Assembly: GCA_937936785.1 (NCBI GenBank)
Contig: CALDDQ010000015.1
Location: 1-64,000 of the forward strand
Direction: 5' to 3'
Length of the DNA stretch: 64,000 nt
Source of the DNA: an uncultured Endomicrobiia bacterium
Lineage (GTDB): Bacteria > Elusimicrobiota > Endomicrobiia > DTEH01
Part shown: positions 1 to 64,000 of the stretch, piece by piece
Position numbering within the stretch: position 1 is the stretch's first letter
Layout: each line of letters opens with the position of its first letter
Made by a program: the position numbers and the translations under genes
The notes under the pieces: generated by a model
Databases searched by the model: none
Seen by the model: the letters and a program-made list of their open reading frames with translations, nothing else
What the model was told of the DNA's origin: nothing

Positions 1-26
1 AAAAAAATGATAGATCTGTAGACTAA

Positions 27-62
27 TGGCCAAGAATTTCCTCCGTCCCCATTTTTCACTAC
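27..62. other. G+C-rich patch at the window edge
   Basis: This 36-base patch is about half G+C, clearly above the surrounding A/T-rich sequence, and has a pyrimidine-rich core reading CCTCCGTCCCC. Read on the other strand it gives GGGGACGGAGG. Only one arm is visible. I cannot tell whether it is part of a dispersed repeat or the edge of an upstream element. The rest of positions 1-184 holds the promoter and operator listed separately. Confidence 0.25.
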
Positions 63-65
63 CTA

Positions 66-94
66 TTGACAAGTAAAATTTAATTTTGTATCAA
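66..94 (+). promoter_or_regulatory. sigma-70 type promoter of the efflux operon
   Basis: A perfect -35 TTGACA lies at 66-71, and a -10-like TATCAA lies at 89-94 with a 17-base spacer. It sits about 90 bases before the tetR start and just before the inverted repeat at 98-111. Confidence 0.5.
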
Positions 95-97
95 AAC

Positions 98-111
98 TGA
101 CCATACGGTCA
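98..111. promoter_or_regulatory. TetR-family operator candidate
   Basis: TGACC-ATAC-GGTCA is an inverted repeat with 5-base arms, starting four bases after the predicted -10 box. Arms like these next to a divergently or adjacently encoded TetR-family gene are the usual operator arrangement. A bound dimer here would block transcription start, so autorepression of the regulator and pump is the likely logic. Confidence 0.55.
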
Positions 112-184
112 ATATTTTTAAAAACAATATTTTAATATAAGGGACAAAATTTTTTAAAATGGAAGTTTTAGGTCTTATATAAAA

Positions 185-775
185 ATGAAAACAAAAGAGT
201 TAAAAAATAAAATATTAACAGTTGCAAAACGTATGCTTAATAGACAGGATTATCACGAAATTGTAGTTGAAGAAATTGCAAAAAAAGCTGGTGTCGCGAA
301 AGGGACAATATTTTTTCATTTTAAATCAAAAGAAAATTTTGTTAAAGAAATATTTGAATCAATGTTGAAAGATATTGGCGTCTTGTTTGACGATATAGTT
401 AAAAAAGAGGTTTCTGTTATTGAAAAATTAAAACTTTTATATGACACATATGCAGATTATATTTTACACAATACTCATATTTTTATGATGCTAAGACAAG
501 AAATGGTTAAAGAAAATTGTAAGATGAAAAGTATTGCAAGAAAATTTTATAGGTCAATAGGAGGAAAATTGATCCCACTAGTGTTACAAGGATACAAAGA
601 AAAAGTGTTTAAAAAATACACAAAAGAACCGTTAAATCCAGAGATTATAATGTCATTAGTTTTTACTTATGGTTTATCCGTAGCACATTTTACTATACAA
701 AGTAAAAATAAGTATAATTATAAAAAAGTGAAAGAAATTTTTTGGAAAACATTATTATATGGGATAATAAAATGA
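185..775 (+). CDS. TetR/AcrR family transcriptional regulator
   Basis: This 196-residue protein has the typical N-terminal TetR helix-turn-helix at about residues 28-47 (VEEIAKKAGVAKGTIFFHF) followed by a variable all-helical ligand domain. It most likely represses the efflux operon that begins in the overlapping ATGA at its own stop codon. The inverted repeat at 98-111, inside the promoter region, is the probable operator. The ligand cannot be inferred from sequence. Family assignment is firm and the regulatory target is inferred from context. Confidence 0.92.
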   Translation: MKTKELKNKILTVAKRMLNRQDYHEIVVEEIAKKAGVAKGTIFFHFKSKENFVKEIFESMLKDIGVLFDDIVKKEVSVIEKLKLLYDTYADYILHNTHIFMMLRQEMVKENCKMKSIARKFYRSIGGKLIPLVLQGYKEKVFKKYTKEPLNPEIIMSLVFTYGLSVAHFTIQSKNKYNYKKVKEIFWKTLLYGIIK

Positions 776-2082
776 AAAGAAAATATATATTCTTAATTAT
801 ATTTGTGTTTAAATTTTTAATACTTGCCCATACTTTTGCAGAAACGAAAAAGTTAACTTTAGAAGAATGTTTAAACATTGTAATAACTAAAAACCAACAG
901 ATTTTACAGGCAAGGTCAAAATTAGACCAGGCAAATTATAAAAAGATAGAGTCCTTAACATCTTATATGCCGAAATTGCAAGGTCAAGCAAGATATACAA
1001 AACTTTCCCAAGCGCAGTTTCAGTTACCACCAAGTGCACAGATGTTATTTGGTTCTTCACTATCTCCTGCATTGACATCAGATCAGACATATACTTTAAA
1101 TCTTACAGTATCACAATTATTATTTTCATCTTTTAAGATATATGAATTTTCAAGACAAGCATGGTTAAATTATGAAATTGCAAAACAAGAATATGAAAAA
1201 ACTAAAACGGATTTAATAACAAAAACTAAAGAAAATTTTTATAAAACATTACTTGCAAAAAATGTTTTAGATGTATCATTAGAATCTGTCAAAATAAGTT
1301 CTGAAAGTTTGGCTGTGTCATCATATTTATACAACGAAGGCAGAATTTCTTATTTTGACTTATCCAATGCTAAGATAACTTTTTTAAATTCAAAAACAAA
1401 TCTATTAAAAATGGAAAATATGTATAGGTTGTCTAAAGAAGGTTTGTTAAATTTGTTAGATATGAAAGAAGAAATAGATTTAGTTGGAGATTTGTCAGAA
1501 GAAGAAAAAGATTTAGATTTACAAAATTTAAAATCAAACATTATGAATTTACCAGATATGAAAATAATTTTAGCACAGATAAAAATTGTTAATTCAATTA
1601 CAAGAAATACTTTAAAAGAAGTTATGCCAACGGTTGTGTTATCTGGTTCTTATGATTGGACAATTGACGATTATACAAAATCTTTTGATCAATGGGATGA
1701 CAGATACAGTTGGTCAATAGTATTATCTTGGCCATTATTCAATGGTGGTGCAACAGTAAGCCGATTTATGCAGATGAAAGAAAGTTTAAAACAACTTAAG
1801 TTAACCAAAGAAAGTTTAGTAAACATTTTGGAATTAGAACTAAAATCTTTATATTTAAACTATTTACAACAAAAAGCAACATTAAAACTTAACCTAGAGA
1901 GTATAGAGTTAGCTAAAGAAAATTTAGAAGTTGCTAACACATATTATTCCAAAGGCAGAATTTCTTATTTAGAACTTTTACAATCGCAACTAAATTATTC
2001 ACAATCAAAGATAGCTTATTATCAAACATTGAGTGATTATTTAGTTAATTTAGCCAAGATAGAAAAGTTTAATATTAAATAA
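772..2082 (+). CDS. TolC-like outer membrane efflux protein
   Basis: This 436-residue protein is the outer membrane channel of a tripartite pump. The start at 772 overlaps the tetR stop (ATGA) and gives a clean signal peptide (MKRKYIFLIIFVFKFLILA, cleavage near HTFA). Two OEP repeats are visible, each with the same motif (NEGRISYFDL and SKGRISYLEL), as expected for the duplicated TolC fold of beta-strands plus long helices. An upstream in-frame ATG at 742 would add ten residues inside tetR and spoil the signal peptide, so I reject it. The adaptor gene follows after 16 bases. Confidence 0.92.
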   Translation: MKRKYIFLIIFVFKFLILAHTFAETKKLTLEECLNIVITKNQQILQARSKLDQANYKKIESLTSYMPKLQGQARYTKLSQAQFQLPPSAQMLFGSSLSPALTSDQTYTLNLTVSQLLFSSFKIYEFSRQAWLNYEIAKQEYEKTKTDLITKTKENFYKTLLAKNVLDVSLESVKISSESLAVSSYLYNEGRISYFDLSNAKITFLNSKTNLLKMENMYRLSKEGLLNLLDMKEEIDLVGDLSEEEKDLDLQNLKSNIMNLPDMKIILAQIKIVNSITRNTLKEVMPTVVLSGSYDWTIDDYTKSFDQWDDRYSWSIVLSWPLFNGGATVSRFMQMKESLKQLKLTKESLVNILELELKSLYLNYLQQKATLKLNLESIELAKENLEVANTYYSKGRISYLELLQSQLNYSQSKIAYYQTLSDYLVNLAKIEKFNIK

Positions 2083-2098
2083 AGAGGGTGATTTTAAT

Positions 2099-3004
2099 AT
2101 GAATAGAAAAAAAATAGTTATAACAATAGTAATTTTAATTTTAGCAATTTCAATTTTTCGTATATTTCAGTCCGTTAACAAGAAAATAAAAATGTCAAAA
2201 CAATCAAAAGACACAGGTGTAATTTATACGGTAAAAGTTGTTAAGGCAAAATATGATAAACTTTTTGACAGCACAAATTTTGTTGGCGAGATAAAAGGTA
2301 TTAACGAAGTTTCAGTATTTTCAAAAGTTCCAGGGAAACTTAACAGAAAAGTTGTTGATGAAGGAGAAAGTGTGATAAAAGATGAAACCATCTGCGAGAT
2401 TGACCGAGATGAACCAGTATTAAGATACTCTATTTACGAACTTAAATCTCCGGTATCTGGTGTGATTTCTAAATATTTTGTAGATGTAGGAGGGACAGTT
2501 TCACCTCAAACACCAGTGTGTAATATAAGTGATATAACAAGAGTTAGGATAGTTTTTGGTATAGCAGAAAAGTTGGTTTCAAAAATTACTAATAATTCTT
2601 ATATAAAATTTAAAACTACGACATTACCAGACAAAATTTTTTATGTAAAAAATTTGCAATTAGGTAACTATATAGATCCTATGTCAAGGCTAATGGAAAT
2701 AAGATGTGTAATGTCTAACGATAATAATATATTTAAATCAGGAGGGTTTGTAGAAGGAGAACTGATTTTTAGTGAAAAAAAAGTTTTGGTTTTGCCAATA
2801 GATTGTATAGTCAACACTTTTGATAACAAAAAAGTTGTTTATGTTATACAAAATAATATTTCAACAAAAGTAGAAGTAACAACAGGTCTTGAGTATCGTG
2901 GCAAGATTGAGATATTAAAAGGGATAAAAGAAAATGATATTGTAGTATATCAAGGTCAAGAGTTGTTAACAGAAGGGATGAAAGTTAATATTGTAGAGGA
3001 ATAA
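2099..3004 (+). CDS. RND periplasmic adaptor (membrane fusion protein), short form
   Basis: This adaptor of 301 residues links the inner-membrane pump to the TolC-like channel. An N-terminal membrane anchor spans about residues 5-22. The first lipoyl half (VPGKLNRKVVDEGESV) is followed almost directly by the second (SPVSGVISKYFVDVGGTV), so the long coiled-coil hairpin found between them in AcrA-type adaptors is absent. Beta-barrel and membrane-proximal regions follow. A Shine-Dalgarno AGAGGG lies about 10 bases upstream. It is the second structural gene of the operon, with five bases to the pump gene. Confidence 0.9.
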   Translation: MNRKKIVITIVILILAISIFRIFQSVNKKIKMSKQSKDTGVIYTVKVVKAKYDKLFDSTNFVGEIKGINEVSVFSKVPGKLNRKVVDEGESVIKDETICEIDRDEPVLRYSIYELKSPVSGVISKYFVDVGGTVSPQTPVCNISDITRVRIVFGIAEKLVSKITNNSYIKFKTTTLPDKIFYVKNLQLGNYIDPMSRLMEIRCVMSNDNNIFKSGGFVEGELIFSEKKVLVLPIDCIVNTFDNKKVVYVIQNNISTKVEVTTGLEYRGKIEILKGIKENDIVVYQGQELLTEGMKVNIVEE

Positions 3005-3009
3005 AAAAA

Positions 3010-6000
3010 ATGAAATTAACCGAACTTGCAGTAAAAAGACCAATTTTAACCAGTGTAGTATACATTTTTTTGATGATACTATCTATTATTTCGCTGTATA
3101 ATCTTCCAATAGATGTTTTTCCGGAGATAGAATTTCCAGCATTAACTATAGTATCACTTTATCCGGGAAGTTCTGCAAAAGATGTTGAAGAACGAATTAC
3201 AAAAATTTTGGAAGAATCTGCATTAACATTACCTGGAATTGACAGAGTAGAATCAAGATCTCAAGAAGGAGTTTCTGCAATAACAGTAATTTTTAAGTGG
3301 GGCCAGAATCTTGATGTTAAAGCACAAGATTTAAGAGATATGATAGAACTTTCAAAGACACGGTTACCTGATGATATAGAGACACCGAGAATATTTAAGT
3401 TTGACGCATCAATGATGCCAGTAATGTTTTTAACTGTTTATCCAAAAGATACAGTACCAAATTTACGTTATATAGTGGACAAAAATCTTGCTGAAGAAAT
3501 TAAAAAAGTTGATGGTGTCGGCGCAGTAATTCTTCGTGGTGGTGATGAAAAAGAAGTTACTATAACAGTAGATCCGAAAAAACTTGCTTTTTACCGAATT
3601 TCAATACAACAACTTGTTAATTCTATAAGTTCAGAGAATGTAGAGATGCCGTTAGGGAATGTGTATGATGGATATAGAAAATATAACTTAAGATTACCGA
3701 TGAGATTTAATAATGTTGACGAAATTAAAAGTTTGATAGTAGGAACATTTGCTGCTAAACCAGTTTATTTACATCAAGTTGCAACTGTTGAAGATGGGTA
3801 TAAAGAAAAACTGGGGCTAACAAATGCAGACGGGCAAGAAGCAATGATGCTTGTTGTAAGAAAGAGGTCCGGATATAACACGGTCAGTGTTTGTAGAAAA
3901 ATTACACAAAAAATTGAACAATTACAAAAAAAATATCCAAAACTTGACATAAGTATTATGATGGACAGTTCAGAGTTTATATTAAAAACGGTAAAAAATT
4001 TGCGAAATACAATTTTGTATGGTGGAATACTTGTTATACTAACAGTATTATTTTTTATGGGCGATTTTTTGCCTGCGTTAGTTGTAGTTTTACAAATTCC
4101 AATATCGTTATTTTTATCTTTTATATTCTTATATTTATCAGGGTTCACTATAAACATAATTTCATTATCAAGTTTATCAATTGCACTTGGTATGGTGGTA
4201 GACAATTCTATAGTTGTAGTGGACCATATTTTAAGACATATATTTAAAGGAAAATCTCCTATAGATTCTTCAATAGATGCAACAGGCGAAGTTGGTAGTG
4301 CAATAACTGCTTCTACCTTGACTACAATAGTAGTTTTTGTTCCGTTATTATTTGTAAGTGGGTTGATACCAATATTGTTTAAACAATTAGCATATTCAGT
4401 AATTATAACACTTTTAGCATCGTTATTTGTAGCGTTTACATTATCACCGATGATAATGGCACGATTTTGTGGTTGTGATGAGAACAAAAAAATAGGTGTA
4501 ATTTTTATTACTGAATTTATTGGAAAAATAGAAAATTTTTATACAGAAATTTTAGATTGGTCACTAAAAAATAGACGAAAAATAGTTGTAAGTTTTTCTT
4601 TATTATTTATGATATCTTTGATAGTATTTATATTTTTTACAGGGAAAGAATTTATGCCAAAATCTGATGAACAGATGTTAGATTTGGCATTTGAAGGATC
4701 TAAAGGTATGCAGTTAGAAGATACGATAAAAATTTCACAACAGATTGAAAGAACAATTGCAGAAAAAGTTGGTAAAGAAAATATTTTTAAATATGTATTA
4801 CGAGTTGGAGAAAGTGGGTTGGGAGGATTAGCAATTGCTTTTGGACAAAAAGAATCGTCATATAGTGGTTCAATGACAATAAAACTTGTAGAAAAAAATA
4901 AAAGAACACTTTCAGTATTTGATGTTGCAGAAATATTACGTCGTGAATTAAGAAAGATTGCTGGGTTGGTTAAAATTGAGGTTTTTGTTCGTTCTACTGC
5001 ATCGTCAACATTTTTCGGTGGAAGTAAAGTTGTTTCTATAGAACTTCGTGGAAATGATATTGATAGAGGATTAACCATTGCTAACGAGTTAAAAAATAAT
5101 CTTGAAAATATTAATGGTGTTAGAGATGTTACAATAAGTTTAGAAAAAGGTAGTTATGAACTATGGATAAAACTTAACCGTGAGAAAGTTAAAATGTTAG
5201 GGTTGTCTTCATATGGTCTTGCAGACACATTAAGAAAAATTTATTATGGAATTACAGTTGGCAGGTTTAATCCGCAGTCTATGACTTTTGAAAATGAATA
5301 CGATATATTTGTAAAAATTTCAAAACAAGACAAGTCGGATTTAAAAAAATTATATAGTTTACCAATTTTGTTACCTTCAGGGAAAGTTGTGCCATTAAAC
5401 AATATTGCAGATTTTAAACGAGAATTTGGACCAGAAGAAATTTTACGAAAAGATGGAGTAAGAGTTATAAAAATTGAAGCAGACATTTATGCTCGTGCAT
5501 TAAGTGAGATAAGAAAAGATATAGATAATATGTTAAAAAATTATGGAGTTCCAGCAGGGTTTGATATAAAGTTTGGCGGAGAAATTAAAGAACAACAAAA
5601 TACATTCCGTGATTTAACTTTGATGTTATTTTTAGCGATATTGTTAGTATACTTAATTATGGTAGGACAATTTGAATCATTTGTTGACCCATTTATAATT
5701 TTATTTTCAATACCATTTGCTGTTACTGGTGTTTTGATAGCATTATTTTTGTGGGGACAGAATTTTAACGTGTTATCATTTGTAGGTTTATTGATATTGA
5801 TAGGAGTTGTTGTAAACAATGCGATAGTTTTAGTAGATTATATAAATCTTTTAAGAAACCGTGGGATGGAAATTTTTTCTGCGATAAAAGAATCTGGCAA
5901 AACAAGGTTAAAACCTGTTTTAATGACAGCAACAACTACAATTTTAGGTGCGTTACCATTAGCAATAAGTAATGCAGAAGGTGCAGAATACTTTTCAAGT

Positions 6001-6114
6001 ATGGGAGTAGCGATTATTGGTGGATTGTCAATCTCAACTTTGATAACACTAATTTTTGTGCCTGTGGTATATTCTATAATTCATACAAAATATATTAAAT
6101 CAAAAACTAAATAA
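3010..6114 (+). CDS. RND family efflux permease (AcrB/SwrC-like)
   Basis: This inner-membrane proton-driven exporter has 1034 residues, the usual RND length. The opening AVKRPILTSVVYIFLMIL is the typical first transmembrane helix, and two large periplasmic loops and the repeated six-helix halves follow. In TM4 the proton-relay motif reads GMVVDNSIVVVDH with Asp398-Asn399, where AcrB has two Asp. In TM10 the motif is GVVVNNAIVLVDY, with Asn936 at the position of the AcrB relay Lys. The GVVVNNA form is common in SwrC-like members. Substrate is unknown, and TetR control suggests drugs, bile-like compounds or metabolites. Confidence 0.93.
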   Translation: MKLTELAVKRPILTSVVYIFLMILSIISLYNLPIDVFPEIEFPALTIVSLYPGSSAKDVEERITKILEESALTLPGIDRVESRSQEGVSAITVIFKWGQNLDVKAQDLRDMIELSKTRLPDDIETPRIFKFDASMMPVMFLTVYPKDTVPNLRYIVDKNLAEEIKKVDGVGAVILRGGDEKEVTITVDPKKLAFYRISIQQLVNSISSENVEMPLGNVYDGYRKYNLRLPMRFNNVDEIKSLIVGTFAAKPVYLHQVATVEDGYKEKLGLTNADGQEAMMLVVRKRSGYNTVSVCRKITQKIEQLQKKYPKLDISIMMDSSEFILKTVKNLRNTILYGGILVILTVLFFMGDFLPALVVVLQIPISLFLSFIFLYLSGFTINIISLSSLSIALGMVVDNSIVVVDHILRHIFKGKSPIDSSIDATGEVGSAITASTLTTIVVFVPLLFVSGLIPILFKQLAYSVIITLLASLFVAFTLSPMIMARFCGCDENKKIGVIFITEFIGKIENFYTEILDWSLKNRRKIVVSFSLLFMISLIVFIFFTGKEFMPKSDEQMLDLAFEGSKGMQLEDTIKISQQIERTIAEKVGKENIFKYVLRVGESGLGGLAIAFGQKESSYSGSMTIKLVEKNKRTLSVFDVAEILRRELRKIAGLVKIEVFVRSTASSTFFGGSKVVSIELRGNDIDRGLTIANELKNNLENINGVRDVTISLEKGSYELWIKLNREKVKMLGLSSYGLADTLRKIYYGITVGRFNPQSMTFENEYDIFVKISKQDKSDLKKLYSLPILLPSGKVVPLNNIADFKREFGPEEILRKDGVRVIKIEADIYARALSEIRKDIDNMLKNYGVPAGFDIKFGGEIKEQQNTFRDLTLMLFLAILLVYLIMVGQFESFVDPFIILFSIPFAVTGVLIALFLWGQNFNVLSFVGLLILIGVVVNNAIVLVDYINLLRNRGMEIFSAIKESGKTRLKPVLMTATTTILGALPLAISNAEGAEYFSSMGVAIIGGLSISTLITLIFVPVVYSIIHTKYIKSKTK

Positions 6115-6146
6115 ACAATAATACAACTGATAAACTTATTGTTTTT
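6113..6146 (+). terminator. A/T-rich hairpin after the efflux operon
   Basis: AAACAATAA at 6113-6121 is complementary to TTATTGTTT at 6136-6144, leaving a 14-base loop and a short T run. It begins at the stop codon of the RND gene. The stem is weak because it is nearly all A/T, so its role in termination is only plausible. Confidence 0.35.
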
Positions 6147-6173
6147 CTAATCAAAATATGTTAAAAAAATTTC

Positions 6174-6818
6174 ATGTTAAAAATAATTTCAGGTGAAAAA
6201 AGTGGGTTTGAAATAAGTTCAGCAGAAAATATTAGACCTATTCTTGCCCGAATTAAAAAATCTGTTTTTGATATAATAACTCCAAAACTTAATAACGCAT
6301 TATTTTTAGATTTATTTGCTGGCAGTGGTGCTGTTGGATTAGAATCGTTATCTCGTGGTACAAAAAAAGTTGTTTTTGTAGAAAAAGACAGTAGAAGTGT
6401 GTCTTTTATTTATAAAAATATAAACAAACTTGGATATAATGATAGAAGTTATATAATAAAAGCAGATATTTTAAAAGATTTGTTTTGGATTGATAAAGTA
6501 AGAAAATTTTTTGATAAAAATGGTGATGTAGGATTTGATATAATTTTTATTGGAGCACCGTATGTCGCAGATGTTTCAAATTATAAATTTAAAGTTAAAA
6601 GTTTTCAATATGATACCTATAATCCAAAAACAAAAAATAAAGTATTGCTAAACTTTTCTTCTCCTACATTAAAACTCGTTTATAACAGTGAGATATTAAA
6701 AAAAGATGGTATTTTAATTCTTCAACATAGTATAAAAGAAAAAGTTAATTTTTATAATTATAAAATATGGAGAACAGAAAAGTATGGTGATACAATTGTA
6801 GATTTTTTAAAAATATAA
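6174..6818 (+). CDS. rsmD: RsmD-like 16S rRNA (guanine-N2)-methyltransferase
   Basis: This 214-residue SAM-dependent methyltransferase resembles RsmD, which modifies G966 of 16S rRNA. The N-terminal RPILARIKKSVFDII stretch matches the RPT-x-R-V-K-E-x-[LM]-F signature. Motif I is LFLDLFAGSGAVGLESLSRG near residues 43-62. The catalytic motif IV, normally DPPY, reads GAPY at residues 127-130, and the segment after it is longer than usual. The enzyme could therefore be impaired or altered in target choice. There is no clear ribosome binding site. Family membership is likely, activity uncertain. Confidence 0.75.
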   Translation: MLKIISGEKSGFEISSAENIRPILARIKKSVFDIITPKLNNALFLDLFAGSGAVGLESLSRGTKKVVFVEKDSRSVSFIYKNINKLGYNDRSYIIKADILKDLFWIDKVRKFFDKNGDVGFDIIFIGAPYVADVSNYKFKVKSFQYDTYNPKTKNKVLLNFSSPTLKLVYNSEILKKDGILILQHSIKEKVNFYNYKIWRTEKYGDTIVDFLKI

Positions 6819-6858
6819 ATATTTATAAATTATTTAATTAGAAAATATAAAGTTTTTT

Positions 6859-7866
6859 ATGATTAAAGAAATTAAAAAGGAACTAATTTTAGCAGCAATA
6901 CTTTTAGTAATATTATTTACATCTGGTATTTTAGGATATAAACTTATTGAAGGATGGAACTTTATTGATTCTGTTTATATGACGGTGATAACTTTAGCTA
7001 CGGTAGGTTTTGGCGAAACGCATCAATTGTCTATAGGAGGAAGAGTTTTTACTATATTTTTAATAATCTTTGGTATAACAACATTTGTATATGCAATTAG
7101 CAGGTTACAATCATTTTTTATTGAAGGAGAATTGACAGGAATACTTAGGAGGCGAAAAATGGAAAATAAAATAAAAAATTTGAACAATCATTATATTGTT
7201 TGTGGTTCTGGCGATGTTGGAAAAACTATAATTGAAGAACTTTTGTTAACAAAAAATAATTTTGTTGTAATTGAAAATGATAAATTAAACTATGAACTGT
7301 TAATTAAAAACGACAATATTTTGACGATAAACGGCAATCCTGCAGATGATAAAGTGTTATTAGATGCTGGGATAAAGAGTGCAAAAGGATTAATTTGTGC
7401 TATACCATCAGACAAAGATAATTTGTTTATAGTAATTTCTGCCCGTAGTTTAAATCCTAACATAAGAATAGTAGCACGCGCATTAGACCCAACCTCAGTC
7501 CCAAAACTTAAGAAAGCAGGTGCAGATAGTGTTGTTTCTACTGATGTTATTGGTGGGTTAAGGATGGTTTCTGAATCTATTAGACCTACTGTAGTATCAT
7601 TTCTAGATACTATGCTAAGAGAAAAGGATGTTTGTTTACGAGTTGAAGAGGTTGAGATTTCGCAGAACTCAAATTTTGTTGGAAAAACTTTAGCACAGAC
7701 ACAAATTTATGAAAAAACAGGTTTGTTAACCATTGCAATAAAAAATAAAGAAAATAAAAGTTATGTATACAATCCAAGATCAGATTATAAACTTTCTGCA
7801 AAAGATGTATTGATAGTTATAGGAGATGTGGAACAAGTTATTAATTTACGTTCAATGGTTGGATAA
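6859..7866 (+). CDS. two-TM potassium channel with RCK (TrkA-N/TrkA-C) domains
   Basis: This 335-residue protein is built like the MthK/Kch channels. TM1 lies at about residues 9-29, the pore helix and selectivity filter TVGFGE at 48-53, and TM2 at 62-85. A cytoplasmic RCK domain begins with the Rossmann motif HYIVCGSGDVGKTIIEELL near residue 111, and a TrkA-C-like domain fills the last 85 residues. The filter has Phe and Glu where TVGYGD is standard; TVGFGE is a known variant. It probably gates K+ flux in response to nucleotide or ion binding. Confidence 0.88.
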   Translation: MIKEIKKELILAAILLVILFTSGILGYKLIEGWNFIDSVYMTVITLATVGFGETHQLSIGGRVFTIFLIIFGITTFVYAISRLQSFFIEGELTGILRRRKMENKIKNLNNHYIVCGSGDVGKTIIEELLLTKNNFVVIENDKLNYELLIKNDNILTINGNPADDKVLLDAGIKSAKGLICAIPSDKDNLFIVISARSLNPNIRIVARALDPTSVPKLKKAGADSVVSTDVIGGLRMVSESIRPTVVSFLDTMLREKDVCLRVEEVEISQNSNFVGKTLAQTQIYEKTGLLTIAIKNKENKSYVYNPRSDYKLSAKDVLIVIGDVEQVINLRSMVG

Positions 7867-7886
7867 ATCATACAATATGAAGAAAT

Positions 7887-9011
7887 ATGAACAAAAATAA
7901 TTTTTTAATATTTTTTGTGATTGTATTAAATATATATTGTAGTATGAATTATTATGTTTATAATAGAATAATTAATGGATTGAAGTTATCAGGTAATGTT
8001 AGATTTTTGACAAAACTACTTTTTATATTTTTTGCGACATTATTTGTGTTAGGAGAATTTTTAGATAGAACTACGCCGGTTTATTTAATTAAATTAGTGG
8101 GTTCTGTTTGGTTAGGAATATTATCAATTGCAGTGGCTATATTTATATTAAAAGACATAACATGGTTTTTTTATAAACAGGAAAAGATTTTAACTTCGGT
8201 ATCTTTAGTAATAATTTTTGTAATATCAATAATTTCTTTATATCAATTATATTCAGGTGTTGTTGTTAAAGAAATAAAGTTAGAAGTTGATAAACCAAAT
8301 TTTACGTTACCAAAAGTTTCTATAGTACAGATTTCTGATTTACATTTTGGCACTTTGGTTTGTGAAAAATGGTTATCAAAAATTGTTGATAAAGTAAATT
8401 CTTTAGAAGCAGATATTGTTGTTATAACAGGAGATTTAGTTGATGGCAAAATTTTTGACAAGAGAGAAAATTTGGACAAATTAAAAAGTTTAACTGCAAA
8501 AAAAGGTGTATATATTGTTACCGGTAATCACGAATTTTATTTTGGTATTGATAAATTTACAAAAATTATAAATGAAACAGAATTTAAATTGTTAAGAAAC
8601 GAAAATGTTATTCTTGAAAACGGTATTATAATTGCTGGTGTGGATGAGATTACAGCAGAACGGTTTATAAAAGATGGTGGACCAAATTTGCAAAAGACAT
8701 TTAATAATATTGATAAAAACAATTTAATAATATTTTTATCTCATCAACCTGACTTGTTTGATGAAGCAAGAAAGTATGGTATAGATATACAACTTTCAGG
8801 GCATACACATATGGGTCAAATTCCGCCTATGGATTTGATAGTGAAATTATATTTTAAGTATCCTTATGGTTTAATAAAAAAAGATGATTCATACATTTAT
8901 ACAACTTCAGGGACAGGTTTTTGGGGACCACCAATGCGATTTTTATCTCAGTGCGAAATAGTAAAGTTTGTAATAATTAACAAGTTTTACCAAAGTGAAA
9001 AAAAAGTTTAA
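7887..9011 (+). CDS. membrane-anchored metallophosphoesterase (YkuE/YaeI-like)
   Basis: This 374-residue protein has about four N-terminal transmembrane segments (residues 5-125) and then a calcineurin-like phosphoesterase domain. The metal-binding motifs are all present in order: DLHFG near 151, GDLVDG, GNHEFY, LSHQPD and SGHTHMGQI. Relatives act on UDP-diacylglucosamine, lipids or cell-wall precursors, but the substrate here cannot be read from sequence. The 3' end overlaps the GTG start of the next gene by 17 bases. Confidence 0.85.
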   Translation: MNKNNFLIFFVIVLNIYCSMNYYVYNRIINGLKLSGNVRFLTKLLFIFFATLFVLGEFLDRTTPVYLIKLVGSVWLGILSIAVAIFILKDITWFFYKQEKILTSVSLVIIFVISIISLYQLYSGVVVKEIKLEVDKPNFTLPKVSIVQISDLHFGTLVCEKWLSKIVDKVNSLEADIVVITGDLVDGKIFDKRENLDKLKSLTAKKGVYIVTGNHEFYFGIDKFTKIINETEFKLLRNENVILENGIIIAGVDEITAERFIKDGGPNLQKTFNNIDKNNLIIFLSHQPDLFDEARKYGIDIQLSGHTHMGQIPPMDLIVKLYFKYPYGLIKKDDSYIYTTSGTGFWGPPMRFLSQCEIVKFVIINKFYQSEKKV

Positions 9012-9657
9012 AGCAATAATTTTTGATTTAGACGGAACACTTTTAGATACTATTGATGACATTGCTTATTGTGCAAACAAAATTTTAAAAAAGTATAATT
9101 TTCCATTACATAAAACTTACAGATACAAACTTTTTGTTGGTGATGGTATAGAAACTCTGGTTTACAAAATTTTACCAAAAGATAAAAGAGAACCTAAGTT
9201 AATAAAAGAAATAGTTAGTAGAATAAAACTTGAGTATAAAAATAACTTTGCAAATAAAACAAAAGTGTATACTGGTATTATGGATCTTTTAAATATGTGT
9301 CAGTTAAAGAATATTAAAATGTCAATTTTGTCCAACAAACCGGATAAATTTACAAAGATTATGGTGAAACATTTTTTCCCGCAGATAAAATTTAGTTTTG
9401 TTTTTGGAACTAAAAAAAACTTACCAAAAAAACCAAATCCAACAACTGCATTATTAATTGCAAAAAAGTTAAAATTAAAATTGAACGAGTTTGTTTATTT
9501 AGGAGATACAGACACTGATATGCAAACTGCAAAAAATGCTAAAATGTTTGCTGTTGGAGTGTTATGGGGTTTTAGGACCAGGAATGAATTAATAAAAAGT
9601 GGTGCAAATATTGTAATAAAAAGTCCAATGGAATTGTTTGAGAAAGGTTTTATATAG
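8995..9657 (+). CDS. HAD-family phosphatase (phosphoglycolate phosphatase-like)
   Basis: This HAD hydrolase has 220 residues. Motif I is DLDGTLLDT with the nucleophilic Asp near residue 10, motif II is the SNKP segment, and motifs III/IV are KPNPTTALLIAKKL and YLGDTDTDMQTAKNA. The small helical cap resembles Gph and PpaX. The start is GTG at 8995, inside the previous gene, chosen because MKKKFKAIIFDLDGT is the normal N-terminus. It likely clears 2-phosphoglycolate or a similar phosphomonoester. Confidence 0.85.
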   Translation: MKKKFKAIIFDLDGTLLDTIDDIAYCANKILKKYNFPLHKTYRYKLFVGDGIETLVYKILPKDKREPKLIKEIVSRIKLEYKNNFANKTKVYTGIMDLLNMCQLKNIKMSILSNKPDKFTKIMVKHFFPQIKFSFVFGTKKNLPKKPNPTTALLIAKKLKLKLNEFVYLGDTDTDMQTAKNAKMFAVGVLWGFRTRNELIKSGANIVIKSPMELFEKGFI

Positions 9658-9701
9658 TTAAAAAATTTGATTACGAATTTTTAAGGAGAATAAAAAAAAG
9701 T

Positions 9702-10247
9702 ATGAAACTGAAAGAAAAGTTATATAAGAAAATATGTATATACAAAGGTAAATCAGTAAATTTTTTTGCAGACAAAATTTTGTTACCAAACAAAAAAGTT
9801 GCAATAAGAGAATATGTTGACCACCCGGGAGCTGTTGCAGTATTGCCTATTTTAGATAACCAAAAAATAGTTTTAGTAAAACAGTTTAGATATCCAGTAG
9901 GAAAAATAACTTACGAACTTCCAGCGGGAAAGTTGGATAGAAAAAAGGCCGAATCTTTAAAAAGGTGTGTTATACGCGAGTTGGAAGAAGAGACAGGATA
10001 TAAAAGCAAAAATGTAAATCGGCTGGTTTCTTTTTGGCCAACCCCAGCATTTGGGAATGAAATTATACACATATTCGTTGCAAAAAATTTGTTTTTTGGC
10101 AAAAAAAATCCTGATGAAGACGAATTTTTACTAACTAAAATTGTAACTTTTGACCAAGCAGTGCAATGGATAAAAAAAGGTAAAATTAAAGATTCTAAGT
10201 CTATAATAGGAATTTTGTATTGGATGTTGATGAATGAAAAAATTTAA
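9702..10247 (+). CDS. Nudix hydrolase, ADP-ribose pyrophosphatase-like
   Basis: This 181-residue Nudix protein of the ADP-sugar type probably splits ADP-ribose into AMP and ribose 5-phosphate. The Nudix box ends in the canonical RELEEETGY, but the loop before it (AGKLDRKKAESLKRCVI) is two residues longer than the standard GX5EX7REUXEEXGU spacing. The upstream PGAVAVLPILDNQKIVLVKQFRYPVG stretch and the downstream aromatic FWPTPAFGNEI fit ADP-ribose pyrophosphatases. A weak AAGGAG lies upstream. A macro-domain gene that also handles ADP-ribose follows 2 kb later. Confidence 0.85.
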   Translation: MKLKEKLYKKICIYKGKSVNFFADKILLPNKKVAIREYVDHPGAVAVLPILDNQKIVLVKQFRYPVGKITYELPAGKLDRKKAESLKRCVIRELEEETGYKSKNVNRLVSFWPTPAFGNEIIHIFVAKNLFFGKKNPDEDEFLLTKIVTFDQAVQWIKKGKIKDSKSIIGILYWMLMNEKI

Positions 10248-10986
10248 TGGTTTAATTATATTACTAACTTTTTTTAACTTAATTGTTGGTAAAGAGTTTA
10301 TTAGCACTAAAGAAAAAATTGTTTCAGAAAAATTTTTTCTTGTTGGTAATTATTATGAACCAAAAGATGGTAAACCTATAATAGTCTTATTACATGGTTT
10401 AGGAAGTATAAGACAAGAATGGGATAAGTTGACAAAGATTTTAATAGAGCAAGGTTTTGGTTATTTTTCCTTTGATTTACGAGGGCATGGCGAAAGTATT
10501 GAAACTGTTTCAGGAAAACAAGTTTTAGTTAATGAATTTAAAAAAGTTGGTCAAGGGTCAGAATGGGAAAAAATGGTAACCGATTTGGATGTTGTGATAA
10601 AATATTTGGTTAAAGAAAAAAAAGTCAAAGAAGAAAATATAATTTTATGTGGGGCAAGTTTGGGTGCTAATATATGTTTAATTTATGCAACAAAAAATCC
10701 ACATGTTAAAAATCTTATTTTATTATCACCTGGCTGGGAATATGTTGGACTAAAGTTAGAAGAACCAGCAAAAAAAGTAGCAGTAAAAAGTTCAAATATT
10801 TTATTTTGTGCATCTCCAAGAGATGCTTATTCATATTCTAGCACAAGACAGATTATGAAAATTATGAAATCTTTTGGTCAGGAGGCAACATTTTTAGAAG
10901 GTAAAGATGCACAGCACGGGGTGGAAATGTTTGAAAAAAAATTTTTAGATGATTTAATTTTTTGGATAAATTCTTTGATAAAATAA
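10234..10986 (+). CDS. secreted alpha/beta hydrolase
   Basis: The protein has 250 residues and an N-terminal signal-like segment (MKKFNGLIILLTFFNLIVG). It carries the oxyanion motif LLHGLGS, the strand FDLRGHGES, the nucleophile elbow GASLGA and a C-terminal catalytic His in DAQHGVEMF. This makes it an esterase, lipase or acyl-transfer enzyme of the alpha/beta hydrolase fold, probably periplasmic. It overlaps the Nudix gene by 14 bases, so the two are probably co-translated. Substrate unknown. Confidence 0.82.
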   Translation: MKKFNGLIILLTFFNLIVGKEFISTKEKIVSEKFFLVGNYYEPKDGKPIIVLLHGLGSIRQEWDKLTKILIEQGFGYFSFDLRGHGESIETVSGKQVLVNEFKKVGQGSEWEKMVTDLDVVIKYLVKEKKVKEENIILCGASLGANICLIYATKNPHVKNLILLSPGWEYVGLKLEEPAKKVAVKSSNILFCASPRDAYSYSSTRQIMKIMKSFGQEATFLEGKDAQHGVEMFEKKFLDDLIFWINSLIK

Positions 10987-11017
10987 TTAGAAAAAAAAAT
11001 TTGTTTTTAATAATTTT

Positions 11018-12250
11018 ATGAAAACTAATATTGCAGTAGTTTTTTATTATACTAAAATTAACAGATATAGTTTTAATGCGTTAATGGGTGCGATTGAAGT
11101 TGATAAATATTTTGATAATTTAAAAATATTTTGTATCCGTAATTCAAAAGATCTAATCATTAAATTAAACGAAGTTGTTAATATTTATGACAAAATAGTT
11201 TTAGGAATATCATTTTTTACTATTCAAAAAGAATATATTAGTAAACTTTTGTGTTATTTAAAAAATGAGTTTGGAGAAAAAATAATTTATGTTGCAGGTG
11301 GTCCACATCCTACCGGTGAACCGGTGCAAACTTTAAATATGGGTTTTGATATTGTTGTTTCATCAGAAGGAGAAGAAACTTTTAAAAATGTTTTAAAAGC
11401 AATAATGGAAAACGGTGATTATAAAAATGTTCAAGGAATAAATTTTTTTGATAAAAACAGAAAAATAGTTTTTACTGGAAAAACTCAACAAGTTGATTTA
11501 GACAGTTATCCTCCAGTAACAATAAAATATAATCATTTTGGTCCCATAGAAATTACTCGAGGATGTGTTTTTGGATGTTATTTTTGTCAAACAGCATATA
11601 TATTTGGCAAGACATTGAGGCATCGTAGTATAAAAAGTATAATAAAATATGTAAAGTATATGGCTAAAATAAAACTTAACGATTTTAGGGCAATATCGCC
11701 AAACGCATTTTCATATGGTTCTAAAGATGGTAAAAAGATTAACTATGAACAGATAGAAACTCTTTTGTGGAATATAAAAAAAATTGTAAAGCCTGATGGT
11801 AAAGTATTTTTTGGAACATTTCCTTCAGAGGTTAGACCAGAACATGTTAACAAAGAAACAATAAAATTAATTTTGAAATATACTGACAACACAAACCTTG
11901 TTATGGGAGCACAATCTGGTAGTCAACGAATATTAGATCTATGTAATCGTGGTCACACTGTTAAAGATATTTTTGATGCAACAGAACTAATTTTAAAGAA
12001 CGGGTTAAAAGCAAATATAGATTTTATTTTTGGTTTACCAGAGGAAACAGAAAAAGATGTTCAAGAAACGATTAAAGTAATAAAAGAATTGGTAAAGATT
12101 GGTGCAAAAATTCATGCACATACATTTTATCCATTACCACAAACACCGTTTGCAACCAAAAAACATGAAAAAATTGGTAATGAGTTAAAACTGTTAATAA
12201 AAGAATATTTGCCCAAAGGATATATTTATGGAAATAATTTTTTAGTATAA
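11018..12250 (+). CDS. B12-binding domain/radical SAM protein (MJ_1487-like)
   Basis: This 410-residue protein has an N-terminal cobalamin-binding Rossmann-like domain (about residues 1-140, with GGPHPTGEP) and a radical SAM core. The 4Fe-4S motif is CVFGCYFC in EITRGCVFGCYFCQ, followed by HRS as in the family first named for MJ_1487. A QSGSQRIL strand and a DFIFGLPEETEKD segment continue the TIM-barrel-like core. The reaction of this family is not established. It stands between the hydrolase and the macro-domain gene with short spacings, so a shared transcript is likely. Confidence 0.85.
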   Translation: MKTNIAVVFYYTKINRYSFNALMGAIEVDKYFDNLKIFCIRNSKDLIIKLNEVVNIYDKIVLGISFFTIQKEYISKLLCYLKNEFGEKIIYVAGGPHPTGEPVQTLNMGFDIVVSSEGEETFKNVLKAIMENGDYKNVQGINFFDKNRKIVFTGKTQQVDLDSYPPVTIKYNHFGPIEITRGCVFGCYFCQTAYIFGKTLRHRSIKSIIKYVKYMAKIKLNDFRAISPNAFSYGSKDGKKINYEQIETLLWNIKKIVKPDGKVFFGTFPSEVRPEHVNKETIKLILKYTDNTNLVMGAQSGSQRILDLCNRGHTVKDIFDATELILKNGLKANIDFIFGLPEETEKDVQETIKVIKELVKIGAKIHAHTFYPLPQTPFATKKHEKIGNELKLLIKEYLPKGYIYGNNFLV

Positions 12251-12263
12251 AATTTAAAAATAA

Positions 12264-12791
12264 ATGAAAACAAAGATAAAAATATTTAAAGGAGATATTA
12301 CTAATATTCATGTAGAAGCAATTGTTAATGCAGCTAACAATACGCTTTTAGGTGGAGCAGGAGTAGACGGTGCGATACATCGTGCTGCAGGACCAAAATT
12401 GTTAGAAGAATGTAAAAAGTTAGGTGGATGTAATACAGGAGAGGCAAAAATTACCAAAGGGTATAACTTAAATGCAAAATTTGTTATTCACACAGTTGGT
12501 CCTGTGTGGTACGGAGGAAAAAATAATGAAGAAGAACTCCTTGCTTCTTGTTATAGAAACAGCCTTGAATTAGCAGAAAAAGCAGATGTTAGAACAATTG
12601 CTTTTCCATCAATTTCTACCGGGGCTTATAGATTTCCTATAGAAAAAGCTGTAAACATAGCGATGTGTGAAATAAAAAAATTTGTTGAGAAAAATGATAC
12701 CATAGAAGAGATAATTTTCGTTTTGTTTTCTGAAAAAGATTATTTATTGTATAAGAATAAAGTGAAAGAAATATTTGGTTTTGAAATTTAA
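12264..12791 (+). CDS. macro domain protein, O-acetyl-ADP-ribose deacetylase-like (YmdB type)
   Basis: This 175-residue protein is a single macro domain. Signature segments are [17 protein letters not shown], the phosphate loop [22 protein letters not shown] and the second loop [10 protein letters not shown]. The catalytic Asn and Asp of the YmdB/MacroD class are present (NAANN and GVDGAIH). It probably removes ADP-ribose or acetyl groups from ADP-ribose derivatives. The start is 13 bases after the radical SAM gene. Confidence 0.9.
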
Positions 12792-12891
12792 AAATTTTGT
12801 GTTTTTTAAAGTATAAATATTTTTTTCCATTGATAAAAAAGTTAATATTTGATAAATAAAAAAACAAAATTTTTTATGGAGGATATATTAT

Positions 12892-13149
12892 ATGTTTGAC
12901 AAACTTAAACAAGCAAAACAATTGTTAGAACTACAGTCACAACTTAAGAAAGAAATAGTTGAATCAGAAAAAAATGGTATAAAGATTGTGATAAATGGCA
13001 AACTTGAAGTTGAAGAAATAATTTTAAATCCGTCATTAGATGTAAAAGAACAGGAACATTTATTAAAAGATTGTTTTAACGATGTGATAAAAAAGATGCA
13101 AGTAAAATTAGCACAGAAGATGGCAGGAATGCCGGGTTTGGGGTTGTAG
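12892..13149 (+). CDS. YbaB/EbfC family nucleoid-associated protein
   Basis: This is an 85-residue DNA-binding protein of the YbaB family. The N-terminal helix (MFDKLKQAKQLLELQSQLKKE) precedes the central strand-helix region VVINGK-like KIVINGKLEVEEIILNP, and the C-terminus MAGMPGLGL is typical. It is shorter than the usual 100-110 residues. A strong GGAGG lies 11 bases upstream, marking high expression. In many bacteria ybaB lies beside dnaX and recR; neither is seen here. Confidence 0.88.
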   Translation: MFDKLKQAKQLLELQSQLKKEIVESEKNGIKIVINGKLEVEEIILNPSLDVKEQEHLLKDCFNDVIKKMQVKLAQKMAGMPGLGL

Positions 13150-13227
13150 TTGTTCATAGATATTCTTAAATTGATAAAAAAGTTTTTTTTGAGTTAACAA
13201 ATTTTATATAAAGATGTATATAAAAAA

Positions 13228-13959
13228 ATGAGAATACTAATAAAACTTAGTGGAAAAGTTATTGATGATAAAGAAGAGTTAAAAAACTTTATTACAAGTA
13301 TCAAAAAATTACATAAAAACAATCAATTGATAGTTGTTCATGGTGGTGGGAAACAAGTTTCTTCCTGGTCAGAGAAATTAGGTTTAAAAACTATATTTGT
13401 AAACGGATTAAGGGTTACTGATGAAAAAATGTTAGAAGTGGTGATATCGGTTTTGTGTGGCTTGGTGAACAAAAAGTTAGTTTTTGAATTTATAAAAAAT
13501 AATCTTAAAGTAGTAGGATTGTCGTGTATAGATGGAAAAATAGTTGAAACAAATATTGAAAAAAAGTTGGGTTTTGTAGGTAGTAAGATTAAAAAAGTAA
13601 ATATAGAAATAATAAAAATTTTGCTTAAACAAAAATTTATAGTTTTAATTTCTTCAGTAGGTATTGGTGACGGCAAAATTGTAAACATTAACGCAGACAA
13701 TATTTCTTATGCATTAGCGAAACAGTTAAAAGTGGACAAACTGATATTTTTAACTGACAAACAAGGTGTTTTAGATAAAGAAAATAAAGTTATCAAAGAA
13801 CTAAAAATTAGTCAAATTAAAAACTTAATAAACAGAGGTGTTGTTACAGACGGTATGATACCAAAACTTAATTCAATAAAAGATGCAATAATGTCAGGTG
13901 TAGGAAATGTTATAATTTCAAACAATTTGAACAGCATAGGAACATTAGTAAAAAAATGA
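13228..13959 (+). CDS. argB: acetylglutamate kinase
   Basis: This 243-residue amino-acid kinase phosphorylates N-acetylglutamate in arginine synthesis. VVHGGGKQVSSW, the GLRVTDE segment and the nucleotide-binding FLTDKQGVLD are the family motifs, and the C-terminal GGMIPK-like region is VTDGMIPKLNS. Its stop overlaps the start of argD (ATGA), which supports the pathway. The related LysZ is less likely because no LysW carrier is nearby. argC and argJ are not in this window. Confidence 0.88.
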   Translation: MRILIKLSGKVIDDKEELKNFITSIKKLHKNNQLIVVHGGGKQVSSWSEKLGLKTIFVNGLRVTDEKMLEVVISVLCGLVNKKLVFEFIKNNLKVVGLSCIDGKIVETNIEKKLGFVGSKIKKVNIEIIKILLKQKFIVLISSVGIGDGKIVNINADNISYALAKQLKVDKLIFLTDKQGVLDKENKVIKELKISQIKNLINRGVVTDGMIPKLNSIKDAIMSGVGNVIISNNLNSIGTLVKK

Positions 13960-15119
13960 TTCCAGAATATAACAAAAACTTTTTAAAAACTTATAAACGG
14001 TTTGATATAATATTTGAAAAAGGTAGTGGTAAATATCTTTATGACCGAAAAGGTAAAAAGTATTTAGACTTTTTTTGTGGTATAAGTGTATGTAATTTAG
14101 GACATTGTAATAAAAAAATAGTTTCTGCGATAAAAAAACAATCAGAAAAACTATGGCATATTTCAAACTATTTTAATCATCCGAAACAAAGTGAATTAGC
14201 AGATTTATTAGTAAAAAAAACTTTTAAAGGAAAAATCTTTTTTTCAAACTCAGGTGCTGAGTCAATAGAGTGTGCAATAAAGTTAGCAAGAAAGTTTGGC
14301 AGTAAAACTAACAGGTACGAAATAATTTCGTTTAAAAATTCTTTTCATGGAAGAACTTTGGCTACGCTTACAGCCACAGGCCAGGAAAAGTTTCACAAAA
14401 ATTTTGGTCCTTTAGTGAAAGGATTTAAGTATGCAACTTTAAATAATATTAATTCAGTAAAAAGTTTAATTTCATCAAAAACCGTAGCAATAATTATAGA
14501 ACCAATCCAGGGCGAAGGTGGGGTAAATCCTGCAACAAAAGAATTTTTAGAATGTTTAAGAACCATTTGTAACACAGGCAATATTTTATTAATTTTTGAC
14601 GAAGTTCAGACAGGATTTGGTAGAACGGGCAATTTTTTTGCATTTCAACATTTTGGTATAAAACCTGACATAATTTGTATGGCAAAAAGTATTGCAAACG
14701 GATTACCATTAGGAGCAACATTAGTAGATGAAAAATTTTCTAATATTTTTGATTTTGGAGATCATGGGACAACTTTTGGAGGAAACATTTTAAGTTGTGT
14801 TGCAGGGATTGAAGTCGTAAAACTTATTGATAAAAAAATGTTGTTTAATGTAAGAAATGTTGCGGGATATTTTTTTAAAAAATTAAATGAGATTAAAGAC
14901 AAATATGAGTTTATAAAAGAAGTTAGAGGAGTAGGGTTGATGGTTGGGGTAGAGCTAAATTTTGATGCGAAAGAAGTTGTAGAAAAATGTTTAGAGGAAG
15001 GTTTAGTAATAAGTGTGGTTCAAAATAATGTTTTAAGATTTTTACCACCGTTGATAATTAACAAAAAAGATGTTGATGAATGTATAAAAATTTTAGATAA
15101 AATTTTTTTCACATTATAA
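13956..15119 (+). CDS. argD: acetylornithine aminotransferase
   Basis: This 387-residue class III PLP aminotransferase carries FFSNSGAESIECAIKLARKF, the HGRT segment, IIEPIQGEGGVNPA, FDEVQTGFGRTG and the PLP Lys in MAKSIANGLPLGA. These fit ArgD, which transaminates N-acetylglutamate semialdehyde. It overlaps argB by four bases. Substrate overlap with succinyl-DAP aminotransferase (ArgD/DapC) is known in the family. Confidence 0.9.
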   Translation: MIPEYNKNFLKTYKRFDIIFEKGSGKYLYDRKGKKYLDFFCGISVCNLGHCNKKIVSAIKKQSEKLWHISNYFNHPKQSELADLLVKKTFKGKIFFSNSGAESIECAIKLARKFGSKTNRYEIISFKNSFHGRTLATLTATGQEKFHKNFGPLVKGFKYATLNNINSVKSLISSKTVAIIIEPIQGEGGVNPATKEFLECLRTICNTGNILLIFDEVQTGFGRTGNFFAFQHFGIKPDIICMAKSIANGLPLGATLVDEKFSNIFDFGDHGTTFGGNILSCVAGIEVVKLIDKKMLFNVRNVAGYFFKKLNEIKDKYEFIKEVRGVGLMVGVELNFDAKEVVEKCLEEGLVISVVQNNVLRFLPPLIINKKDVDECIKILDKIFFTL

Positions 15120-15129
15120 ATAATTTTTT

Positions 15130-15807
15130 ATGACAAAAAATATTTTTACTTTTGTAGTAAATTTTTATGGTACCAATAGTTATATTTATAAGAATTTAAA
15201 TAGTAATTTTGCAATAATAATAGATCCTGGTGGCGAGATAGACGAAATTGTTGATGTGATAAAAAAAAATAATTTGAAAATAGAACATTATGTTTTAACA
15301 CACTCGCATTTTGATCATATATCTTCGTTAGAAAAAATTTATAATTCATATCCAGCAGTAGTGATTGTTCATGAGAAAGAATTTAATAATGTTATAGATA
15401 ACAAAAAAAATCTTTCTGCTATGTTTGGTGTTGATGGTATAAAAGATGGTGGTAAAAACATAAAATGGAAAAAAGTGAAAGATGACGAGAAATTTTTTTG
15501 TGGTAATCAGGAAATAAAAGTTATACATACACCGGGGCATACTGTTGGTGGGATATGTCTTTATATTGATGAGAGTTCGGTAAATAAAAATGGAGATTCT
15601 GAAAAATATTTGTTTACCGGAGATACACTATTTCGTGGTACTATAGGTAGGACAGATTTTGAAGGTGGGGATTATAATATTTTAATGATGTCATTAAAAA
15701 AGTTGGCAAGTTTACCAAAAGAAACAAAAATTTTTCCAGGTCATGGACAATCAAGTGTTTTAAGATACGAATTGGAAACCAACGAATATTTTAAAAATAT
15801 TATTTAA
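15130..15807 (+). CDS. metallo-beta-lactamase fold hydrolase (glyoxalase II-like, YcbL type)
   Basis: This 225-residue MBL-fold enzyme has all the metal ligands: THSHFDH near residue 58, HTPGHT near 136, FTGDTLF and FPGHG at the end. Single-domain members of this size hydrolyse thioesters such as S-lactoylglutathione or related compounds. The C-terminal helical domain of classic GloB is missing. It lies 10 bases after argD. Confidence 0.87.
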   Translation: MTKNIFTFVVNFYGTNSYIYKNLNSNFAIIIDPGGEIDEIVDVIKKNNLKIEHYVLTHSHFDHISSLEKIYNSYPAVVIVHEKEFNNVIDNKKNLSAMFGVDGIKDGGKNIKWKKVKDDEKFFCGNQEIKVIHTPGHTVGGICLYIDESSVNKNGDSEKYLFTGDTLFRGTIGRTDFEGGDYNILMMSLKKLASLPKETKIFPGHGQSSVLRYELETNEYFKNII

Positions 15808-15819
15808 TAAATAATACTA

Positions 15820-16728
15820 ATGTATAAAGATTTAGACGATTCTTTAGTGGAACAATTTTTAAGATATGTGCAGTTTGAAAAAGGTTTAAGTAAAAATACA
15901 ATTTCTGCATACAAGAATGACTTACAACAATATTTTATGTTCTTACACAGTATCAGTAAAAAAATTGAAAATGTTACTGCAGAAGATATTTCAGATTTTT
16001 TGTGGAAACTGAAACAAAAAAATTTAAAGAGTTCATCTATATATCGCAAAACTGCTTGTATTGTACAGTTTCACAAATTTTTGATTATTGAAGATATTAC
16101 AAAAAACGATCCTGTAGAATTTTTAAGCAGACCAAAACTTTATCGTAAATTGCCTCAAGTATTATCTGTAGAAGAAGTGGATAAAATATTAAATTACATA
16201 CCGGCTAAAAAGTTTAGTGACATAAGAAATCGTGCAATTATAGAACTAATTTATGCTGCTGGGTTAAGAGTTTCGGAAGTTGTAGGTCTAAAATTTGAAG
16301 ATTTAAATTTAGAATCACAATTTGTCAAAGTTAGAGGTAAAGGTGGTAAAGAACGGATAGTTCCCATTGGTAAAAAAAGTGTTTCAGCAATAAAAGATTG
16401 GTTGAAAGTTAGACAACAAAAATTTTCAACAAAAATTTTGCCTGATAATGATGTTTACATTTTTTTATCTAAACTTGGACGGCCAATTTCAAGGATAGGT
16501 TTTTGGCAGGAATTAAAAAGTTATGTAAAAAATGCTGGCATAATAAAAGAAGTTTCACCACACACTTTAAGACATTCATTTGCTACACATATGTTAAAAT
16601 ATGGCGCAGATTTAAGAGTAGTTCAAGAATTATTAGGTCATTCAGACATCGCTACTACACAAATTTATACACATGTAGATAAAGAACATTTAAAATCGGT
16701 ACATAAAAAGTTTCATCCACGAGGGTAA
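15820..16728 (+). CDS. xerD: tyrosine recombinase XerC/XerD-like
   Basis: This 302-residue recombinase probably resolves chromosome dimers. It has an N-terminal SAM-like core-binding domain (QFLRYVQFEKGLSKNTISAYKNDL) and a C-terminal catalytic domain. Catalytic residues are Arg150 (GLRVSEVVGL), the KGGKER Lys, His248 and Arg251 in HTLRH, His274 in LGHSD and Tyr283 in TQIYTHV. The length and lack of neighbouring mobile elements argue for a housekeeping Xer. XerC, XerD and XerA cannot be told apart from this alone, and no dif site was found. Confidence 0.88.
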   Translation: MYKDLDDSLVEQFLRYVQFEKGLSKNTISAYKNDLQQYFMFLHSISKKIENVTAEDISDFLWKLKQKNLKSSSIYRKTACIVQFHKFLIIEDITKNDPVEFLSRPKLYRKLPQVLSVEEVDKILNYIPAKKFSDIRNRAIIELIYAAGLRVSEVVGLKFEDLNLESQFVKVRGKGGKERIVPIGKKSVSAIKDWLKVRQQKFSTKILPDNDVYIFLSKLGRPISRIGFWQELKSYVKNAGIIKEVSPHTLRHSFATHMLKYGADLRVVQELLGHSDIATTQIYTHVDKEHLKSVHKKFHPRG

Positions 16729-16757
16729 AATAGCTAAAAAGTTAAAAGTTACAAGTT

Positions 16758-17705
16758 ATGGAAAAAATAAGGTTAGGCATTAGCAGGTGTTTGTTGGGGT
16801 ATAATGTTAGATATGACGGTGGTCACAGGTTAGACCATTATTTAACAGATACTATTGGCAAGTATGTTGATTGGATTGATATATGCCCAGAGGTAGATTG
16901 TGGATTACCGGTTCCACGAGAAGCTATGCGGTTAGTCGGTGATCCAAAAAGTCCAAGGTTGGTTACTATAAAAACAAATATAGATTATACAGAAAAGATG
17001 TTAAATTGGAGCAAAAAAATTTTGCCAAAATTATCAGAACAATCTTTAAGTGGGTTTATTTTTAAGAGTGGTTCTCCAAGTTCTGGGTTACAGAATGTTC
17101 GTATATATAATAAAAAAGGTATACCGACAAGAAATGGGGTTGGAATTTTTGCAAGAGAATTTGTTAAATATTTTCCTTTACTTCCTGTAGAAGATGATGG
17201 TAGATTACATAATTTGCAGATAAGAGAAAATTTTTTTGAACATATATTTGTATATAACAGATGGCAAGAGTTTTTACAAAATGATAAATCAATTGATGGG
17301 TTGGTAAAATTTCATACCGCACACAAACTTTTAATAATGTCTCATAGTCAGAAACATTTATCTTTATTAGGTAAACTTGTTGCAAATGCAAAAAGTTATG
17401 ACAAAAGATATGTTTTTAATGAATATATAAAAATTTTAACAGAAGGAATAAAAAAAATTTCAACACAAAAAAATCATATAAATATTTTTTTGCACATAAT
17501 AGGATATTTTAAAAAACAGTTGTCTTCAGAGGAAAAAAAAGAATTTTTAGAAATTGTAGAACAATATAGAAAAAATTATGTTCCGATATTAGTTCCAATA
17601 ACAATTTTGCGACATTATATAAACAAATATGATAACAAATATTTAAAACAACAATATTATTTAAATCCACACCCGGCAGAACTTATGTTAAGAAACCATG
17701 TTTAA
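16758..17705 (+). CDS. DUF523-DUF1722 (YbgA-like) protein
   Basis: This is a 315-residue two-domain protein. The N-terminal half begins RLGISRCLLGYNVRYDGGHR, the mark of DUF523, with CPEVDCGLPVPRE and SGSPSSG further on. The C-terminal half from about residue 185 (LVKFHTAHKLLIMSHSQKH) is DUF1722/YbgA. Some DUF523-type proteins are linked to photolyase or tRNA thiouridine cleavage functions, but no role is proven here. It is the last gene before the tRNA-Cys promoter. Confidence 0.85.
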   Translation: MEKIRLGISRCLLGYNVRYDGGHRLDHYLTDTIGKYVDWIDICPEVDCGLPVPREAMRLVGDPKSPRLVTIKTNIDYTEKMLNWSKKILPKLSEQSLSGFIFKSGSPSSGLQNVRIYNKKGIPTRNGVGIFAREFVKYFPLLPVEDDGRLHNLQIRENFFEHIFVYNRWQEFLQNDKSIDGLVKFHTAHKLLIMSHSQKHLSLLGKLVANAKSYDKRYVFNEYIKILTEGIKKISTQKNHINIFLHIIGYFKKQLSSEEKKEFLEIVEQYRKNYVPILVPITILRHYINKYDNKYLKQQYYLNPHPAELMLRNHV

Positions 17706-17728
17706 AAAATTTGTTAATAATAGCGAAG

Positions 17729-17757
17729 TTGAAAGTAGGAAAAATTTTTTATATAAT
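17729..17757 (+). promoter_or_regulatory. promoter of tRNA-Cys
   Basis: TTGAAA at 17729-17734 and a perfect TATAAT at 17752-17757 are separated by 17 bases. The tRNA begins 44 bases beyond the -10 box, so this is its likely promoter. Confidence 0.6.
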
Positions 17758-17801
17758 AAAAAAAAAGTTATTTCTTATAATAAATCTTCTAAATAACAAA
17801 C

Positions 17802-17874
17802 GGCGTGGTACCCAAGCGGTTAAGGGAGCAGTCTGCAAAACTGCGATTCGTCGGTTCAATTCCGACCCACGCCT
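17802..17874 (+). tRNA. tRNA-Cys (anticodon GCA)
   Basis: A full cloverleaf is present: acceptor GGCGTGG pairs with CCACGCC, the anticodon arm GCAGT/ACTGC holds loop CTGCAAA with anticodon GCA, and the T arm is GTCGG-TTCAATT-CCGAC. The discriminator base is T, as expected for Cys. CCA is not encoded, and a T run follows immediately. The 263 bases from here to pyrD hold no gene that I can support, only the palindromes before pyrD. Confidence 0.95.
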
Positions 17875-18084
17875 TTTTTAATATGGTGTGATTATTTGTT
17901 CTTAAAATAATTTTTTCATAACAATGATCTTGTCTTTCATAATATAAAAACTAATTTTTTTAAAATTAATTAACCAGGATTTTGTGTGTAAAGTTAGTTT
18001 TATTTATAAGATAATAATTTTTGTATGTTAACTTGTGAAAAAATTTTATGTAATAATTTTTGTTGTTTATTAAAGTATTGAAAT

Positions 18085-18112
18085 TGTGTAACACATATGA
18101 TATTCGTATCAT
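18085..18112 (+). promoter_or_regulatory. twin palindromes before pyrD
   Basis: Two dyads stand side by side: TGTGT-A-ACACA at 18085-18095 and ATGATA-TTCG-TATCAT at 18097-18112, the second with a TTCG tetraloop. They begin about 53 bases before the pyrD start and overlap a possible -35 TTGAAA at 18078-18083. They could be an operator pair or an RNA hairpin in the leader. No known pyrimidine regulator site is recognisable. Confidence 0.35.
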
Positions 18113-18137
18113 TTAGAAAGATTATGATAAACAAAAA

Positions 18138-19025
18138 ATGAGTAATTTAAAAACACATATTGGAAAGTTAGAACTAAAAAATCCGGTGCTAATTGCAAGT
18201 GGCATATGTGGTTTTGCAGAAGAAAATATTGATGTATTGAATAAAGTTGGGGGAACAATTTTTAAGACGGTAACATTAAATCCGACCAATGGGAATTGTC
18301 CACCAAGAGTTGTTGATACTTATGAAGGTATGTTAAATTCCATCGGGCTAGAAAATCCTGGTGTTGATGGTATAAAAGATAAGTTGAGTTATATAAAAAA
18401 AATTAGAACTAAAAAAATAGCAAGTTTTTTAGGTTTTGATGAAAAAGAGTTTTATTTAATACTAAAAAAACTTGAAAACTATAAAATTTTTGATGCATAT
18501 GAATTAAATTTATCTTGTCCAAATGTAAAAAAGGGAAAATGGTTTTATAATTTAAAAAATTTAAGAAAGTTATTAAAAAATATACGTTTTATTACTAAAA
18601 AGCCGCTAATAGCAAAGTTATCTCCTGAAACACAAGTTGTAAAAATTGCACAAATATGTAAAGAATTAGGATATGATGGAGTGACTTTAATAAATACATA
18701 TTCTGCAATTGCAGTGGATTATAAAGAACAAAAATTTTGTTTAGGAAATATTTTTGGTGGTTTATCTGGTCCAGTGATAAAACCGTTAGCGTTAAGATGG
18801 GTTTATGAAGTGAAAAAAAGTGTTGGTATAAATATTATTGGTTGTGGTGGTATTATTGAAGGTAAAGATGCAATAGAACATTTTTTAGTTGGTGCATCTG
18901 CGGTACAGATAGGGTCAGGATATTTTAGAAATCCGCAGTTGCCGATAGAGGTTGTAAAGTTTGTTGAAAAATATTTAAAAGAGAAAAGAGTTAGTTTAAA
19001 AGATTTAATTGGTAAACTTATTTAA
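18138..19025 (+). CDS. pyrD: dihydroorotate dehydrogenase, class 1
   Basis: This 295-residue FMN enzyme oxidises dihydroorotate to orotate in pyrimidine synthesis. ASGICGFAEE, NSIGLENPGVDG and ELNLSCPNVKKG mark class 1, with the catalytic base Cys127 as in cytosolic class 1 forms (class 2 has Ser). The FMN-phosphate site is IIGCGGIIEGKDAIEHFLVGASAVQIG. Class 1B needs the partner PyrK, which is not adjacent. The start is ATG at 18138 after an A run, without a Shine-Dalgarno. Confidence 0.92.
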   Translation: MSNLKTHIGKLELKNPVLIASGICGFAEENIDVLNKVGGTIFKTVTLNPTNGNCPPRVVDTYEGMLNSIGLENPGVDGIKDKLSYIKKIRTKKIASFLGFDEKEFYLILKKLENYKIFDAYELNLSCPNVKKGKWFYNLKNLRKLLKNIRFITKKPLIAKLSPETQVVKIAQICKELGYDGVTLINTYSAIAVDYKEQKFCLGNIFGGLSGPVIKPLALRWVYEVKKSVGINIIGCGGIIEGKDAIEHFLVGASAVQIGSGYFRNPQLPIEVVKFVEKYLKEKRVSLKDLIGKLI

Positions 19026-19051
19026 AATTAATAATTTTAAACAGAAAAACA

Positions 19052-19741
19052 GTGATAAAAAAAGTTGTTATAATAGATTATGGTGCAGGAAATTTAAAAA
19101 GTATTACTAAAGCATTGAAAGTTTTAGGTTTAAATCCGATAGTATTAAATCCGTTATTGCCAGAAACAAATTCTCAAATATTATCTTGTGATTTAATAGT
19201 TCTACCGGGTGTGGGAGAATTTGGTTCCTCGTTGAGAGTTTTAGACAAAATAAAAGATATAATCATTAAACACGTTGTTTCTAACAAACCGTTATTGGGT
19301 ATTTGTTTAGGGATACAACTTCTTTTTAACAAAAGTGAAGAAAGTCCAGGTAAAATAGGATTAGGAATTGTTCCTGGTAAAGTGGTAAAGTTTAAATTTA
19401 AAAATTTGAACAATAGATTAAATTGCCAACATATTAACTCATTACCTATTCCTCATATGTGTTGGAACAAAGTAAAATTTGTAGATATAAAAAGTGAAAA
19501 AGATAAAAGGAAAATAATATTACAGAAATTAAAAAAAGAAGAATTTTTTTATTTTATACATTCATATTATCCTATTCCTAAAGATGAAAGAATATGTTTT
19601 GGAACAACAGAATATGGGAAAGAATTTTGTTCCATGATTGTAAAAAATAACATTGTAGCGACACAGTTTCATTTGGAAAAAAGTGGAGATAAAGGCCTTT
19701 TATTGTTAAAAAATGTAATTAAGTATTTAGAAAAAATTTAA
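19052..19741 (+). CDS. hisH: imidazole glycerol phosphate synthase, glutaminase subunit
   Basis: This 229-residue class I glutamine amidotransferase supplies ammonia to HisF. IDYGAGNLKSITKAL opens the protein, the nucleophile Cys is in LLGICLGIQLLF, PHMCWNKVKF is the HisH-specific loop, and the His-Glu pair is in QFHLEKSG. It starts with GTG at 19052. The synthase partner hisF is 1.4 kb downstream, separated by two unrelated genes. Confidence 0.9.
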   Translation: MIKKVVIIDYGAGNLKSITKALKVLGLNPIVLNPLLPETNSQILSCDLIVLPGVGEFGSSLRVLDKIKDIIIKHVVSNKPLLGICLGIQLLFNKSEESPGKIGLGIVPGKVVKFKFKNLNNRLNCQHINSLPIPHMCWNKVKFVDIKSEKDKRKIILQKLKKEEFFYFIHSYYPIPKDERICFGTTEYGKEFCSMIVKNNIVATQFHLEKSGDKGLLLLKNVIKYLEKI

Positions 19742-19763
19742 AGATAAACAAGTTAACTAAATG

Positions 19764-20120
19764 TTACTTAACATATTTTTTTATCACTGACTTTAATTTT
19801 TCTAAATCTATGGGTTTAAATATAACTTCAATATTTCTTGTCATACCAAGATTTTTATAATTTTTTTCTCCGATGCCGGTAGTAACAATAATAGGTATAT
19901 CAGATAAATCTTCATATTCTTCTATCATAGTTATCATTGTATCTCCAGAAATATTTGGCATTTGGATATCTGTAATTATTAGGTCAGGTTTATTTTTTAA
20001 AGCGATCTCAATAAGTTTTTGTCCATCGGACGCAGCTAAAACTTCGTACCCTTCATTAGTTAGAAATTCTTTTAACAGTTCTCTATTAAAATCTTCGTCT
20101 TCTGCAATTAATATTTTCAT
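19764..20120 (-). CDS. single-domain response regulator
   Basis: This 118-residue stand-alone receiver domain begins MKILIAEDEDFNRELLKEFL with the acidic pocket, has the phosphoacceptor Asp in LIITDIQMPN, and ends with a Lys in IFKPIDLEKLKSV. There is no output domain. The longer reading frame from 20192 adds 24 residues of low quality, so the start at 20120 is preferred. It is convergent with hisH and divergent from the zinc transporter gene. No kinase is adjacent. Confidence 0.88.
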   Translation of the reverse strand: MKILIAEDEDFNRELLKEFLTNEGYEVLAASDGQKLIEIALKNKPDLIITDIQMPNISGDTMITMIEEYEDLSDIPIIVTTGIGEKNYKNLGMTRNIEVIFKPIDLEKLKSVIKKYVK

Positions 20121-20279
20121 TATATATAAGAAATACAAAAATATTAACTTGTTTTCAAGTATGATGTGATTTTTTAGAATTGTTAAAAACACGATTGATA
20201 TTATGTTTTTGACCTGTGGAAAAAAAAAATTGTTTTTTGTATAAAGATAAAAATATATTAAATAATTTCAGGTTATATA

Positions 20280-21092
20280 ATGGAAATAGAAAAAATTTTA
20301 TTTGCTTTTATGTTAACATTTTTTGCTGGTATATCAACTGGTATTGGAAGTTTAATGTCATTTTTTTCAAAAAAGTTTAGTAAAGGATTTTTATGTGGAG
20401 CGTTAGGTTTTTCTGCTGGTGTGATGATATATGTTTCATTGGTTGAAATATTTGCAAAAGCAAAAGATTCGTTGATGGTGGCACATGGTAATAGAATAGG
20501 TTATTGGATTACTGTTATGTTTTTCTTCATAGGTATATTAATAATTGCTTTGATTGACAGGTTAGTTCCATCATTTGAAAATCCACATGAAATAAAAAAT
20601 ATTGATATAGATGTTTCAGTTGAACAGAATTATGACAAAAGATTACATCGTATGGGAATATTTTCTGCCTTAGCAATAGCAATACACAATTTTCCAGAGG
20701 GATTGGCAACTTTCATAGGAGCATTGCATGAACCTGCTTTAGGTATAAGCATTGCAATTGCAATAGCAATACACAACATTCCAGAAGGTATATCTGTTGC
20801 AGTGCCAATATATTATTCTACAAGAAGTAAGAAAAAAGCGTTCTGGTTTTCATTTCTATCTGGTTTAGCGGAACCTGTTGGTGCAATAGTCGGTTTTTTT
20901 ATTTTGAAAACATTTTTTAACAAATCAACTTTTGGTATAATTTTTGCTATTGTTGCTGGGATAATGGTTTATATTTCTCTGGATGAACTTTTGCCAACAG
21001 CAGAAGAATATGGTAAACATCATATAGTAATTGGAGGTTTAATTATTGGGATGTTTGTTATGGCGACAAGTTTGTTGTTGTTCTCGAAATGA
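20280..21092 (+). CDS. zupT: ZIP family metal transporter (ZupT-like)
   Basis: This 270-residue membrane protein has about eight transmembrane helices and imports Zn2+ or other divalent metals. The metal-binding motifs HNFPEG and HNIPEG lie in TM4 and TM5 (both visible in the centre), with the variable His/Asp-containing loop before them. Further features are SLVEIF in TM2 and LDELLPTAEEYGKHH near the end. Length and motifs match bacterial ZupT. Confidence 0.9.
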   Translation: MEIEKILFAFMLTFFAGISTGIGSLMSFFSKKFSKGFLCGALGFSAGVMIYVSLVEIFAKAKDSLMVAHGNRIGYWITVMFFFIGILIIALIDRLVPSFENPHEIKNIDIDVSVEQNYDKRLHRMGIFSALAIAIHNFPEGLATFIGALHEPALGISIAIAIAIHNIPEGISVAVPIYYSTRSKKKAFWFSFLSGLAEPVGAIVGFFILKTFFNKSTFGIIFAIVAGIMVYISLDELLPTAEEYGKHHIVIGGLIIGMFVMATSLLLFSK

Positions 21093-21177
21093 TCTTGGAT
21101 ATTTAAAATTAATGATACAAAAAATAAAAAAAACTTTTGATAAGGAAATCTAAAAAATAATTTTTAAGGTTATAAAA

Positions 21178-21987
21178 ATGTATACTATAAGAGTAATTCC
21201 ATGTTTAGATGTAAAATCGGGCAAAGTGGTTAAAGGTATAAAATTTAAAAATTTACGTTATACAGGAGATCCTGTGGAACTTGCCAGATGCTACAGTGAA
21301 TCTGGAGCAGATGAAATTGTGTTTTTAGACATTACTGCAACAATAGAAAAACGTAAGACAATACTTGATGTTGTAACAAGGACAGCGGAGAATGTTTTTG
21401 TTCCGTTGACAGTTGGTGGTGGTGTTAGGATCGTTGACGATATTCGTGCGTTGTTAAATGCTGGTGCGGACAAAGTTGCAATAAACTCTGCAGCGGTAAG
21501 AAATCCTGATATAATTCGCAAAGCAGCAAAACAGTTTGGTTCACAATGTATTGTTGTAGCAATAGATGCAAAAAAACAAATTGTAAAGTGTAGAAAAAAA
21601 CAATCGTCAAATATTAATTTTAATTTATTACCTAATTGTAAATGGGAAGTATATATTGATGCAGGACGTATTTCAACGGGTCTGGATGTTATATCCTGGG
21701 CAAAAAAAGTAGAAAAACTTGGTGCAGGAGAAATTTTGTTAACCAGCATTGATGCAGATGGAACAAAAGAAGGTTATGACATAGAACTTACAAAAGCAGT
21801 TGTCAATGCAGTATCGATTCCAGTTATAGCAAGTGGTGGAGCAGGAAAAATTCAGCATATGGTTGATGTTGTAAAAAACACAGGTGTATCTGCAGTATTA
21901 GCTGCATCAATATTTCACTATTCAGAATTTGCTATAAAAAATGTGAAGTGGGGGTTGAAATCTTACAATATCCCAGTTCGGATATAG
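21178..21987 (+). CDS. hisF: imidazole glycerol phosphate synthase, cyclase subunit
   Basis: This 269-residue TIM barrel uses ammonia from HisH to close the imidazole ring. [16 protein letters not shown] gives the catalytic Asp11, and VVAIDAK the second catalytic Asp. Phosphate-binding segments are [13 protein letters not shown] and [11 protein letters not shown]. There is a small insertion ([14 protein letters not shown]) around residues 140-155 relative to most HisF. Together with hisH it forms the active synthase. Confidence 0.93.
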
Positions 21988-22061
21988 TAATAAAATACAC
22001 TTAAAAATCAAAGTAAAAACTAATGGTTTTTCTGTTAAACAAAATTATTTTTAATTTTTAC

Positions 22062-22090
22062 TTGACACATTGCATTTTAATGTGTATAAT
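22062..22090 (+). promoter_or_regulatory. perfect-consensus sigma-70 promoter
   Basis: TTGACA at 22062-22067 and TATAAT at 22085-22090, with exactly 17 bases between, form a full consensus promoter, the best in the window. Transcription would begin near 22097, about 150 bases before the HIT gene, and read into the structured leader or RNA at 22097-22212. Confidence 0.8.
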
Positions 22091-22096
22091 ATTAGG

Positions 22097-22212
22097 ACAA
22101 TATTTTATTGTTTATAACAAACGAGTATTTTGGGAATAATTATGCTATGTAGGCTGGCTATTCAACAAGTTTTATGTAGCAAGAAAAATTTTACTAAATC
22201 TTCCCAAATAAA
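22097..22212 (+). ncRNA. candidate structured small RNA or leader
   Basis: The region after the consensus promoter can fold: TTTGGGAA at 22129-22136 pairs with TTCCCAAA at 22201-22208, and GCTATGTAGG at 22144-22153 pairs (with four G-U) with TTTATGTAGC at 22171-22180. This gives a closing stem, an asymmetric internal loop and a terminal hairpin. A closing stem, bulge and hairpin is reminiscent of 6S-type RNA, but it is smaller, and I find no SRP, RNase P or tmRNA motif. A 25-codon reading frame at 22142-22219 also exists. It may alternatively be the 5' leader of the HIT gene. Confidence 0.45.
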
Positions 22213-22244
22213 AATTTAAAGAAAATTTTTGTAAGTGACTTATT

Positions 22245-22589
22245 ATGAAAGAATGTATTTTTTGTAAGATAGCAAATGGTTATTTAAAGACAGATTTTAT
22301 TTTTGAGGATGAAAATTTCGTTGTGTTTAAAGATTTAAATCCACAAGCACCGGTACATTTATTACTAGTTCCAAAACAACATATTGTATCAATTAATGAT
22401 GTTGATGATGAAAACAAGAAATTTTTAGCAAACTCGTTTGTAACAATAAAACATGTATCGCAAAAGTTAGGTTTTGATAAGACAGGTTATAGAACGGTGA
22501 TTAATACAGGGAAAGATTCTGGTCAAGAAGTGCAGCATATACATTTTCACATTTTAGCAGGGCGTAAATTAGGTTGGCCACCAGGATGA
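22245..22589 (+). CDS. HIT family nucleotide-binding protein (HinT-like)
   Basis: This 114-residue histidine triad protein starts with MKECIFCKIANG, has the ED(E)NFVVFKD strand and QAPVHLLLVPKQHI, and ends with the triad HIHFHIL. HinT proteins hydrolyse adenosine phosphoramidates and aminoacyl-adenylates. Length and the two N-terminal Cys fit the HinT branch. It lies before rpsU with a 54-base gap. Confidence 0.92.
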   Translation: MKECIFCKIANGYLKTDFIFEDENFVVFKDLNPQAPVHLLLVPKQHIVSINDVDDENKKFLANSFVTIKHVSQKLGFDKTGYRTVINTGKDSGQEVQHIHFHILAGRKLGWPPG

Positions 22590-22643
22590 TTTTAAAAACC
22601 TATAATTTAAGTTTGAAATAATGATAAAGGGGGGTGAGATGAA

Positions 22644-22904
22644 ATGGTAGAAGTGAGGGTTCGTGAAGGCGAAAATTTAGAAGATGCATTAAAACGGTTT
22701 AAGCGAGAAGTTGAAAGAGAAGGAATTTTGCGTGATGCAAGAGAAAAAATGTATCATAAACCAGATAGTGTATTAAGAAAAGAGAAAAACGCGTATATCA
22801 AGCGTAGGTTAGAACTTAGAAAAAAAAGACGTGACAACAAAGGTGCAGTTCCACAGAGGACATTTAAGACAGGAAGAAGTTTTGGAGCAAACAAATCATA
22901 TTAA
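22644..22904 (+). CDS. rpsU: 30S ribosomal protein S21
   Basis: This 86-residue protein matches S21: EVRVREGENLEDALKRFKRE at the N-terminus, REKMYHKPDSVLRKEK in the middle and a very basic tail. It is longer than the usual 58-71 residues because of a C-terminal Arg/Lys extension (RTFKTGRSFGANKSY). The AAGGGGGG just upstream is one of the strongest ribosome binding sites in the window. The rpsU-dnaG-rpoD order, here with a NIF3-like gene inserted, is a classic macromolecular synthesis cluster. Confidence 0.93.
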   Translation: MVEVRVREGENLEDALKRFKREVEREGILRDAREKMYHKPDSVLRKEKNAYIKRRLELRKKRRDNKGAVPQRTFKTGRSFGANKSY

Positions 22905-22966
22905 GGAATTGTTTAGCAAGAATAAAAAATTTGTTGATAAACTTCTTTTGTTGATGGGAGAAAATG

Positions 22967-23971
22967 ATGAAACAAGGACGAAAAAGTATGGTTCCAATGA
23001 AGAATTCTTCAATGAAACTAATAGATTTTTACAATTTTATAATAGATTTTGGTATAAAGAATGATCTCCGGGGTGAGAAAGAAGTTCGTGAATTATTAAA
23101 AAAGGAAAAAGAAAAGTTTGATAAACTTTCAGATAAAGAAAAAAAATATTTTGATCAAGAGAAATTTTCAAATCCATACAAAGACACACGTATTTTGTTT
23201 GGTGACCCAGATATATATGTGCAGAATATTCTTGTTGGCATAGATATGGAAGTTTCAGAAATATTACTTGCTAACACATTAAATTCTTTAGGCAAAAAAG
23301 TTGATTTAGTTTTGGCACATCATCCGGAAGGCAAATCGTATGTAAACTTTTATGAGGTAATGAACTTACAATCAGATGTTTTGAACAAGTTTGGCGTTCC
23401 GATAAACATAGCAGAAAATATTACCGAACCGAGAATCAAAGAAGTTTCACGTCGTGTTATGCCGTTAAATCACAACCGAGCAGTTGATACAGCAAAATTG
23501 TTAAATATACCATTTATGAATTGTCATACTCCATCAGACAATTGTGTAGCAAATTATTTACAAAAAATGTTTGATAACAAAAAACCAAAATTTTTAAGTG
23601 AAATTATAGACTTGTTATTAGAAATTCCAGAATACGATTATGCAGCAAGATTTGGTAATGGTCCAACTATACTTATAGGCCATCCAGGACGAAAATCAGG
23701 TAAAATTTTTGTTGATATGACTGGTGGGACTGAAGGTTCGGTAGAGATGTTTGAAAAACTTGCCAATGCCGGAGTTGGAACTATTGTGTGTATGCATTTA
23801 AGTGAAGAACATTATAAACAAGCAGAAAAAAGTAAATTAAATGTTATTGTTGCAGGACATATTTCTTCAGATAACTTAGGTTTAAATCTTGTATTTGATG
23901 GTGTGGAAAAAAAGTTTGGAAATATAAATTTTATTGAAACATCAGGATTTAAAAGATTTAAACATCTCTAA
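22967..23971 (+). CDS. NIF3-like (YbgI/DUF34) protein
   Basis: The NIF3-family protein carries LAHHPEGK and GHISSDNLG-type metal-binding segments, with a GHPGRKSGKIFVDMTGG loop. NIF3 proteins form metal-dependent toroids, and their reaction is unsettled. The start is uncertain: GGGAG at 22956-22960 favours ATG 22967, but family alignment favours ATG 23012 (MKLIDFYNF), about 319 residues. It sits between rpsU and dnaG. A competing frame across its 5' end looks like a shadow. Confidence 0.85.
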   Translation: MKQGRKSMVPMKNSSMKLIDFYNFIIDFGIKNDLRGEKEVRELLKKEKEKFDKLSDKEKKYFDQEKFSNPYKDTRILFGDPDIYVQNILVGIDMEVSEILLANTLNSLGKKVDLVLAHHPEGKSYVNFYEVMNLQSDVLNKFGVPINIAENITEPRIKEVSRRVMPLNHNRAVDTAKLLNIPFMNCHTPSDNCVANYLQKMFDNKKPKFLSEIIDLLLEIPEYDYAARFGNGPTILIGHPGRKSGKIFVDMTGGTEGSVEMFEKLANAGVGTIVCMHLSEEHYKQAEKSKLNVIVAGHISSDNLGLNLVFDGVEKKFGNINFIETSGFKRFKHL

Positions 23972-24001
23972 ACTACAGATAAAAAAAGTATTTAAACAAA
24001 A

Positions 24002-25798
24002 ATGATAAAACAAGATAGTATTTTAGCATTAAAAGAGAAGTTAGATATTTTAGACATTATAAAAGATTATTTTCCAAATCCAAAACGTAGTGGACGAAAT
24101 TATTTTGTTCATTGTCCATTTCATAACGAACGCACTGCCTCGTTCTCAATTTCTCCAGAGAAAAAGATAGTTCATTGTTTTGGTTGTGGATATAATGGAG
24201 ACATAATAAAATTTGTTCAGGACATGGAACATGTTACATATTTTGAAGCAGTAGAAAAAATTGCAAAGAAAATAAATTTTGTCTTAGAATATTCACATTA
24301 TGACAAAGAAAAGTATAACGAAAAAAAAATTTTGTTAGAATTATTAGATGAAGTATCTTTTATATATAATGAAATTTTGTTAAAAGACAAAATTGCTGCA
24401 GGAGCACGTAGATATCTTGCATTACGTGGGATAACACCCGGTACTATAGAAAAGTTTAGATTAGGTTTTGCACCTGATGGTAATTATATTACAACAAATT
24501 TCAAAAAGTATGATTTGTCCACATTATACAAAGCAGGATTAATAAATTTTCGTCAACCAAATGATGATAAAGAAGAAATTAAAAAATATGATCATCCATA
24601 TGATTATTTTAGAGACAGAATAATTTTTCCAGTGATAAACCTTTCTGGTAATGTAGTAAGTTTTGGAGGCAGAATTTTGCCCGGGAGTATTTATTCAGTA
24701 AAAGAAAATGTTCCTACTTATTTAAATGGTCCAGAAACTATTGTGTTTAACAAAGGAACAAGTTTATATGGTTTATTTCAAGGGAAAGATGAAATTGTCA
24801 AAAAGCAAACTGTTAACATTGTAGAAGGATATATGGATACATTAATGTTGCACCAGGAAGGGTTTTGTAATACAGTTGCACCGTTAGGCACATCTTTAAC
24901 TGAAGCCCAAGTACGAGTTTTAAAACGGTTCACTGAAAATATTTGTATAATATTTGATCCGGACCAAAGTGGACGTAGTGCAACAATTTCTGCTGCACAA
25001 ACAGTGTTTAAGTGTGATTTATTTCCGCAAACGGTGTTGTTACCTGACAACACCGATCCTGACGAATATATATTACAACATGGAAGACAAAAGTTTTATA
25101 ATTTAGTTTCAACACCGTATTCTATAGTAAAGTTTATAGTAGACCATTACTTAAAACTTTTAGATAAAGATAGTGTAAAAAATTTAGATACAAAAGAACG
25201 TATTAATTTGTTAAAAAAAGTTATAGAAACTTTAAATACAATAACAAATCCAGTTGTAAAGTCCGATGTAATAAAAGAAACAGCAGAGAGATTATCTGTT
25301 AATGAAGAACTTTTAAGGTCTGAAATAAAAAAATATTTTAATAAAAATTTAGCCTGCGAAGAATCATTTGAACAAACTCAAAGGCCGTATAGTTGTGAAG
25401 AAGAACTTTTATATTTGTGTCTTCACAATCCGCAACTTATGAACGAAATTCCGGATGAAATTTTTGACCATAATCAAGAGTTTATGGACACATTTAAAAA
25501 AATTAAAGAAACATATTTTCGCACAAACGATATTTCACAAGTTATAGATGAGTTACAATCTCCAATGAAAGAAACTGTAATAAGAATGATTTTTGATACA
25601 AAAGAAATTTATGGTTCTTTAGAACAGAAAGTTGCTCGTTTGTTTGAAGATATTTCAAAAGCGAAACATATTAAAAGATACAAAGAATTAAAACCTATTA
25701 TTACAAAAATGTTAGAAGGTAGTTGTCTTGTTGACCAACAGAAGTTAAACGAATTTAAACAATTGGTAGAAATACTGAAAAAACGGTATGTGTATTAA
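24002..25798 (+). CDS. dnaG: DNA primase
   Basis: The 598-residue primase makes RNA primers for replication. The CHC2 zinc finger is at about residues 39-63 (CPFHNERTASFSIS, then CFGCG). The N-terminal catalytic core and TOPRIM domain follow, with EGYMD and the FDPDQSG acidic motif. The C-terminal part from about 430 is a DnaB-binding-like helical region. It is followed 27-36 bases later by the sigma factor gene. Confidence 0.95.
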   Translation: MIKQDSILALKEKLDILDIIKDYFPNPKRSGRNYFVHCPFHNERTASFSISPEKKIVHCFGCGYNGDIIKFVQDMEHVTYFEAVEKIAKKINFVLEYSHYDKEKYNEKKILLELLDEVSFIYNEILLKDKIAAGARRYLALRGITPGTIEKFRLGFAPDGNYITTNFKKYDLSTLYKAGLINFRQPNDDKEEIKKYDHPYDYFRDRIIFPVINLSGNVVSFGGRILPGSIYSVKENVPTYLNGPETIVFNKGTSLYGLFQGKDEIVKKQTVNIVEGYMDTLMLHQEGFCNTVAPLGTSLTEAQVRVLKRFTENICIIFDPDQSGRSATISAAQTVFKCDLFPQTVLLPDNTDPDEYILQHGRQKFYNLVSTPYSIVKFIVDHYLKLLDKDSVKNLDTKERINLLKKVIETLNTITNPVVKSDVIKETAERLSVNEELLRSEIKKYFNKNLACEESFEQTQRPYSCEEELLYLCLHNPQLMNEIPDEIFDHNQEFMDTFKKIKETYFRTNDISQVIDELQSPMKETVIRMIFDTKEIYGSLEQKVARLFEDISKAKHIKRYKELKPIITKMLEGSCLVDQQKLNEFKQLVEILKKRYVY

Positions 25799-25833
25799 TT
25801 TTTTAGGTAATATAGGGAGAACTTTTGTGTAAA

Positions 25834-27540
25834 ATGAATAAAGATACAATTATAAAACAATTATTATCTCAAGCTAAGAAGTATGGATATATAACTTTTG
25901 ATGAAATAAACAAAACTTTTGAAGATAAAGATATCTCTGCAGAAGAAAAAGGTGATTTTATAGAATCGTTGACAGAGAGCGGAGTAAAAATCATTGAGGT
26001 TGAGAAAAAGAAAGGTTTTGTTCATGTTAGTTCAGAATCTTCGGAAGATTTGGTTCAAGAGGAACCGTTACGTGTTTTTCTTGATGAAGTTAGTAGAATA
26101 AATTCTATGGATAGACAAACTGAGATTGAAGTTGCAAAAAGTATTCGTATGAACGAACGTAAATTGTTGTCTATAGTATTAAGTTCACCAATAGCATTAC
26201 GCGATCTTAACAACTGGGTATTTTTATTAAAAAACGATGAAATGACTGTTAAAGAACTTATGAAACGTGGTAGAAAATCCAAACGGTCTATGATAAAAAT
26301 GAGACGAAAAATTTCTGCTACTGTGAATAGAATTAATAGATTGTCAAAAAAAATTTCAAAGTTAAAACGAGAATTATCTAATCCGAATATTCAATTACGA
26401 AAAAAGAAAGAATGCCAGGAAAAAATTACAAAATTTAATTCTAAGATTATAGATTTGATAATGTCATTGGATTTAAATACAGAAAAAGTTAAACGTTTAG
26501 TAAAACGATCACAAAGTATTGCGGAGAAAGCTATTCAGGTAATTGAAGAACAAAAAAAGTATGAGCAAATGTTATCTATGGATTACTATAGCGCAAAGAA
26601 ATTGTTGAAGAAAGTCAAAAAACGCAAAATGTCTCCAACAGCTTTTCGTAAAGTTGTAGGATATTCTGTTAGTGCAGCCGAGACATTGTTAGAAAATTTT
26701 CATAAAGTAATACAAAAGTTAGAACAATATGAGAAAGAGTTAGAAATGAATCCTCAAGAAATTCATGATTTGTATTATACAGTTAATGAACTTATGCAAG
26801 TTATTGAAGAAGATAAAATGAAGTTGATAAAATCAAACTTAAACTTAGTAGTAACTTTTGCAAGAAAATTTTCTATGTTAACAGGGGTTGATGTTGACGA
26901 TTTGATTCAGGAAGGAGCGACAGGGTTGTCAAAAGCAGTAGAGAAGTTTGAGTGGCGTAAAGGATATAAATTTTCCACGTATGCTCACTGGTGGGTAAGA
27001 CAAGCGATAAGTCGTTACATGGCAGATTATGTAAAAACCATACGTTTACCTGTACATATAAGAGAATTAGTTTCAAAGATGATAAAAATGTATAAAAATT
27101 TTAAACATAAACATAATAGAGAAATTACAATAGAAGATTATAGTGACAACTTGAAAATTCAACCAAAAAAAATTATAGATACTATATCTGTGTTAGCAGA
27201 TCCGTTGTCTTTTCATACGCCAGTAGGTCAGGATGAGGAAGCTACAATACAAGATTTTGTTTGTGGTCCTGAACAAGAAGTGCCAACATTTGCAGTTATG
27301 GAAGAGTATAAGAGAGAAGTCATAAACAGTTCTATGGAAGTGTTAGATGATAGGGAACGAGAAATTTTACGGTTAAGATATGGATTTTTAGATGGTAAAG
27401 AATATACATTAGAAGAAGTAGGTAAAATGTTTAGTATAACCAGAGAACGTGTGCGACAAATTGAAGCGAAAGCTATTCGCAGATTACGTGATCCAGAAAT
27501 TTTAGCAAAATTAAAAGAGATATATCCAATAAAAGACTAA
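25834..27540 (+). CDS. rpoD: primary sigma factor RpoD/SigA
   Basis: This 568-residue housekeeping sigma factor has region 1.1 at the N-terminus and 1.2 at PLRVFLDEVSRI. A long Lys/Glu-rich coiled insertion follows, then region 2 (DDLIQEGATGLSKAVEKFEW, YKFSTYAHWWVRQAISRYMAD), region 3 (LPVHIRELVSKM) and region 4 (REREILRLRYGF, TRERVRQIEAKAIRRLR). The GGGAG at 25815 is well placed for a TTG at 25825 but 14 bases from the ATG at 25834, so three extra residues are possible. It reads the perfect promoter at 22062. Confidence 0.94.
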   Translation: MNKDTIIKQLLSQAKKYGYITFDEINKTFEDKDISAEEKGDFIESLTESGVKIIEVEKKKGFVHVSSESSEDLVQEEPLRVFLDEVSRINSMDRQTEIEVAKSIRMNERKLLSIVLSSPIALRDLNNWVFLLKNDEMTVKELMKRGRKSKRSMIKMRRKISATVNRINRLSKKISKLKRELSNPNIQLRKKKECQEKITKFNSKIIDLIMSLDLNTEKVKRLVKRSQSIAEKAIQVIEEQKKYEQMLSMDYYSAKKLLKKVKKRKMSPTAFRKVVGYSVSAAETLLENFHKVIQKLEQYEKELEMNPQEIHDLYYTVNELMQVIEEDKMKLIKSNLNLVVTFARKFSMLTGVDVDDLIQEGATGLSKAVEKFEWRKGYKFSTYAHWWVRQAISRYMADYVKTIRLPVHIRELVSKMIKMYKNFKHKHNREITIEDYSDNLKIQPKKIIDTISVLADPLSFHTPVGQDEEATIQDFVCGPEQEVPTFAVMEEYKREVINSSMEVLDDREREILRLRYGFLDGKEYTLEEVGKMFSITRERVRQIEAKAIRRLRDPEILAKLKEIYPIKD

Positions 27541-27550
27541 AAAATATAAT

Positions 27551-27572
27551 AAATAAAAACAATTTTATTTTT
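27551..27572 (+). terminator. A/T hairpin between rpoD and rplT
   Basis: AAATAAAA at 27551-27558 pairs with TTTTATTT at 27563-27570 across an ACAA loop, followed by TT. The stem contains no G-C pair, so termination is uncertain. Such all-A/T hairpins recur in this window. Confidence 0.25.
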
Positions 27573-27601
27573 CATAATGTTGTGTAAAAAGGAGAAAACA
27601 A

Positions 27602-27973
27602 ATGAGAACACGAAGTGGAGTTTATACTCGTAGCAGAAAAAAGAAATTTTTTAAAATTGCAAAAAGATATTACGCAAAACTTGGTACTTCATGGAGAATG
27701 GTAAAACAACAAGTTCCTATTTCGTTAGAATACCAGTATAGAGATAGAAGAGATAAAAAAAATGTGTTCAGGTCGTTATGGATTTCGAGGATAAATGCAG
27801 CAGTTAATAAACATGGGTTAAAATATAACGAGTTTATTTTTGGATTAAAAAAAGCAAATATTGTTTTAGATAGAAAAGTTTTAGCTTATATATCGATTGA
27901 AGATCCACAAACTTTTAAAATTATAACTGATCTGGTAAAAAAATCTTTAGGAAAAGAAATCAGTGCTGCATAA
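27602..27973 (+). CDS. rplT: 50S ribosomal protein L20
   Basis: This 123-residue, highly basic protein is the complete L20: RTRSGVYTRSRKKKFFKIAKRYY in front, RDRRDKKNVFRSLWISRINAAV in the middle. It binds 23S rRNA early in assembly and represses its own operon in many bacteria. A good AAGGAG precedes the start. infC and rpmI, normally just upstream, are absent, and rpoD takes their place. Confidence 0.95.
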   Translation: MRTRSGVYTRSRKKKFFKIAKRYYAKLGTSWRMVKQQVPISLEYQYRDRRDKKNVFRSLWISRINAAVNKHGLKYNEFIFGLKKANIVLDRKVLAYISIEDPQTFKIITDLVKKSLGKEISAA

Positions 27974-28003
27974 ATAATGTAAAGTAATATATACTACTAT
28001 TCT

Positions 28004-29314
28004 ATGAAATTTTCTCCATCAAAAGTTATAATACTGTTTTTTATTGTCATAATTTTCTTAGGAACGATACTTTTAATGTTGCCATTTTCTACCACTGAAC
28101 CAACAAAATTTTTAGATAAACTTTTTACAGCTACTAGTGCAACTTGTGTAACTGGACTTACAGTTTTTGATATAGGAACAAAATTTACAATTTTTGGACA
28201 GATGGTAATATTGTTGTGTATTCAAATTGGTGGGTTGGGTTATATGGTATTAGGAACATTGTTAATGATATTTTTTGGCAGAGTAAGTTTAGGACAAAAA
28301 AATGTAGTAAGCGAATCGTTAAACTTGAACAATTTAACCCATTCAAAACAGTTAAACAAAGTTTTATTACAAGTTTTAATTTTTACTTTTGTGATAGAAA
28401 TTATAGGTGCTGTTTTGTTTTTTATACGTTTTTATTCAGAAACAAGTAGTATTTCTAAGAGTATATACTATGGAATATTTCATTCCATTAGTGCATTTTG
28501 TAATGCAGGATTTACATTGTTTTCTACAAATTTTGAACGGTATAGTTCAGATATTATGATAAATTTCATAATTCCAATTTTAACAATAACAGGTGGATTA
28601 GGATTTGTTGTAGTATTAGATTTAGTAAACAAATTAAGGACAGGACAAAAAATGTTGTTTCATTCCAGGATAGTTTTTTTAATTACAGGTAGTTTAATTT
28701 TTATAGGTATGATATTTATTTTACTATTAGACAATTCTACTTCGTTTTTAAGTTTAAGTGTTAAAGAAAGAGTTTTGATAAGCTGGTTTCAATCTGTAAC
28801 TTCCAGAACGTCCGGATTTAATACGTTTTCAATTAACAACTTTTCAGGACTTAGTGTTTTGGTAATAACATTTTTGATGTTCATTGGCGCATCACCTGGT
28901 GGTACTGGCGGTGGAATAAAAACTACAACATTTTTTGTTGTTTCATATTTTATATATACATTTTCTCATGGAGAAAAAGATTTGTCAATATTCAAAAGAC
29001 GGATTAGTATAGATATTGTTATAAAAAGTTTTGTAATATTTGTTTCTTCGTTATTTTTTGTGTTGATAATGTCAATGATATTATTTTATGTGAGCAATTT
29101 TAGTTTTATGGAATGTTTTTTTGAAACAGTATCAGCATTTGGTACAGTAGGATTATCTTTAGGCATTACACCAAATCTTGATAATCTAAGCAAAATATTG
29201 TTAATTATTACAATGTTTTTAGGTAGGGTAGGAAGTTTAACTTTGCTTACAGCTTTGTTATTAGGAGAACCTAAGGATGTAAAATATTTGCAGGAAGACA
29301 TTGCAATAGGATAA
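28004..29314 (+). CDS. TrkH/KtrB family potassium uptake membrane subunit
   Basis: This 436-residue membrane protein is the K+-translocating subunit of a Trk/Ktr system. Four MPM (membrane-pore-membrane) repeats are recognisable, with filter-like segments TCVTGLTVF, CNAGFTLF, SRTSGFNTF and GTVGLSLG. The next gene, 4 bases later, is the NAD-binding regulatory subunit, so together they form a complete uptake system. Length and the missing N-terminal extra helices fit KtrB rather than long TrkH. Confidence 0.92.
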   Translation: MKFSPSKVIILFFIVIIFLGTILLMLPFSTTEPTKFLDKLFTATSATCVTGLTVFDIGTKFTIFGQMVILLCIQIGGLGYMVLGTLLMIFFGRVSLGQKNVVSESLNLNNLTHSKQLNKVLLQVLIFTFVIEIIGAVLFFIRFYSETSSISKSIYYGIFHSISAFCNAGFTLFSTNFERYSSDIMINFIIPILTITGGLGFVVVLDLVNKLRTGQKMLFHSRIVFLITGSLIFIGMIFILLLDNSTSFLSLSVKERVLISWFQSVTSRTSGFNTFSINNFSGLSVLVITFLMFIGASPGGTGGGIKTTTFFVVSYFIYTFSHGEKDLSIFKRRISIDIVIKSFVIFVSSLFFVLIMSMILFYVSNFSFMECFFETVSAFGTVGLSLGITPNLDNLSKILLIITMFLGRVGSLTLLTALLLGEPKDVKYLQEDIAIG

Positions 29315-29318
29315 AAAC

Positions 29319-30032
29319 ATGGAGCTAAAGAAACCAAAACATTTTGCAGTGATAGGATTAGGTGTGTTTGGTGCTAATGTGGTAAAATTTTTGCATGAAC
29401 TTGAAGTAGAGATTCTGGGTATTGACAAAAACGAGCGCAAGGTTGACGAAGTAAAACAATATTTAAAACTTCCTGTAGTTGCTGATGCGACAGATCAAAA
29501 ACAGTTACAAGATGCTGGTTTTAACAAAGATAATATTGATGTTGCAATAGTTGCTATTGGAGAAAGTGTTGAGACAAGTATTTATGTTACTTTGTTATTA
29601 AAAGAGATAGGGATAAAACAAATCATTGCTCGTGCAATGAATAACCAACATGCAAAAATTTTAGCGAAAATTGGTGTTGACAAAATAGTTTATCCTGAAT
29701 CTAATGCAGCAGAACATTTGGCAAGGTCAATAGTTTCGCCACATATTCTTGAAATGATAGAATTATCTTCAGAATACAGTATAGCAGAGATAGTTGCAGC
29801 AAAAGAATTTTATAAAAAAACTTTAAAAGATATTGCTATAGGTTCAAGATATAAAGTTATTGTAATTGGCATAAAACGTAAAACACCAATTTTAGTTGAA
29901 GAAACTGGAGATACAGATTTAAAAGAAGAGATTTTGCTTATTCCTGGGTCAGAAGAAAAAATTATTGATGGAGATGTTTTTATTGTTGCAGGTCGTAATG
30001 AAGATATAGAAAAAATGAGGAATGCTAAATGA
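29319..30032 (+). CDS. TrkA/KtrA family potassium uptake regulatory subunit
   Basis: This 237-residue cytoplasmic protein has an N-terminal RCK Rossmann domain (FAVIGLGVFGANVVKFLHEL) and a C-terminal TrkA-C domain from about residue 150. It binds nucleotides and opens the membrane subunit. Single-RCK length fits KtrA or single-domain TrkA. The stop overlaps the start of the TPR gene by four bases. A second, separate K+ channel with an RCK domain lies at 6.9 kb. Confidence 0.92.
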   Translation: MELKKPKHFAVIGLGVFGANVVKFLHELEVEILGIDKNERKVDEVKQYLKLPVVADATDQKQLQDAGFNKDNIDVAIVAIGESVETSIYVTLLLKEIGIKQIIARAMNNQHAKILAKIGVDKIVYPESNAAEHLARSIVSPHILEMIELSSEYSIAEIVAAKEFYKKTLKDIAIGSRYKVIVIGIKRKTPILVEETGDTDLKEEILLIPGSEEKIIDGDVFIVAGRNEDIEKMRNAK

Positions 30033-30292
30033 AAAAAAACAAAAGTGGTGAAGATCCGTTAGAACCTGGAAAATTTTATATTTTAAACAACCAATATTCT
30101 GAAGCAGAAAAATTTTTTAAAAACTATTTGGAGACAGATCCAGGAAATCCTGAAGTATACTATCATCTTGGACTTATTTATGAAACAAAACATGAAATAA
30201 GTCTTGCAATAGATATGTATGAAAAAGTTTTATCAATACAACCAAATCATGTTCTTGCAAAAAAACATTTAGACAAACTTGTAGGATTATAA
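30029..30292 (+). CDS. small TPR protein
   Basis: The 87-residue protein consists of two TPR-type helical repeats (residues about 10-75, GKFYILNNQYSEAEKFFKNYLE and VYYHLGLIYETKHEISLAIDMY). It overlaps the TrkA gene by four bases and precedes pheS by 32 bases. There is no signal peptide, so it is probably a cytosolic interaction protein. The function is not recognisable. Confidence 0.75.
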   Translation: MKKNKSGEDPLEPGKFYILNNQYSEAEKFFKNYLETDPGNPEVYYHLGLIYETKHEISLAIDMYEKVLSIQPNHVLAKKHLDKLVGL

Positions 30293-30324
30293 TTTTAATA
30301 ATCAAGGGAAAAAATAAAACTTCA

Positions 30325-31404
30325 ATGCCGGAATTAACTGAGAAAAATTTGTTAAAACTAAAAGAAACTTTTATCTCACAATTAAAAGGTATAAAGAAAG
30401 AAGAGATAGAAACTTTAGAGACGAGATATTTTGGTCGCAAGGGAGAAATTCGTAAATTATACCAAAAATTGTCTTCTTTATCTTTGGAAAAGAAAAAAAA
30501 GTATGGTGAGATGATAAATTTGTTGTCGAAAGAATTAGAGTCGCTTTTAAACCAGAAAAAGATTGAATTTTCGTATGATCAAGCAACAAAACAAACATAT
30601 GACGAACAACTTTTAGAAAGTTCTCTTCCAGGAACAAATTTTTTTTTAGGACATATACACCCACTGCAACAGGTTTTAGATGAAATTATATCCGTATTCC
30701 GTAATTTAGGGTTTAAAGTAGAACTTGGTCCTGAAATAGAGTTAGAAGATTATAATTTTACAAAACTTAATATTCCAGAAAACCATCCTGCACGTGATAT
30801 GCAAGATACTTTATACTTAGATATGCCAGATACTGATAAAGGAAAAATAGTTTTAAGAACACATACTTCACCAACACAAATAAGAACAATGTTGTCACAA
30901 AAACCGCCAATAAAAGCTATTATGCCTGGTCGGGTTTATCGTAGAGATAATTTAGATGCTAGTCATCAGTTTAATTTTCATCAAGTGGAAGGACTTTTAG
31001 TTGATAAAAATGTTAGATTATCAGATTTAAAAGGAGTATTAAATTATTTTGTAAAATCAATTTTTGGAGATGTTATTTTAAAAGATAGTCAAGAATCTAA
31101 CGAAACAGTTTCACGTTTTAGGCAGTCATATTTTCCATTTACAGAACCGTCTTTAGAGATGGATATGAAATGTTTTATATGTAAAGGGACAGGATGTGGA
31201 GTTTGTAAGAATACAGGTTTTATAGAATTGTTAGGGTGTGGTATGGTACATCCTGAAGTATTAAAAAATGTTAACCTTGCTCCTGAAGTTTATACTGGAT
31301 TTGCTTTTGGTATAGGAGTAGAACGGGTTGCGATGTTGAAATATCGCATTGATGATATGAGATTATTTTATACAAATGACATAAGGTTTTTAAAACAATT
31401 TTGA
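30325..31404 (+). CDS. pheS: phenylalanyl-tRNA synthetase alpha subunit
   Basis: The 359-residue catalytic subunit has the N-terminal coiled coil, class II motif 1 (FRNLGFKVELGPEIE with HPARDMQDTLYLD), motif 2 (MPGRVYRRDNLDASHQFNFHQVEG) and motif 3 (GFAFGIGVERVAMLKY). The Cys-rich insertion CFICKGTGCGVCKNTG is common in PheS. The beta subunit gene follows after 57 bases. Confidence 0.95.
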   Translation: MPELTEKNLLKLKETFISQLKGIKKEEIETLETRYFGRKGEIRKLYQKLSSLSLEKKKKYGEMINLLSKELESLLNQKKIEFSYDQATKQTYDEQLLESSLPGTNFFLGHIHPLQQVLDEIISVFRNLGFKVELGPEIELEDYNFTKLNIPENHPARDMQDTLYLDMPDTDKGKIVLRTHTSPTQIRTMLSQKPPIKAIMPGRVYRRDNLDASHQFNFHQVEGLLVDKNVRLSDLKGVLNYFVKSIFGDVILKDSQESNETVSRFRQSYFPFTEPSLEMDMKCFICKGTGCGVCKNTGFIELLGCGMVHPEVLKNVNLAPEVYTGFAFGIGVERVAMLKYRIDDMRLFYTNDIRFLKQF

Positions 31405-31461
31405 TAATAACAATTACATAAAAACATAAATTACTGCAAAATAATTATATAACAAAAAACA

Positions 31462-33882
31462 ATGAAATTATCGTTAAACTGGTTATTAGAACTCTTACCT
31501 GGACTAAAAAATTTTACTGATAAAGAAATAATTTCTGCTATTGAACATTTAGGTTATGAGTTAGAAGATATTAAATTTTTAGGTAAAGGATTAGAGTGTG
31601 TCCGTATAGTAAAAATTTTAAACATTAAAAAACATCCATTAGCAGACAAATTGCAATTAGTAGAGATTACTGATGGCAAAGAAATTTTCACGGTAGTATG
31701 TGGTGCAAAAAACATTTATGTAGATATGGTTGCACCATATGCTGATGCAGGAACAGTTTTACCTAACGGGTTAAAAATTGAAAAAAGAAAAATCAGAGAA
31801 ATAGAATCTAACGGAATGTTATGTTCGCAACAGGAACTTTTGCTAGGCGATGATCATTCAGGTATTATGGATTTAGGGACGGAATTTGTTTTAGGTGAAA
31901 GTCTGAAAAAATATGTTTCTGATACAATAGTTGAAATATCAACTCCAGCAAACAGGTTTGATTGTTTAGGGCATGTTGGTATTGTTCGTGAGTTAGCAAT
32001 AAAGTTTGGGTTGAATTATCCTCCTGAAAAAATGTTAATTGAAGAAACAAAAAATTTGCCTTTTTATGATTTAAAAGTAGAAAATTCATCAATATGCCCA
32101 AAATATATAGCAACCAGCATCATTAATTTAAAGAACGATTTTAAATTGCCATATTTTATTAGGCACAGAATATCTGTTTGTGGATTACGAAGTATAAATC
32201 CGTTAGTAGACATATCAAACTATGTATTACTAGAAACTGGTCATCCTGTACACATATTTGATACAGAAAAGTTGGAGGGAAACAAAATAATAGTTCGTAA
32301 AGCAAAGAATGGTGAAAAAATTTTAGCTTTAGATGGTAAAGAATACGAACTTTCTTTAGAAGACATTGTTATTTCAGATGAGAAAAATCCAGTTGCAATT
32401 GCGGGTATCATTGGATCAGAAAAAGCATGTGTTAGTAATAGCACAAAAAACATACTTATTGAAAGTGCATTATTTAATCGTGAGATGGTACGTAAAACTA
32501 GAAAAAGGTTAGGAATTATAACCGAAGCTTCATATAGATTTGAGCGTGGTTCAGGATGGGACATGTGCAACTATGCTGCGTTTAGGACGGTACAACTTGT
32601 ACTATTATATTGTGGTGGACAGTTGAACAAATTTATTGATTTAAAAGATGTTCAATACCAGCAATCTTTGAAAAAAAATTTAAAGTTAAACTTAACATTT
32701 ATTTCAAACCTTTTAGGGATACAGGTTTTTGAAGATGATTTATTTAGAGTGGTAAAAGATTTAGGTGGAGAAATAGTTTTTGCTGAGAAACAAACTGGAG
32801 ATTATATAATTGTTCCACCGAACAGTCGGCCTGATTGGATTTACCAAGCAGATGTAGCAGAAGAAATAGCACGGTTTAAAGGTTATGAAAAAATTCCTTC
32901 AACATTCCCGTATATTTATAATTCTGAACCTGAAGATATTAAACAAGAACTTTTTTTAAAACAGGTAGTGAACTATTTTGTTTCAATTGGTTTTTTTCAA
33001 ACAATTAATTATAGTTTATGTTCTGAAGAAGAAAATAAGTTGGTCAAAAATTATGAAACTGATAGAATTATTATTTCTAATCCGTTATCAAAAGAATATT
33101 CTCAGATGAGATTATCTTTGTTTAGTGGTCTTTTACGAAATCTTATTACTAACAAGAATGTGCAAACAGAAAAACTTTTGTTATTTGAACAAGGTAAAAT
33201 ATACTATAAAAGAAATTATAAAATTAACGAAGAGGAGAGGATAGGTTTTATAATTACAGGAGAAAAAAAATTTATATCTTGGAAGAACGAAACAATTAAG
33301 TATGATAAATATTTTATAAAAGGTGTTGTAGAATCGTTATTCAAAAAATTAGGTGTTGAATATAAAACAAATTATCCAAAATTAGAACAGAAACAATCTA
33401 TGTGTAATTTAAACGATGATTTAATAGAAAGATTAATAGAATATGTAATTGAAGATAAAATAATATCTTTTGTGTGTGAAATTGACAAATCAAAGATTAA
33501 AGTGAAATCAAAATATCCAATTTTTTATGGAGAATTGTTCATTGATAGAATTGCTGAAATTATAAAAAATAACAACAAACATTTCGTTGAACTACCAAGA
33601 TATCCTTTCGTGATACGTGACTTGTCTTTGACAGTTGGAAAAAATATTAAGTATGAGGATGTTGTTAATATTATAAAAAATTTTTCAAACAACAATCTAT
33701 CAACAGGCGAAATTATAGAAATAGAACTTTTTGATTATTATAAAAAAGATGATATAACAAACATTTCCTTATCGTTAAAATTTCAAAATAGAGAAAAAAC
33801 ACTTACTGACGAAGAAACTAACAAAATATTTTTTAGTTTAATTAACGAACTAAGTAAACACAGTATTGAGTTAAGAAAATAA
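31462..33882 (+). CDS. pheT: phenylalanyl-tRNA synthetase beta subunit
   Basis: This 806-residue subunit has the bacterial domain order: N-terminal tRNA-binding OB fold (about 40-150, VRIVKILNIKKHPLADKLQ), B3/B4 editing domain (about 210-370), B5 (about 405-475), catalytic-like core, and C-terminal FDX-ACB anticodon-binding domain (ELPRYPFVIRDLSLTV near 710). It is full length. tRNA-Arg follows 20 bases later. Confidence 0.95.
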   Translation: MKLSLNWLLELLPGLKNFTDKEIISAIEHLGYELEDIKFLGKGLECVRIVKILNIKKHPLADKLQLVEITDGKEIFTVVCGAKNIYVDMVAPYADAGTVLPNGLKIEKRKIREIESNGMLCSQQELLLGDDHSGIMDLGTEFVLGESLKKYVSDTIVEISTPANRFDCLGHVGIVRELAIKFGLNYPPEKMLIEETKNLPFYDLKVENSSICPKYIATSIINLKNDFKLPYFIRHRISVCGLRSINPLVDISNYVLLETGHPVHIFDTEKLEGNKIIVRKAKNGEKILALDGKEYELSLEDIVISDEKNPVAIAGIIGSEKACVSNSTKNILIESALFNREMVRKTRKRLGIITEASYRFERGSGWDMCNYAAFRTVQLVLLYCGGQLNKFIDLKDVQYQQSLKKNLKLNLTFISNLLGIQVFEDDLFRVVKDLGGEIVFAEKQTGDYIIVPPNSRPDWIYQADVAEEIARFKGYEKIPSTFPYIYNSEPEDIKQELFLKQVVNYFVSIGFFQTINYSLCSEEENKLVKNYETDRIIISNPLSKEYSQMRLSLFSGLLRNLITNKNVQTEKLLLFEQGKIYYKRNYKINEEERIGFIITGEKKFISWKNETIKYDKYFIKGVVESLFKKLGVEYKTNYPKLEQKQSMCNLNDDLIERLIEYVIEDKIISFVCEIDKSKIKVKSKYPIFYGELFIDRIAEIIKNNNKHFVELPRYPFVIRDLSLTVGKNIKYEDVVNIIKNFSNNNLSTGEIIEIELFDYYKKDDITNISLSLKFQNREKTLTDEETNKIFFSLINELSKHSIELRK

Positions 33883-33902
33883 AATTTTTTTTACTAACAC
33901 CT

Positions 33903-33976
33903 GCGCCTGTAGCTCAATTGGATAGAGCGCCGGGCTTCGAACCCGTAGGCTGAGAGTTCAAGTCTCTCCAGGCGCG
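33903..33976 (+). tRNA. tRNA-Arg (anticodon TCG)
   Basis: Acceptor GCGCCTG pairs with CAGGCGC. The D arm is GCTC/GAGC, the anticodon loop CTTCGAA gives TCG, and the T arm is GAGAG-TTCAAGT-CTCTC with discriminator G. The outermost pair of the anticodon stem is a C-T mismatch; the other four pairs are good. CCA is not encoded. It is probably transcribed from the pheST operon or a weak local promoter. Confidence 0.93.
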
Positions 33977-34029
33977 AAGTTAAAAATAATTAAAAATTAA
34001 AATTGAACAAATTTATATGATAAAAATAA

Positions 34030-34737
34030 ATGAACTCAATTTTTAGTATAAGAAAAGAAATTATAGAAATTTGTAGATTAATTTATACAAGAGGTTTAGT
34101 TACAGCTACTGATGGAAACATTTCAGCACGAATTGGAGAAAATGAAATTTTGATAACACCAAGTGGTAAAAATAAAGGTATGGTAGAAGTACAAGATTTG
34201 GTAGTGATAGATTTGCAAGGGAAGAAAATTTCTGGTATTATGCAACCATCAGGTGAATATCGTATACACACAATGATATATCAACAACGGCCAGATATTA
34301 ACGCAGTGGTCCATGCTCATCCACCATATGCAACAGCATTTTCTGTTGCAGGGATAAGTTTAATGCAGTGTGTGTTGCCGGAAATTATATTAACAATTGG
34401 TGCCGTTCCGTTGGCAGAGTATGCAACTTTGTATACAGAAGAACTTGCTTCATCGATAGAAAAATATATAAAAGATTATAATGCAGTATTACTAAAAAAT
34501 CATGGTGTAGTGACTATTGGAAATGATTTGTTATGTGCATATCATAGAATGGAAAAAGTGGAACATATGGCTAAGATAATTTATCTTGCACGAACTTTGG
34601 GCAATATTGATGTATTAACTAAGGAACAGATTGATTCGTTAATGAAAGTTAGAGAAAGTTTAGGTCTAAGTTCAATATCGCTATGTGATACGTGTGAGAA
34701 TATGTGTGGTATAAAAAGTAGTAAGAACAATATATAA
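34030..34737 (+). CDS. class II aldolase/adducin family protein (fuculose-phosphate aldolase-like)
   Basis: This 235-residue zinc enzyme carries the family motifs TDGNISARI, LITPSGKNKG, the catalytic Glu in PSGEYRIH, the metal His pair in VVHAHPPYATAF and the third His in LKNHGVVTIG. Relatives split fuculose-, rhamnulose- or ribulose-phosphates or dehydrate methylthioribulose phosphate; this cannot be resolved here. A C-terminal CDTCENMCG cluster of three Cys is unusual and may bind metal. An MdcA gene follows 177 bases later. Confidence 0.82.
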   Translation: MNSIFSIRKEIIEICRLIYTRGLVTATDGNISARIGENEILITPSGKNKGMVEVQDLVVIDLQGKKISGIMQPSGEYRIHTMIYQQRPDINAVVHAHPPYATAFSVAGISLMQCVLPEIILTIGAVPLAEYATLYTEELASSIEKYIKDYNAVLLKNHGVVTIGNDLLCAYHRMEKVEHMAKIIYLARTLGNIDVLTKEQIDSLMKVRESLGLSSISLCDTCENMCGIKSSKNNI

Positions 34738-34914
34738 TTACATATTTTGTATAAAAGTTAACAAGATCAGGTAGAGATTTAAAGTATACAAGAAATAAAA
34801 TTTATTTTGTTAATGAAATTTTTTAAGATAATTTTTAGTAAAAACTATAAAAATTGTATTTATTCATAGTATGATAGAATTTGTTTGTTTTAAAAATGTT
34901 AAAAAGCAACTTTT

Positions 34915-36534
34915 ATGAAAACTTCATTGGAAAAAAAGTATAAAGAAAAAATAAATCGTGGAAAAAAGTTTTGTTATAAAAATAGTAAGTTTATAAAAAA
35001 AGGTTTTATTCAACAACTAATAGAATCAGTTGTATTTTCTGGTGACAGAGTGTGTCTTGAAGGAGATAATCAAAAACAAGCAGATTTTTTAGCGCGGGAA
35101 TTGACAAAACTCGATCCCAAAAAAATTAAAAATTTACATTTAGTCCAATCATCAATTGTTTTACCAGAACATATTCAACTGATAAATTCTGGTATTGTAA
35201 AAAAAATTGATTTTGCATATTCTGGTCCGCAGGCAAAACCGTTAGCAGAATCTATAAAATCTAAAAAAGTTGAACTTGGTGCGATACATACTTACATAGA
35301 ACTTTATGCACGATATTTTATAGATTTAACTCCAAATGTAAGTTTTATAGTAGCTGAGAGTGCAGATAAAGAAGGGAATTTGTTTTTAGGACACAACTCT
35401 GAAGATACACCGGTAATTGTAGAAGCTACGAAATCTAAGTATGGTATTGTTATAGCACAAGTATGCAGGATTGTAAAAACTGTTCCACGAGTTGATATTC
35501 CAAAAGATTATATTGATTTTATCATTGAGACAAAACAGAAATATTATCTTCAACCATTATTTACCCGTGATCCATCAAAAATTACTAGAGAACAAATTTT
35601 TATGGCGATGTTAGCTTTGAAAGGAATTTATCTGCCGTACAAAGTGCAGACATTGAATCATGGCATAGGTAATGCTACTGCTGCGATAGAACTGATTTTA
35701 CCCACTTATGGTGAACAGTTAGGAATGAAAGGTAAATATGCTACACACTGGGTTTTAAATCCGCATCCGACATTAATTCCTGCAATAGAGAATGGTTTTG
35801 TAAAAAATATTTATAGTTTTGGTGGTGAGCCTGGGATGGAAAAATATATAAAATTTAGGAAAGAAATTTTTTGTGTTGGTCCTGATGGAACCTTGAAATC
35901 TAATCGTTTATATGCACATATGTGTGGGTTGTATGGTATTGATATGTTTATTGGTTCCACATTACAAATTGATCAGTTTGGTAACAGTTCTGCAGCAACT
36001 TTTGGTAGAATAGCAGGTTTTGGTGGTGCGCCAAATTTAGGTTCTACCCCACCGGGCCGCAGGCATTTAACAGAAAGTTTTTTAATGTGTGAAAAAAAAA
36101 TTAATAAATATTCTACAGGCAGGAAACTTGTGGTACAGATTACACCAACTTTTACTGCGAAAGGAATTCCAGTTTTTGTAGAAGAACTTGATGCGGAAAA
36201 GTTTTATAAAGAAAAAATTTTGTCTTATGTCCCAATAATGATTTATTCAGATCAGATTACTCATATAGTAACAGAACAAGGTATTGCCTGTTTACATCTT
36301 TGTTCTGATGAAAAAGAACGACAATTGGCAGTTGCTTCTGTTGCTGGGGATACTTCTGTTGGTAGAAATGTTACTTTAGAACAAAAACAACTTTTAAGAC
36401 GAAAAAAAATTTTTATTACACCACAAGATTTAGGTATAAAATTTGATGAAGCAACAGATAATTTACTTTCAGCAAAAAGTTTTGATGATTTAGTAAAAAT
36501 CTCCAAAGGATATTATAATCCTCTCATTGTTTAA
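34915..36534 (+). CDS. mdcA: malonate decarboxylase alpha subunit-like CoA/ACP transferase
   Basis: The 539-residue protein resembles MdcA, the malonate decarboxylase subunit that moves malonyl groups from CoA/ACP in the decarboxylase cycle. Characteristic segments are VCLEGDNQKQADFLAREL, SGPQAKPLAESI, LGAIHTYIELYARYFIDLTPNV, NHGIGNATAAIELILPTYGEQLGMKG and NPHPTLIPAIENGF. Further ones are FIGSTLQIDQFGNSS and GRIAGFGGAPNLGS. The length matches the family. None of mdcB, C, D, E, G or H is present here, so the complex may be elsewhere or the protein works alone as a CoA transferase. Confidence 0.85.
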   Translation: MKTSLEKKYKEKINRGKKFCYKNSKFIKKGFIQQLIESVVFSGDRVCLEGDNQKQADFLARELTKLDPKKIKNLHLVQSSIVLPEHIQLINSGIVKKIDFAYSGPQAKPLAESIKSKKVELGAIHTYIELYARYFIDLTPNVSFIVAESADKEGNLFLGHNSEDTPVIVEATKSKYGIVIAQVCRIVKTVPRVDIPKDYIDFIIETKQKYYLQPLFTRDPSKITREQIFMAMLALKGIYLPYKVQTLNHGIGNATAAIELILPTYGEQLGMKGKYATHWVLNPHPTLIPAIENGFVKNIYSFGGEPGMEKYIKFRKEIFCVGPDGTLKSNRLYAHMCGLYGIDMFIGSTLQIDQFGNSSAATFGRIAGFGGAPNLGSTPPGRRHLTESFLMCEKKINKYSTGRKLVVQITPTFTAKGIPVFVEELDAEKFYKEKILSYVPIMIYSDQITHIVTEQGIACLHLCSDEKERQLAVASVAGDTSVGRNVTLEQKQLLRRKKIFITPQDLGIKFDEATDNLLSAKSFDDLVKISKGYYNPLIV

Positions 36535-36566
36535 ATTTTTTTAATAATACTAATTTACTTATCTAC

Positions 36567-36595
36567 TTGAAATATAGGTTTTAATTTATTATTAA
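36567..36595 (+). promoter_or_regulatory. candidate promoter of the pal cluster
   Basis: TTGAAA at 36567-36572 and TATTAA at 36590-36595 are spaced by 17 bases, 40 bases before the pal start. It matches 5/6 at -35 and 4/6 at -10. The assignment is plausible only. Confidence 0.35.
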
Positions 36596-36635
36596 CTATG
36601 CGAGTAAAATTTTATCAAAATGGAGGTCAAAAGAG

Positions 36636-37145
36636 ATGAAAAATTATAAGAATATGATATTTTTATTATTGGCAAGTATAGTGTTCTTTGGTTGTCCTAA
36701 AAGAATAAAAAAGGTTGAAGTTCCTGTACAAGAAACAATCCAGATTGAAAGTGATCAGGATGAACTTAACATTCGTGGAGATGAATTTGTGTCATTGTCT
36801 GAATTAAAACCGGTTTATTTTGATTTTGACAGGTTTAATTTATCAGAATCAGCAAAAAATATTTTAGATCAAAATTCAAAGTTTTTGTTATCACGACCAG
36901 AATTAGAAATATTGGTGGAAGGACATTGTTGCGAATGTGGAACAAACGAATATAATTTAGCTTTAGGCCAAAAACGTGCTTCTATTGTGAGAGATTATTA
37001 TATTAACTTAGGAATTAAAGGAAATAGAATTGCAACAATTTCTTATGGAGAAGAAAAGCCTATTAACAAAAATGTTGCTCCACCAGATGTTCCTGCTTGC
37101 ATTCCTAATCGTCGTGTTGAAACAAAAGTTAGACAAAAAAAATAA
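36636..37145 (+). CDS. pal: Pal-like peptidoglycan-associated lipoprotein with altered binding motif
   Basis: This 169-residue lipoprotein has a signal with lipobox FFGC (MKNYKNMIFLLLASIVFFGC) and a C-terminal OmpA-like domain. The FDRFNLSESAKNIL strand-helix and the NLALGQKRASIVRDYY helix, including the conserved Arg, are normal. The peptidoglycan motif, GHxDERGT in typical Pal, reads GHCCECGT, so the DAP-binding Asp is Cys and the ERG Arg is Cys as well. Strong GGAGG upstream. It heads a Pal-YbgF-TonB/TolA-TolB cluster. Confidence 0.88.
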   Translation: MKNYKNMIFLLLASIVFFGCPKRIKKVEVPVQETIQIESDQDELNIRGDEFVSLSELKPVYFDFDRFNLSESAKNILDQNSKFLLSRPELEILVEGHCCECGTNEYNLALGQKRASIVRDYYINLGIKGNRIATISYGEEKPINKNVAPPDVPACIPNRRVETKVRQKK

Positions 37146-37186
37146 TTTTTTCGGACTAATAAATTTTTTCTTAGGACAAAAAATAA

Positions 37187-37873
37187 ATGAAAGTTTATGT
37201 TCTGATATTTGTTTTAGTTTTTAGTTTTATACTATCTAGTTGTATAATTACTTCTAATGAAATAGTAGAACTAAGAAACGATTTTGCAATATTAAAATCC
37301 GAAATAAACATATTAAAACGTAACCAAGCAGAGTTAAATTCTAAGATGGACATTTTAAACAATAGTTTACAGATTTATACTGAAAAACTTGAAGAAAACA
37401 AGTATAAAATGTCAATTTTAGCCCAACGTATGGATGATGTTCATTCCAGTTTGACCCAGAGGATGGATATATTATCAAAACAACTTCCAAAAGTTGATAA
37501 TTCAATATTACCTTTACCTACAGAATTGTATCAAATTGCATATAATGATTATGTGAAAGGAATGTATGATTTATCAATTCGTGGGTTTAGAGATTATTTG
37601 GACAAATATCCTGATAGCGAACTTGCACCGAAAGCATATTATTATCTTGCAGATTCATATTTTGCAAAAAAACAGTATAATGAATCAATAAAAATTATTG
37701 ATATGTATCTTACAAAATATTCCAAAGACGAACTTGTTTCTTCAATGTTATACAAAAAATCTCAATGTTTTATTAATTTAGGATGGCCAAAACAAGCAAA
37801 AGAAATTCAGGATTATATTTTAAAAAATTATCCTAACAGCACAGAAGCGCAGAGTATAAAAGATACACAATAA
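37187..37873 (+). CDS. YbgF/CpoB-like Tol-Pal coordinator lipoprotein
   Basis: This 228-residue protein has a lipobox-like SSC at residues 17-19 and a heptad-rich coiled coil at about residues 24-100 (ELRNDFAILKSEINILKR). From residue 118 TPR repeats follow (AYNDYVKGMYDLSIRGFRDYL, YYYLADSYFAKKQYNESIKII). Coiled coil plus TPR is the plan of CpoB/YbgF, which coordinates Tol-Pal with wall synthesis. It ends where the next gene begins (adjacent at 37873/37874). A frame overlapping the 5' end is a shadow. Confidence 0.85.
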   Translation: MKVYVLIFVLVFSFILSSCIITSNEIVELRNDFAILKSEINILKRNQAELNSKMDILNNSLQIYTEKLEENKYKMSILAQRMDDVHSSLTQRMDILSKQLPKVDNSILPLPTELYQIAYNDYVKGMYDLSIRGFRDYLDKYPDSELAPKAYYYLADSYFAKKQYNESIKIIDMYLTKYSKDELVSSMLYKKSQCFINLGWPKQAKEIQDYILKNYPNSTEAQSIKDTQ

Positions 37874-38485
37874 ATGGATCATTTAAGATTAAAAATCTCG
37901 TTTTTTATTTCAAGTTTTTTTCATATAGTTTTAATAGTTGGGATAAATTTTATTCCAAAAAAAACTCCAATTATAGTTTCTTTTCCAGTGGAACTGATTA
38001 CACTACCTTCGTTAGAAAAAGTTGCAAAAGAACCTGAACTTGTAGTTCCTGTAATGTCTGAGAAAAAAGAAGTTATAATTCCAAAAAAAGTTACAAAAGT
38101 TACAAAACCAATAGAACAAAAAAAGGAAGTTGAAAAACCAAAAGAACAGGTTCAAAATAATGTTCAGCCAGTAACCCAACAATCGTTAACAGTAGAAACT
38201 TCAAAATTTCCGTTTTCATATTACTTAAGACAGATTCAGGACAAAATTAGCAATAATTGGACATGGTCACAAAGTTATTCAGGTGATTATAAAACAGTAG
38301 TATATTTTAGAATACTACGTTCAGGAGAAATTTCAGAATTAAAAATAAAAAATTCTTCTGGAAATAAACTTTATGATAATTTATGTTTACGTGCAGTAGA
38401 AGTTTCGTCACCATTTGCACCTTTACCACAGGGATATGAAGAGGATTGGCTGGGTGTTTTTTTTGAATTTAAATACAAAGATTGA
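37874..38485 (+). CDS. TonB/TolA-like energy transducer
   Basis: This 203-residue protein has an N-terminal membrane anchor (residues about 8-26, SFFISSFFHIVLIVGINFI) and a Lys/Glu/Pro-rich linker (residues about 50-100, EKPKEQ repeats). The C-terminal domain has YYLRQIQDKISNNW and VVYFRILRSGEISELKIKNSSG, as in TonB/TolA C domains. By context it is TolA-like and spans the periplasm to Pal/TolB. TolQ and TolR are missing from the window. It is directly joined to the ybgF gene. Confidence 0.82.
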   Translation: MDHLRLKISFFISSFFHIVLIVGINFIPKKTPIIVSFPVELITLPSLEKVAKEPELVVPVMSEKKEVIIPKKVTKVTKPIEQKKEVEKPKEQVQNNVQPVTQQSLTVETSKFPFSYYLRQIQDKISNNWTWSQSYSGDYKTVVYFRILRSGEISELKIKNSSGNKLYDNLCLRAVEVSSPFAPLPQGYEEDWLGVFFEFKYKD

Positions 38486-38495
38486 GTTTAGAGAA

Positions 38496-39785
38496 ATGAA
38501 AATAAAAAAAACAAAACGTATTGTAATAGTGTTGGTGTGTTTATATCAATCCATGTTATTGTTTTCGTCAATTGATGTTTATATTAAAATTGTCAAAGGT
38601 GGGAAACGGTTAGAACTTGGAATTTCAAAATTTGTTTCTAAAGATCCGAGTTATAAAAATGTTGCGCAAGATGTAGAAAAAATTTTAATTGACGATTTAA
38701 TGTTTACACGAATTTTTAACATAATAGAACCTGGATGGCAATATTTGCCAAAAAAAGAAATTTCTGAAAAATGGAAAAAATACAATGTTAGTGTAGTAGT
38801 TTGTGGTGAGGTAGAACTTGTTGGGAAAGAATATGTGTTAAAAGGCACGATGTATGATGTTGAAACTACAGAAAAAATTTATGAAGAGAAATTTGTTTCA
38901 AATGATATAAGATATTTGGCACATATTTTTGCTGACAATATAATTATGCGTTTTACTGGTGAATATGGAATTGCAACTACAAAAATTTATTTTGTTAATG
39001 ATATGACAGGAAGTAAAGAGATTTATTCAATGGATTATGATGGTCATAATTTGCAACAAATAACTTTTGACAACAGCATAAATATTTATCCACGAGTATC
39101 TCCTGATGGAGAAAAGATTATATATACCACATACAAATATAGTAATCCTGACTTATATTTATTAAACTTAAAAACGAAAAAGAAAACACCAATTTCATCT
39201 CGGCAAGGATTAAACATTACAGCAAACTGGTCAGCAGATGGTAACCAAATACTTGCTACGATGACTCGAGCACAACATCAACCGAACATTTTTTTGTTAG
39301 ACCTTAATGGTAATATTATTAAACGTTTAACTTCAATTAGAGCAAGTGATGTTTCGGGATATTTTTCTCCAAACAATAGAGAGATAGTTTTTATTTCAGA
39401 CCGAGCTGGTTTTCCACAGATGTATATTTCAGATATTGATGGGATAAATTTTCGCAGATTAACAACTCCTGCATACACAGATTCTCCTATGTGGTCTGCG
39501 AAAGGTGATAGGATAGTTTTTTGTATGAGAAACGAAAAATCAATGTTCGATATTTATACATATGACATTTCCCGAGGAACTTATTATAGATTAACACAAG
39601 ACAGTAGAAGTAATGAAAATCCATTTTTTTCTCCGGATGGAAGATTTATAGTTTTTTCATCTAACAGAAATGGCAAATACGAACTTTACACTATGTTTAT
39701 TGATGGCTCAAGTCAAAGACGTATATCTCAAATTAAAGGGAATTCGTATACTCCAAACTGGGGACCAAGAAGAATAAAAAATTGA
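38496..39785 (+). CDS. tolB: TolB-like translocation protein
   Basis: This 429-residue periplasmic protein has an N-terminal domain (about residues 25-155) and then a beta-propeller of PD40-type repeats. Each repeat reads like YPRVSPDGEKIIYTTY, ANWSADGNQILATM or ENPFFSPDGRFIVFSS. A signal peptide precedes the mature part. The start at 38496 is chosen because the longer frame from 38415 overlaps the upstream gene. TolB interacts with Pal at the outer membrane. The last gene of the cluster. Confidence 0.9.
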   Translation: MKIKKTKRIVIVLVCLYQSMLLFSSIDVYIKIVKGGKRLELGISKFVSKDPSYKNVAQDVEKILIDDLMFTRIFNIIEPGWQYLPKKEISEKWKKYNVSVVVCGEVELVGKEYVLKGTMYDVETTEKIYEEKFVSNDIRYLAHIFADNIIMRFTGEYGIATTKIYFVNDMTGSKEIYSMDYDGHNLQQITFDNSINIYPRVSPDGEKIIYTTYKYSNPDLYLLNLKTKKKTPISSRQGLNITANWSADGNQILATMTRAQHQPNIFLLDLNGNIIKRLTSIRASDVSGYFSPNNREIVFISDRAGFPQMYISDIDGINFRRLTTPAYTDSPMWSAKGDRIVFCMRNEKSMFDIYTYDISRGTYYRLTQDSRSNENPFFSPDGRFIVFSSNRNGKYELYTMFIDGSSQRRISQIKGNSYTPNWGPRRIKN

Positions 39786-39810
39786 ATTTAATGACAAAAT
39801 TTTGTATATA
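39782..39810 (+). promoter_or_regulatory. candidate promoter of the htrA gene
   Basis: TTGAAT at 39782-39787 and TATATA at 39805-39810 are 17 bases apart, about 40 bases before the protease start. ACAAAATTTTGT, a perfect 12-base palindrome, lies between the two boxes and could serve as an operator. Confidence 0.35.
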
Positions 39811-39849
39811 AGAAAAAACAAAATTTATTTTTATTAGAGGATTTAAAAT

Positions 39850-41394
39850 ATGAAGAAAGAAATTATAAAGTTAATATTACTTATGTTAGTGTTTGTTTTT
39901 GGAGTTATAATCACTAATAATTCTATTACTGTTAAAAGTTATAATCACACGTCAGAATATAAATTAGCAAAATATGAGAATATATCTTCAGATGCTATTT
40001 CGCTACAAGAATCTTTTGTAGGAGTAGTGCAGAAGTTAAAACCTACGGTGGTAAATATATCAACCACCTATAGTTATGAAGAGCCACAGATAGAATTTTT
40101 TTTTGGTGATCCGTTTGAAGATTTTTTTAACGAATTTTTTGATTTTCCTCGTCGTCGTAGTCCACAGCGACAAAAACCTCGTTCAAAAAGGTACAATGTG
40201 CAGGGAGGTGGTAGTGGTGTGATAATTTCTGAAGATGGATATATTTTAACAAATGAGCATGTGATAAAAGATGCAACAGAAGTTAAAGTTTTAGTTAACC
40301 AATCCGGTCAGGAAAAAGAATATAAGGCTAAAATAATAGGTCGTGATGCAAGAACGGATCTTGCAATAATAAAGATAAACGCAAAAGGGTTGGCATATGC
40401 AAAACTTGGCGATTCGGACAAGGTAAGAATTGGAGAATGGGTTTTAGCAATAGGATCACCATTTGGATTAGAACAAACAGTAACATCTGGGATTGTATCT
40501 GCATTAAGACAACGGTTAACTATTGAAGGGCGAGAATATCGTGATTTTATACAAACAGATGCTGCAATAAATAGAGGTAATTCTGGTGGACCATTGTGTA
40601 ATATAAAAGGTGAAGTGATAGGTATTAACACTGCAATTTATGCTCCTACGGGTGTTTTTGCTGGAATAGGGTTTGCAATTCCTATTAATAGAGTAAAACA
40701 AATTTTAGACGATTTGATCCACAAAGGTAAGGTTACTCGTGGTTGGTTAGGAGTAGAGATTGCTCCTGTGGATAACGTAATTGCAAAACAGTTTGGTTTA
40801 ACAGATGCCAAAGGAGTTTTGATTAATAGTGTAATGCCGAATACTCCAGCACAAAAAGCAGGGTTAAAACGAGGAGATATTGTGTTAGAAATAGAACATA
40901 AAAATAAAAAAGTTCAAGTGAATTCTCCATCAGAGATGCAGGATATTATATCATCTTTAGCACCGAAAGAAAAAATTGTATTAAAAATTCTTAGAGACAA
41001 AAAGGAACAATTTATTTCAGTAGTTTTATCTGAGATGCCACAAGATTTGACAAAATTGGAAGAAGGAAGTAGTTTAGATGATCAAGAAGCAAAAAAAGAT
41101 GAAAGACATAGTTGGTTAGGACATCAATTTATTAATTTAACTTCGGGATTAAGAAAAAGATTAAATTTATCTGAAGAAATAAAGGGTGTTTATGTAGTAG
41201 CAATAGACCGGAAGGCAAAAGAGTTTGAAGACATAGGTTTACGTGAGGAGGATGTTATAATATCAGTTAACCAACGCGAAACAGATAATATAGCGAAACT
41301 GAAAAATGTTTTAAAGACAGTAGATTTGAAAGAAGGGGTTGTGTTTGACATAATTCGTGATGGTAAACCGATCTTTATTTCCTTTAGTAAATAA
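39850..41394 (+). CDS. degP: HtrA/DegP serine protease
   Basis: This 514-residue periplasmic protease/chaperone removes misfolded envelope proteins. It has an N-terminal signal anchor (about residues 5-25) and a Phe/Arg/acidic linker (about 80-112, FFGDPFEDFFNEFF and RRRSPQRQKPRSKR). The trypsin-like domain has His137 (TNEHVI), Asp170 (RTDLAIIKI) and Ser245 (GNSGGP). Two PDZ domains follow (about 305-400 and 420-514). GAGG lies close upstream. Its place right after the Tol cluster fits envelope maintenance. Confidence 0.94.
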   Translation: MKKEIIKLILLMLVFVFGVIITNNSITVKSYNHTSEYKLAKYENISSDAISLQESFVGVVQKLKPTVVNISTTYSYEEPQIEFFFGDPFEDFFNEFFDFPRRRSPQRQKPRSKRYNVQGGGSGVIISEDGYILTNEHVIKDATEVKVLVNQSGQEKEYKAKIIGRDARTDLAIIKINAKGLAYAKLGDSDKVRIGEWVLAIGSPFGLEQTVTSGIVSALRQRLTIEGREYRDFIQTDAAINRGNSGGPLCNIKGEVIGINTAIYAPTGVFAGIGFAIPINRVKQILDDLIHKGKVTRGWLGVEIAPVDNVIAKQFGLTDAKGVLINSVMPNTPAQKAGLKRGDIVLEIEHKNKKVQVNSPSEMQDIISSLAPKEKIVLKILRDKKEQFISVVLSEMPQDLTKLEEGSSLDDQEAKKDERHSWLGHQFINLTSGLRKRLNLSEEIKGVYVVAIDRKAKEFEDIGLREEDVIISVNQRETDNIAKLKNVLKTVDLKEGVVFDIIRDGKPIFISFSK

Positions 41395-41399
41395 AATTT

Positions 41400-42326
41400 A
41401 TGGCAAAAGTATTGGTTATAGATGACGATTTGGATTTACAAGATTTGTATAAGTTTACATTTGAATCTGCTGGGCATGAGATATATCAAGCATTTAATGG
41501 TAAAGAAGGTCTTGAAAAGATTGAAAAAACAAATCCTGACATAATAATTTTAGATGTTATAATGCCTGAGATGAACGGTTTTGAAGTGATGCAGGAGATA
41601 AGATTACGACCTGAAATGTGTTTAATACCAGTCATAATGTTGACATCATTATCAAAAGCAAAAGATAAGTTAACAGGTATAAAATTAGGTGCAGATGATT
41701 ATTTAGTGAAACCACTTGAACCATATGAACTTTTATCTCGTGTTGATGAATTATTAAAAAGGTATTATGACACTTTAATATCGTCTTCATTAACTCATTT
41801 ACCAGGTAGAACAAAATTAGAATCGGAAATAAAGATTAAAATAGACAAAAAAAGTAATTTTTCAATAATTTATATGGACATTAACAATTTTAAACAATAT
41901 AATGCTAGGTATGGTTATGAATCTGGTGACAAAGTATTAAAATTATTAGCAGGTACTCTACGTTCACTTGTTACTTCTTATGGTAATACCAACGATTTTA
42001 TCTCACATATAGGTGCAGATAATTTTGTTATATTATCTACTAAAGAACAAGCAGAAGAAATAGGTAAAAATTTAATAAATTTATTTAACGAGTTAGTAAA
42101 AAAATCTTATGATCAAGAAACTTTAAATAAAGGTTATTTTGTTGTAAATAACAAAGATGGTTCTGAAGAAAAAGTTGGTTTGATGACTTTGTCCATTGGT
42201 ATTGCTCACATAGACACAAGAATATTTCAACATCAGACACAAGTTTTAGATTATATAAAAGAAGTTTGGTTAGCTGCAAAAAAGCAGAGTAATATTAACA
42301 ACCAAAACGCTTTAGCAGTAGCATAG
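41400..42326 (+). CDS. receiver protein with a degenerate GGDEF domain
   Basis: This 308-residue protein has an N-terminal receiver (phosphoacceptor Asp in IIILDVIMPEM; Lys in VKPLEPYELL) and a C-terminal GGDEF-like domain. The DINNFKQYNARYGYESGDK strand is recognisable, but the signature GG(D/E)EF reads GADNF, so cyclase activity is doubtful. It may sense or bind instead. It follows htrA by five bases and converges on the LysM-FecR gene with only two bases between the stop codons. Confidence 0.85.
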   Translation: MAKVLVIDDDLDLQDLYKFTFESAGHEIYQAFNGKEGLEKIEKTNPDIIILDVIMPEMNGFEVMQEIRLRPEMCLIPVIMLTSLSKAKDKLTGIKLGADDYLVKPLEPYELLSRVDELLKRYYDTLISSSLTHLPGRTKLESEIKIKIDKKSNFSIIYMDINNFKQYNARYGYESGDKVLKLLAGTLRSLVTSYGNTNDFISHIGADNFVILSTKEQAEEIGKNLINLFNELVKKSYDQETLNKGYFVVNNKDGSEEKVGLMTLSIGIAHIDTRIFQHQTQVLDYIKEVWLAAKKQSNINNQNALAVA

Positions 42327-42328
42327 GT

Positions 42329-43930
42329 TTATCTCAAAAAAAATAACAATACTCCAACTATAATTCCGATTGATAAAAAAGTAGCAAGCAAATTTCCTGT
42401 AATGTTACGATTTTTTTCTTCTTTAACAGCAAGTTTTTTTAATTCTTCTTTTTCTTCTTTTGTAAGTTTTTTAACCAGTTCTACTTGTTCAACAAGTTTA
42501 GTTTCGTTTCCTGAATGATCCTTTGAGATAAAAGTTATGTTATTTATACCTAATTTTAAAACTATAGAAGTAAAAAATTTTCCATCAGGTTCAACTTCTA
42601 TAATTCTATCATTAACCTTTAATGTTGCACTGGATTCTGTAATTCCTGTGATATTAAAAAGTTCAGTATCTGTTTTTGTTCCAGAAGAAATATTTACTTG
42701 GAGCATAGGTGGAGTGGTGTCAAGAACAAAACTTTTTATTGCGGAATCACTTTCAAACCCAAGTTCATCAATGTAAGATATTTTGTAAAAATATTTTCCA
42801 TCTGGAATCCCAATTTTTGTTAAATCCATAGACAAACGTCCATCAGCAGACAATTCTTTTGTTTCATCATAAACAATACGTTTAAATTCTGGATCTTTTG
42901 ATACTAAGATTCTATATTTTTTTATTATTTTTCCAATAGTTTTGGGTTTAGTTTTTTTTGTGTCAATTTCCTGGTATGAAGTTTGGAATGAAAGTTTAGA
43001 TTGTTCTTGTAAATCAGATTTTGTCTTTAGTGGGATAGATTCAGTTGTTGGTATTAATTTTTGTGGTTCAATTAAAGAAATTTGTAGTTGAGAATTTTTA
43101 TTGTTTAGTATTAATTCATTATTCTCTGAAATCTTTATATTAGGAATATTATATATAGCCAATTCTGGCGGAGGAGGTAATTCTTTTGGTACCGAAGGTG
43201 GCGATAGAGGTTTAATTTCTGTCCCGAACCCTTTAGGAACAACAACAGTTTTCCCTTGAGCAGAAACATCGACTAATCCTTCATAAACTTCTACTAAAGT
43301 AGTTTTGTCATCTTTAATTTTAGTTTTATAATCAATCTTTTTTGTATTAGGATCAGCTTTAGGTGTTATGGTAGCATTTTCTGTTATAACTTTAGCTTTT
43401 GAAGCACGAACACCACCTTGTAAAAGAGTTACTTCTTCTTGTTTTAGTTCAGGGCGTATGGTGATAAAAGAATTTTCTTCTACAGTTAAAATTTCTCCGG
43501 AAAAAAATTTAATATTAGCACGAGATTTATCTTGTGTTATTAAAGAATCGTCATTGTATAGTTCCATATTAATTTTAGCATCTATCCAGTCAGAAAAATC
43601 TTTTTTTCTAGTTTTTACTTTGTTTAAAATATATGTTAAATGTGCAGGACGAAATTTTTCTTTAACTAAGATAATAGGAACTTTAAGTTTTATTCCTGGT
43701 AGAGGAGCATAAATGTCGCTAGTAGTAAGTGTGTTATATTTTAATAATTCAGGCCATAGTTTAGGATCTTTTAAATAATAATTTGATATATAAGATAAAG
43801 TTTGACCTTCTTTTACTTCAATTTCTTGCAGAATAATTTCGTGTTCTTCAGATTCTTGTATAATATTTTGAGCATATAAAATGTTTGAAAATATAAAAAC
43901 AAAAATCAGAAATAATATATTAAGTTTCAT
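42329..43930 (-). CDS. LysM-FecR envelope protein with C-terminal membrane tail
   Basis: This 533-residue protein has a signal peptide (to about residue 20) and a LysM-like domain (about 37-90, VKEGQTLSYISNYYLKDPKLW). A FecR-type domain (about 115-245) follows, then a Pro-rich linker with PPPPE. Ig-like segments come next (about 330-480, PDGKYFYKISYIDELGFESDS, NDRIIEVEPDGKFF), then a Lys/Glu coiled stretch and a final transmembrane helix. LysM would bind glycan, and FecR proteins pass envelope signals. The start overlaps the histidine kinase stop by four bases, which implies coupled function. Confidence 0.82.
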   Translation of the reverse strand: MKLNILFLIFVFIFSNILYAQNIIQESEEHEIILQEIEVKEGQTLSYISNYYLKDPKLWPELLKYNTLTTSDIYAPLPGIKLKVPIILVKEKFRPAHLTYILNKVKTRKKDFSDWIDAKINMELYNDDSLITQDKSRANIKFFSGEILTVEENSFITIRPELKQEEVTLLQGGVRASKAKVITENATITPKADPNTKKIDYKTKIKDDKTTLVEVYEGLVDVSAQGKTVVVPKGFGTEIKPLSPPSVPKELPPPPELAIYNIPNIKISENNELILNNKNSQLQISLIEPQKLIPTTESIPLKTKSDLQEQSKLSFQTSYQEIDTKKTKPKTIGKIIKKYRILVSKDPEFKRIVYDETKELSADGRLSMDLTKIGIPDGKYFYKISYIDELGFESDSAIKSFVLDTTPPMLQVNISSGTKTDTELFNITGITESSATLKVNDRIIEVEPDGKFFTSIVLKLGINNITFISKDHSGNETKLVEQVELVKKLTKEEKEELKKLAVKEEKNRNITGNLLATFLSIGIIVGVLLFFLR

Positions 43931-46032
43931 GATAGATCTTTTGGTATATAAAAAATAAATTTAGCTCCTTCACCTAAATTTGACTCGACCCATATTTTAC
44001 CACCATGAGCTTCAATAACATGTTTACAAATTGTTAATCCCAGCCCTGTTCCTCCCTTGGATTTATTTTTAACCTGACCAAACTTTTCAAAAATAGTTTT
44101 TAAATGTTCTGCAGGGATACCTTCGCCAGTATCTTTTACATATAATAAATATTTTTTATCTTGTTCTTCAGCACCTATTGTAATTTTACCATTTTCTGGT
44201 GTAAACTTTATCGCATTACCTATCAAATTTATAAAAACCCGTTCAATAAAATTTGTGTCAATTTTCATAAAAATCTCTTGTTTGTTTGATACAATTTCAA
44301 CACTAATTTTTTTACGTTCATATTGAGGTTGTGTTATATCTAGAACTGACTTAATAATCTTTATAATATCAGCAGAAACAAGATTTAATTCCATTTTACC
44401 TGCTTCAAGTTTTGCTATGTCTAATATATCATTTATCATACCGAGTAATCTAAAAGAAGCACGGTCCATGGTTTCTAACATTTTTTTTTGTTGAGGGTTG
44501 AGTTCACCTGCTACCCCGTCAGATAAAAATTTTATAAAACCGCGAATAGATGTCATAGGATTTCTTAAATCATGAGTTATAGAATGTAAAAAGTCGTCTT
44601 TAATTTTTTCTAATTCTTTTTCTAAAGTTATATCATGTAGCACAGAAACAATACCAATTTTTTCTCCTTTTAAAGTTGTAACTGGTGTTGCAGAGGTTTC
44701 ATAAATTTTTGTAAAGTTAGATTGTGATATATTAAGTTCAAAAAAAGTGTTTGGATTTTTTATTGCGGATTGTATTACTTCATTAACTTCTTTTGGTAAT
44801 AAATTTTTAATATTTTTATTTTCAGGTTGTTGATTTGTAAGATTTAAAATACTTTTTGCTTTGTTGTTGATAAGAATAATTTCACCTTCGTGATTAGTTA
44901 AAATTATACCATCCTGGATTGAAAAAATTATTGCTTCAGTTTTAGTTTTTTCAGCAATAAGTTTATCAAGTTGAATCTCTGCATATTTATTAAGTTTTTG
45001 TGCCATGTTGTTAAAAGTTTCACCTAAAATCTCAAGTTCATCTCTGGTTTTTATATTTAATGAAACATTAAAGTTTCCTGAAGAAACAGTTTTTGCAGCA
45101 TCAATAATTTTTAGTATTGGTTGTGTAATTCCAGTCGCTATAAAAAATGATATTAAAGCAGAAAGAATAATTGCAAGCAAAATTAGTTGAGTAACTTGTT
45201 GAGATAGTATTATTGAAGACCGATAAGCTTCTTTTTTTTCTTGTTGTAGAATTGCTACCCAGTTAATTATAGGAATAGAAACATAAGCAGCAATATATTC
45301 CTGCCCATTATATTTAAATTCTTTAGAACCAGTAGTTAAAGATTTTGATGCAATGTCAACTAAAGGGTTGGCAGATAACGTATTTCTAACTTCAGAGTTT
45401 GTTGAGTTGGTATAAATAAGTGATTTATCTTCAATGTCAAATATTGAAACAAAACCAGTATGTCCAACACGTTCATTAGAAAGTTGTTTAAACAGAGGTT
45501 CTAAAGTTAGTGTTATGCATATATAAAAATTTTTTTCTTTATAAAAACCATCAATTTTATTAGAATTCTCAGAATAATACATTTTAGACAAAAAATATTT
45601 TTGGTTTGATATGGCAAATTTTTTAAAAAATTCATCATTAGAAAAATTTCGCAATTTAGGTTCTTTGAGCAAATCAGGGTTGTAAATTTTAGTTTTTTCT
45701 TTTCCTGAGAGATCTAAAATTGATATCGAAACTATATTTTTGTTAGTATCAATTAATGATTCTAAAATATTTTGTTTATTCTCCCAGGACATATCTGTTC
45801 TTGATATTGTATTTTGTATAAATGGTAACGATTTTGATAAAGAGTCGAAATGATTTTGTATTTTTGTTGCGATATTTGTTACAGTTTTTGTATGCAGTTC
45901 AAGATAAACTGTTTGTAATGCATTTTTATTAATTTTTGAGGTTTGTATGTTTATGATTATTAAAGGAACTGTAGATAAAGTTATTAGAATAATTACAAAT
46001 TTTTGAAAAAAAGGAAGGTATATTTTTTTCAT
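43927..46032 (-). CDS. membrane sensor histidine kinase (Cache-like/HAMP/PAS)
   Basis: This 701-residue kinase has TM1 at about residues 10-28 and a large extracytoplasmic sensor of Cache-like type. TM2 lies near 278-300, followed by HAMP, a PAS domain (IIFSIQDGIILTNHEGEIILINNKA) and HisKA with His487 in HSITHDLRNP. The HATPase carries N (NLIGNAIKF), G1 (DTGEGIP) and G2 (GGTGLGL) boxes. A response regulator is not adjacent in the same operon; purA is just upstream and the LysM-FecR gene overlaps downstream. Confidence 0.93.
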   Translation of the reverse strand: MKKIYLPFFQKFVIILITLSTVPLIIINIQTSKINKNALQTVYLELHTKTVTNIATKIQNHFDSLSKSLPFIQNTISRTDMSWENKQNILESLIDTNKNIVSISILDLSGKEKTKIYNPDLLKEPKLRNFSNDEFFKKFAISNQKYFLSKMYYSENSNKIDGFYKEKNFYICITLTLEPLFKQLSNERVGHTGFVSIFDIEDKSLIYTNSTNSEVRNTLSANPLVDIASKSLTTGSKEFKYNGQEYIAAYVSIPIINWVAILQQEKKEAYRSSIILSQQVTQLILLAIILSALISFFIATGITQPILKIIDAAKTVSSGNFNVSLNIKTRDELEILGETFNNMAQKLNKYAEIQLDKLIAEKTKTEAIIFSIQDGIILTNHEGEIILINNKAKSILNLTNQQPENKNIKNLLPKEVNEVIQSAIKNPNTFFELNISQSNFTKIYETSATPVTTLKGEKIGIVSVLHDITLEKELEKIKDDFLHSITHDLRNPMTSIRGFIKFLSDGVAGELNPQQKKMLETMDRASFRLLGMINDILDIAKLEAGKMELNLVSADIIKIIKSVLDITQPQYERKKISVEIVSNKQEIFMKIDTNFIERVFINLIGNAIKFTPENGKITIGAEEQDKKYLLYVKDTGEGIPAEHLKTIFEKFGQVKNKSKGGTGLGLTICKHVIEAHGGKIWVESNLGEGAKFIFYIPKDLS

Positions 46033-46042
46033 TTATAAGAAA

Positions 46043-47332
<1,290 letters not shown>

Positions 47333-47380
47333 TTATAAACTATTATAAAATAAAATTCAATAATTGGATATTAAAAATTT

Positions 47381-48949
47381 GTGAAAAAAATTTTGTTATG
47401 TATATTTATTTTGTTTATAAGATACAATTTAATTTCAGAAGAAAATTTTTTTGCAACGAAACCATTTTCTATGGGCAATGCATATACGGCTGTTAGTGGA
47501 GATATATTTTCGTTGTATTACAATCCTGCTGGAATAGCATCTTCGCAGAATATTTTTTTTAATTTAGACATAGGTGGTGGGTATAATTTTAGTGGAGGAA
47601 TATTATATAACATAAATGAGATAATTTCTATTTCAGAAAAATTTTCAAAATTATCCCAAATTCAAACATATGGTGGTAGTATAGATATAACTCAACTTAC
47701 AGCATTGTTTTATGCGATAAAAAATTTAAATGACATATCATTACCTGGAAAAGGCATTATTGCAAAATTAAATGGTGGTGTTGGTATTAAAATAAGAAAT
47801 TATGGTTTTAGTGTGCGTAATTATACTGTTTTAGGATTAAAGCCAACCCTGGATACAGGATTTTATTTAGGCAATATGACACTGAACACAATTAATTTTG
47901 TAAAATCAATAAATTTTCCTACAGAAATTGGTGGAGTTTATATTTCTAATATTTCCACAGGTCCTGTTACAGATCCTGATTTGGTTGAAATACAAAGTAA
48001 ATTAAAAGATGTTGTGGATACATTTTTAGACACAAAATTGTTAAAAGATTTTGGTATATCTATACCTTCGGACATTTCTTCAGACCAGATTGCAAATGCA
48101 CTAATAAATGTTGCGTTAGAAAACGGAATTTCAGCACAAGAAATTAAAGATGCAGTAAAAAAACTTACAGATAAAGATTTTCAAGACAAAATAAAAAAGT
48201 TTATAGAAGATTATCTGTCAGATTTAAAAAAACAATTTTTTTCTGATAACAAAAGTGGTTTATTAGTTCAAGGGTTAAATATTACTGAATTAAGTTTAAC
48301 TTATGCAAGAGAACTTTTTTTTCCTAATTTATATATTGGTACAAATTTAAAATATTTGTTAGGATCTACAATATATTATAACTACTTAATTTTTAAAGAG
48401 ACAAAAAAGTTAGATTTTTCTAATATGGCAGAATTAAAAGATAGAATAACAAAAAAATCAAACGCGGTTTCTGTAGATTTAGGAGCAATTTATCAGTTAC
48501 CTATCAAAATAAAACCAATAAAAACTAAATTAGGAATAGTAGTTAACAACTTGGTAGAACCTGAGTTTGAACTTGCAGATTCAGAAAATAAATTAAATCT
48601 ACCACGAAAGTTAAAAACAGGTTTTTCTGCAGAAATGTTTAAACTGTTAACTTTTTCTGCAGATTTTGATATTACAAAGACAAAAACTTTAATTCCAGGA
48701 TATTATAATCAAAATTTATGTTTTGGATTAGAAGTTAACCCAACAACATTTTTTGTTTTACGGGCAGGATTTATAAAAAATATTGCTATGATAAGAGATG
48801 AAACAATTACTGCAGGTTTAGGATTAAAACTTTTTGGCCTAAATATAGATTTAGCAACAGCAGCAAGTTCTACAAATGTGTATTTAGATGAAACAGTTCT
48901 TGTGCCAAGTAGTGCATTTGTATCATTAGGTGTAAATTTCGGTTTTTAA
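47381..48949 (+). CDS. PorV/UPF0164-like outer membrane beta-barrel
   Basis: This 522-residue protein has a signal peptide (MKKILLCIFILFIRYNLIS) and the family start KPFSMGNAYTAVSGDIFSLYYNPAG, followed by many amphipathic strands to a C-terminal Phe (VNFGF). The segment at about residues 190-290 is unlike a barrel: it is rich in helix-forming residues (DIANALINVALENG-type) and forms an inserted helical domain. PorV-type proteins help secretion or lipid transport. The start is GTG. Confidence 0.8.
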   Translation: MKKILLCIFILFIRYNLISEENFFATKPFSMGNAYTAVSGDIFSLYYNPAGIASSQNIFFNLDIGGGYNFSGGILYNINEIISISEKFSKLSQIQTYGGSIDITQLTALFYAIKNLNDISLPGKGIIAKLNGGVGIKIRNYGFSVRNYTVLGLKPTLDTGFYLGNMTLNTINFVKSINFPTEIGGVYISNISTGPVTDPDLVEIQSKLKDVVDTFLDTKLLKDFGISIPSDISSDQIANALINVALENGISAQEIKDAVKKLTDKDFQDKIKKFIEDYLSDLKKQFFSDNKSGLLVQGLNITELSLTYARELFFPNLYIGTNLKYLLGSTIYYNYLIFKETKKLDFSNMAELKDRITKKSNAVSVDLGAIYQLPIKIKPIKTKLGIVVNNLVEPEFELADSENKLNLPRKLKTGFSAEMFKLLTFSADFDITKTKTLIPGYYNQNLCFGLEVNPTTFFVLRAGFIKNIAMIRDETITAGLGLKLFGLNIDLATAASSTNVYLDETVLVPSSAFVSLGVNFGF

Positions 48950-48969
48950 ATAATACAATATATAATAAT

Positions 48970-49746
48970 ATGCTGAAGACAAATAGAAATAAACTAATAA
49001 AAATTATTTTTATACTTGTGGCAATTAACAATTTTTTTTGTTTAGACATAATTTTTTCACAAAGAATATTTTCAAAACAAAATATTCGGGATAAAAAAAT
49101 GTTTAGTAGTAAAAATAATTTTTTTGAGTTAAGAAAACAGATGGTAGAACAACAGCTCAAAGGTAGAGATATAGTAGATAAAAAAGTTTTAGATGCTATG
49201 ATGAAGGTGGAGAGGCATAGGTTTGTTTTAGAAAAATATTTGTCTGATGCGTATGATGATACGCCGTTACCAATAGGTTTTGGACAAACAATATCGCAAC
49301 CGTATATTGTAGCACTAATGACACAGCTATTAGAATTAAAAGGCGATGAAAAAGTTTTAGAGATTGGCACTGGTTCAGGTTATCAAGCAGCAATTTTGGC
49401 TGAGCTTGTGGGCAGTGTTTATAGTATAGAAATTATTCCTGAACTTGGACAAAAGGCAGAGTCGTTGTTGAAAGATCTTGGATATAAAAATGTTTTTATA
49501 AAAATAGGAGATGGTTATTTAGGTTGGCCACAAGAAAGTCCTTTTGATAGGATAATAGTAACATGTGCTCCTGATCATATCCCTGGTCCGTTGATAGAAC
49601 AATTAAAAGTTGGTGGTAAAATAGTTATACCTGTAGGTGTTTATGTACAGGAACTTGTTGTGGTAGAAAAAACAAAAGACAAAATTGTTAAAAGAAGTAT
49701 TATCCCAGTTAGTTTTGTTCCTATGAAACGCAATGTTGTGGAATAA
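48970..49746 (+). CDS. pcm: protein-L-isoaspartate O-methyltransferase with N-terminal signal-like segment
   Basis: The 258-residue protein repairs isoaspartate by SAM-dependent methylation. The core is canonical: REMVEQQL-like LRKQMVEQQLKGRDI, MKVERHRFVLEKY, PLPIGFGQTISQPYIVALM and motif I VLEIGTGSGYQAAILAEL. The first 40 residues (LIKIIFILVAINNFFCLDIIF) look like an export signal, unusual for this enzyme. An internal ATG at 49099 would give a normal cytosolic form, so the location is open. Confidence 0.88.
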   Translation: MLKTNRNKLIKIIFILVAINNFFCLDIIFSQRIFSKQNIRDKKMFSSKNNFFELRKQMVEQQLKGRDIVDKKVLDAMMKVERHRFVLEKYLSDAYDDTPLPIGFGQTISQPYIVALMTQLLELKGDEKVLEIGTGSGYQAAILAELVGSVYSIEIIPELGQKAESLLKDLGYKNVFIKIGDGYLGWPQESPFDRIIVTCAPDHIPGPLIEQLKVGGKIVIPVGVYVQELVVVEKTKDKIVKRSIIPVSFVPMKRNVVE

Positions 49747-49757
49747 AAAGTTAAAAA

Positions 49758-50792
49758 ATGAAAATTATAGATTTGACAGAGAAAATAAGAAGTGATAATT
49801 TTATAGAAGAAAAAATTTTATCTGCAGTTTGTGCAATTAAGAGTGGAGGTTTAGTTATTTTTCCTACTGAGACAGTTTATGGTCTTGGTGCGGATTGTTT
49901 TAACAAAACAGCAGTAAAAAAAATATTTATTACCAAAAAAAGACCGTTTAACGATCCGTTAATTGTTCATATTAGTGACAAAAAACAGTTGTTTTTATTA
50001 ACAGAAAAAGTTGATCAAAGAGTTAAGTCGCTTATAGAAAATTTTTGGCCTGGACCGTTGAGTATAGTTGTCAAAAAAACTTCGTTAGTGCCAGATATAG
50101 TTACTGCTGGAAAAGATACGGTATGTATTCGTATGCCAAAAAACGTTGTTGCAAAAAAGTTTATACAAATGTGTCAAACTCCAATTGCAGCGCCTTCTGC
50201 AAACCTTTTTAGTAGGGTTTCTTCCACTCATATAGATCATATTGTAAAAGATTTTTCTGATACTAAAAATATTGATTATGTAATATATGATGGATATTCG
50301 TTTTACGGTATGGAATCAACGATTATAGATTGCACAGAATATCCATTCAAAGTTTTAAGATATGGTAGTATACCAATTTTTAAAATAAAAGAAAAAACTA
50401 AATTAATAATAAAAGAAAAAAACTTGTTCAAAAAAACAGAAATAAAAGTTCCCGGAATGTTTAAAAAACATTATGCACCCAGTAAAGAAACATTTTTAGC
50501 CAGAAATATCTTTAAATATGTCAAGGAACAAAAAGATGAATGTATAGAAAAAGTTATGATTATATGTAGTGATAACACACAAAAAAAGTTGTTAAACCAA
50601 TTTGGTTTTAACATAAAAATTTTGTCTTATGGAAATAATTTTTCACAAATTGCAAAAAAATTATATTATATTTTACGTCTTGCTGAACAATCTATGTGTG
50701 AAAAAATTGTTATAGAACCTGTTGCCAATAGAGGACTGGGAAAAACTATTTTGGATAGAATAATTAGAGCAAGTGAAGGTAAATTTGTTTAG
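49758..50792 (+). CDS. threonylcarbamoyl-AMP synthase (Sua5 type)
   Basis: The 344-residue enzyme makes threonylcarbamoyl-AMP for t6A37 of tRNAs. The YrdC domain (residues 1-200) has FPTETVYGLGADC, TKKRPFNDPLIVH, WPGPLSIVVKK and APSANLFSRVSSTH. A C-terminal Sua5 domain follows (about 235-340, PGMFKKHYAP). It is the long Sua5 form, rather than short TsaC. It follows pcm after 11 bases. Confidence 0.92.
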   Translation: MKIIDLTEKIRSDNFIEEKILSAVCAIKSGGLVIFPTETVYGLGADCFNKTAVKKIFITKKRPFNDPLIVHISDKKQLFLLTEKVDQRVKSLIENFWPGPLSIVVKKTSLVPDIVTAGKDTVCIRMPKNVVAKKFIQMCQTPIAAPSANLFSRVSSTHIDHIVKDFSDTKNIDYVIYDGYSFYGMESTIIDCTEYPFKVLRYGSIPIFKIKEKTKLIIKEKNLFKKTEIKVPGMFKKHYAPSKETFLARNIFKYVKEQKDECIEKVMIICSDNTQKKLLNQFGFNIKILSYGNNFSQIAKKLYYILRLAEQSMCEKIVIEPVANRGLGKTILDRIIRASEGKFV

Positions 50793-50911
50793 AAAACATA
50801 GTTTGGAAACATTTTATTTTAATAAATTAAAACTTTTCAACAACAATAAAAATATTTTATATTTTAAGCAATTATATTGACATTTGTAGTATGATTTTAT
50901 AGAAACAAAGT

Positions 50912-52003
50912 ATGGATTTTAAATTTTTAAGTAAACCTGCAATTGTAGGACTTGACATTGGTTCAAAAAATGTTAAAGTAATATTTCTTAAATCAACATC
51001 AAAAAACAAATATAAATTAGAGAAATGGGCTATATTACCTTTACCAGACAATATTGTTTCACAAGAAGTACTTCCAGAAACACGAAATCCTGTGGTAATC
51101 CAAACTGTAAAAGATTATTTTAACAAAAACAAAAATATTCCAAGGTATGTGTCAATTTCAGTTTCAGGTCCATCAATAGTAATAAGATATATTAAACTTC
51201 CTATAATGACAAAAGAAGAATTAGAAAAATCAATAAACATAGAAGCAGAACCATTTATTCCTTTTCCAATATCAGAGGTGAATTTAGCTTTTGATATTAT
51301 AGGTGAGGTTATGGATGAAGGGGTAAAAAAAAATGAAGTTGTAGTAATTGCTGCAAGAAAAGATGTTATAGATGCTAAATTAGAGTTGTTAAAAGAATGC
51401 AAACTTATACCAAGGCATGTTGATGTAGATGTTTTTGCTTTAGAAACAATTGTTAGGCATAGTTATGATATAGAAAAAGAAGTTATAAGTATTATAAATA
51501 TTGGAACAAATATAACAAATGTAAGTATCATAGAAGATGGTGTGACACGTGTTAGTAGAGATTTGCCTATAGGAATGAATTATATAATTCAAAACATTAA
51601 AAGTATTCAGAATATAGATGATGTTAAGATTTTATATGATATGCTAAAAACAGATGGTTTGATTATTAAAGAAGAAGATAAAGAACGTTATTTGCAAGAA
51701 GAAAAAAAAGATTCGTTGTTGTTTTCTAAAAATTTAATTTCAGTATTAAAAGAACTTTCTACAGAATTACACAAGATTGTGGACTTCTATTATTTTCAGA
51801 AAGGAGAACAAAAGTCGTTATCTAAAATATTTATTAGTGGAGGAGGAACTGTTATAAAAAATTTAGATAATTTTATAGAAGAAGAATTTAAAGTTCATAC
51901 AGAAATTTTTGATCCATTTCGTAGAATTGAAGATGGAAAACGTATTCCTGAAGATATAAAACCCTTGTTTGCAGTAGCGGTTGGGTTAGCTTTAAAAAAA
52001 TGA
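50912..52003 (+). CDS. pilM: type IV pilus assembly ATPase-like PilM
   Basis: This 363-residue actin-like cytoplasmic protein has VGLDIGSKNVKVIFLK at the start and FISGGGTVIKNLDNFIEEEF near the end, as in PilM. It binds the N-terminus of PilN. It begins a pilM-N-O-P-Q operon with 5-9 base gaps. The 119 bases upstream contain TTGACA at 50877 but no clear -10. Confidence 0.92.
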   Translation: MDFKFLSKPAIVGLDIGSKNVKVIFLKSTSKNKYKLEKWAILPLPDNIVSQEVLPETRNPVVIQTVKDYFNKNKNIPRYVSISVSGPSIVIRYIKLPIMTKEELEKSINIEAEPFIPFPISEVNLAFDIIGEVMDEGVKKNEVVVIAARKDVIDAKLELLKECKLIPRHVDVDVFALETIVRHSYDIEKEVISIINIGTNITNVSIIEDGVTRVSRDLPIGMNYIIQNIKSIQNIDDVKILYDMLKTDGLIIKEEDKERYLQEEKKDSLLFSKNLISVLKELSTELHKIVDFYYFQKGEQKSLSKIFISGGGTVIKNLDNFIEEEFKVHTEIFDPFRRIEDGKRIPEDIKPLFAVAVGLALKK

Positions 52004-52009
52004 AATTTT

Positions 52010-52585
52010 ATGGTTAACATAAATCTTTTACCGAAAGAAATATTAGAGAAACAAAAGGTACAGCAGATGTTAAAATTATCAATTACTGCTGTTGTTGGTA
52101 TTATTTTTATAACGGCGATAATTTTTTTAGTGAAAGCATCTGTTTTGCCAGGGTATAGTGCTAAGTTATCAAGTTTAGAGAAGGAACTTAAACAGGTTCA
52201 GCCGATTGTAGATGAAGTAAATAAATTAAAAGGAATAAAATCTACTTTAGAGAGTAGAAAACAGTTAGTTGAACAACTGTTAAACAGCGGGTTAATATAC
52301 CCAAAATTTATGACAAGTTTAATGGAGACATTGCCTGAAGGGATTTGGTTTACAAACATAAATACAGTTTCAAATCGTGGTCCAGATAAAAATATTATTT
52401 CGATAAAAGTTAATGCTAATTGTAATTCTTATGATAAAATTGTTATAGCAGATTTTATTTCAAATTTAGAAAATAATCCAACATTGTTTAAAGAAGTAAA
52501 ATTAGGACCTATAAATATAATCCCTGAAGGGAGTTATGAAAAACATACTTTTAACATAATGTTTGATTACATAGTGCCACAATAA
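52010..52585 (+). CDS. pilN: type IV pilus inner membrane protein PilN
   Basis: The 191-residue bitopic protein starts MVNINLLPKEIL, the PilN INLLP motif that binds PilM. The transmembrane helix spans about residues 23-45, a coiled coil follows, and a periplasmic ferredoxin-like domain closes the protein. It sits between pilM and pilO. Confidence 0.9.
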   Translation: MVNINLLPKEILEKQKVQQMLKLSITAVVGIIFITAIIFLVKASVLPGYSAKLSSLEKELKQVQPIVDEVNKLKGIKSTLESRKQLVEQLLNSGLIYPKFMTSLMETLPEGIWFTNINTVSNRGPDKNIISIKVNANCNSYDKIVIADFISNLENNPTLFKEVKLGPINIIPEGSYEKHTFNIMFDYIVPQ

Positions 52586-52591
52586 TAGATT

Positions 52592-53125
52592 ATGAAAAAA
52601 GAACAACAAATATTAGTGATTGTAACAATAGTTGTAGTGTTTTATTTATATGCATTTTTAAATTTTATATTGGTCCCTTTAAATATTAAAATTTCGCAAG
52701 TGAAAAAATTAATAAACGATAAAACAACTAGTTTAGAACAAGCAAGGTTGTTGACAGAAAGTTTGCCTAAGTTGAAACAAGAAACAAAATTGTTAGAATT
52801 AGAAATAGTTGAACTGGAAAAAAAATTGCCAAAACAAACAAATTTACCTTCGTTAATAAAAATAATAAGTCGTCAAGCACAAAATTATGGTATAAAACTA
52901 AATACATTGACTCCACAATTAATAGATTCTTCATCGCCACAGTTTAAAGAAATACCGTTTACAATAAGTTTTATGGGAAGTTATCATTCTGTAGGACAAT
53001 TTTTATCAGAACTTGCTCAAGGAGAGCGAATTATTGCGTCAAGAGATTTAACTTTAACTTATAGTGGTCAAAAAGATTATCCAATAAATGGAACTTGTAT
53101 CATTTATGCATTTTCACTAAAATAA
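52592..53125 (+). CDS. pilO: type IV pilus inner membrane protein PilO
   Basis: The 177-residue protein has an N-terminal transmembrane helix (about residues 7-28), a coiled coil (LEQARLLTESLPKLKQ) and a ferredoxin-like domain with PFTISFMGSYHSVGQFLSEL, typical of PilO. It partners PilN. Gap to pilP is 5 bases. Confidence 0.9.
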   Translation: MKKEQQILVIVTIVVVFYLYAFLNFILVPLNIKISQVKKLINDKTTSLEQARLLTESLPKLKQETKLLELEIVELEKKLPKQTNLPSLIKIISRQAQNYGIKLNTLTPQLIDSSSPQFKEIPFTISFMGSYHSVGQFLSELAQGERIIASRDLTLTYSGQKDYPINGTCIIYAFSLK

Positions 53126-53130
53126 AACAT

Positions 53131-53640
53131 ATGAGAAAATATTTTGTATTACTAATTTTTTTTGTGGTGATATTTATTGGTTGTGATGATAAGTCAACAC
53201 AAATTGTAGAAGGTACAAGACAAATAAAACCATCTACTATAGAACAACCAACGCTTGTAACTTCATTATCAAAAACAGAGAAAAAAAAGTATGTTTATGG
53301 AGGGCTGTCTTTTAGAGATCCTTTTATGCCTACTTCTGGTGGTAAAATGGCAAAAGCAAAGTTAGGAATTACAAAAAAAGCTGTAGCGCCAAGTTTAGGT
53401 AGTTTAAATTTGAAAGGTATTGTAGTTGATGAAAAAGACAAAGTAGCATTATTTGTTAGTCCGTATGGGAGTTATATGTTTGTTAATGGAAAGTTATACG
53501 ACAGCCAAAATCGTTTAGTTAGAGGAGTTTCGGGAAAATTAATTTCAAAAGATAACGATGGTAATCTAAACGGAGTTGTTTTGATTACTGAAGAAAATTA
53601 TTATAAAGAATTTTTTTTGAAAGACAAAATTAGTAAATAA
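53131..53640 (+). CDS. pilP: type IV pilus lipoprotein PilP
   Basis: The 169-residue protein has a lipobox FIGC (MRKYFVLLIFFVVIFIGC). The first part is disordered, and the C-terminal HR-like domain has GLSFRDPFMPTSGG and LGSLNLKGIVVDEKDKVALF, the PilP/GspC core. The start at 53131 gives this lipoprotein signal, where the longer frame at 53095 does not. It connects PilNO to the secretin. Confidence 0.87.
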   Translation: MRKYFVLLIFFVVIFIGCDDKSTQIVEGTRQIKPSTIEQPTLVTSLSKTEKKKYVYGGLSFRDPFMPTSGGKMAKAKLGITKKAVAPSLGSLNLKGIVVDEKDKVALFVSPYGSYMFVNGKLYDSQNRLVRGVSGKLISKDNDGNLNGVVLITEENYYKEFFLKDKISK

Positions 53641-53690
53641 TTTAAATTATTTTTATAAATGGATATGACCATTTGTATGGAGGAATAATA

Positions 53691-55436
53691 ATGACAAAAA
53701 TAGTTTTTTGGTTAATAATTTTTTTGTTTGTTAATAGTTTAGTCGCACAAGAAAATGTTCAGTTGGATAAATCAACAGGAGAATTAACAATAACAGATAC
53801 ATCAAAAACTGTTTCTCAAGATACTAAAATAAACGAATTAGTTGGTGTAAAAGTTGATAATAATATAGTATTTTTAGAATTTAGTAAAAAACCAGATTCA
53901 ACAAATTTTTATTTAGATTCACCTGCAAGAATAGTTATAGATGTTAAAGAATGTAGTTTAAAAAAAGATATTATAATACCAAAATTTCAAGAGAATGAAT
54001 TTGTTAACAAAATTAGAACAAGTCAATTTGAGACAAGACCAACCAAGATTGTGCGAATAGTTCTTGATTTAAATAAAAAATATGATTATGAAGTTTTTAC
54101 TGAAGACAATGTTGTGAAAGTAACAATATTGCCAACAGAAATTTCTTCAAAAAAAGTTTCAAAACCACAACAAGAAAAAAATTATACTTTAAAAGAAAAG
54201 AGTATTTTGCCAAATGTAATTGTAAGTTTAGAATATGACGATGCTGATTTAACAGATGTGCTACAAATGTTAGCAATAAAAGCTAATCTTAACATTATTT
54301 ATGGTCCTGATGTTACTGGAACAATTTCTTTAAGTTTAAAAAATGTTCCTTTTGATAAAGCTTTTGATACGATACTAAAACTAAAAGGTCTTACTTATAT
54401 CCCAATATCTGACAATATAATTCGTGTAGCGACACCTGCTACAATAGAATCTGAACGTTCCCAACAGATGGTCTATACTAAAATATTTCCTTTAAACTAT
54501 GTAATTGCAGATGAGGTAAAAACTCAGATAGATTCAATTCGTGCAGCAGAAAATAGGTCTAAAGGAGCAGTTTCAGCAGATAAACAGACAAATTCTTTGA
54601 TAGTAACAGAGACAGAAGAAGGTTTAAATTTTATTGAAGGATGGATAAAAAAATTAGACCAAAAACCATATCAAGTATCAATCGAAGCACAAGTGATAGA
54701 CATTTCTCTGGATGATTTGAAAGAAATTGGGGTTGATTGGTCCTATACTGGATTGGAAACAAAAGCTGGTTCTGGAATAGATTATAAGATGACACCAAGA
54801 ACTTCAATTGGTGGAGCAACTTTTTCTGGGACTGTTGGAGAATTAGGTGTAAATCAAGCAGATATTAGTGTAGGTCTTCCTGCAAGCGGTGTGTCATTTC
54901 AGTTTGGCCAAATGACAAACAGTATGTTATTAACATCAAAGATAGCAGCATTAGTAACACAAGGTAAAGCTAAAGTTTTATCAAAACCGAAAGTTACCAC
55001 AATTAGTAACAAAACAGCGACATTGTTAGCAGGAGAAAAAGTGCCTTATAAAACTACAACAATAGCAAATACTGGTGTTGCAACTGAATCGTGGGAATTT
55101 TTAGATGCAGGAGTAAAACTTACAGTAACACCTACAGTTACACCTGACAAATGGGTAAAACTTACTGTTGTTCCTGAAGTTAGTGTTCCACAACCAGCAC
55201 CTGTTGGAGTAGCTCCTACAGTAAGAACAAGAAATACTCAGGTTACAGTAATGGTAAAGAATAATGAAGCGTTGGTTATTGGTGGATTAATCTCAGATGC
55301 AGATTTGGAAACGATACAAAAGGTTCCTTTTTTAGGTGATTTACCTATATTAGGATATTTTTTCAAATATAAATCTACAACAAAAAGAAGATCTGAACTG
55401 GTAATACTAATTACGCCAAGGATAGTAGAAGACTAA
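53691..55436 (+). CDS. pilQ: type IV pilus secretin PilQ
   Basis: The 581-residue secretin has a signal peptide and an AMIN domain (about 35-130, NNIVFLEFSKKPDSTNFYLDS). STN and N1-type domains follow (about 165-315, ANLNIIYGPDVTGTISLSLKNVP). The secretin core from about 330 has VSIEAQVIDISLDDLKEIGVDW and ends with GGLISDADLETIQKVPFLGDLPILGYFF. It forms the outer membrane gate for the pilus. The strong GGAGG lies before ATG 53691. PilB, PilC, PilT and pilins are not in this window. Confidence 0.93.
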   Translation: MTKIVFWLIIFLFVNSLVAQENVQLDKSTGELTITDTSKTVSQDTKINELVGVKVDNNIVFLEFSKKPDSTNFYLDSPARIVIDVKECSLKKDIIIPKFQENEFVNKIRTSQFETRPTKIVRIVLDLNKKYDYEVFTEDNVVKVTILPTEISSKKVSKPQQEKNYTLKEKSILPNVIVSLEYDDADLTDVLQMLAIKANLNIIYGPDVTGTISLSLKNVPFDKAFDTILKLKGLTYIPISDNIIRVATPATIESERSQQMVYTKIFPLNYVIADEVKTQIDSIRAAENRSKGAVSADKQTNSLIVTETEEGLNFIEGWIKKLDQKPYQVSIEAQVIDISLDDLKEIGVDWSYTGLETKAGSGIDYKMTPRTSIGGATFSGTVGELGVNQADISVGLPASGVSFQFGQMTNSMLLTSKIAALVTQGKAKVLSKPKVTTISNKTATLLAGEKVPYKTTTIANTGVATESWEFLDAGVKLTVTPTVTPDKWVKLTVVPEVSVPQPAPVGVAPTVRTRNTQVTVMVKNNEALVIGGLISDADLETIQKVPFLGDLPILGYFFKYKSTTKRRSELVILITPRIVED

Positions 55437-55460
55437 TCAATTTGTTTCGGAAATAATAAA

Positions 55461-56963
55461 TTGCAACAGTTAAATTTAATAGAATCACTGGAATTGGTTT
55501 TATTGGTAGTTTTTTTTGTTTTCTTGCCGATTTTATTCTGTGCAGTTCCAATGTTTTCAAAATTAGTTTTGTTGTTTATAATATTTGCCGTGTTTATAAT
55601 TAATACTTATAAAATTCAAGTAAAAAAAATGAGAATAAGTTTTTTAACAAATAAAGTTTTTGTTTTGTTTATAGTATTTTTTATATATCTTGTTTTTAAT
55701 ACATTTTTTGTTTCAAAAATTATTTATGATAGCAAGGTTGAACTAATAAATTTTGTTATCTACACAATAGTATTTTTTGTGATTTTATTAGTTGATAACG
55801 AAAAATTAACAAAATCTTTATTATATTCATTTTTTGTGGTAATAATATATTTTTTAGTATCATATATTTCAAGTGACAATGATAGAGAAAAAATAATTTA
55901 TTATTTCTTTTATAATCCGAATATTTTTGCAGGGTATTGTTTAATAAATTTATTTTTTTCTTATGTTTGTGTTAGAAACAATTTTAGTGATAAAATTATA
56001 ATTTTAATAAATTGTATTTCATCTTTATTGTTGTTAATTTTTATGAAAAATTATGCTGCGTTATTTGTTATTTTTTTATTAGGATTTTTTTTAATAAAGA
56101 AATACTACAAGATTTCTTTTATTACTATAATAATTATTATATTTTTTTTAGCAAATGTTATTATATTAATTAATTACCAAACTTTTGTTGATAGAACGGT
56201 TTGGTTTATTGCAGGTGTTAGAATTTTTTTGAAAAATATATTTTTAGGGATTGGTTTAAACAATTTTAAACATTTTTATTTGTCTAATATTGTTGAACCA
56301 GTTTTTCCTTCTGTTGCAACTATATATTTGCATAATTATTTTCTTCAATTGGCATTAGAAATAGGTGTTTTGGGAATATTATTAAAAATTATAATATTGT
56401 TTATGATTCTAAGATTTAAAAATAATAATTTATTTTTTTATCCAATAATTGCAATACTAATTTTAAATTTTTTTGATTATAATTTAGTTATACCACAAAA
56501 TAGTATTTTGCTATATACGATGTTATCTGGATATGTAAAGAATACGGGCCAGTTTTTGTTTGTTGAACAGAAAAATAAATATATATATTTTTTTGTAATA
56601 ACAGTATTTTTTTTAATAGGATTTTATATGACAAAAAAGTATTATGATATTGAAATGTTGTTTAAGTATCCAGATAAAAATAATTTAAAACAAATAATAA
56701 ATATTGACAAAACTTGTTGGCAGGCATATGCTGATATGGCAAAAATAAATATTGCAGAGAAAAATTTATATTTAGCATTAGACAATTTATTTTTAGCTAC
56801 AAAATATAATTCACAATATTCAGAAGCATATTTCTACATAGCATTGATATATAAAAAGTTAAATATTAACAAAAATTTTGTATACAAAAATTTATCTAAA
56901 GCAATAAAACTCAATCCTAAAGCATCTGATAGATATATAAAATATTTCAATTCTAATTTTTAA
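55461..56963 (+). CDS. O-antigen ligase-like (Wzy_C) membrane protein with C-terminal TPR
   Basis: The 500-residue protein has 10 or more transmembrane helices. The Wzy_C signature region reads GIGLNNFKHFYLSN with HNYFLQLALEIGVLGILL near residues 265-310. The last 90 residues (CWQAYADMAKINIAEKNLYLALDNL) form TPR-like repeats. Relatives transfer glycans to lipid A core or to pilins. The start is a TTG at 55461. The position directly after pilQ and before a glycosyltransferase suggests pilin or surface glycosylation. Confidence 0.82.
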   Translation: MQQLNLIESLELVLLVVFFVFLPILFCAVPMFSKLVLLFIIFAVFIINTYKIQVKKMRISFLTNKVFVLFIVFFIYLVFNTFFVSKIIYDSKVELINFVIYTIVFFVILLVDNEKLTKSLLYSFFVVIIYFLVSYISSDNDREKIIYYFFYNPNIFAGYCLINLFFSYVCVRNNFSDKIIILINCISSLLLLIFMKNYAALFVIFLLGFFLIKKYYKISFITIIIIIFFLANVIILINYQTFVDRTVWFIAGVRIFLKNIFLGIGLNNFKHFYLSNIVEPVFPSVATIYLHNYFLQLALEIGVLGILLKIIILFMILRFKNNNLFFYPIIAILILNFFDYNLVIPQNSILLYTMLSGYVKNTGQFLFVEQKNKYIYFFVITVFFLIGFYMTKKYYDIEMLFKYPDKNNLKQIINIDKTCWQAYADMAKINIAEKNLYLALDNLFLATKYNSQYSEAYFYIALIYKKLNINKNFVYKNLSKAIKLNPKASDRYIKYFNSNF

Positions 56964-56973
56964 AAATTATCTA

Positions 56974-57696
56974 ATGAACTATATATTAACATGTGCTTAT
57001 AACGAAGAAAAAAATGTTTATGAACAAATAAATTCGTTACGTTGTGAGTTTAAGGATAAAAATTATAAAATAATTTTTGTCAACGATGGTTCAACTGATA
57101 ATACCAAAGAAATAGTTAACAGTCTTAAAAGTGATGATTTAATATTATTAAACCACAACAAAAATTTAGGTTTAGGTTGTGCAATAAAAACAGGTCTGCA
57201 ACATATATGTTCGTTTGCAGAAGAAAATGATGTTGTTATAACAATGGATGCTGATAACACACATGATGTTAAAATAATAAGGTTAATGATAGAAAAAATT
57301 AATTGTGGATATGACATAGTTATAGCATCTCGGTATGCAAATGGTGCAATACAGATAGGAGTAAGTATTTTAAGACGGATGTTGTCTTTTTTTGCAAACA
57401 AATTTTTTAAAATTATTTTTAACATACCTAATGTTAAAGATTATACTTCTGGTTACCGTGCATATAGTTATATTGTAATTAAAAAACTGTATGATAAAAA
57501 AGAAGAAAAACCTATAGAGGAAAAAAATTTTGTTATACAATTAGAACTACTAGTAAAAATGATTACCTTTAATCCAAAAATTGTAGAAGTTCCAATATTT
57601 TTAAGATATGATAAAAAATATGGAAAAAGTAAATTAAAAATTGTAAAAACAGCATTGTCATATATTAAATTCATAGTGAAAACAAATCTTTTATGA
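56974..57696 (+). CDS. glycosyltransferase family 2 (dolichol-phosphate mannosyltransferase-like)
   Basis: The 240-residue GT-A fold enzyme has AYNEEKNVYEQINSL, FVNDGSTDNTKEIV, the DXD-type TMDADNTHD, and a DYTSGYRAYS motif typical of DPM1-like transferases. It makes polyprenyl-phosphate-linked sugars. It overlaps the ROK gene by four bases. The missing C-terminal membrane helices fit a short DPM1 type. Confidence 0.85.
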   Translation: MNYILTCAYNEEKNVYEQINSLRCEFKDKNYKIIFVNDGSTDNTKEIVNSLKSDDLILLNHNKNLGLGCAIKTGLQHICSFAEENDVVITMDADNTHDVKIIRLMIEKINCGYDIVIASRYANGAIQIGVSILRRMLSFFANKFFKIIFNIPNVKDYTSGYRAYSYIVIKKLYDKKEEKPIEEKNFVIQLELLVKMITFNPKIVEVPIFLRYDKKYGKSKLKIVKTALSYIKFIVKTNLL

Positions 57697-58691
57697 AAGA
57701 AAAAATAGTTGCTATAGGGATAGACATTGGTGGAACAGAGATAAAGTATGGTTTGGTATTAAAAGAGAATAACGAGTATTACTTGATAAACCATGGTTCT
57801 GTTAAGACTCCGAAAAATGATGTAAAATCTGTAGTAGAGATTATTTTTATGGTAGTTGATAAATTACAAAAAGTTTATCCAAATATTGATGCTGTTGGTA
57901 TAGGAGTGGCTGGGATAGTAGACAATAACAGAGGCAAAGTTTTTTATGCACCAAATTTAAAATGGGAAAATATAAATCTTAAAAAAATTTTATTAAAAAA
58001 GATTAAAGTTCCTCTATTTATAGATAACGATGCTAATTTTGCTGCTATAGGGACTCATTCTTATGAATTAAAAAAAAGGTATAAAAACTTAGTTTGTTTA
58101 ACTTTAGGCACAGGTGTAGGTGGTGGAATAATTATTGATAACAAAATTTACAACGGTTATTTTGGTTTAAGTGGCGAGTTCGGTCATATGACGATATATC
58201 CTGATGGTGAAAGATGTAATTGTGGGAATAGAGGTTGTTTAGAAAGATATGTTGGAAGTCAGTGGTTTTTAAAAATGGCAATAAAAAAGATAAAAGAAAA
58301 TAAAGGTTTTCAATACAAACAAATTTTATCTTTAGTAGGGAATGATATTAATGCAATAACTACTAAAACATTATATCTTGCAGCAAGAAAAAATAATGTT
58401 TTTGCAAAAAATCTGTGGTCGCAATATGGTAAGTATTTGGGAATTTTGGTTGCAAATATTGTTGTAACAATAAATCCACAGATAATAGTTTTTGCTGGAG
58501 GTCTATCAGGTGCAAACAAATATTTCTTACCTTCCTTAAAAAAAGAAGTTAATAAAAGAGTTTTTCCATTAGTGACGAAATGTGGCAGTAATTTCTTTTC
58601 TATAGAAAAAGTAAAATATTATTGTTCTTCCAACACAAAAACATTAGGTATTTTAGGTGCTGCAATTTATACTATAGAAAATATTTTATGA
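57693..58691 (+). CDS. ROK family sugar kinase (glucokinase-like)
   Basis: The 332-residue kinase has IDIGGTEIKYGLV, a LTLGTGVGGGIIIDNKIYNG loop, and the ROK zinc motif CNCGNRGCLE with the preceding GEFGHM. It probably phosphorylates glucose or a related hexose. It overlaps both neighbours by four bases (ATGA), so glycosyltransferase, kinase and LptD-like gene form one translational unit. Confidence 0.88.
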   Translation: MKEKIVAIGIDIGGTEIKYGLVLKENNEYYLINHGSVKTPKNDVKSVVEIIFMVVDKLQKVYPNIDAVGIGVAGIVDNNRGKVFYAPNLKWENINLKKILLKKIKVPLFIDNDANFAAIGTHSYELKKRYKNLVCLTLGTGVGGGIIIDNKIYNGYFGLSGEFGHMTIYPDGERCNCGNRGCLERYVGSQWFLKMAIKKIKENKGFQYKQILSLVGNDINAITTKTLYLAARKNNVFAKNLWSQYGKYLGILVANIVVTINPQIIVFAGGLSGANKYFLPSLKKEVNKRVFPLVTKCGSNFFSIEKVKYYCSSNTKTLGILGAAIYTIENIL

Positions 58692-60637
58692 AATGGTTTG
58701 TCTTACCTACGAAAGTAATTATTATAACTGTCATATTTTTCATTAACATTTATGCAAAAGACAGTTTTGTTTTGAATGCAGAAAGTGTTGTATATGATGG
58801 TGAAAACAAGAAATTAATTGCTAAAACAGATGTTATTTTAAAATATAAGGATACAATAATAAAAACTCAAGAAGCTATTTACGATACTGAACGTGAGTTG
58901 GTATATACAACAACAGATACTGTTATTTATCGTGATAAAAATATTATAAATTTAAGTAATATGGTTTATGATATTACTACAGGTTCTATAACTGCAGAAA
59001 ATTTTTCTAGTTTTTTTGACCCATATTATTTTTATGCTGGAAGTTGTGTTATAAAAAAAGACAAATATATTTTGATAAACACAAAAGTTACACATTGTGA
59101 TGAACCAAATCCACATTATTATTTTGAAGGGAAAAAAGTTGTAGTATATCCAAAAAACAAAATTGAAATATATACTCCTAAAATTAAAATATTTGGGATA
59201 CCAATTTTATGGTTACCATACTATGAAATTTCATTAAAACATCGTCGTGATTGTATGATAATAGAACCTGGATACGATAGTTATAACGGTTCATATGCGA
59301 AGATTAGATATATTTATTCTTTGTCACAATCAAATTCTGTACATTTGTTATTAGATTTATTTCAATATCAAGGAGTTGGTACAGGGTTGGAGTATAGGTA
59401 TTATTCCACAAAACAAAGTGGCCTTTTTTATGCTTACTATATTAAACAACGGTCAGATAATAAAATTAGGTGGAATCTGTTATTTAATGATTCTCACAAG
59501 ATAAGTAATATGTGGACTATGCAAACAAGTTTAGAATTTTTAAGTGATCAGGATGTGTATTATTACTACAATAAAGAAAATTGGTATTTGTTAAGAAATG
59601 AAATTAATTCCAGCATATCTTTTATTCGTAATGCAAACAGGACAACCTTAAGGACAACATATTTACGAAAAGATGAATATGATTCTTTGACAGAAAAATT
59701 TGTTAATAAATATTATCAGATACCAGTGAATTTTATTTATTATCCAAGTAATATTGGAAAATTAACCATTATGGAAACATTTTCTTTCATCCCAACTTTT
59801 ATTGAATCAACCAACTACTATAACATTTATGTTGCTAATCAAATTTCAGCATTTTATCCGTTAAGAATATCAATATTTGCACTAACACCTAATTTGTATT
59901 TAACAACAAATTTTATTAAACCAGATCAATATAAAGATTTTTATTATTATAATGTTTATACATTTGTTTTTCCTTTAAGGTACAGAATAAGAAGTTTTGG
60001 TATAGCAGATATATCTTATAATTATGGCATAAAGTCGTTAAACAACAGTTTTTTGTTAGATGAGAGTTCTGATGGAGTAACAAAGAATAGTATAGTTCCA
60101 AGAATAGATCTTTTTTATAGGAGAAAGTATTTAAGAACATATTTTGAATATAACTTTTTAGTTAGAACAGGTGATTGGACAGATAATATTACTCCAATAA
60201 AAACAGATTTAGGAACAGATTTTGGTAATGTTGATATAAATTTACATACAAGGTTTAATGTTAAAAATAACGTAGTGGAAAACTCGCAGGTTTCGTTAGG
60301 ATATAAATTTAATTTAAGGAATCGTTTTGGAATAACCTATGTTAATGACATAAATAATCCTGAAACACATATAATACATACATCAGTTGATTTTGCACTA
60401 AAAAACTTGTGGCAATTTAGAATACAAACAGTAGGAAATTATGTTAAATATTATGATATTATAAATTCAACCTATGAAATTTATAGGAACTTACACTGTT
60501 GGGAGACAAAAATTGCATATTCTGACCGTAAAAATGTTCAAGAAATTTGGTTTTATATAGGATTTAGATTTAAATCTTCTTCAGAAGAAAGATTGGACCA
60601 TCTTGACAGACAGTATATGCCATGGCGTAATAAATAA
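58688..60637 (+). CDS. lptD: LptD-like outer membrane LPS assembly protein
   Basis: The 649-residue protein has a signal peptide, an N-terminal OstA/LptA-like beta-jellyroll (about 25-170, NAESVVYDGENKKLIAKTDV) and a long beta-barrel with many Tyr-rich strands (PILWLPYYEISLKHRRDCMI, LEYRYYSTKQSGLF). The start at 58688 overlaps the ROK stop; the longer frame from 58622 is rejected. It is shorter than E. coli LptD (about 780), as common outside Proteobacteria. Confidence 0.82.
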   Translation: MKWFVLPTKVIIITVIFFINIYAKDSFVLNAESVVYDGENKKLIAKTDVILKYKDTIIKTQEAIYDTERELVYTTTDTVIYRDKNIINLSNMVYDITTGSITAENFSSFFDPYYFYAGSCVIKKDKYILINTKVTHCDEPNPHYYFEGKKVVVYPKNKIEIYTPKIKIFGIPILWLPYYEISLKHRRDCMIIEPGYDSYNGSYAKIRYIYSLSQSNSVHLLLDLFQYQGVGTGLEYRYYSTKQSGLFYAYYIKQRSDNKIRWNLLFNDSHKISNMWTMQTSLEFLSDQDVYYYYNKENWYLLRNEINSSISFIRNANRTTLRTTYLRKDEYDSLTEKFVNKYYQIPVNFIYYPSNIGKLTIMETFSFIPTFIESTNYYNIYVANQISAFYPLRISIFALTPNLYLTTNFIKPDQYKDFYYYNVYTFVFPLRYRIRSFGIADISYNYGIKSLNNSFLLDESSDGVTKNSIVPRIDLFYRRKYLRTYFEYNFLVRTGDWTDNITPIKTDLGTDFGNVDINLHTRFNVKNNVVENSQVSLGYKFNLRNRFGITYVNDINNPETHIIHTSVDFALKNLWQFRIQTVGNYVKYYDIINSTYEIYRNLHCWETKIAYSDRKNVQEIWFYIGFRFKSSSEERLDHLDRQYMPWRNK

Positions 60638-60682
60638 ATACTATAGAAAATGTTAGTAATTATAGATTTTAAATGTAGTATT

Positions 60683-60692
60683 AGTGCGCACT
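60683..60692. promoter_or_regulatory. AGTGCGCACT palindrome before nrdR
   Basis: A perfect 10-base palindrome, unusually G+C-rich here, ends 11 bases before the -35 box of the nrdR promoter. Its position suits an activator or operator site. It does not match the NrdR box consensus that I know, so the regulator is unknown. Confidence 0.35.
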
Positions 60693-60703
60693 TGTTTCAA
60701 TGC

Positions 60704-60732
60704 TTGACAATAAAAAAATTTTTGTATATAAA
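60704..60732 (+). promoter_or_regulatory. nrdR promoter, probably leaderless transcript
   Basis: TTGACA at 60704-60709 and TATAAA at 60727-60732 are 17 bases apart. The -10 ends only nine bases before ATG 60742, so the transcript should begin within a few bases of the start codon. This also excludes the ATG at 60700, which lies upstream of the -35. Confidence 0.6.
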
Positions 60733-60741
60733 AATAAAAAT

Positions 60742-61236
60742 ATGAAATGTACTTATTGTGGTTATTCTGATACTCAGGTAATAGATACACGGTCAATAAA
60801 AAGTGCTTCTATTATAAAACGAAGAAGGTTATGTAAAAATTGTCGCCGTAAGTTTACAACTTATGAACGTATTGAAGAGATACCATTACGTGTTATTAAA
60901 CAGAATAATCAAAGAGAACCGTTTAGTGTAGAAAAGTTAAGAGAAGGAATTTTGCGTGCAGTTGAGAAACGACCAATAAGTTCAGAAACTGTTGAACAAA
61001 TTATAACAGAAGTTCAACAAGAAATTGCAGAAAAGTTTACTTTAGAAGTTCCATCAAAAACTATTGGTAAGATGGTTTTGGAACGATTATTTAGTTTAGA
61101 TCCAGTTTCTTATATAAGATTTGCTTCGGTATATTATCATTATGATAGCATAGAAAATTTTTTAACAGAAATTCGTAAATTACGTCGTGTGTACAAAAAA
61201 AAGAATAATATCCCAAAATTAAATTTTAAATCTTAA
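60742..61236 (+). CDS. nrdR: transcriptional repressor NrdR
   Basis: The 164-residue regulator of ribonucleotide reductase genes has an N-terminal zinc ribbon (MKCTYCGYSDTQVIDTRSI, CKNCRRKFTTYER) and an ATP-cone domain (about 50-140, REPFSVEKLREGILRAVEKR). It binds dATP/ATP. ATG 60742 is the family start and is nearly leaderless behind its promoter. No nrd gene is in the window. The GGDEF gene follows after seven bases. Confidence 0.95.
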   Translation: MKCTYCGYSDTQVIDTRSIKSASIIKRRRLCKNCRRKFTTYERIEEIPLRVIKQNNQREPFSVEKLREGILRAVEKRPISSETVEQIITEVQQEIAEKFTLEVPSKTIGKMVLERLFSLDPVSYIRFASVYYHYDSIENFLTEIRKLRRVYKKKNNIPKLNFKS

Positions 61237-61243
61237 ACAAATA

Positions 61244-62368
61244 ATGTTGGAAAACAAAATGGCACAAGATACTCATGCTGTAGAAGACTTATATGACGAA
61301 ATAAAATCCTATGGATTTAATATAGAGAGTATAGTTTCTGGAGATGTTTCTGCACCAAAAAATATTAAAGAAAAAGTTGACAAACTAATTTCTTTAGACC
61401 AAAATTTTTATACAAAATTATTACAACAGTTTGTTTCAGAAGATTTTGAAGAAGAAGAAGCGAAACGTTTATGGTTTGAGATTTTGTCTCACAAATATTC
61501 AATTTCAGAAAAACTTGGACGAAATGTTGGACTAAAAGTTGCATTATTAGATTATTTAGAGAATATAAAAGGTATAATAAAATCATCAAAAATTATTGAA
61601 GAGGAAGAATTTATAAAAACATTAAAAATGGCTACAGTAGATCCTTTGACAGGTTTATATAATAGACAACATTTTTTTGAATTAGTTAGAACAAGAATTC
61701 GTCAGGTTAAACTTTACAGTATTGCATTTCTTGATCTTGATGGTTTTAAACTATATAATGATGCAGAAGGGCATCAGGCAGGTGATTTGATTTTACAAGA
61801 GTTTGCTTTTATGTTAAAAAATAGATTTGGTTCGGAAAATAATATTGTTGGAAGGTATGGGGGAGATGAGTTTATTGTTTGTATGTTAGGTTTAGGGAAA
61901 GAGAAATCTCAGCAACAAATGGATGAATTTAGAATTTTAGTACAAGAACAATTTTCTGCAGTGAAAATTACTGTTAGTATTGGAGTTTGCGAATATCCTA
62001 ACGATGCAAAAGATTTATATGAACTTATTGCAAAATCAGACGAACTTTTGTATAGAGTGAAAGAATTTGGTGGTAACAAAGTTTTTAGGTTAAGAACCAT
62101 AGTTTTTGATTATTATCCACAACCAAATCAAAAATCTAAAGAAGTTTCTGTAGTTGGTGATTTTAATAACTGGGATCGTAAGCAAGGTATGATGGAGTTT
62201 GTTGAAAAAGAAAATAAATGGACAAAAAAGTTGTTACTTAAACCGGGCAATTATAGATATAAATTTTTAATAGATACAAACTTTTGGCAAGTGGACAAAA
62301 ATTCAACTAAGTTTTCAGATGATGGTTTTGGTGGGCAGTGTTCTGTTTTAACAGTATTAGAAAAATAA
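61244..62368 (+). CDS. diguanylate cyclase with C-terminal glycogen-binding (CBM48/AMPK-like) domain
   Basis: The 374-residue protein has an N-terminal helical region of unknown type (about 1-125), an intact GGDEF domain (LTGLYNRQHFFEL, then RYGGDEFIVCML), and a C-terminal domain at about 290-374. That domain reads EVSVVGDFNNWD, NKWTKKLLLKPGNYRYKFLID, matching AMPK/CBM48 glycogen-binding folds. No RxxD inhibition site precedes GGDEF. The start may also be ATG 61259. It follows nrdR by seven bases and precedes the histone gene. Confidence 0.87.
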   Translation: MLENKMAQDTHAVEDLYDEIKSYGFNIESIVSGDVSAPKNIKEKVDKLISLDQNFYTKLLQQFVSEDFEEEEAKRLWFEILSHKYSISEKLGRNVGLKVALLDYLENIKGIIKSSKIIEEEEFIKTLKMATVDPLTGLYNRQHFFELVRTRIRQVKLYSIAFLDLDGFKLYNDAEGHQAGDLILQEFAFMLKNRFGSENNIVGRYGGDEFIVCMLGLGKEKSQQQMDEFRILVQEQFSAVKITVSIGVCEYPNDAKDLYELIAKSDELLYRVKEFGGNKVFRLRTIVFDYYPQPNQKSKEVSVVGDFNNWDRKQGMMEFVEKENKWTKKLLLKPGNYRYKFLIDTNFWQVDKNSTKFSDDGFGGQCSVLTVLEK

Positions 62369-62401
62369 TAATATATTTTTAAAAATAGGGGGAATAAAAA
62401 G

Positions 62402-62584
62402 ATGTCTGAAATATTGGTAGTGGTAAGTAAAATAAAAAAAATGGTTAAAGAACAAGGATTAAGAACAGGAGAAGATTATATAACAAATTTGTCTGCAAAA
62501 GTAGAAGGTATGATTAAACAATCAGTAGAAAAAGTAAAATCAGAAGGCAAGAAAAAAACTCTTGGAGCGGAAGATTTGTTGTAA
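62402..62584 (+). CDS. bacterial histone (single histone fold)
   Basis: This 60-residue protein looks like the small bacterial histones typified by Bdellovibrio Bd0055. Helix 1 is ILVVVSKIKKMVKEQG (4-19). The RTGEDYITNLSAKVEGMIKQ helix (21-40) is the long central helix. The KKKTLGAEDLL end corresponds to the conserved K-T-x(3)-E/D-L close. A very strong Shine-Dalgarno (GGGGG at 62388-62392) suggests abundance, as expected for a DNA coating protein. No DUF1931 pseudo-dimer is formed; it is a single fold. Confidence 0.8.
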   Translation: MSEILVVVSKIKKMVKEQGLRTGEDYITNLSAKVEGMIKQSVEKVKSEGKKKTLGAEDLL

Positions 62585-62614
62585 AGCAATTTTTAGTGTT
62601 TAAAATAAAGTTTA

Positions 62615-62986
62615 GTGTTGCGGGTGAATAAATCATTAGGGTTGGGTGATATATTTTTAATTTTGTTTTTATTAGTATTTTCTGTTTATAGCTACACATA
62701 CATAACAAAATTTTTCATTTTGGTAGAAAATCTTCAACTAAAAATTTTTTCAGAAAAAAAAGAAGAAACTTTTCCGTTATTGAAAGATTTTGAGATTTTA
62801 AGAAATGGTGTTAGAATAGTAGTTCAAGGAAGAAAAGTTTTTGTATTGGAATCAACCTGTCAAAATAAGAATTGTGTAAAGATGGGAAAGATTAGCAAAG
62901 CAGGACAGTTTATAATTTGTGCACCAAATAAAGTTGTAATAAAAATAGTTTCACAGAACTTACCTATAGATACTTTAGGATTCTAA
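62615..62986 (+). CDS. NusG domain II-containing membrane-anchored protein
   Basis: The 123-residue protein has a transmembrane helix (residues about 10-33) and an external NusG-II-type domain with GRKVFVLESTCQNKNCVKMGKI and IICAPNKVVIKI. Family members sit beside Gx transporters and redox or isoprenoid genes, as here. The start is uncertain: GTG 62615, TTG 62618 and GTG 62624 are all in frame. Function unknown. Confidence 0.78.
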   Translation: MLRVNKSLGLGDIFLILFLLVFSVYSYTYITKFFILVENLQLKIFSEKKEETFPLLKDFEILRNGVRIVVQGRKVFVLESTCQNKNCVKMGKISKAGQFIICAPNKVVIKIVSQNLPIDTLGF

Positions 62987-62987
62987 A

Positions 62988-64000
62988 ATGCAAAATGAAA
63001 AAGAAGTTTTGGGTTATTATATTTCTATTGCTGCGTTGTTACAAATAATTGACAGTATGATTCCATATCCTGTTGTCGGAATAAAACTTGGGCTATCAAA
63101 CATTGTGACATTGTTTGTTTTGAACATTTTTGGTATTGTTCCTGCAATAAAAGTTGCACTGTTACGTCCTATAGTAGCGGGAATAGTGATTGGTAGTCTT
63201 GGTAATTCAATGTTTGTTATAAGTTTTTTTAGTTCAATTTTGTCAACAATTTTAATGGTTTTTGCATTTAGTTTATTTAAGAATATTTTTTCAAACATAG
63301 GAATAAGTATTATTGGTGCTGTAGGGCATAATCTGTCGCAATTAGTAATTGTGTATTTTATGTTCATATCAAATGAAACAGTATTTTTATTAGTGCCAAT
63401 TTTGATATTGATGGGAATAATATTTGGTTTTATAACTGGGTATCTTGTAAATGAAATAATTTCTATGGTGCCAAAAAATAAAAGTATAAAAAAAATATTT
63501 AATAAAGATACTATTGTAGAAAAATTAGATTCTTCAGTTTATGAAGGAAAATTATATTTTATACTTTTTTTTATAATAATATTAGCGATAGTATTAGGAT
63601 TTATCATTATAAAAGATATTAAGATGATAAGTTTTATATTTTTATTTTCTTTAATACTAAAAGGTGTAAATATGCTTTTTTTTGAAAAGATTAATTTGTT
63701 TAATAAAATTAATATAGTTAAAACAATAACACAAAATTCAAAATTAAAATTTTTTTTTGTAATGATGTTTGGGATATTTTTGATAAATATAATTTCTATA
63801 TTTTTATACAAACACTCTTTTGAACAATCGCAGTCTATTCTAAAAAATGTTTTAATATCAATTTTGAAACTTACAACATTTATTTTGTTGTTGGAAGAAT
63901 TGTTAAAATCAAAGTATTTGTATAATATATTAAAAAAGGTTCCAATGGTTTTTTATAGCATAAATCTGGTGAAACAAATTTTACCTGAAATAAAAATTGA
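62988..64000 (+). CDS. Gx transporter family protein with long C-terminal membrane extension (partial)
   Basis: The frame opens at ATG 62988, one base after the NusG-II stop, and runs off the window end without a stop; 337 codons are visible. The first 165 residues are the Gx_transp domain (IIDSMIPYPVVGIKLGLSN, LRPIVAGIVIG, GAVGHNLSQLVIVYFM), related to ECF substrate-binding proteins. After a Lys-rich linker a second hydrophobic part (YFILFFIIILAIVLGF) may be an EcfT-like region. The substrate is unknown. Confidence 0.78.
   Translation, partial: MQNEKEVLGYYISIAALLQIIDSMIPYPVVGIKLGLSNIVTLFVLNIFGIVPAIKVALLRPIVAGIVIGSLGNSMFVISFFSSILSTILMVFAFSLFKNIFSNIGISIIGAVGHNLSQLVIVYFMFISNETVFLLVPILILMGIIFGFITGYLVNEIISMVPKNKSIKKIFNKDTIVEKLDSSVYEGKLYFILFFIIILAIVLGFIIIKDIKMISFIFLFSLILKGVNMLFFEKINLFNKINIVKTITQNSKLKFFFVMMFGIFLINIISIFLYKHSFEQSQSILKNVLISILKLTTFILLLEELLKSKYLYNILKKVPMVFYSINLVKQILPEIKI

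Follow-up and report, generated by a model that had tools for sequence, protein, structure and literature searches.

Histones are DNA-packaging proteins that were long believed to be missing from bacteria. Near the end of the DNA analysed here (the window, 64,000 nucleotides from an uncultured Endomicrobiia bacterium of the phylum Elusimicrobiota), a short gene had been read as a single-fold histone resembling Bd0055, which raises the questions of whether the gene does encode such a protein and whether its product would contact DNA as the solved relative does. Among bacterial histones, HBb (Bd0055) and HLp are the only ones given as both structurally and functionally characterised in PMC12701072. 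As described below, the Elusimicrobiota histones offer a phylum-wide natural experiment, in which both main DNA contacts of HBb are replaced and two families have no histone, and they permit a direct test of the residues that govern bending, coating or wrapping.

Gene, ribosome binding site and homology

The coordinates that the original prediction gave for a 60-residue open reading frame (Table 1) were confirmed, the product being MSEILVVVSKIKKMVKEQGLRTGEDYITNLSAKVEGMIKQSVEKVKSEGKKKTLGAEDLL (60 aa, pI of 9.3). The DNA is A/T-rich, as had been stated (28% G+C in the window), and the strong GGGGG site was also found: AGGGGGA lies a few bases 5' of the ATG with a Shine-Dalgarno (SD) duplex energy of −9.3 kcal/mol, which is equalled or exceeded in only 2 of the 56 longer genes of the window. 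The 16S rRNA of the same genome ends in ...GGATCACCTCCTTTT (CCTCC-type), so that pairing between the site and the anti-SD involves one G-U. SD-like motifs also precede most of the histone orthologues, and abundant production of the protein is a reasonable inference from the strong SD. TTAACA-18-TATATT, just 5' of the gene, is at most a candidate promoter, since the scan did not exceed chance and yielded 8 sites, about as many as in shuffled sequences (5.6 ± 2.6).

Table 1. Positions of the histone gene, its parts and other features in the window.
Feature	Position	Strand	Remarks
Histone gene	62402..62584	+	60 aa, α3-truncated single histone fold; stop codon 62582-62584
Shine-Dalgarno site AGGGGGA	62387..62393	+	Pairs with the CCUCC 16S tail of the same genome, one G-U
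Promoter-like TTAACA-18-TATATT	62348..62377	+	Candidate
Helix α1, residues 8-16	62423..62449	+	Invariant S9, K12, K16; near-invariant K10
R21, loop L1	62462..62464	+	Archaeal "sprocket arginine" position (HMfB R19; HBb N22)
Helix α2, residues 24-48	62471..62545	+	AlphaFold2 model
Loop L2, K50-K51-K52-T53	62549..62560	+	One residue more than HBb; KT DNA-contact motif
One-turn α3, residues 56-59	62567..62578	+	E57 replaces HBb R57; D58 of clamp
GGDEF diguanylate cyclase gene	61244..62368	+	C-terminal AMPK/CBM48-type glycogen-binding domain
YbaB-type nucleoid protein gene	12892..13149		

When the single sequence was searched against the PDB with phmmer, chains of HBb/Bd0055 from Bdellovibrio bacteriovorus were the best matches (8fvx, E = 1.2e-7; 8cmp, E = 1.3e-7), followed by HLp (9qt0) and HTkC (9f2c), and a profile of 17 sequences gave E-values of 1.7e-12 for HBb and 8.5e-6 for HLp. 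HBb is the nearest solved relative by sequence, with 42% identity, and the proposed Bd0055-type resemblance is borne out by these matches. No Pfam or NCBIfam model was matched when these were searched with the single sequence. Taken together with a length of only 60 codons, that missing match would be compatible with a short spurious frame, a reading to which we assign a negligible chance and which was rejected in view of the PDB matches, the strong SD, orthologues 55-82% identical in 81 of the 295 Elusimicrobiota genomes, and dN/dS values well below 1 (about 0.1-0.25 against relatives where dS was estimable). The gene is thus under purifying selection.

Predicted fold and class membership

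An earlier AlphaFold2 model made from 17 sequences was weak (pLDDT of 74) and gave no structural match, which was remedied by an alignment of 77 relatives; the resulting model (mean pLDDT of 83.5) has three helices (Table 1), and the chain ends two residues past D58. In Foldseek, the top match of this model was DNA-bound HBb (TM 0.90, rmsd 1.3 Å), and the leading nine chains all belonged to HBb, HLp and HTkC (TM 0.80-0.90). The single-fold bacterial histone of the original prediction is therefore recovered as an α3-truncated histone fold, and the two outcomes named as contrary to it, a predicted structure lacking the fold and the absence of any match to bacterial histone families, both failed to appear.

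According to Schwab et al. (2024), α3 histones have an α3 cut to 3-4 residues and an α2 that is 4-5 residues shorter than in nucleosomal histones. In the model, α3 has 4 residues, forming one turn where nucleosomal archaeal histones have three. The L28-T54 span of HMfB, which is 26, corresponds to 23 in the present protein and to 22 in HBb, so that the shortening of α2-L2 relative to HMfB is 3 by span count, one less than in HBb. The bacterial dimer category was defined through sequence clustering, and our assignment to it comes from the best PDB match, which was HBb by a wide margin. Among 86 distinct histone sequences of the phylum, the α1 lysines are conserved (K12 and K16 in 86, K10 in 85 and K13 in 81), and the RKTxxxD (RD-clamp) site reads KKT-x4-D, with T53 and D58 as its invariant residues (D58 kept almost without exception) and Lys replacing Arg in 84/86.

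The protein shares with HBb (PDB 8FVX, 8CMP, 9EZZ, 9F0E; TM 0.84-0.90) its length, the VVxSKxKK N-terminus, the α1 lysines, a short α2, a one-turn α3, the KT motif and the final D. The α3-truncated fold is also shared with the face-to-face (FtF) α3 histones HLp (Leptospira perolatii, 9QT0) and HTkC (Thermococcus kodakarensis, 9F2C), which are 28% identical and structurally the next after HBb (TM 0.80-0.81). This likeness, and a basic residue in all 86 sequences (K in 81, R in 5) at position 44, which aligns with the tetramer residue R49 of HLp, would fit tetramers that wrap DNA as HLp and HTkC do. Such an assembly is nevertheless unlikely, given that, of the two residues conserved for tetramerisation at the C-terminal end of α2 in FtF histones, the Arg is mostly Lys and the Asn (HLp N53) is E or D at position 48 in most sequences, that the sequence similarity to HBb is far stronger than that to HLp, and that Schwab et al. 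(PMC11390915) put the Elusimicrobiota histones among the predicted dimers.

Since that study and Hocher et al. (2023, PMC10627809), where histone genes are described as persistent in Elusimicrobia, already report Elusimicrobiota histones of the same phylum and group, the protein belongs to a known kind. It adds to an already described group and is not a new system, the residue differences set out below being a testable refinement, and it is presumably one of the published Elusimicrobiota bacterial dimers or a direct orthologue.

DNA-contact residues

The comparison with the DNA-binding residues of Bd0055 had two sides. The HBb contact residues S9, K10, K12, K16, K52 and T53 are retained in 85-86 of the 86 sequences, but the L1/L2 contacts differ: N22 of HBb is Arg (R21) in 86/86, R57 is Glu (E57) in 85/86, and R51 is Lys (K51) in 84/86 and Arg in the other 2. 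T8 is Val (V8 here) in 66/86, L1 is one residue shorter than that of HBb, and L2 is one residue longer across the histones of the phylum. Because part of these loci had been found via motifs that include E57, the residues were recounted on 39 sequences from genome searches independent of motifs, where R21, E57 and K51 were each present in 39/39. In simulations of HBb, N22 had the highest and R57 the second-highest DNA-contact count (PMC11317129). The same paper calls the contact residues conserved in related histones, Elusimicrobiota included, a statement that is not borne out at N22 and R57 by the phylum sequences analysed here. Neither the present species nor the R21, E57 and L2 changes are described in the consulted parts of PMC10627809 and PMC11390915, and the R21/E57 changes are not stated in the consulted parts of the other literature.

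In a hand alignment with archaeal nucleosomal HMfB (1A7W), anchored on the α2 leucine and the KT motif, R21 aligns with the sprocket arginine R19 and E57-D58 with E58-D59 at the start of α3, so that R21 and E57 would both be archaeal HMfB states; the roles of HMfB R19 and T54 are treated in PMC10627809. HMfB differs in its longer α2, full α3 and N-terminus. HTkC likewise has Arg at the L1 position. Since relatives from Lindowbacteria, Brocadiia and one further bacterium have the Arg together with Ser at position 57 and no L2 insertion, Arg in L1 appears to be common, and E57 with the extra L2 residue is probably the signature of the phylum. HBb may then be the odd one out, the alignment giving no direction of change. 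A tentative extension, which we hold to be possible but on balance doubtful, is that the Elusimicrobiota dimers form a distinct sub-type with an archaeal-style L1-L2 contact (R21 with T53, a K-D clamp and E57) in place of N22/R57 of HBb, and with a DNA geometry that differs from the HBb bend. The exact DNA-bending geometry of HBb should in any case not be presumed for the Elusimicrobiota histone.

Gene neighbourhood and other nucleoid proteins

The genes stand in the order NrdR, GGDEF-CBM48, histone, NusG-II and heptaprenyl diphosphate synthase I (HprI). The GGDEF-CBM48 gene ends 33 bp upstream and NusG-II lies 30 bp downstream on the same strand, a spacing that could suggest a role outside chromatin, such as that of a regulator, either sequence-specific or acting as a heterodimer, with a link to the GGDEF, NrdR or NusG-II neighbours. 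Adjacency to GGDEF and NrdR is kept in the same family only, the backbone-contact residues are conserved phylum-wide, and a single histone gene was found in the genome when a second one was looked for, all of which makes that role very improbable. Because the NrdR/GGDEF side is limited to one family and the NusG-II/HprI side occurs in few genomes, the histone is a stand-alone unit with varying neighbours across the phylum, as fits a general nucleoid protein. An operon-coupled role was rejected, the synteny not being conserved.

The YbaB-type nucleoid protein that had also been noticed in the window is indeed encoded there (Table 1), but unlinked, at 49 kb from the histone gene. The genome has this one YbaB and two HU-family proteins. 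Nearly all genomes of the phylum have HU-family genes (269/290), and two of them occur in this histone-bearing genome; the histone therefore supplements HU and does not replace it.

Proposed function

We consider it likely that the protein is a chromosomal nucleoid protein of the α3-truncated bacterial dimer group. Probably produced in quantity from its strong ribosome site, it would form a handshake homodimer via α2, and the putative dimer would bind the DNA backbone with no sequence preference through S9, K10, K12 and K16 of α1 and the paired loops L1 (R21-T22) and L2 (K51-K52-T53). Most likely it would bend or coat DNA alongside the HU-family proteins. For HBb itself, both binding and bending of DNA in vitro have been shown (PMC11317129), and the protein makes up a major part of the chromatin (PMC10627809). 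Against a role like that of HBb stand the replacement of its two leading DNA contacts by R21 and E57, the latter acidic at a position that is basic in HBb, and the change of the clamp Arg to Lys.

Distribution in Elusimicrobiota and beyond

The histone orthologues of the phylum occur in 54 of its 90 genera. By a hand tally that joined family labels with the genome search, two families (f3 and f13) had a histone in 0/77 genomes each and a third (f16) in 2/45, whereas all others together had one in 79/96. Whole families thus live with no histone, and the protein is not universally essential in the phylum. Their small genomes (mostly 1-2 Mb) and dense sampling suggest that f3 and f13 may correspond to Endomicrobiaceae and Elusimicrobiaceae, two host-associated families, and the apparent lineage-wide absence perhaps reflects loss in host-associated clades.

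One genome of the phylum (G038, L018:1501-1668) carries a second, divergent histone of 56 aa beside the standard copy, with 36-38% identity and an RKT motif. A search of phage records returned no match, and a single IMG/VR contig was matched, IMGVR_UViG_3300032401_001693 (101.8 kb; L126:10001-10177), on which a stand-alone 59-aa histone lies 3.5 kb past a terminase large subunit and is 71-75% identical to the nearest cellular Elusimicrobiota copies. Because the published "phage histones" carry a fused C-terminal domain and have no RxTxxxD motif, the gene on this putatively viral contig looks like a captured histone of cellular type.
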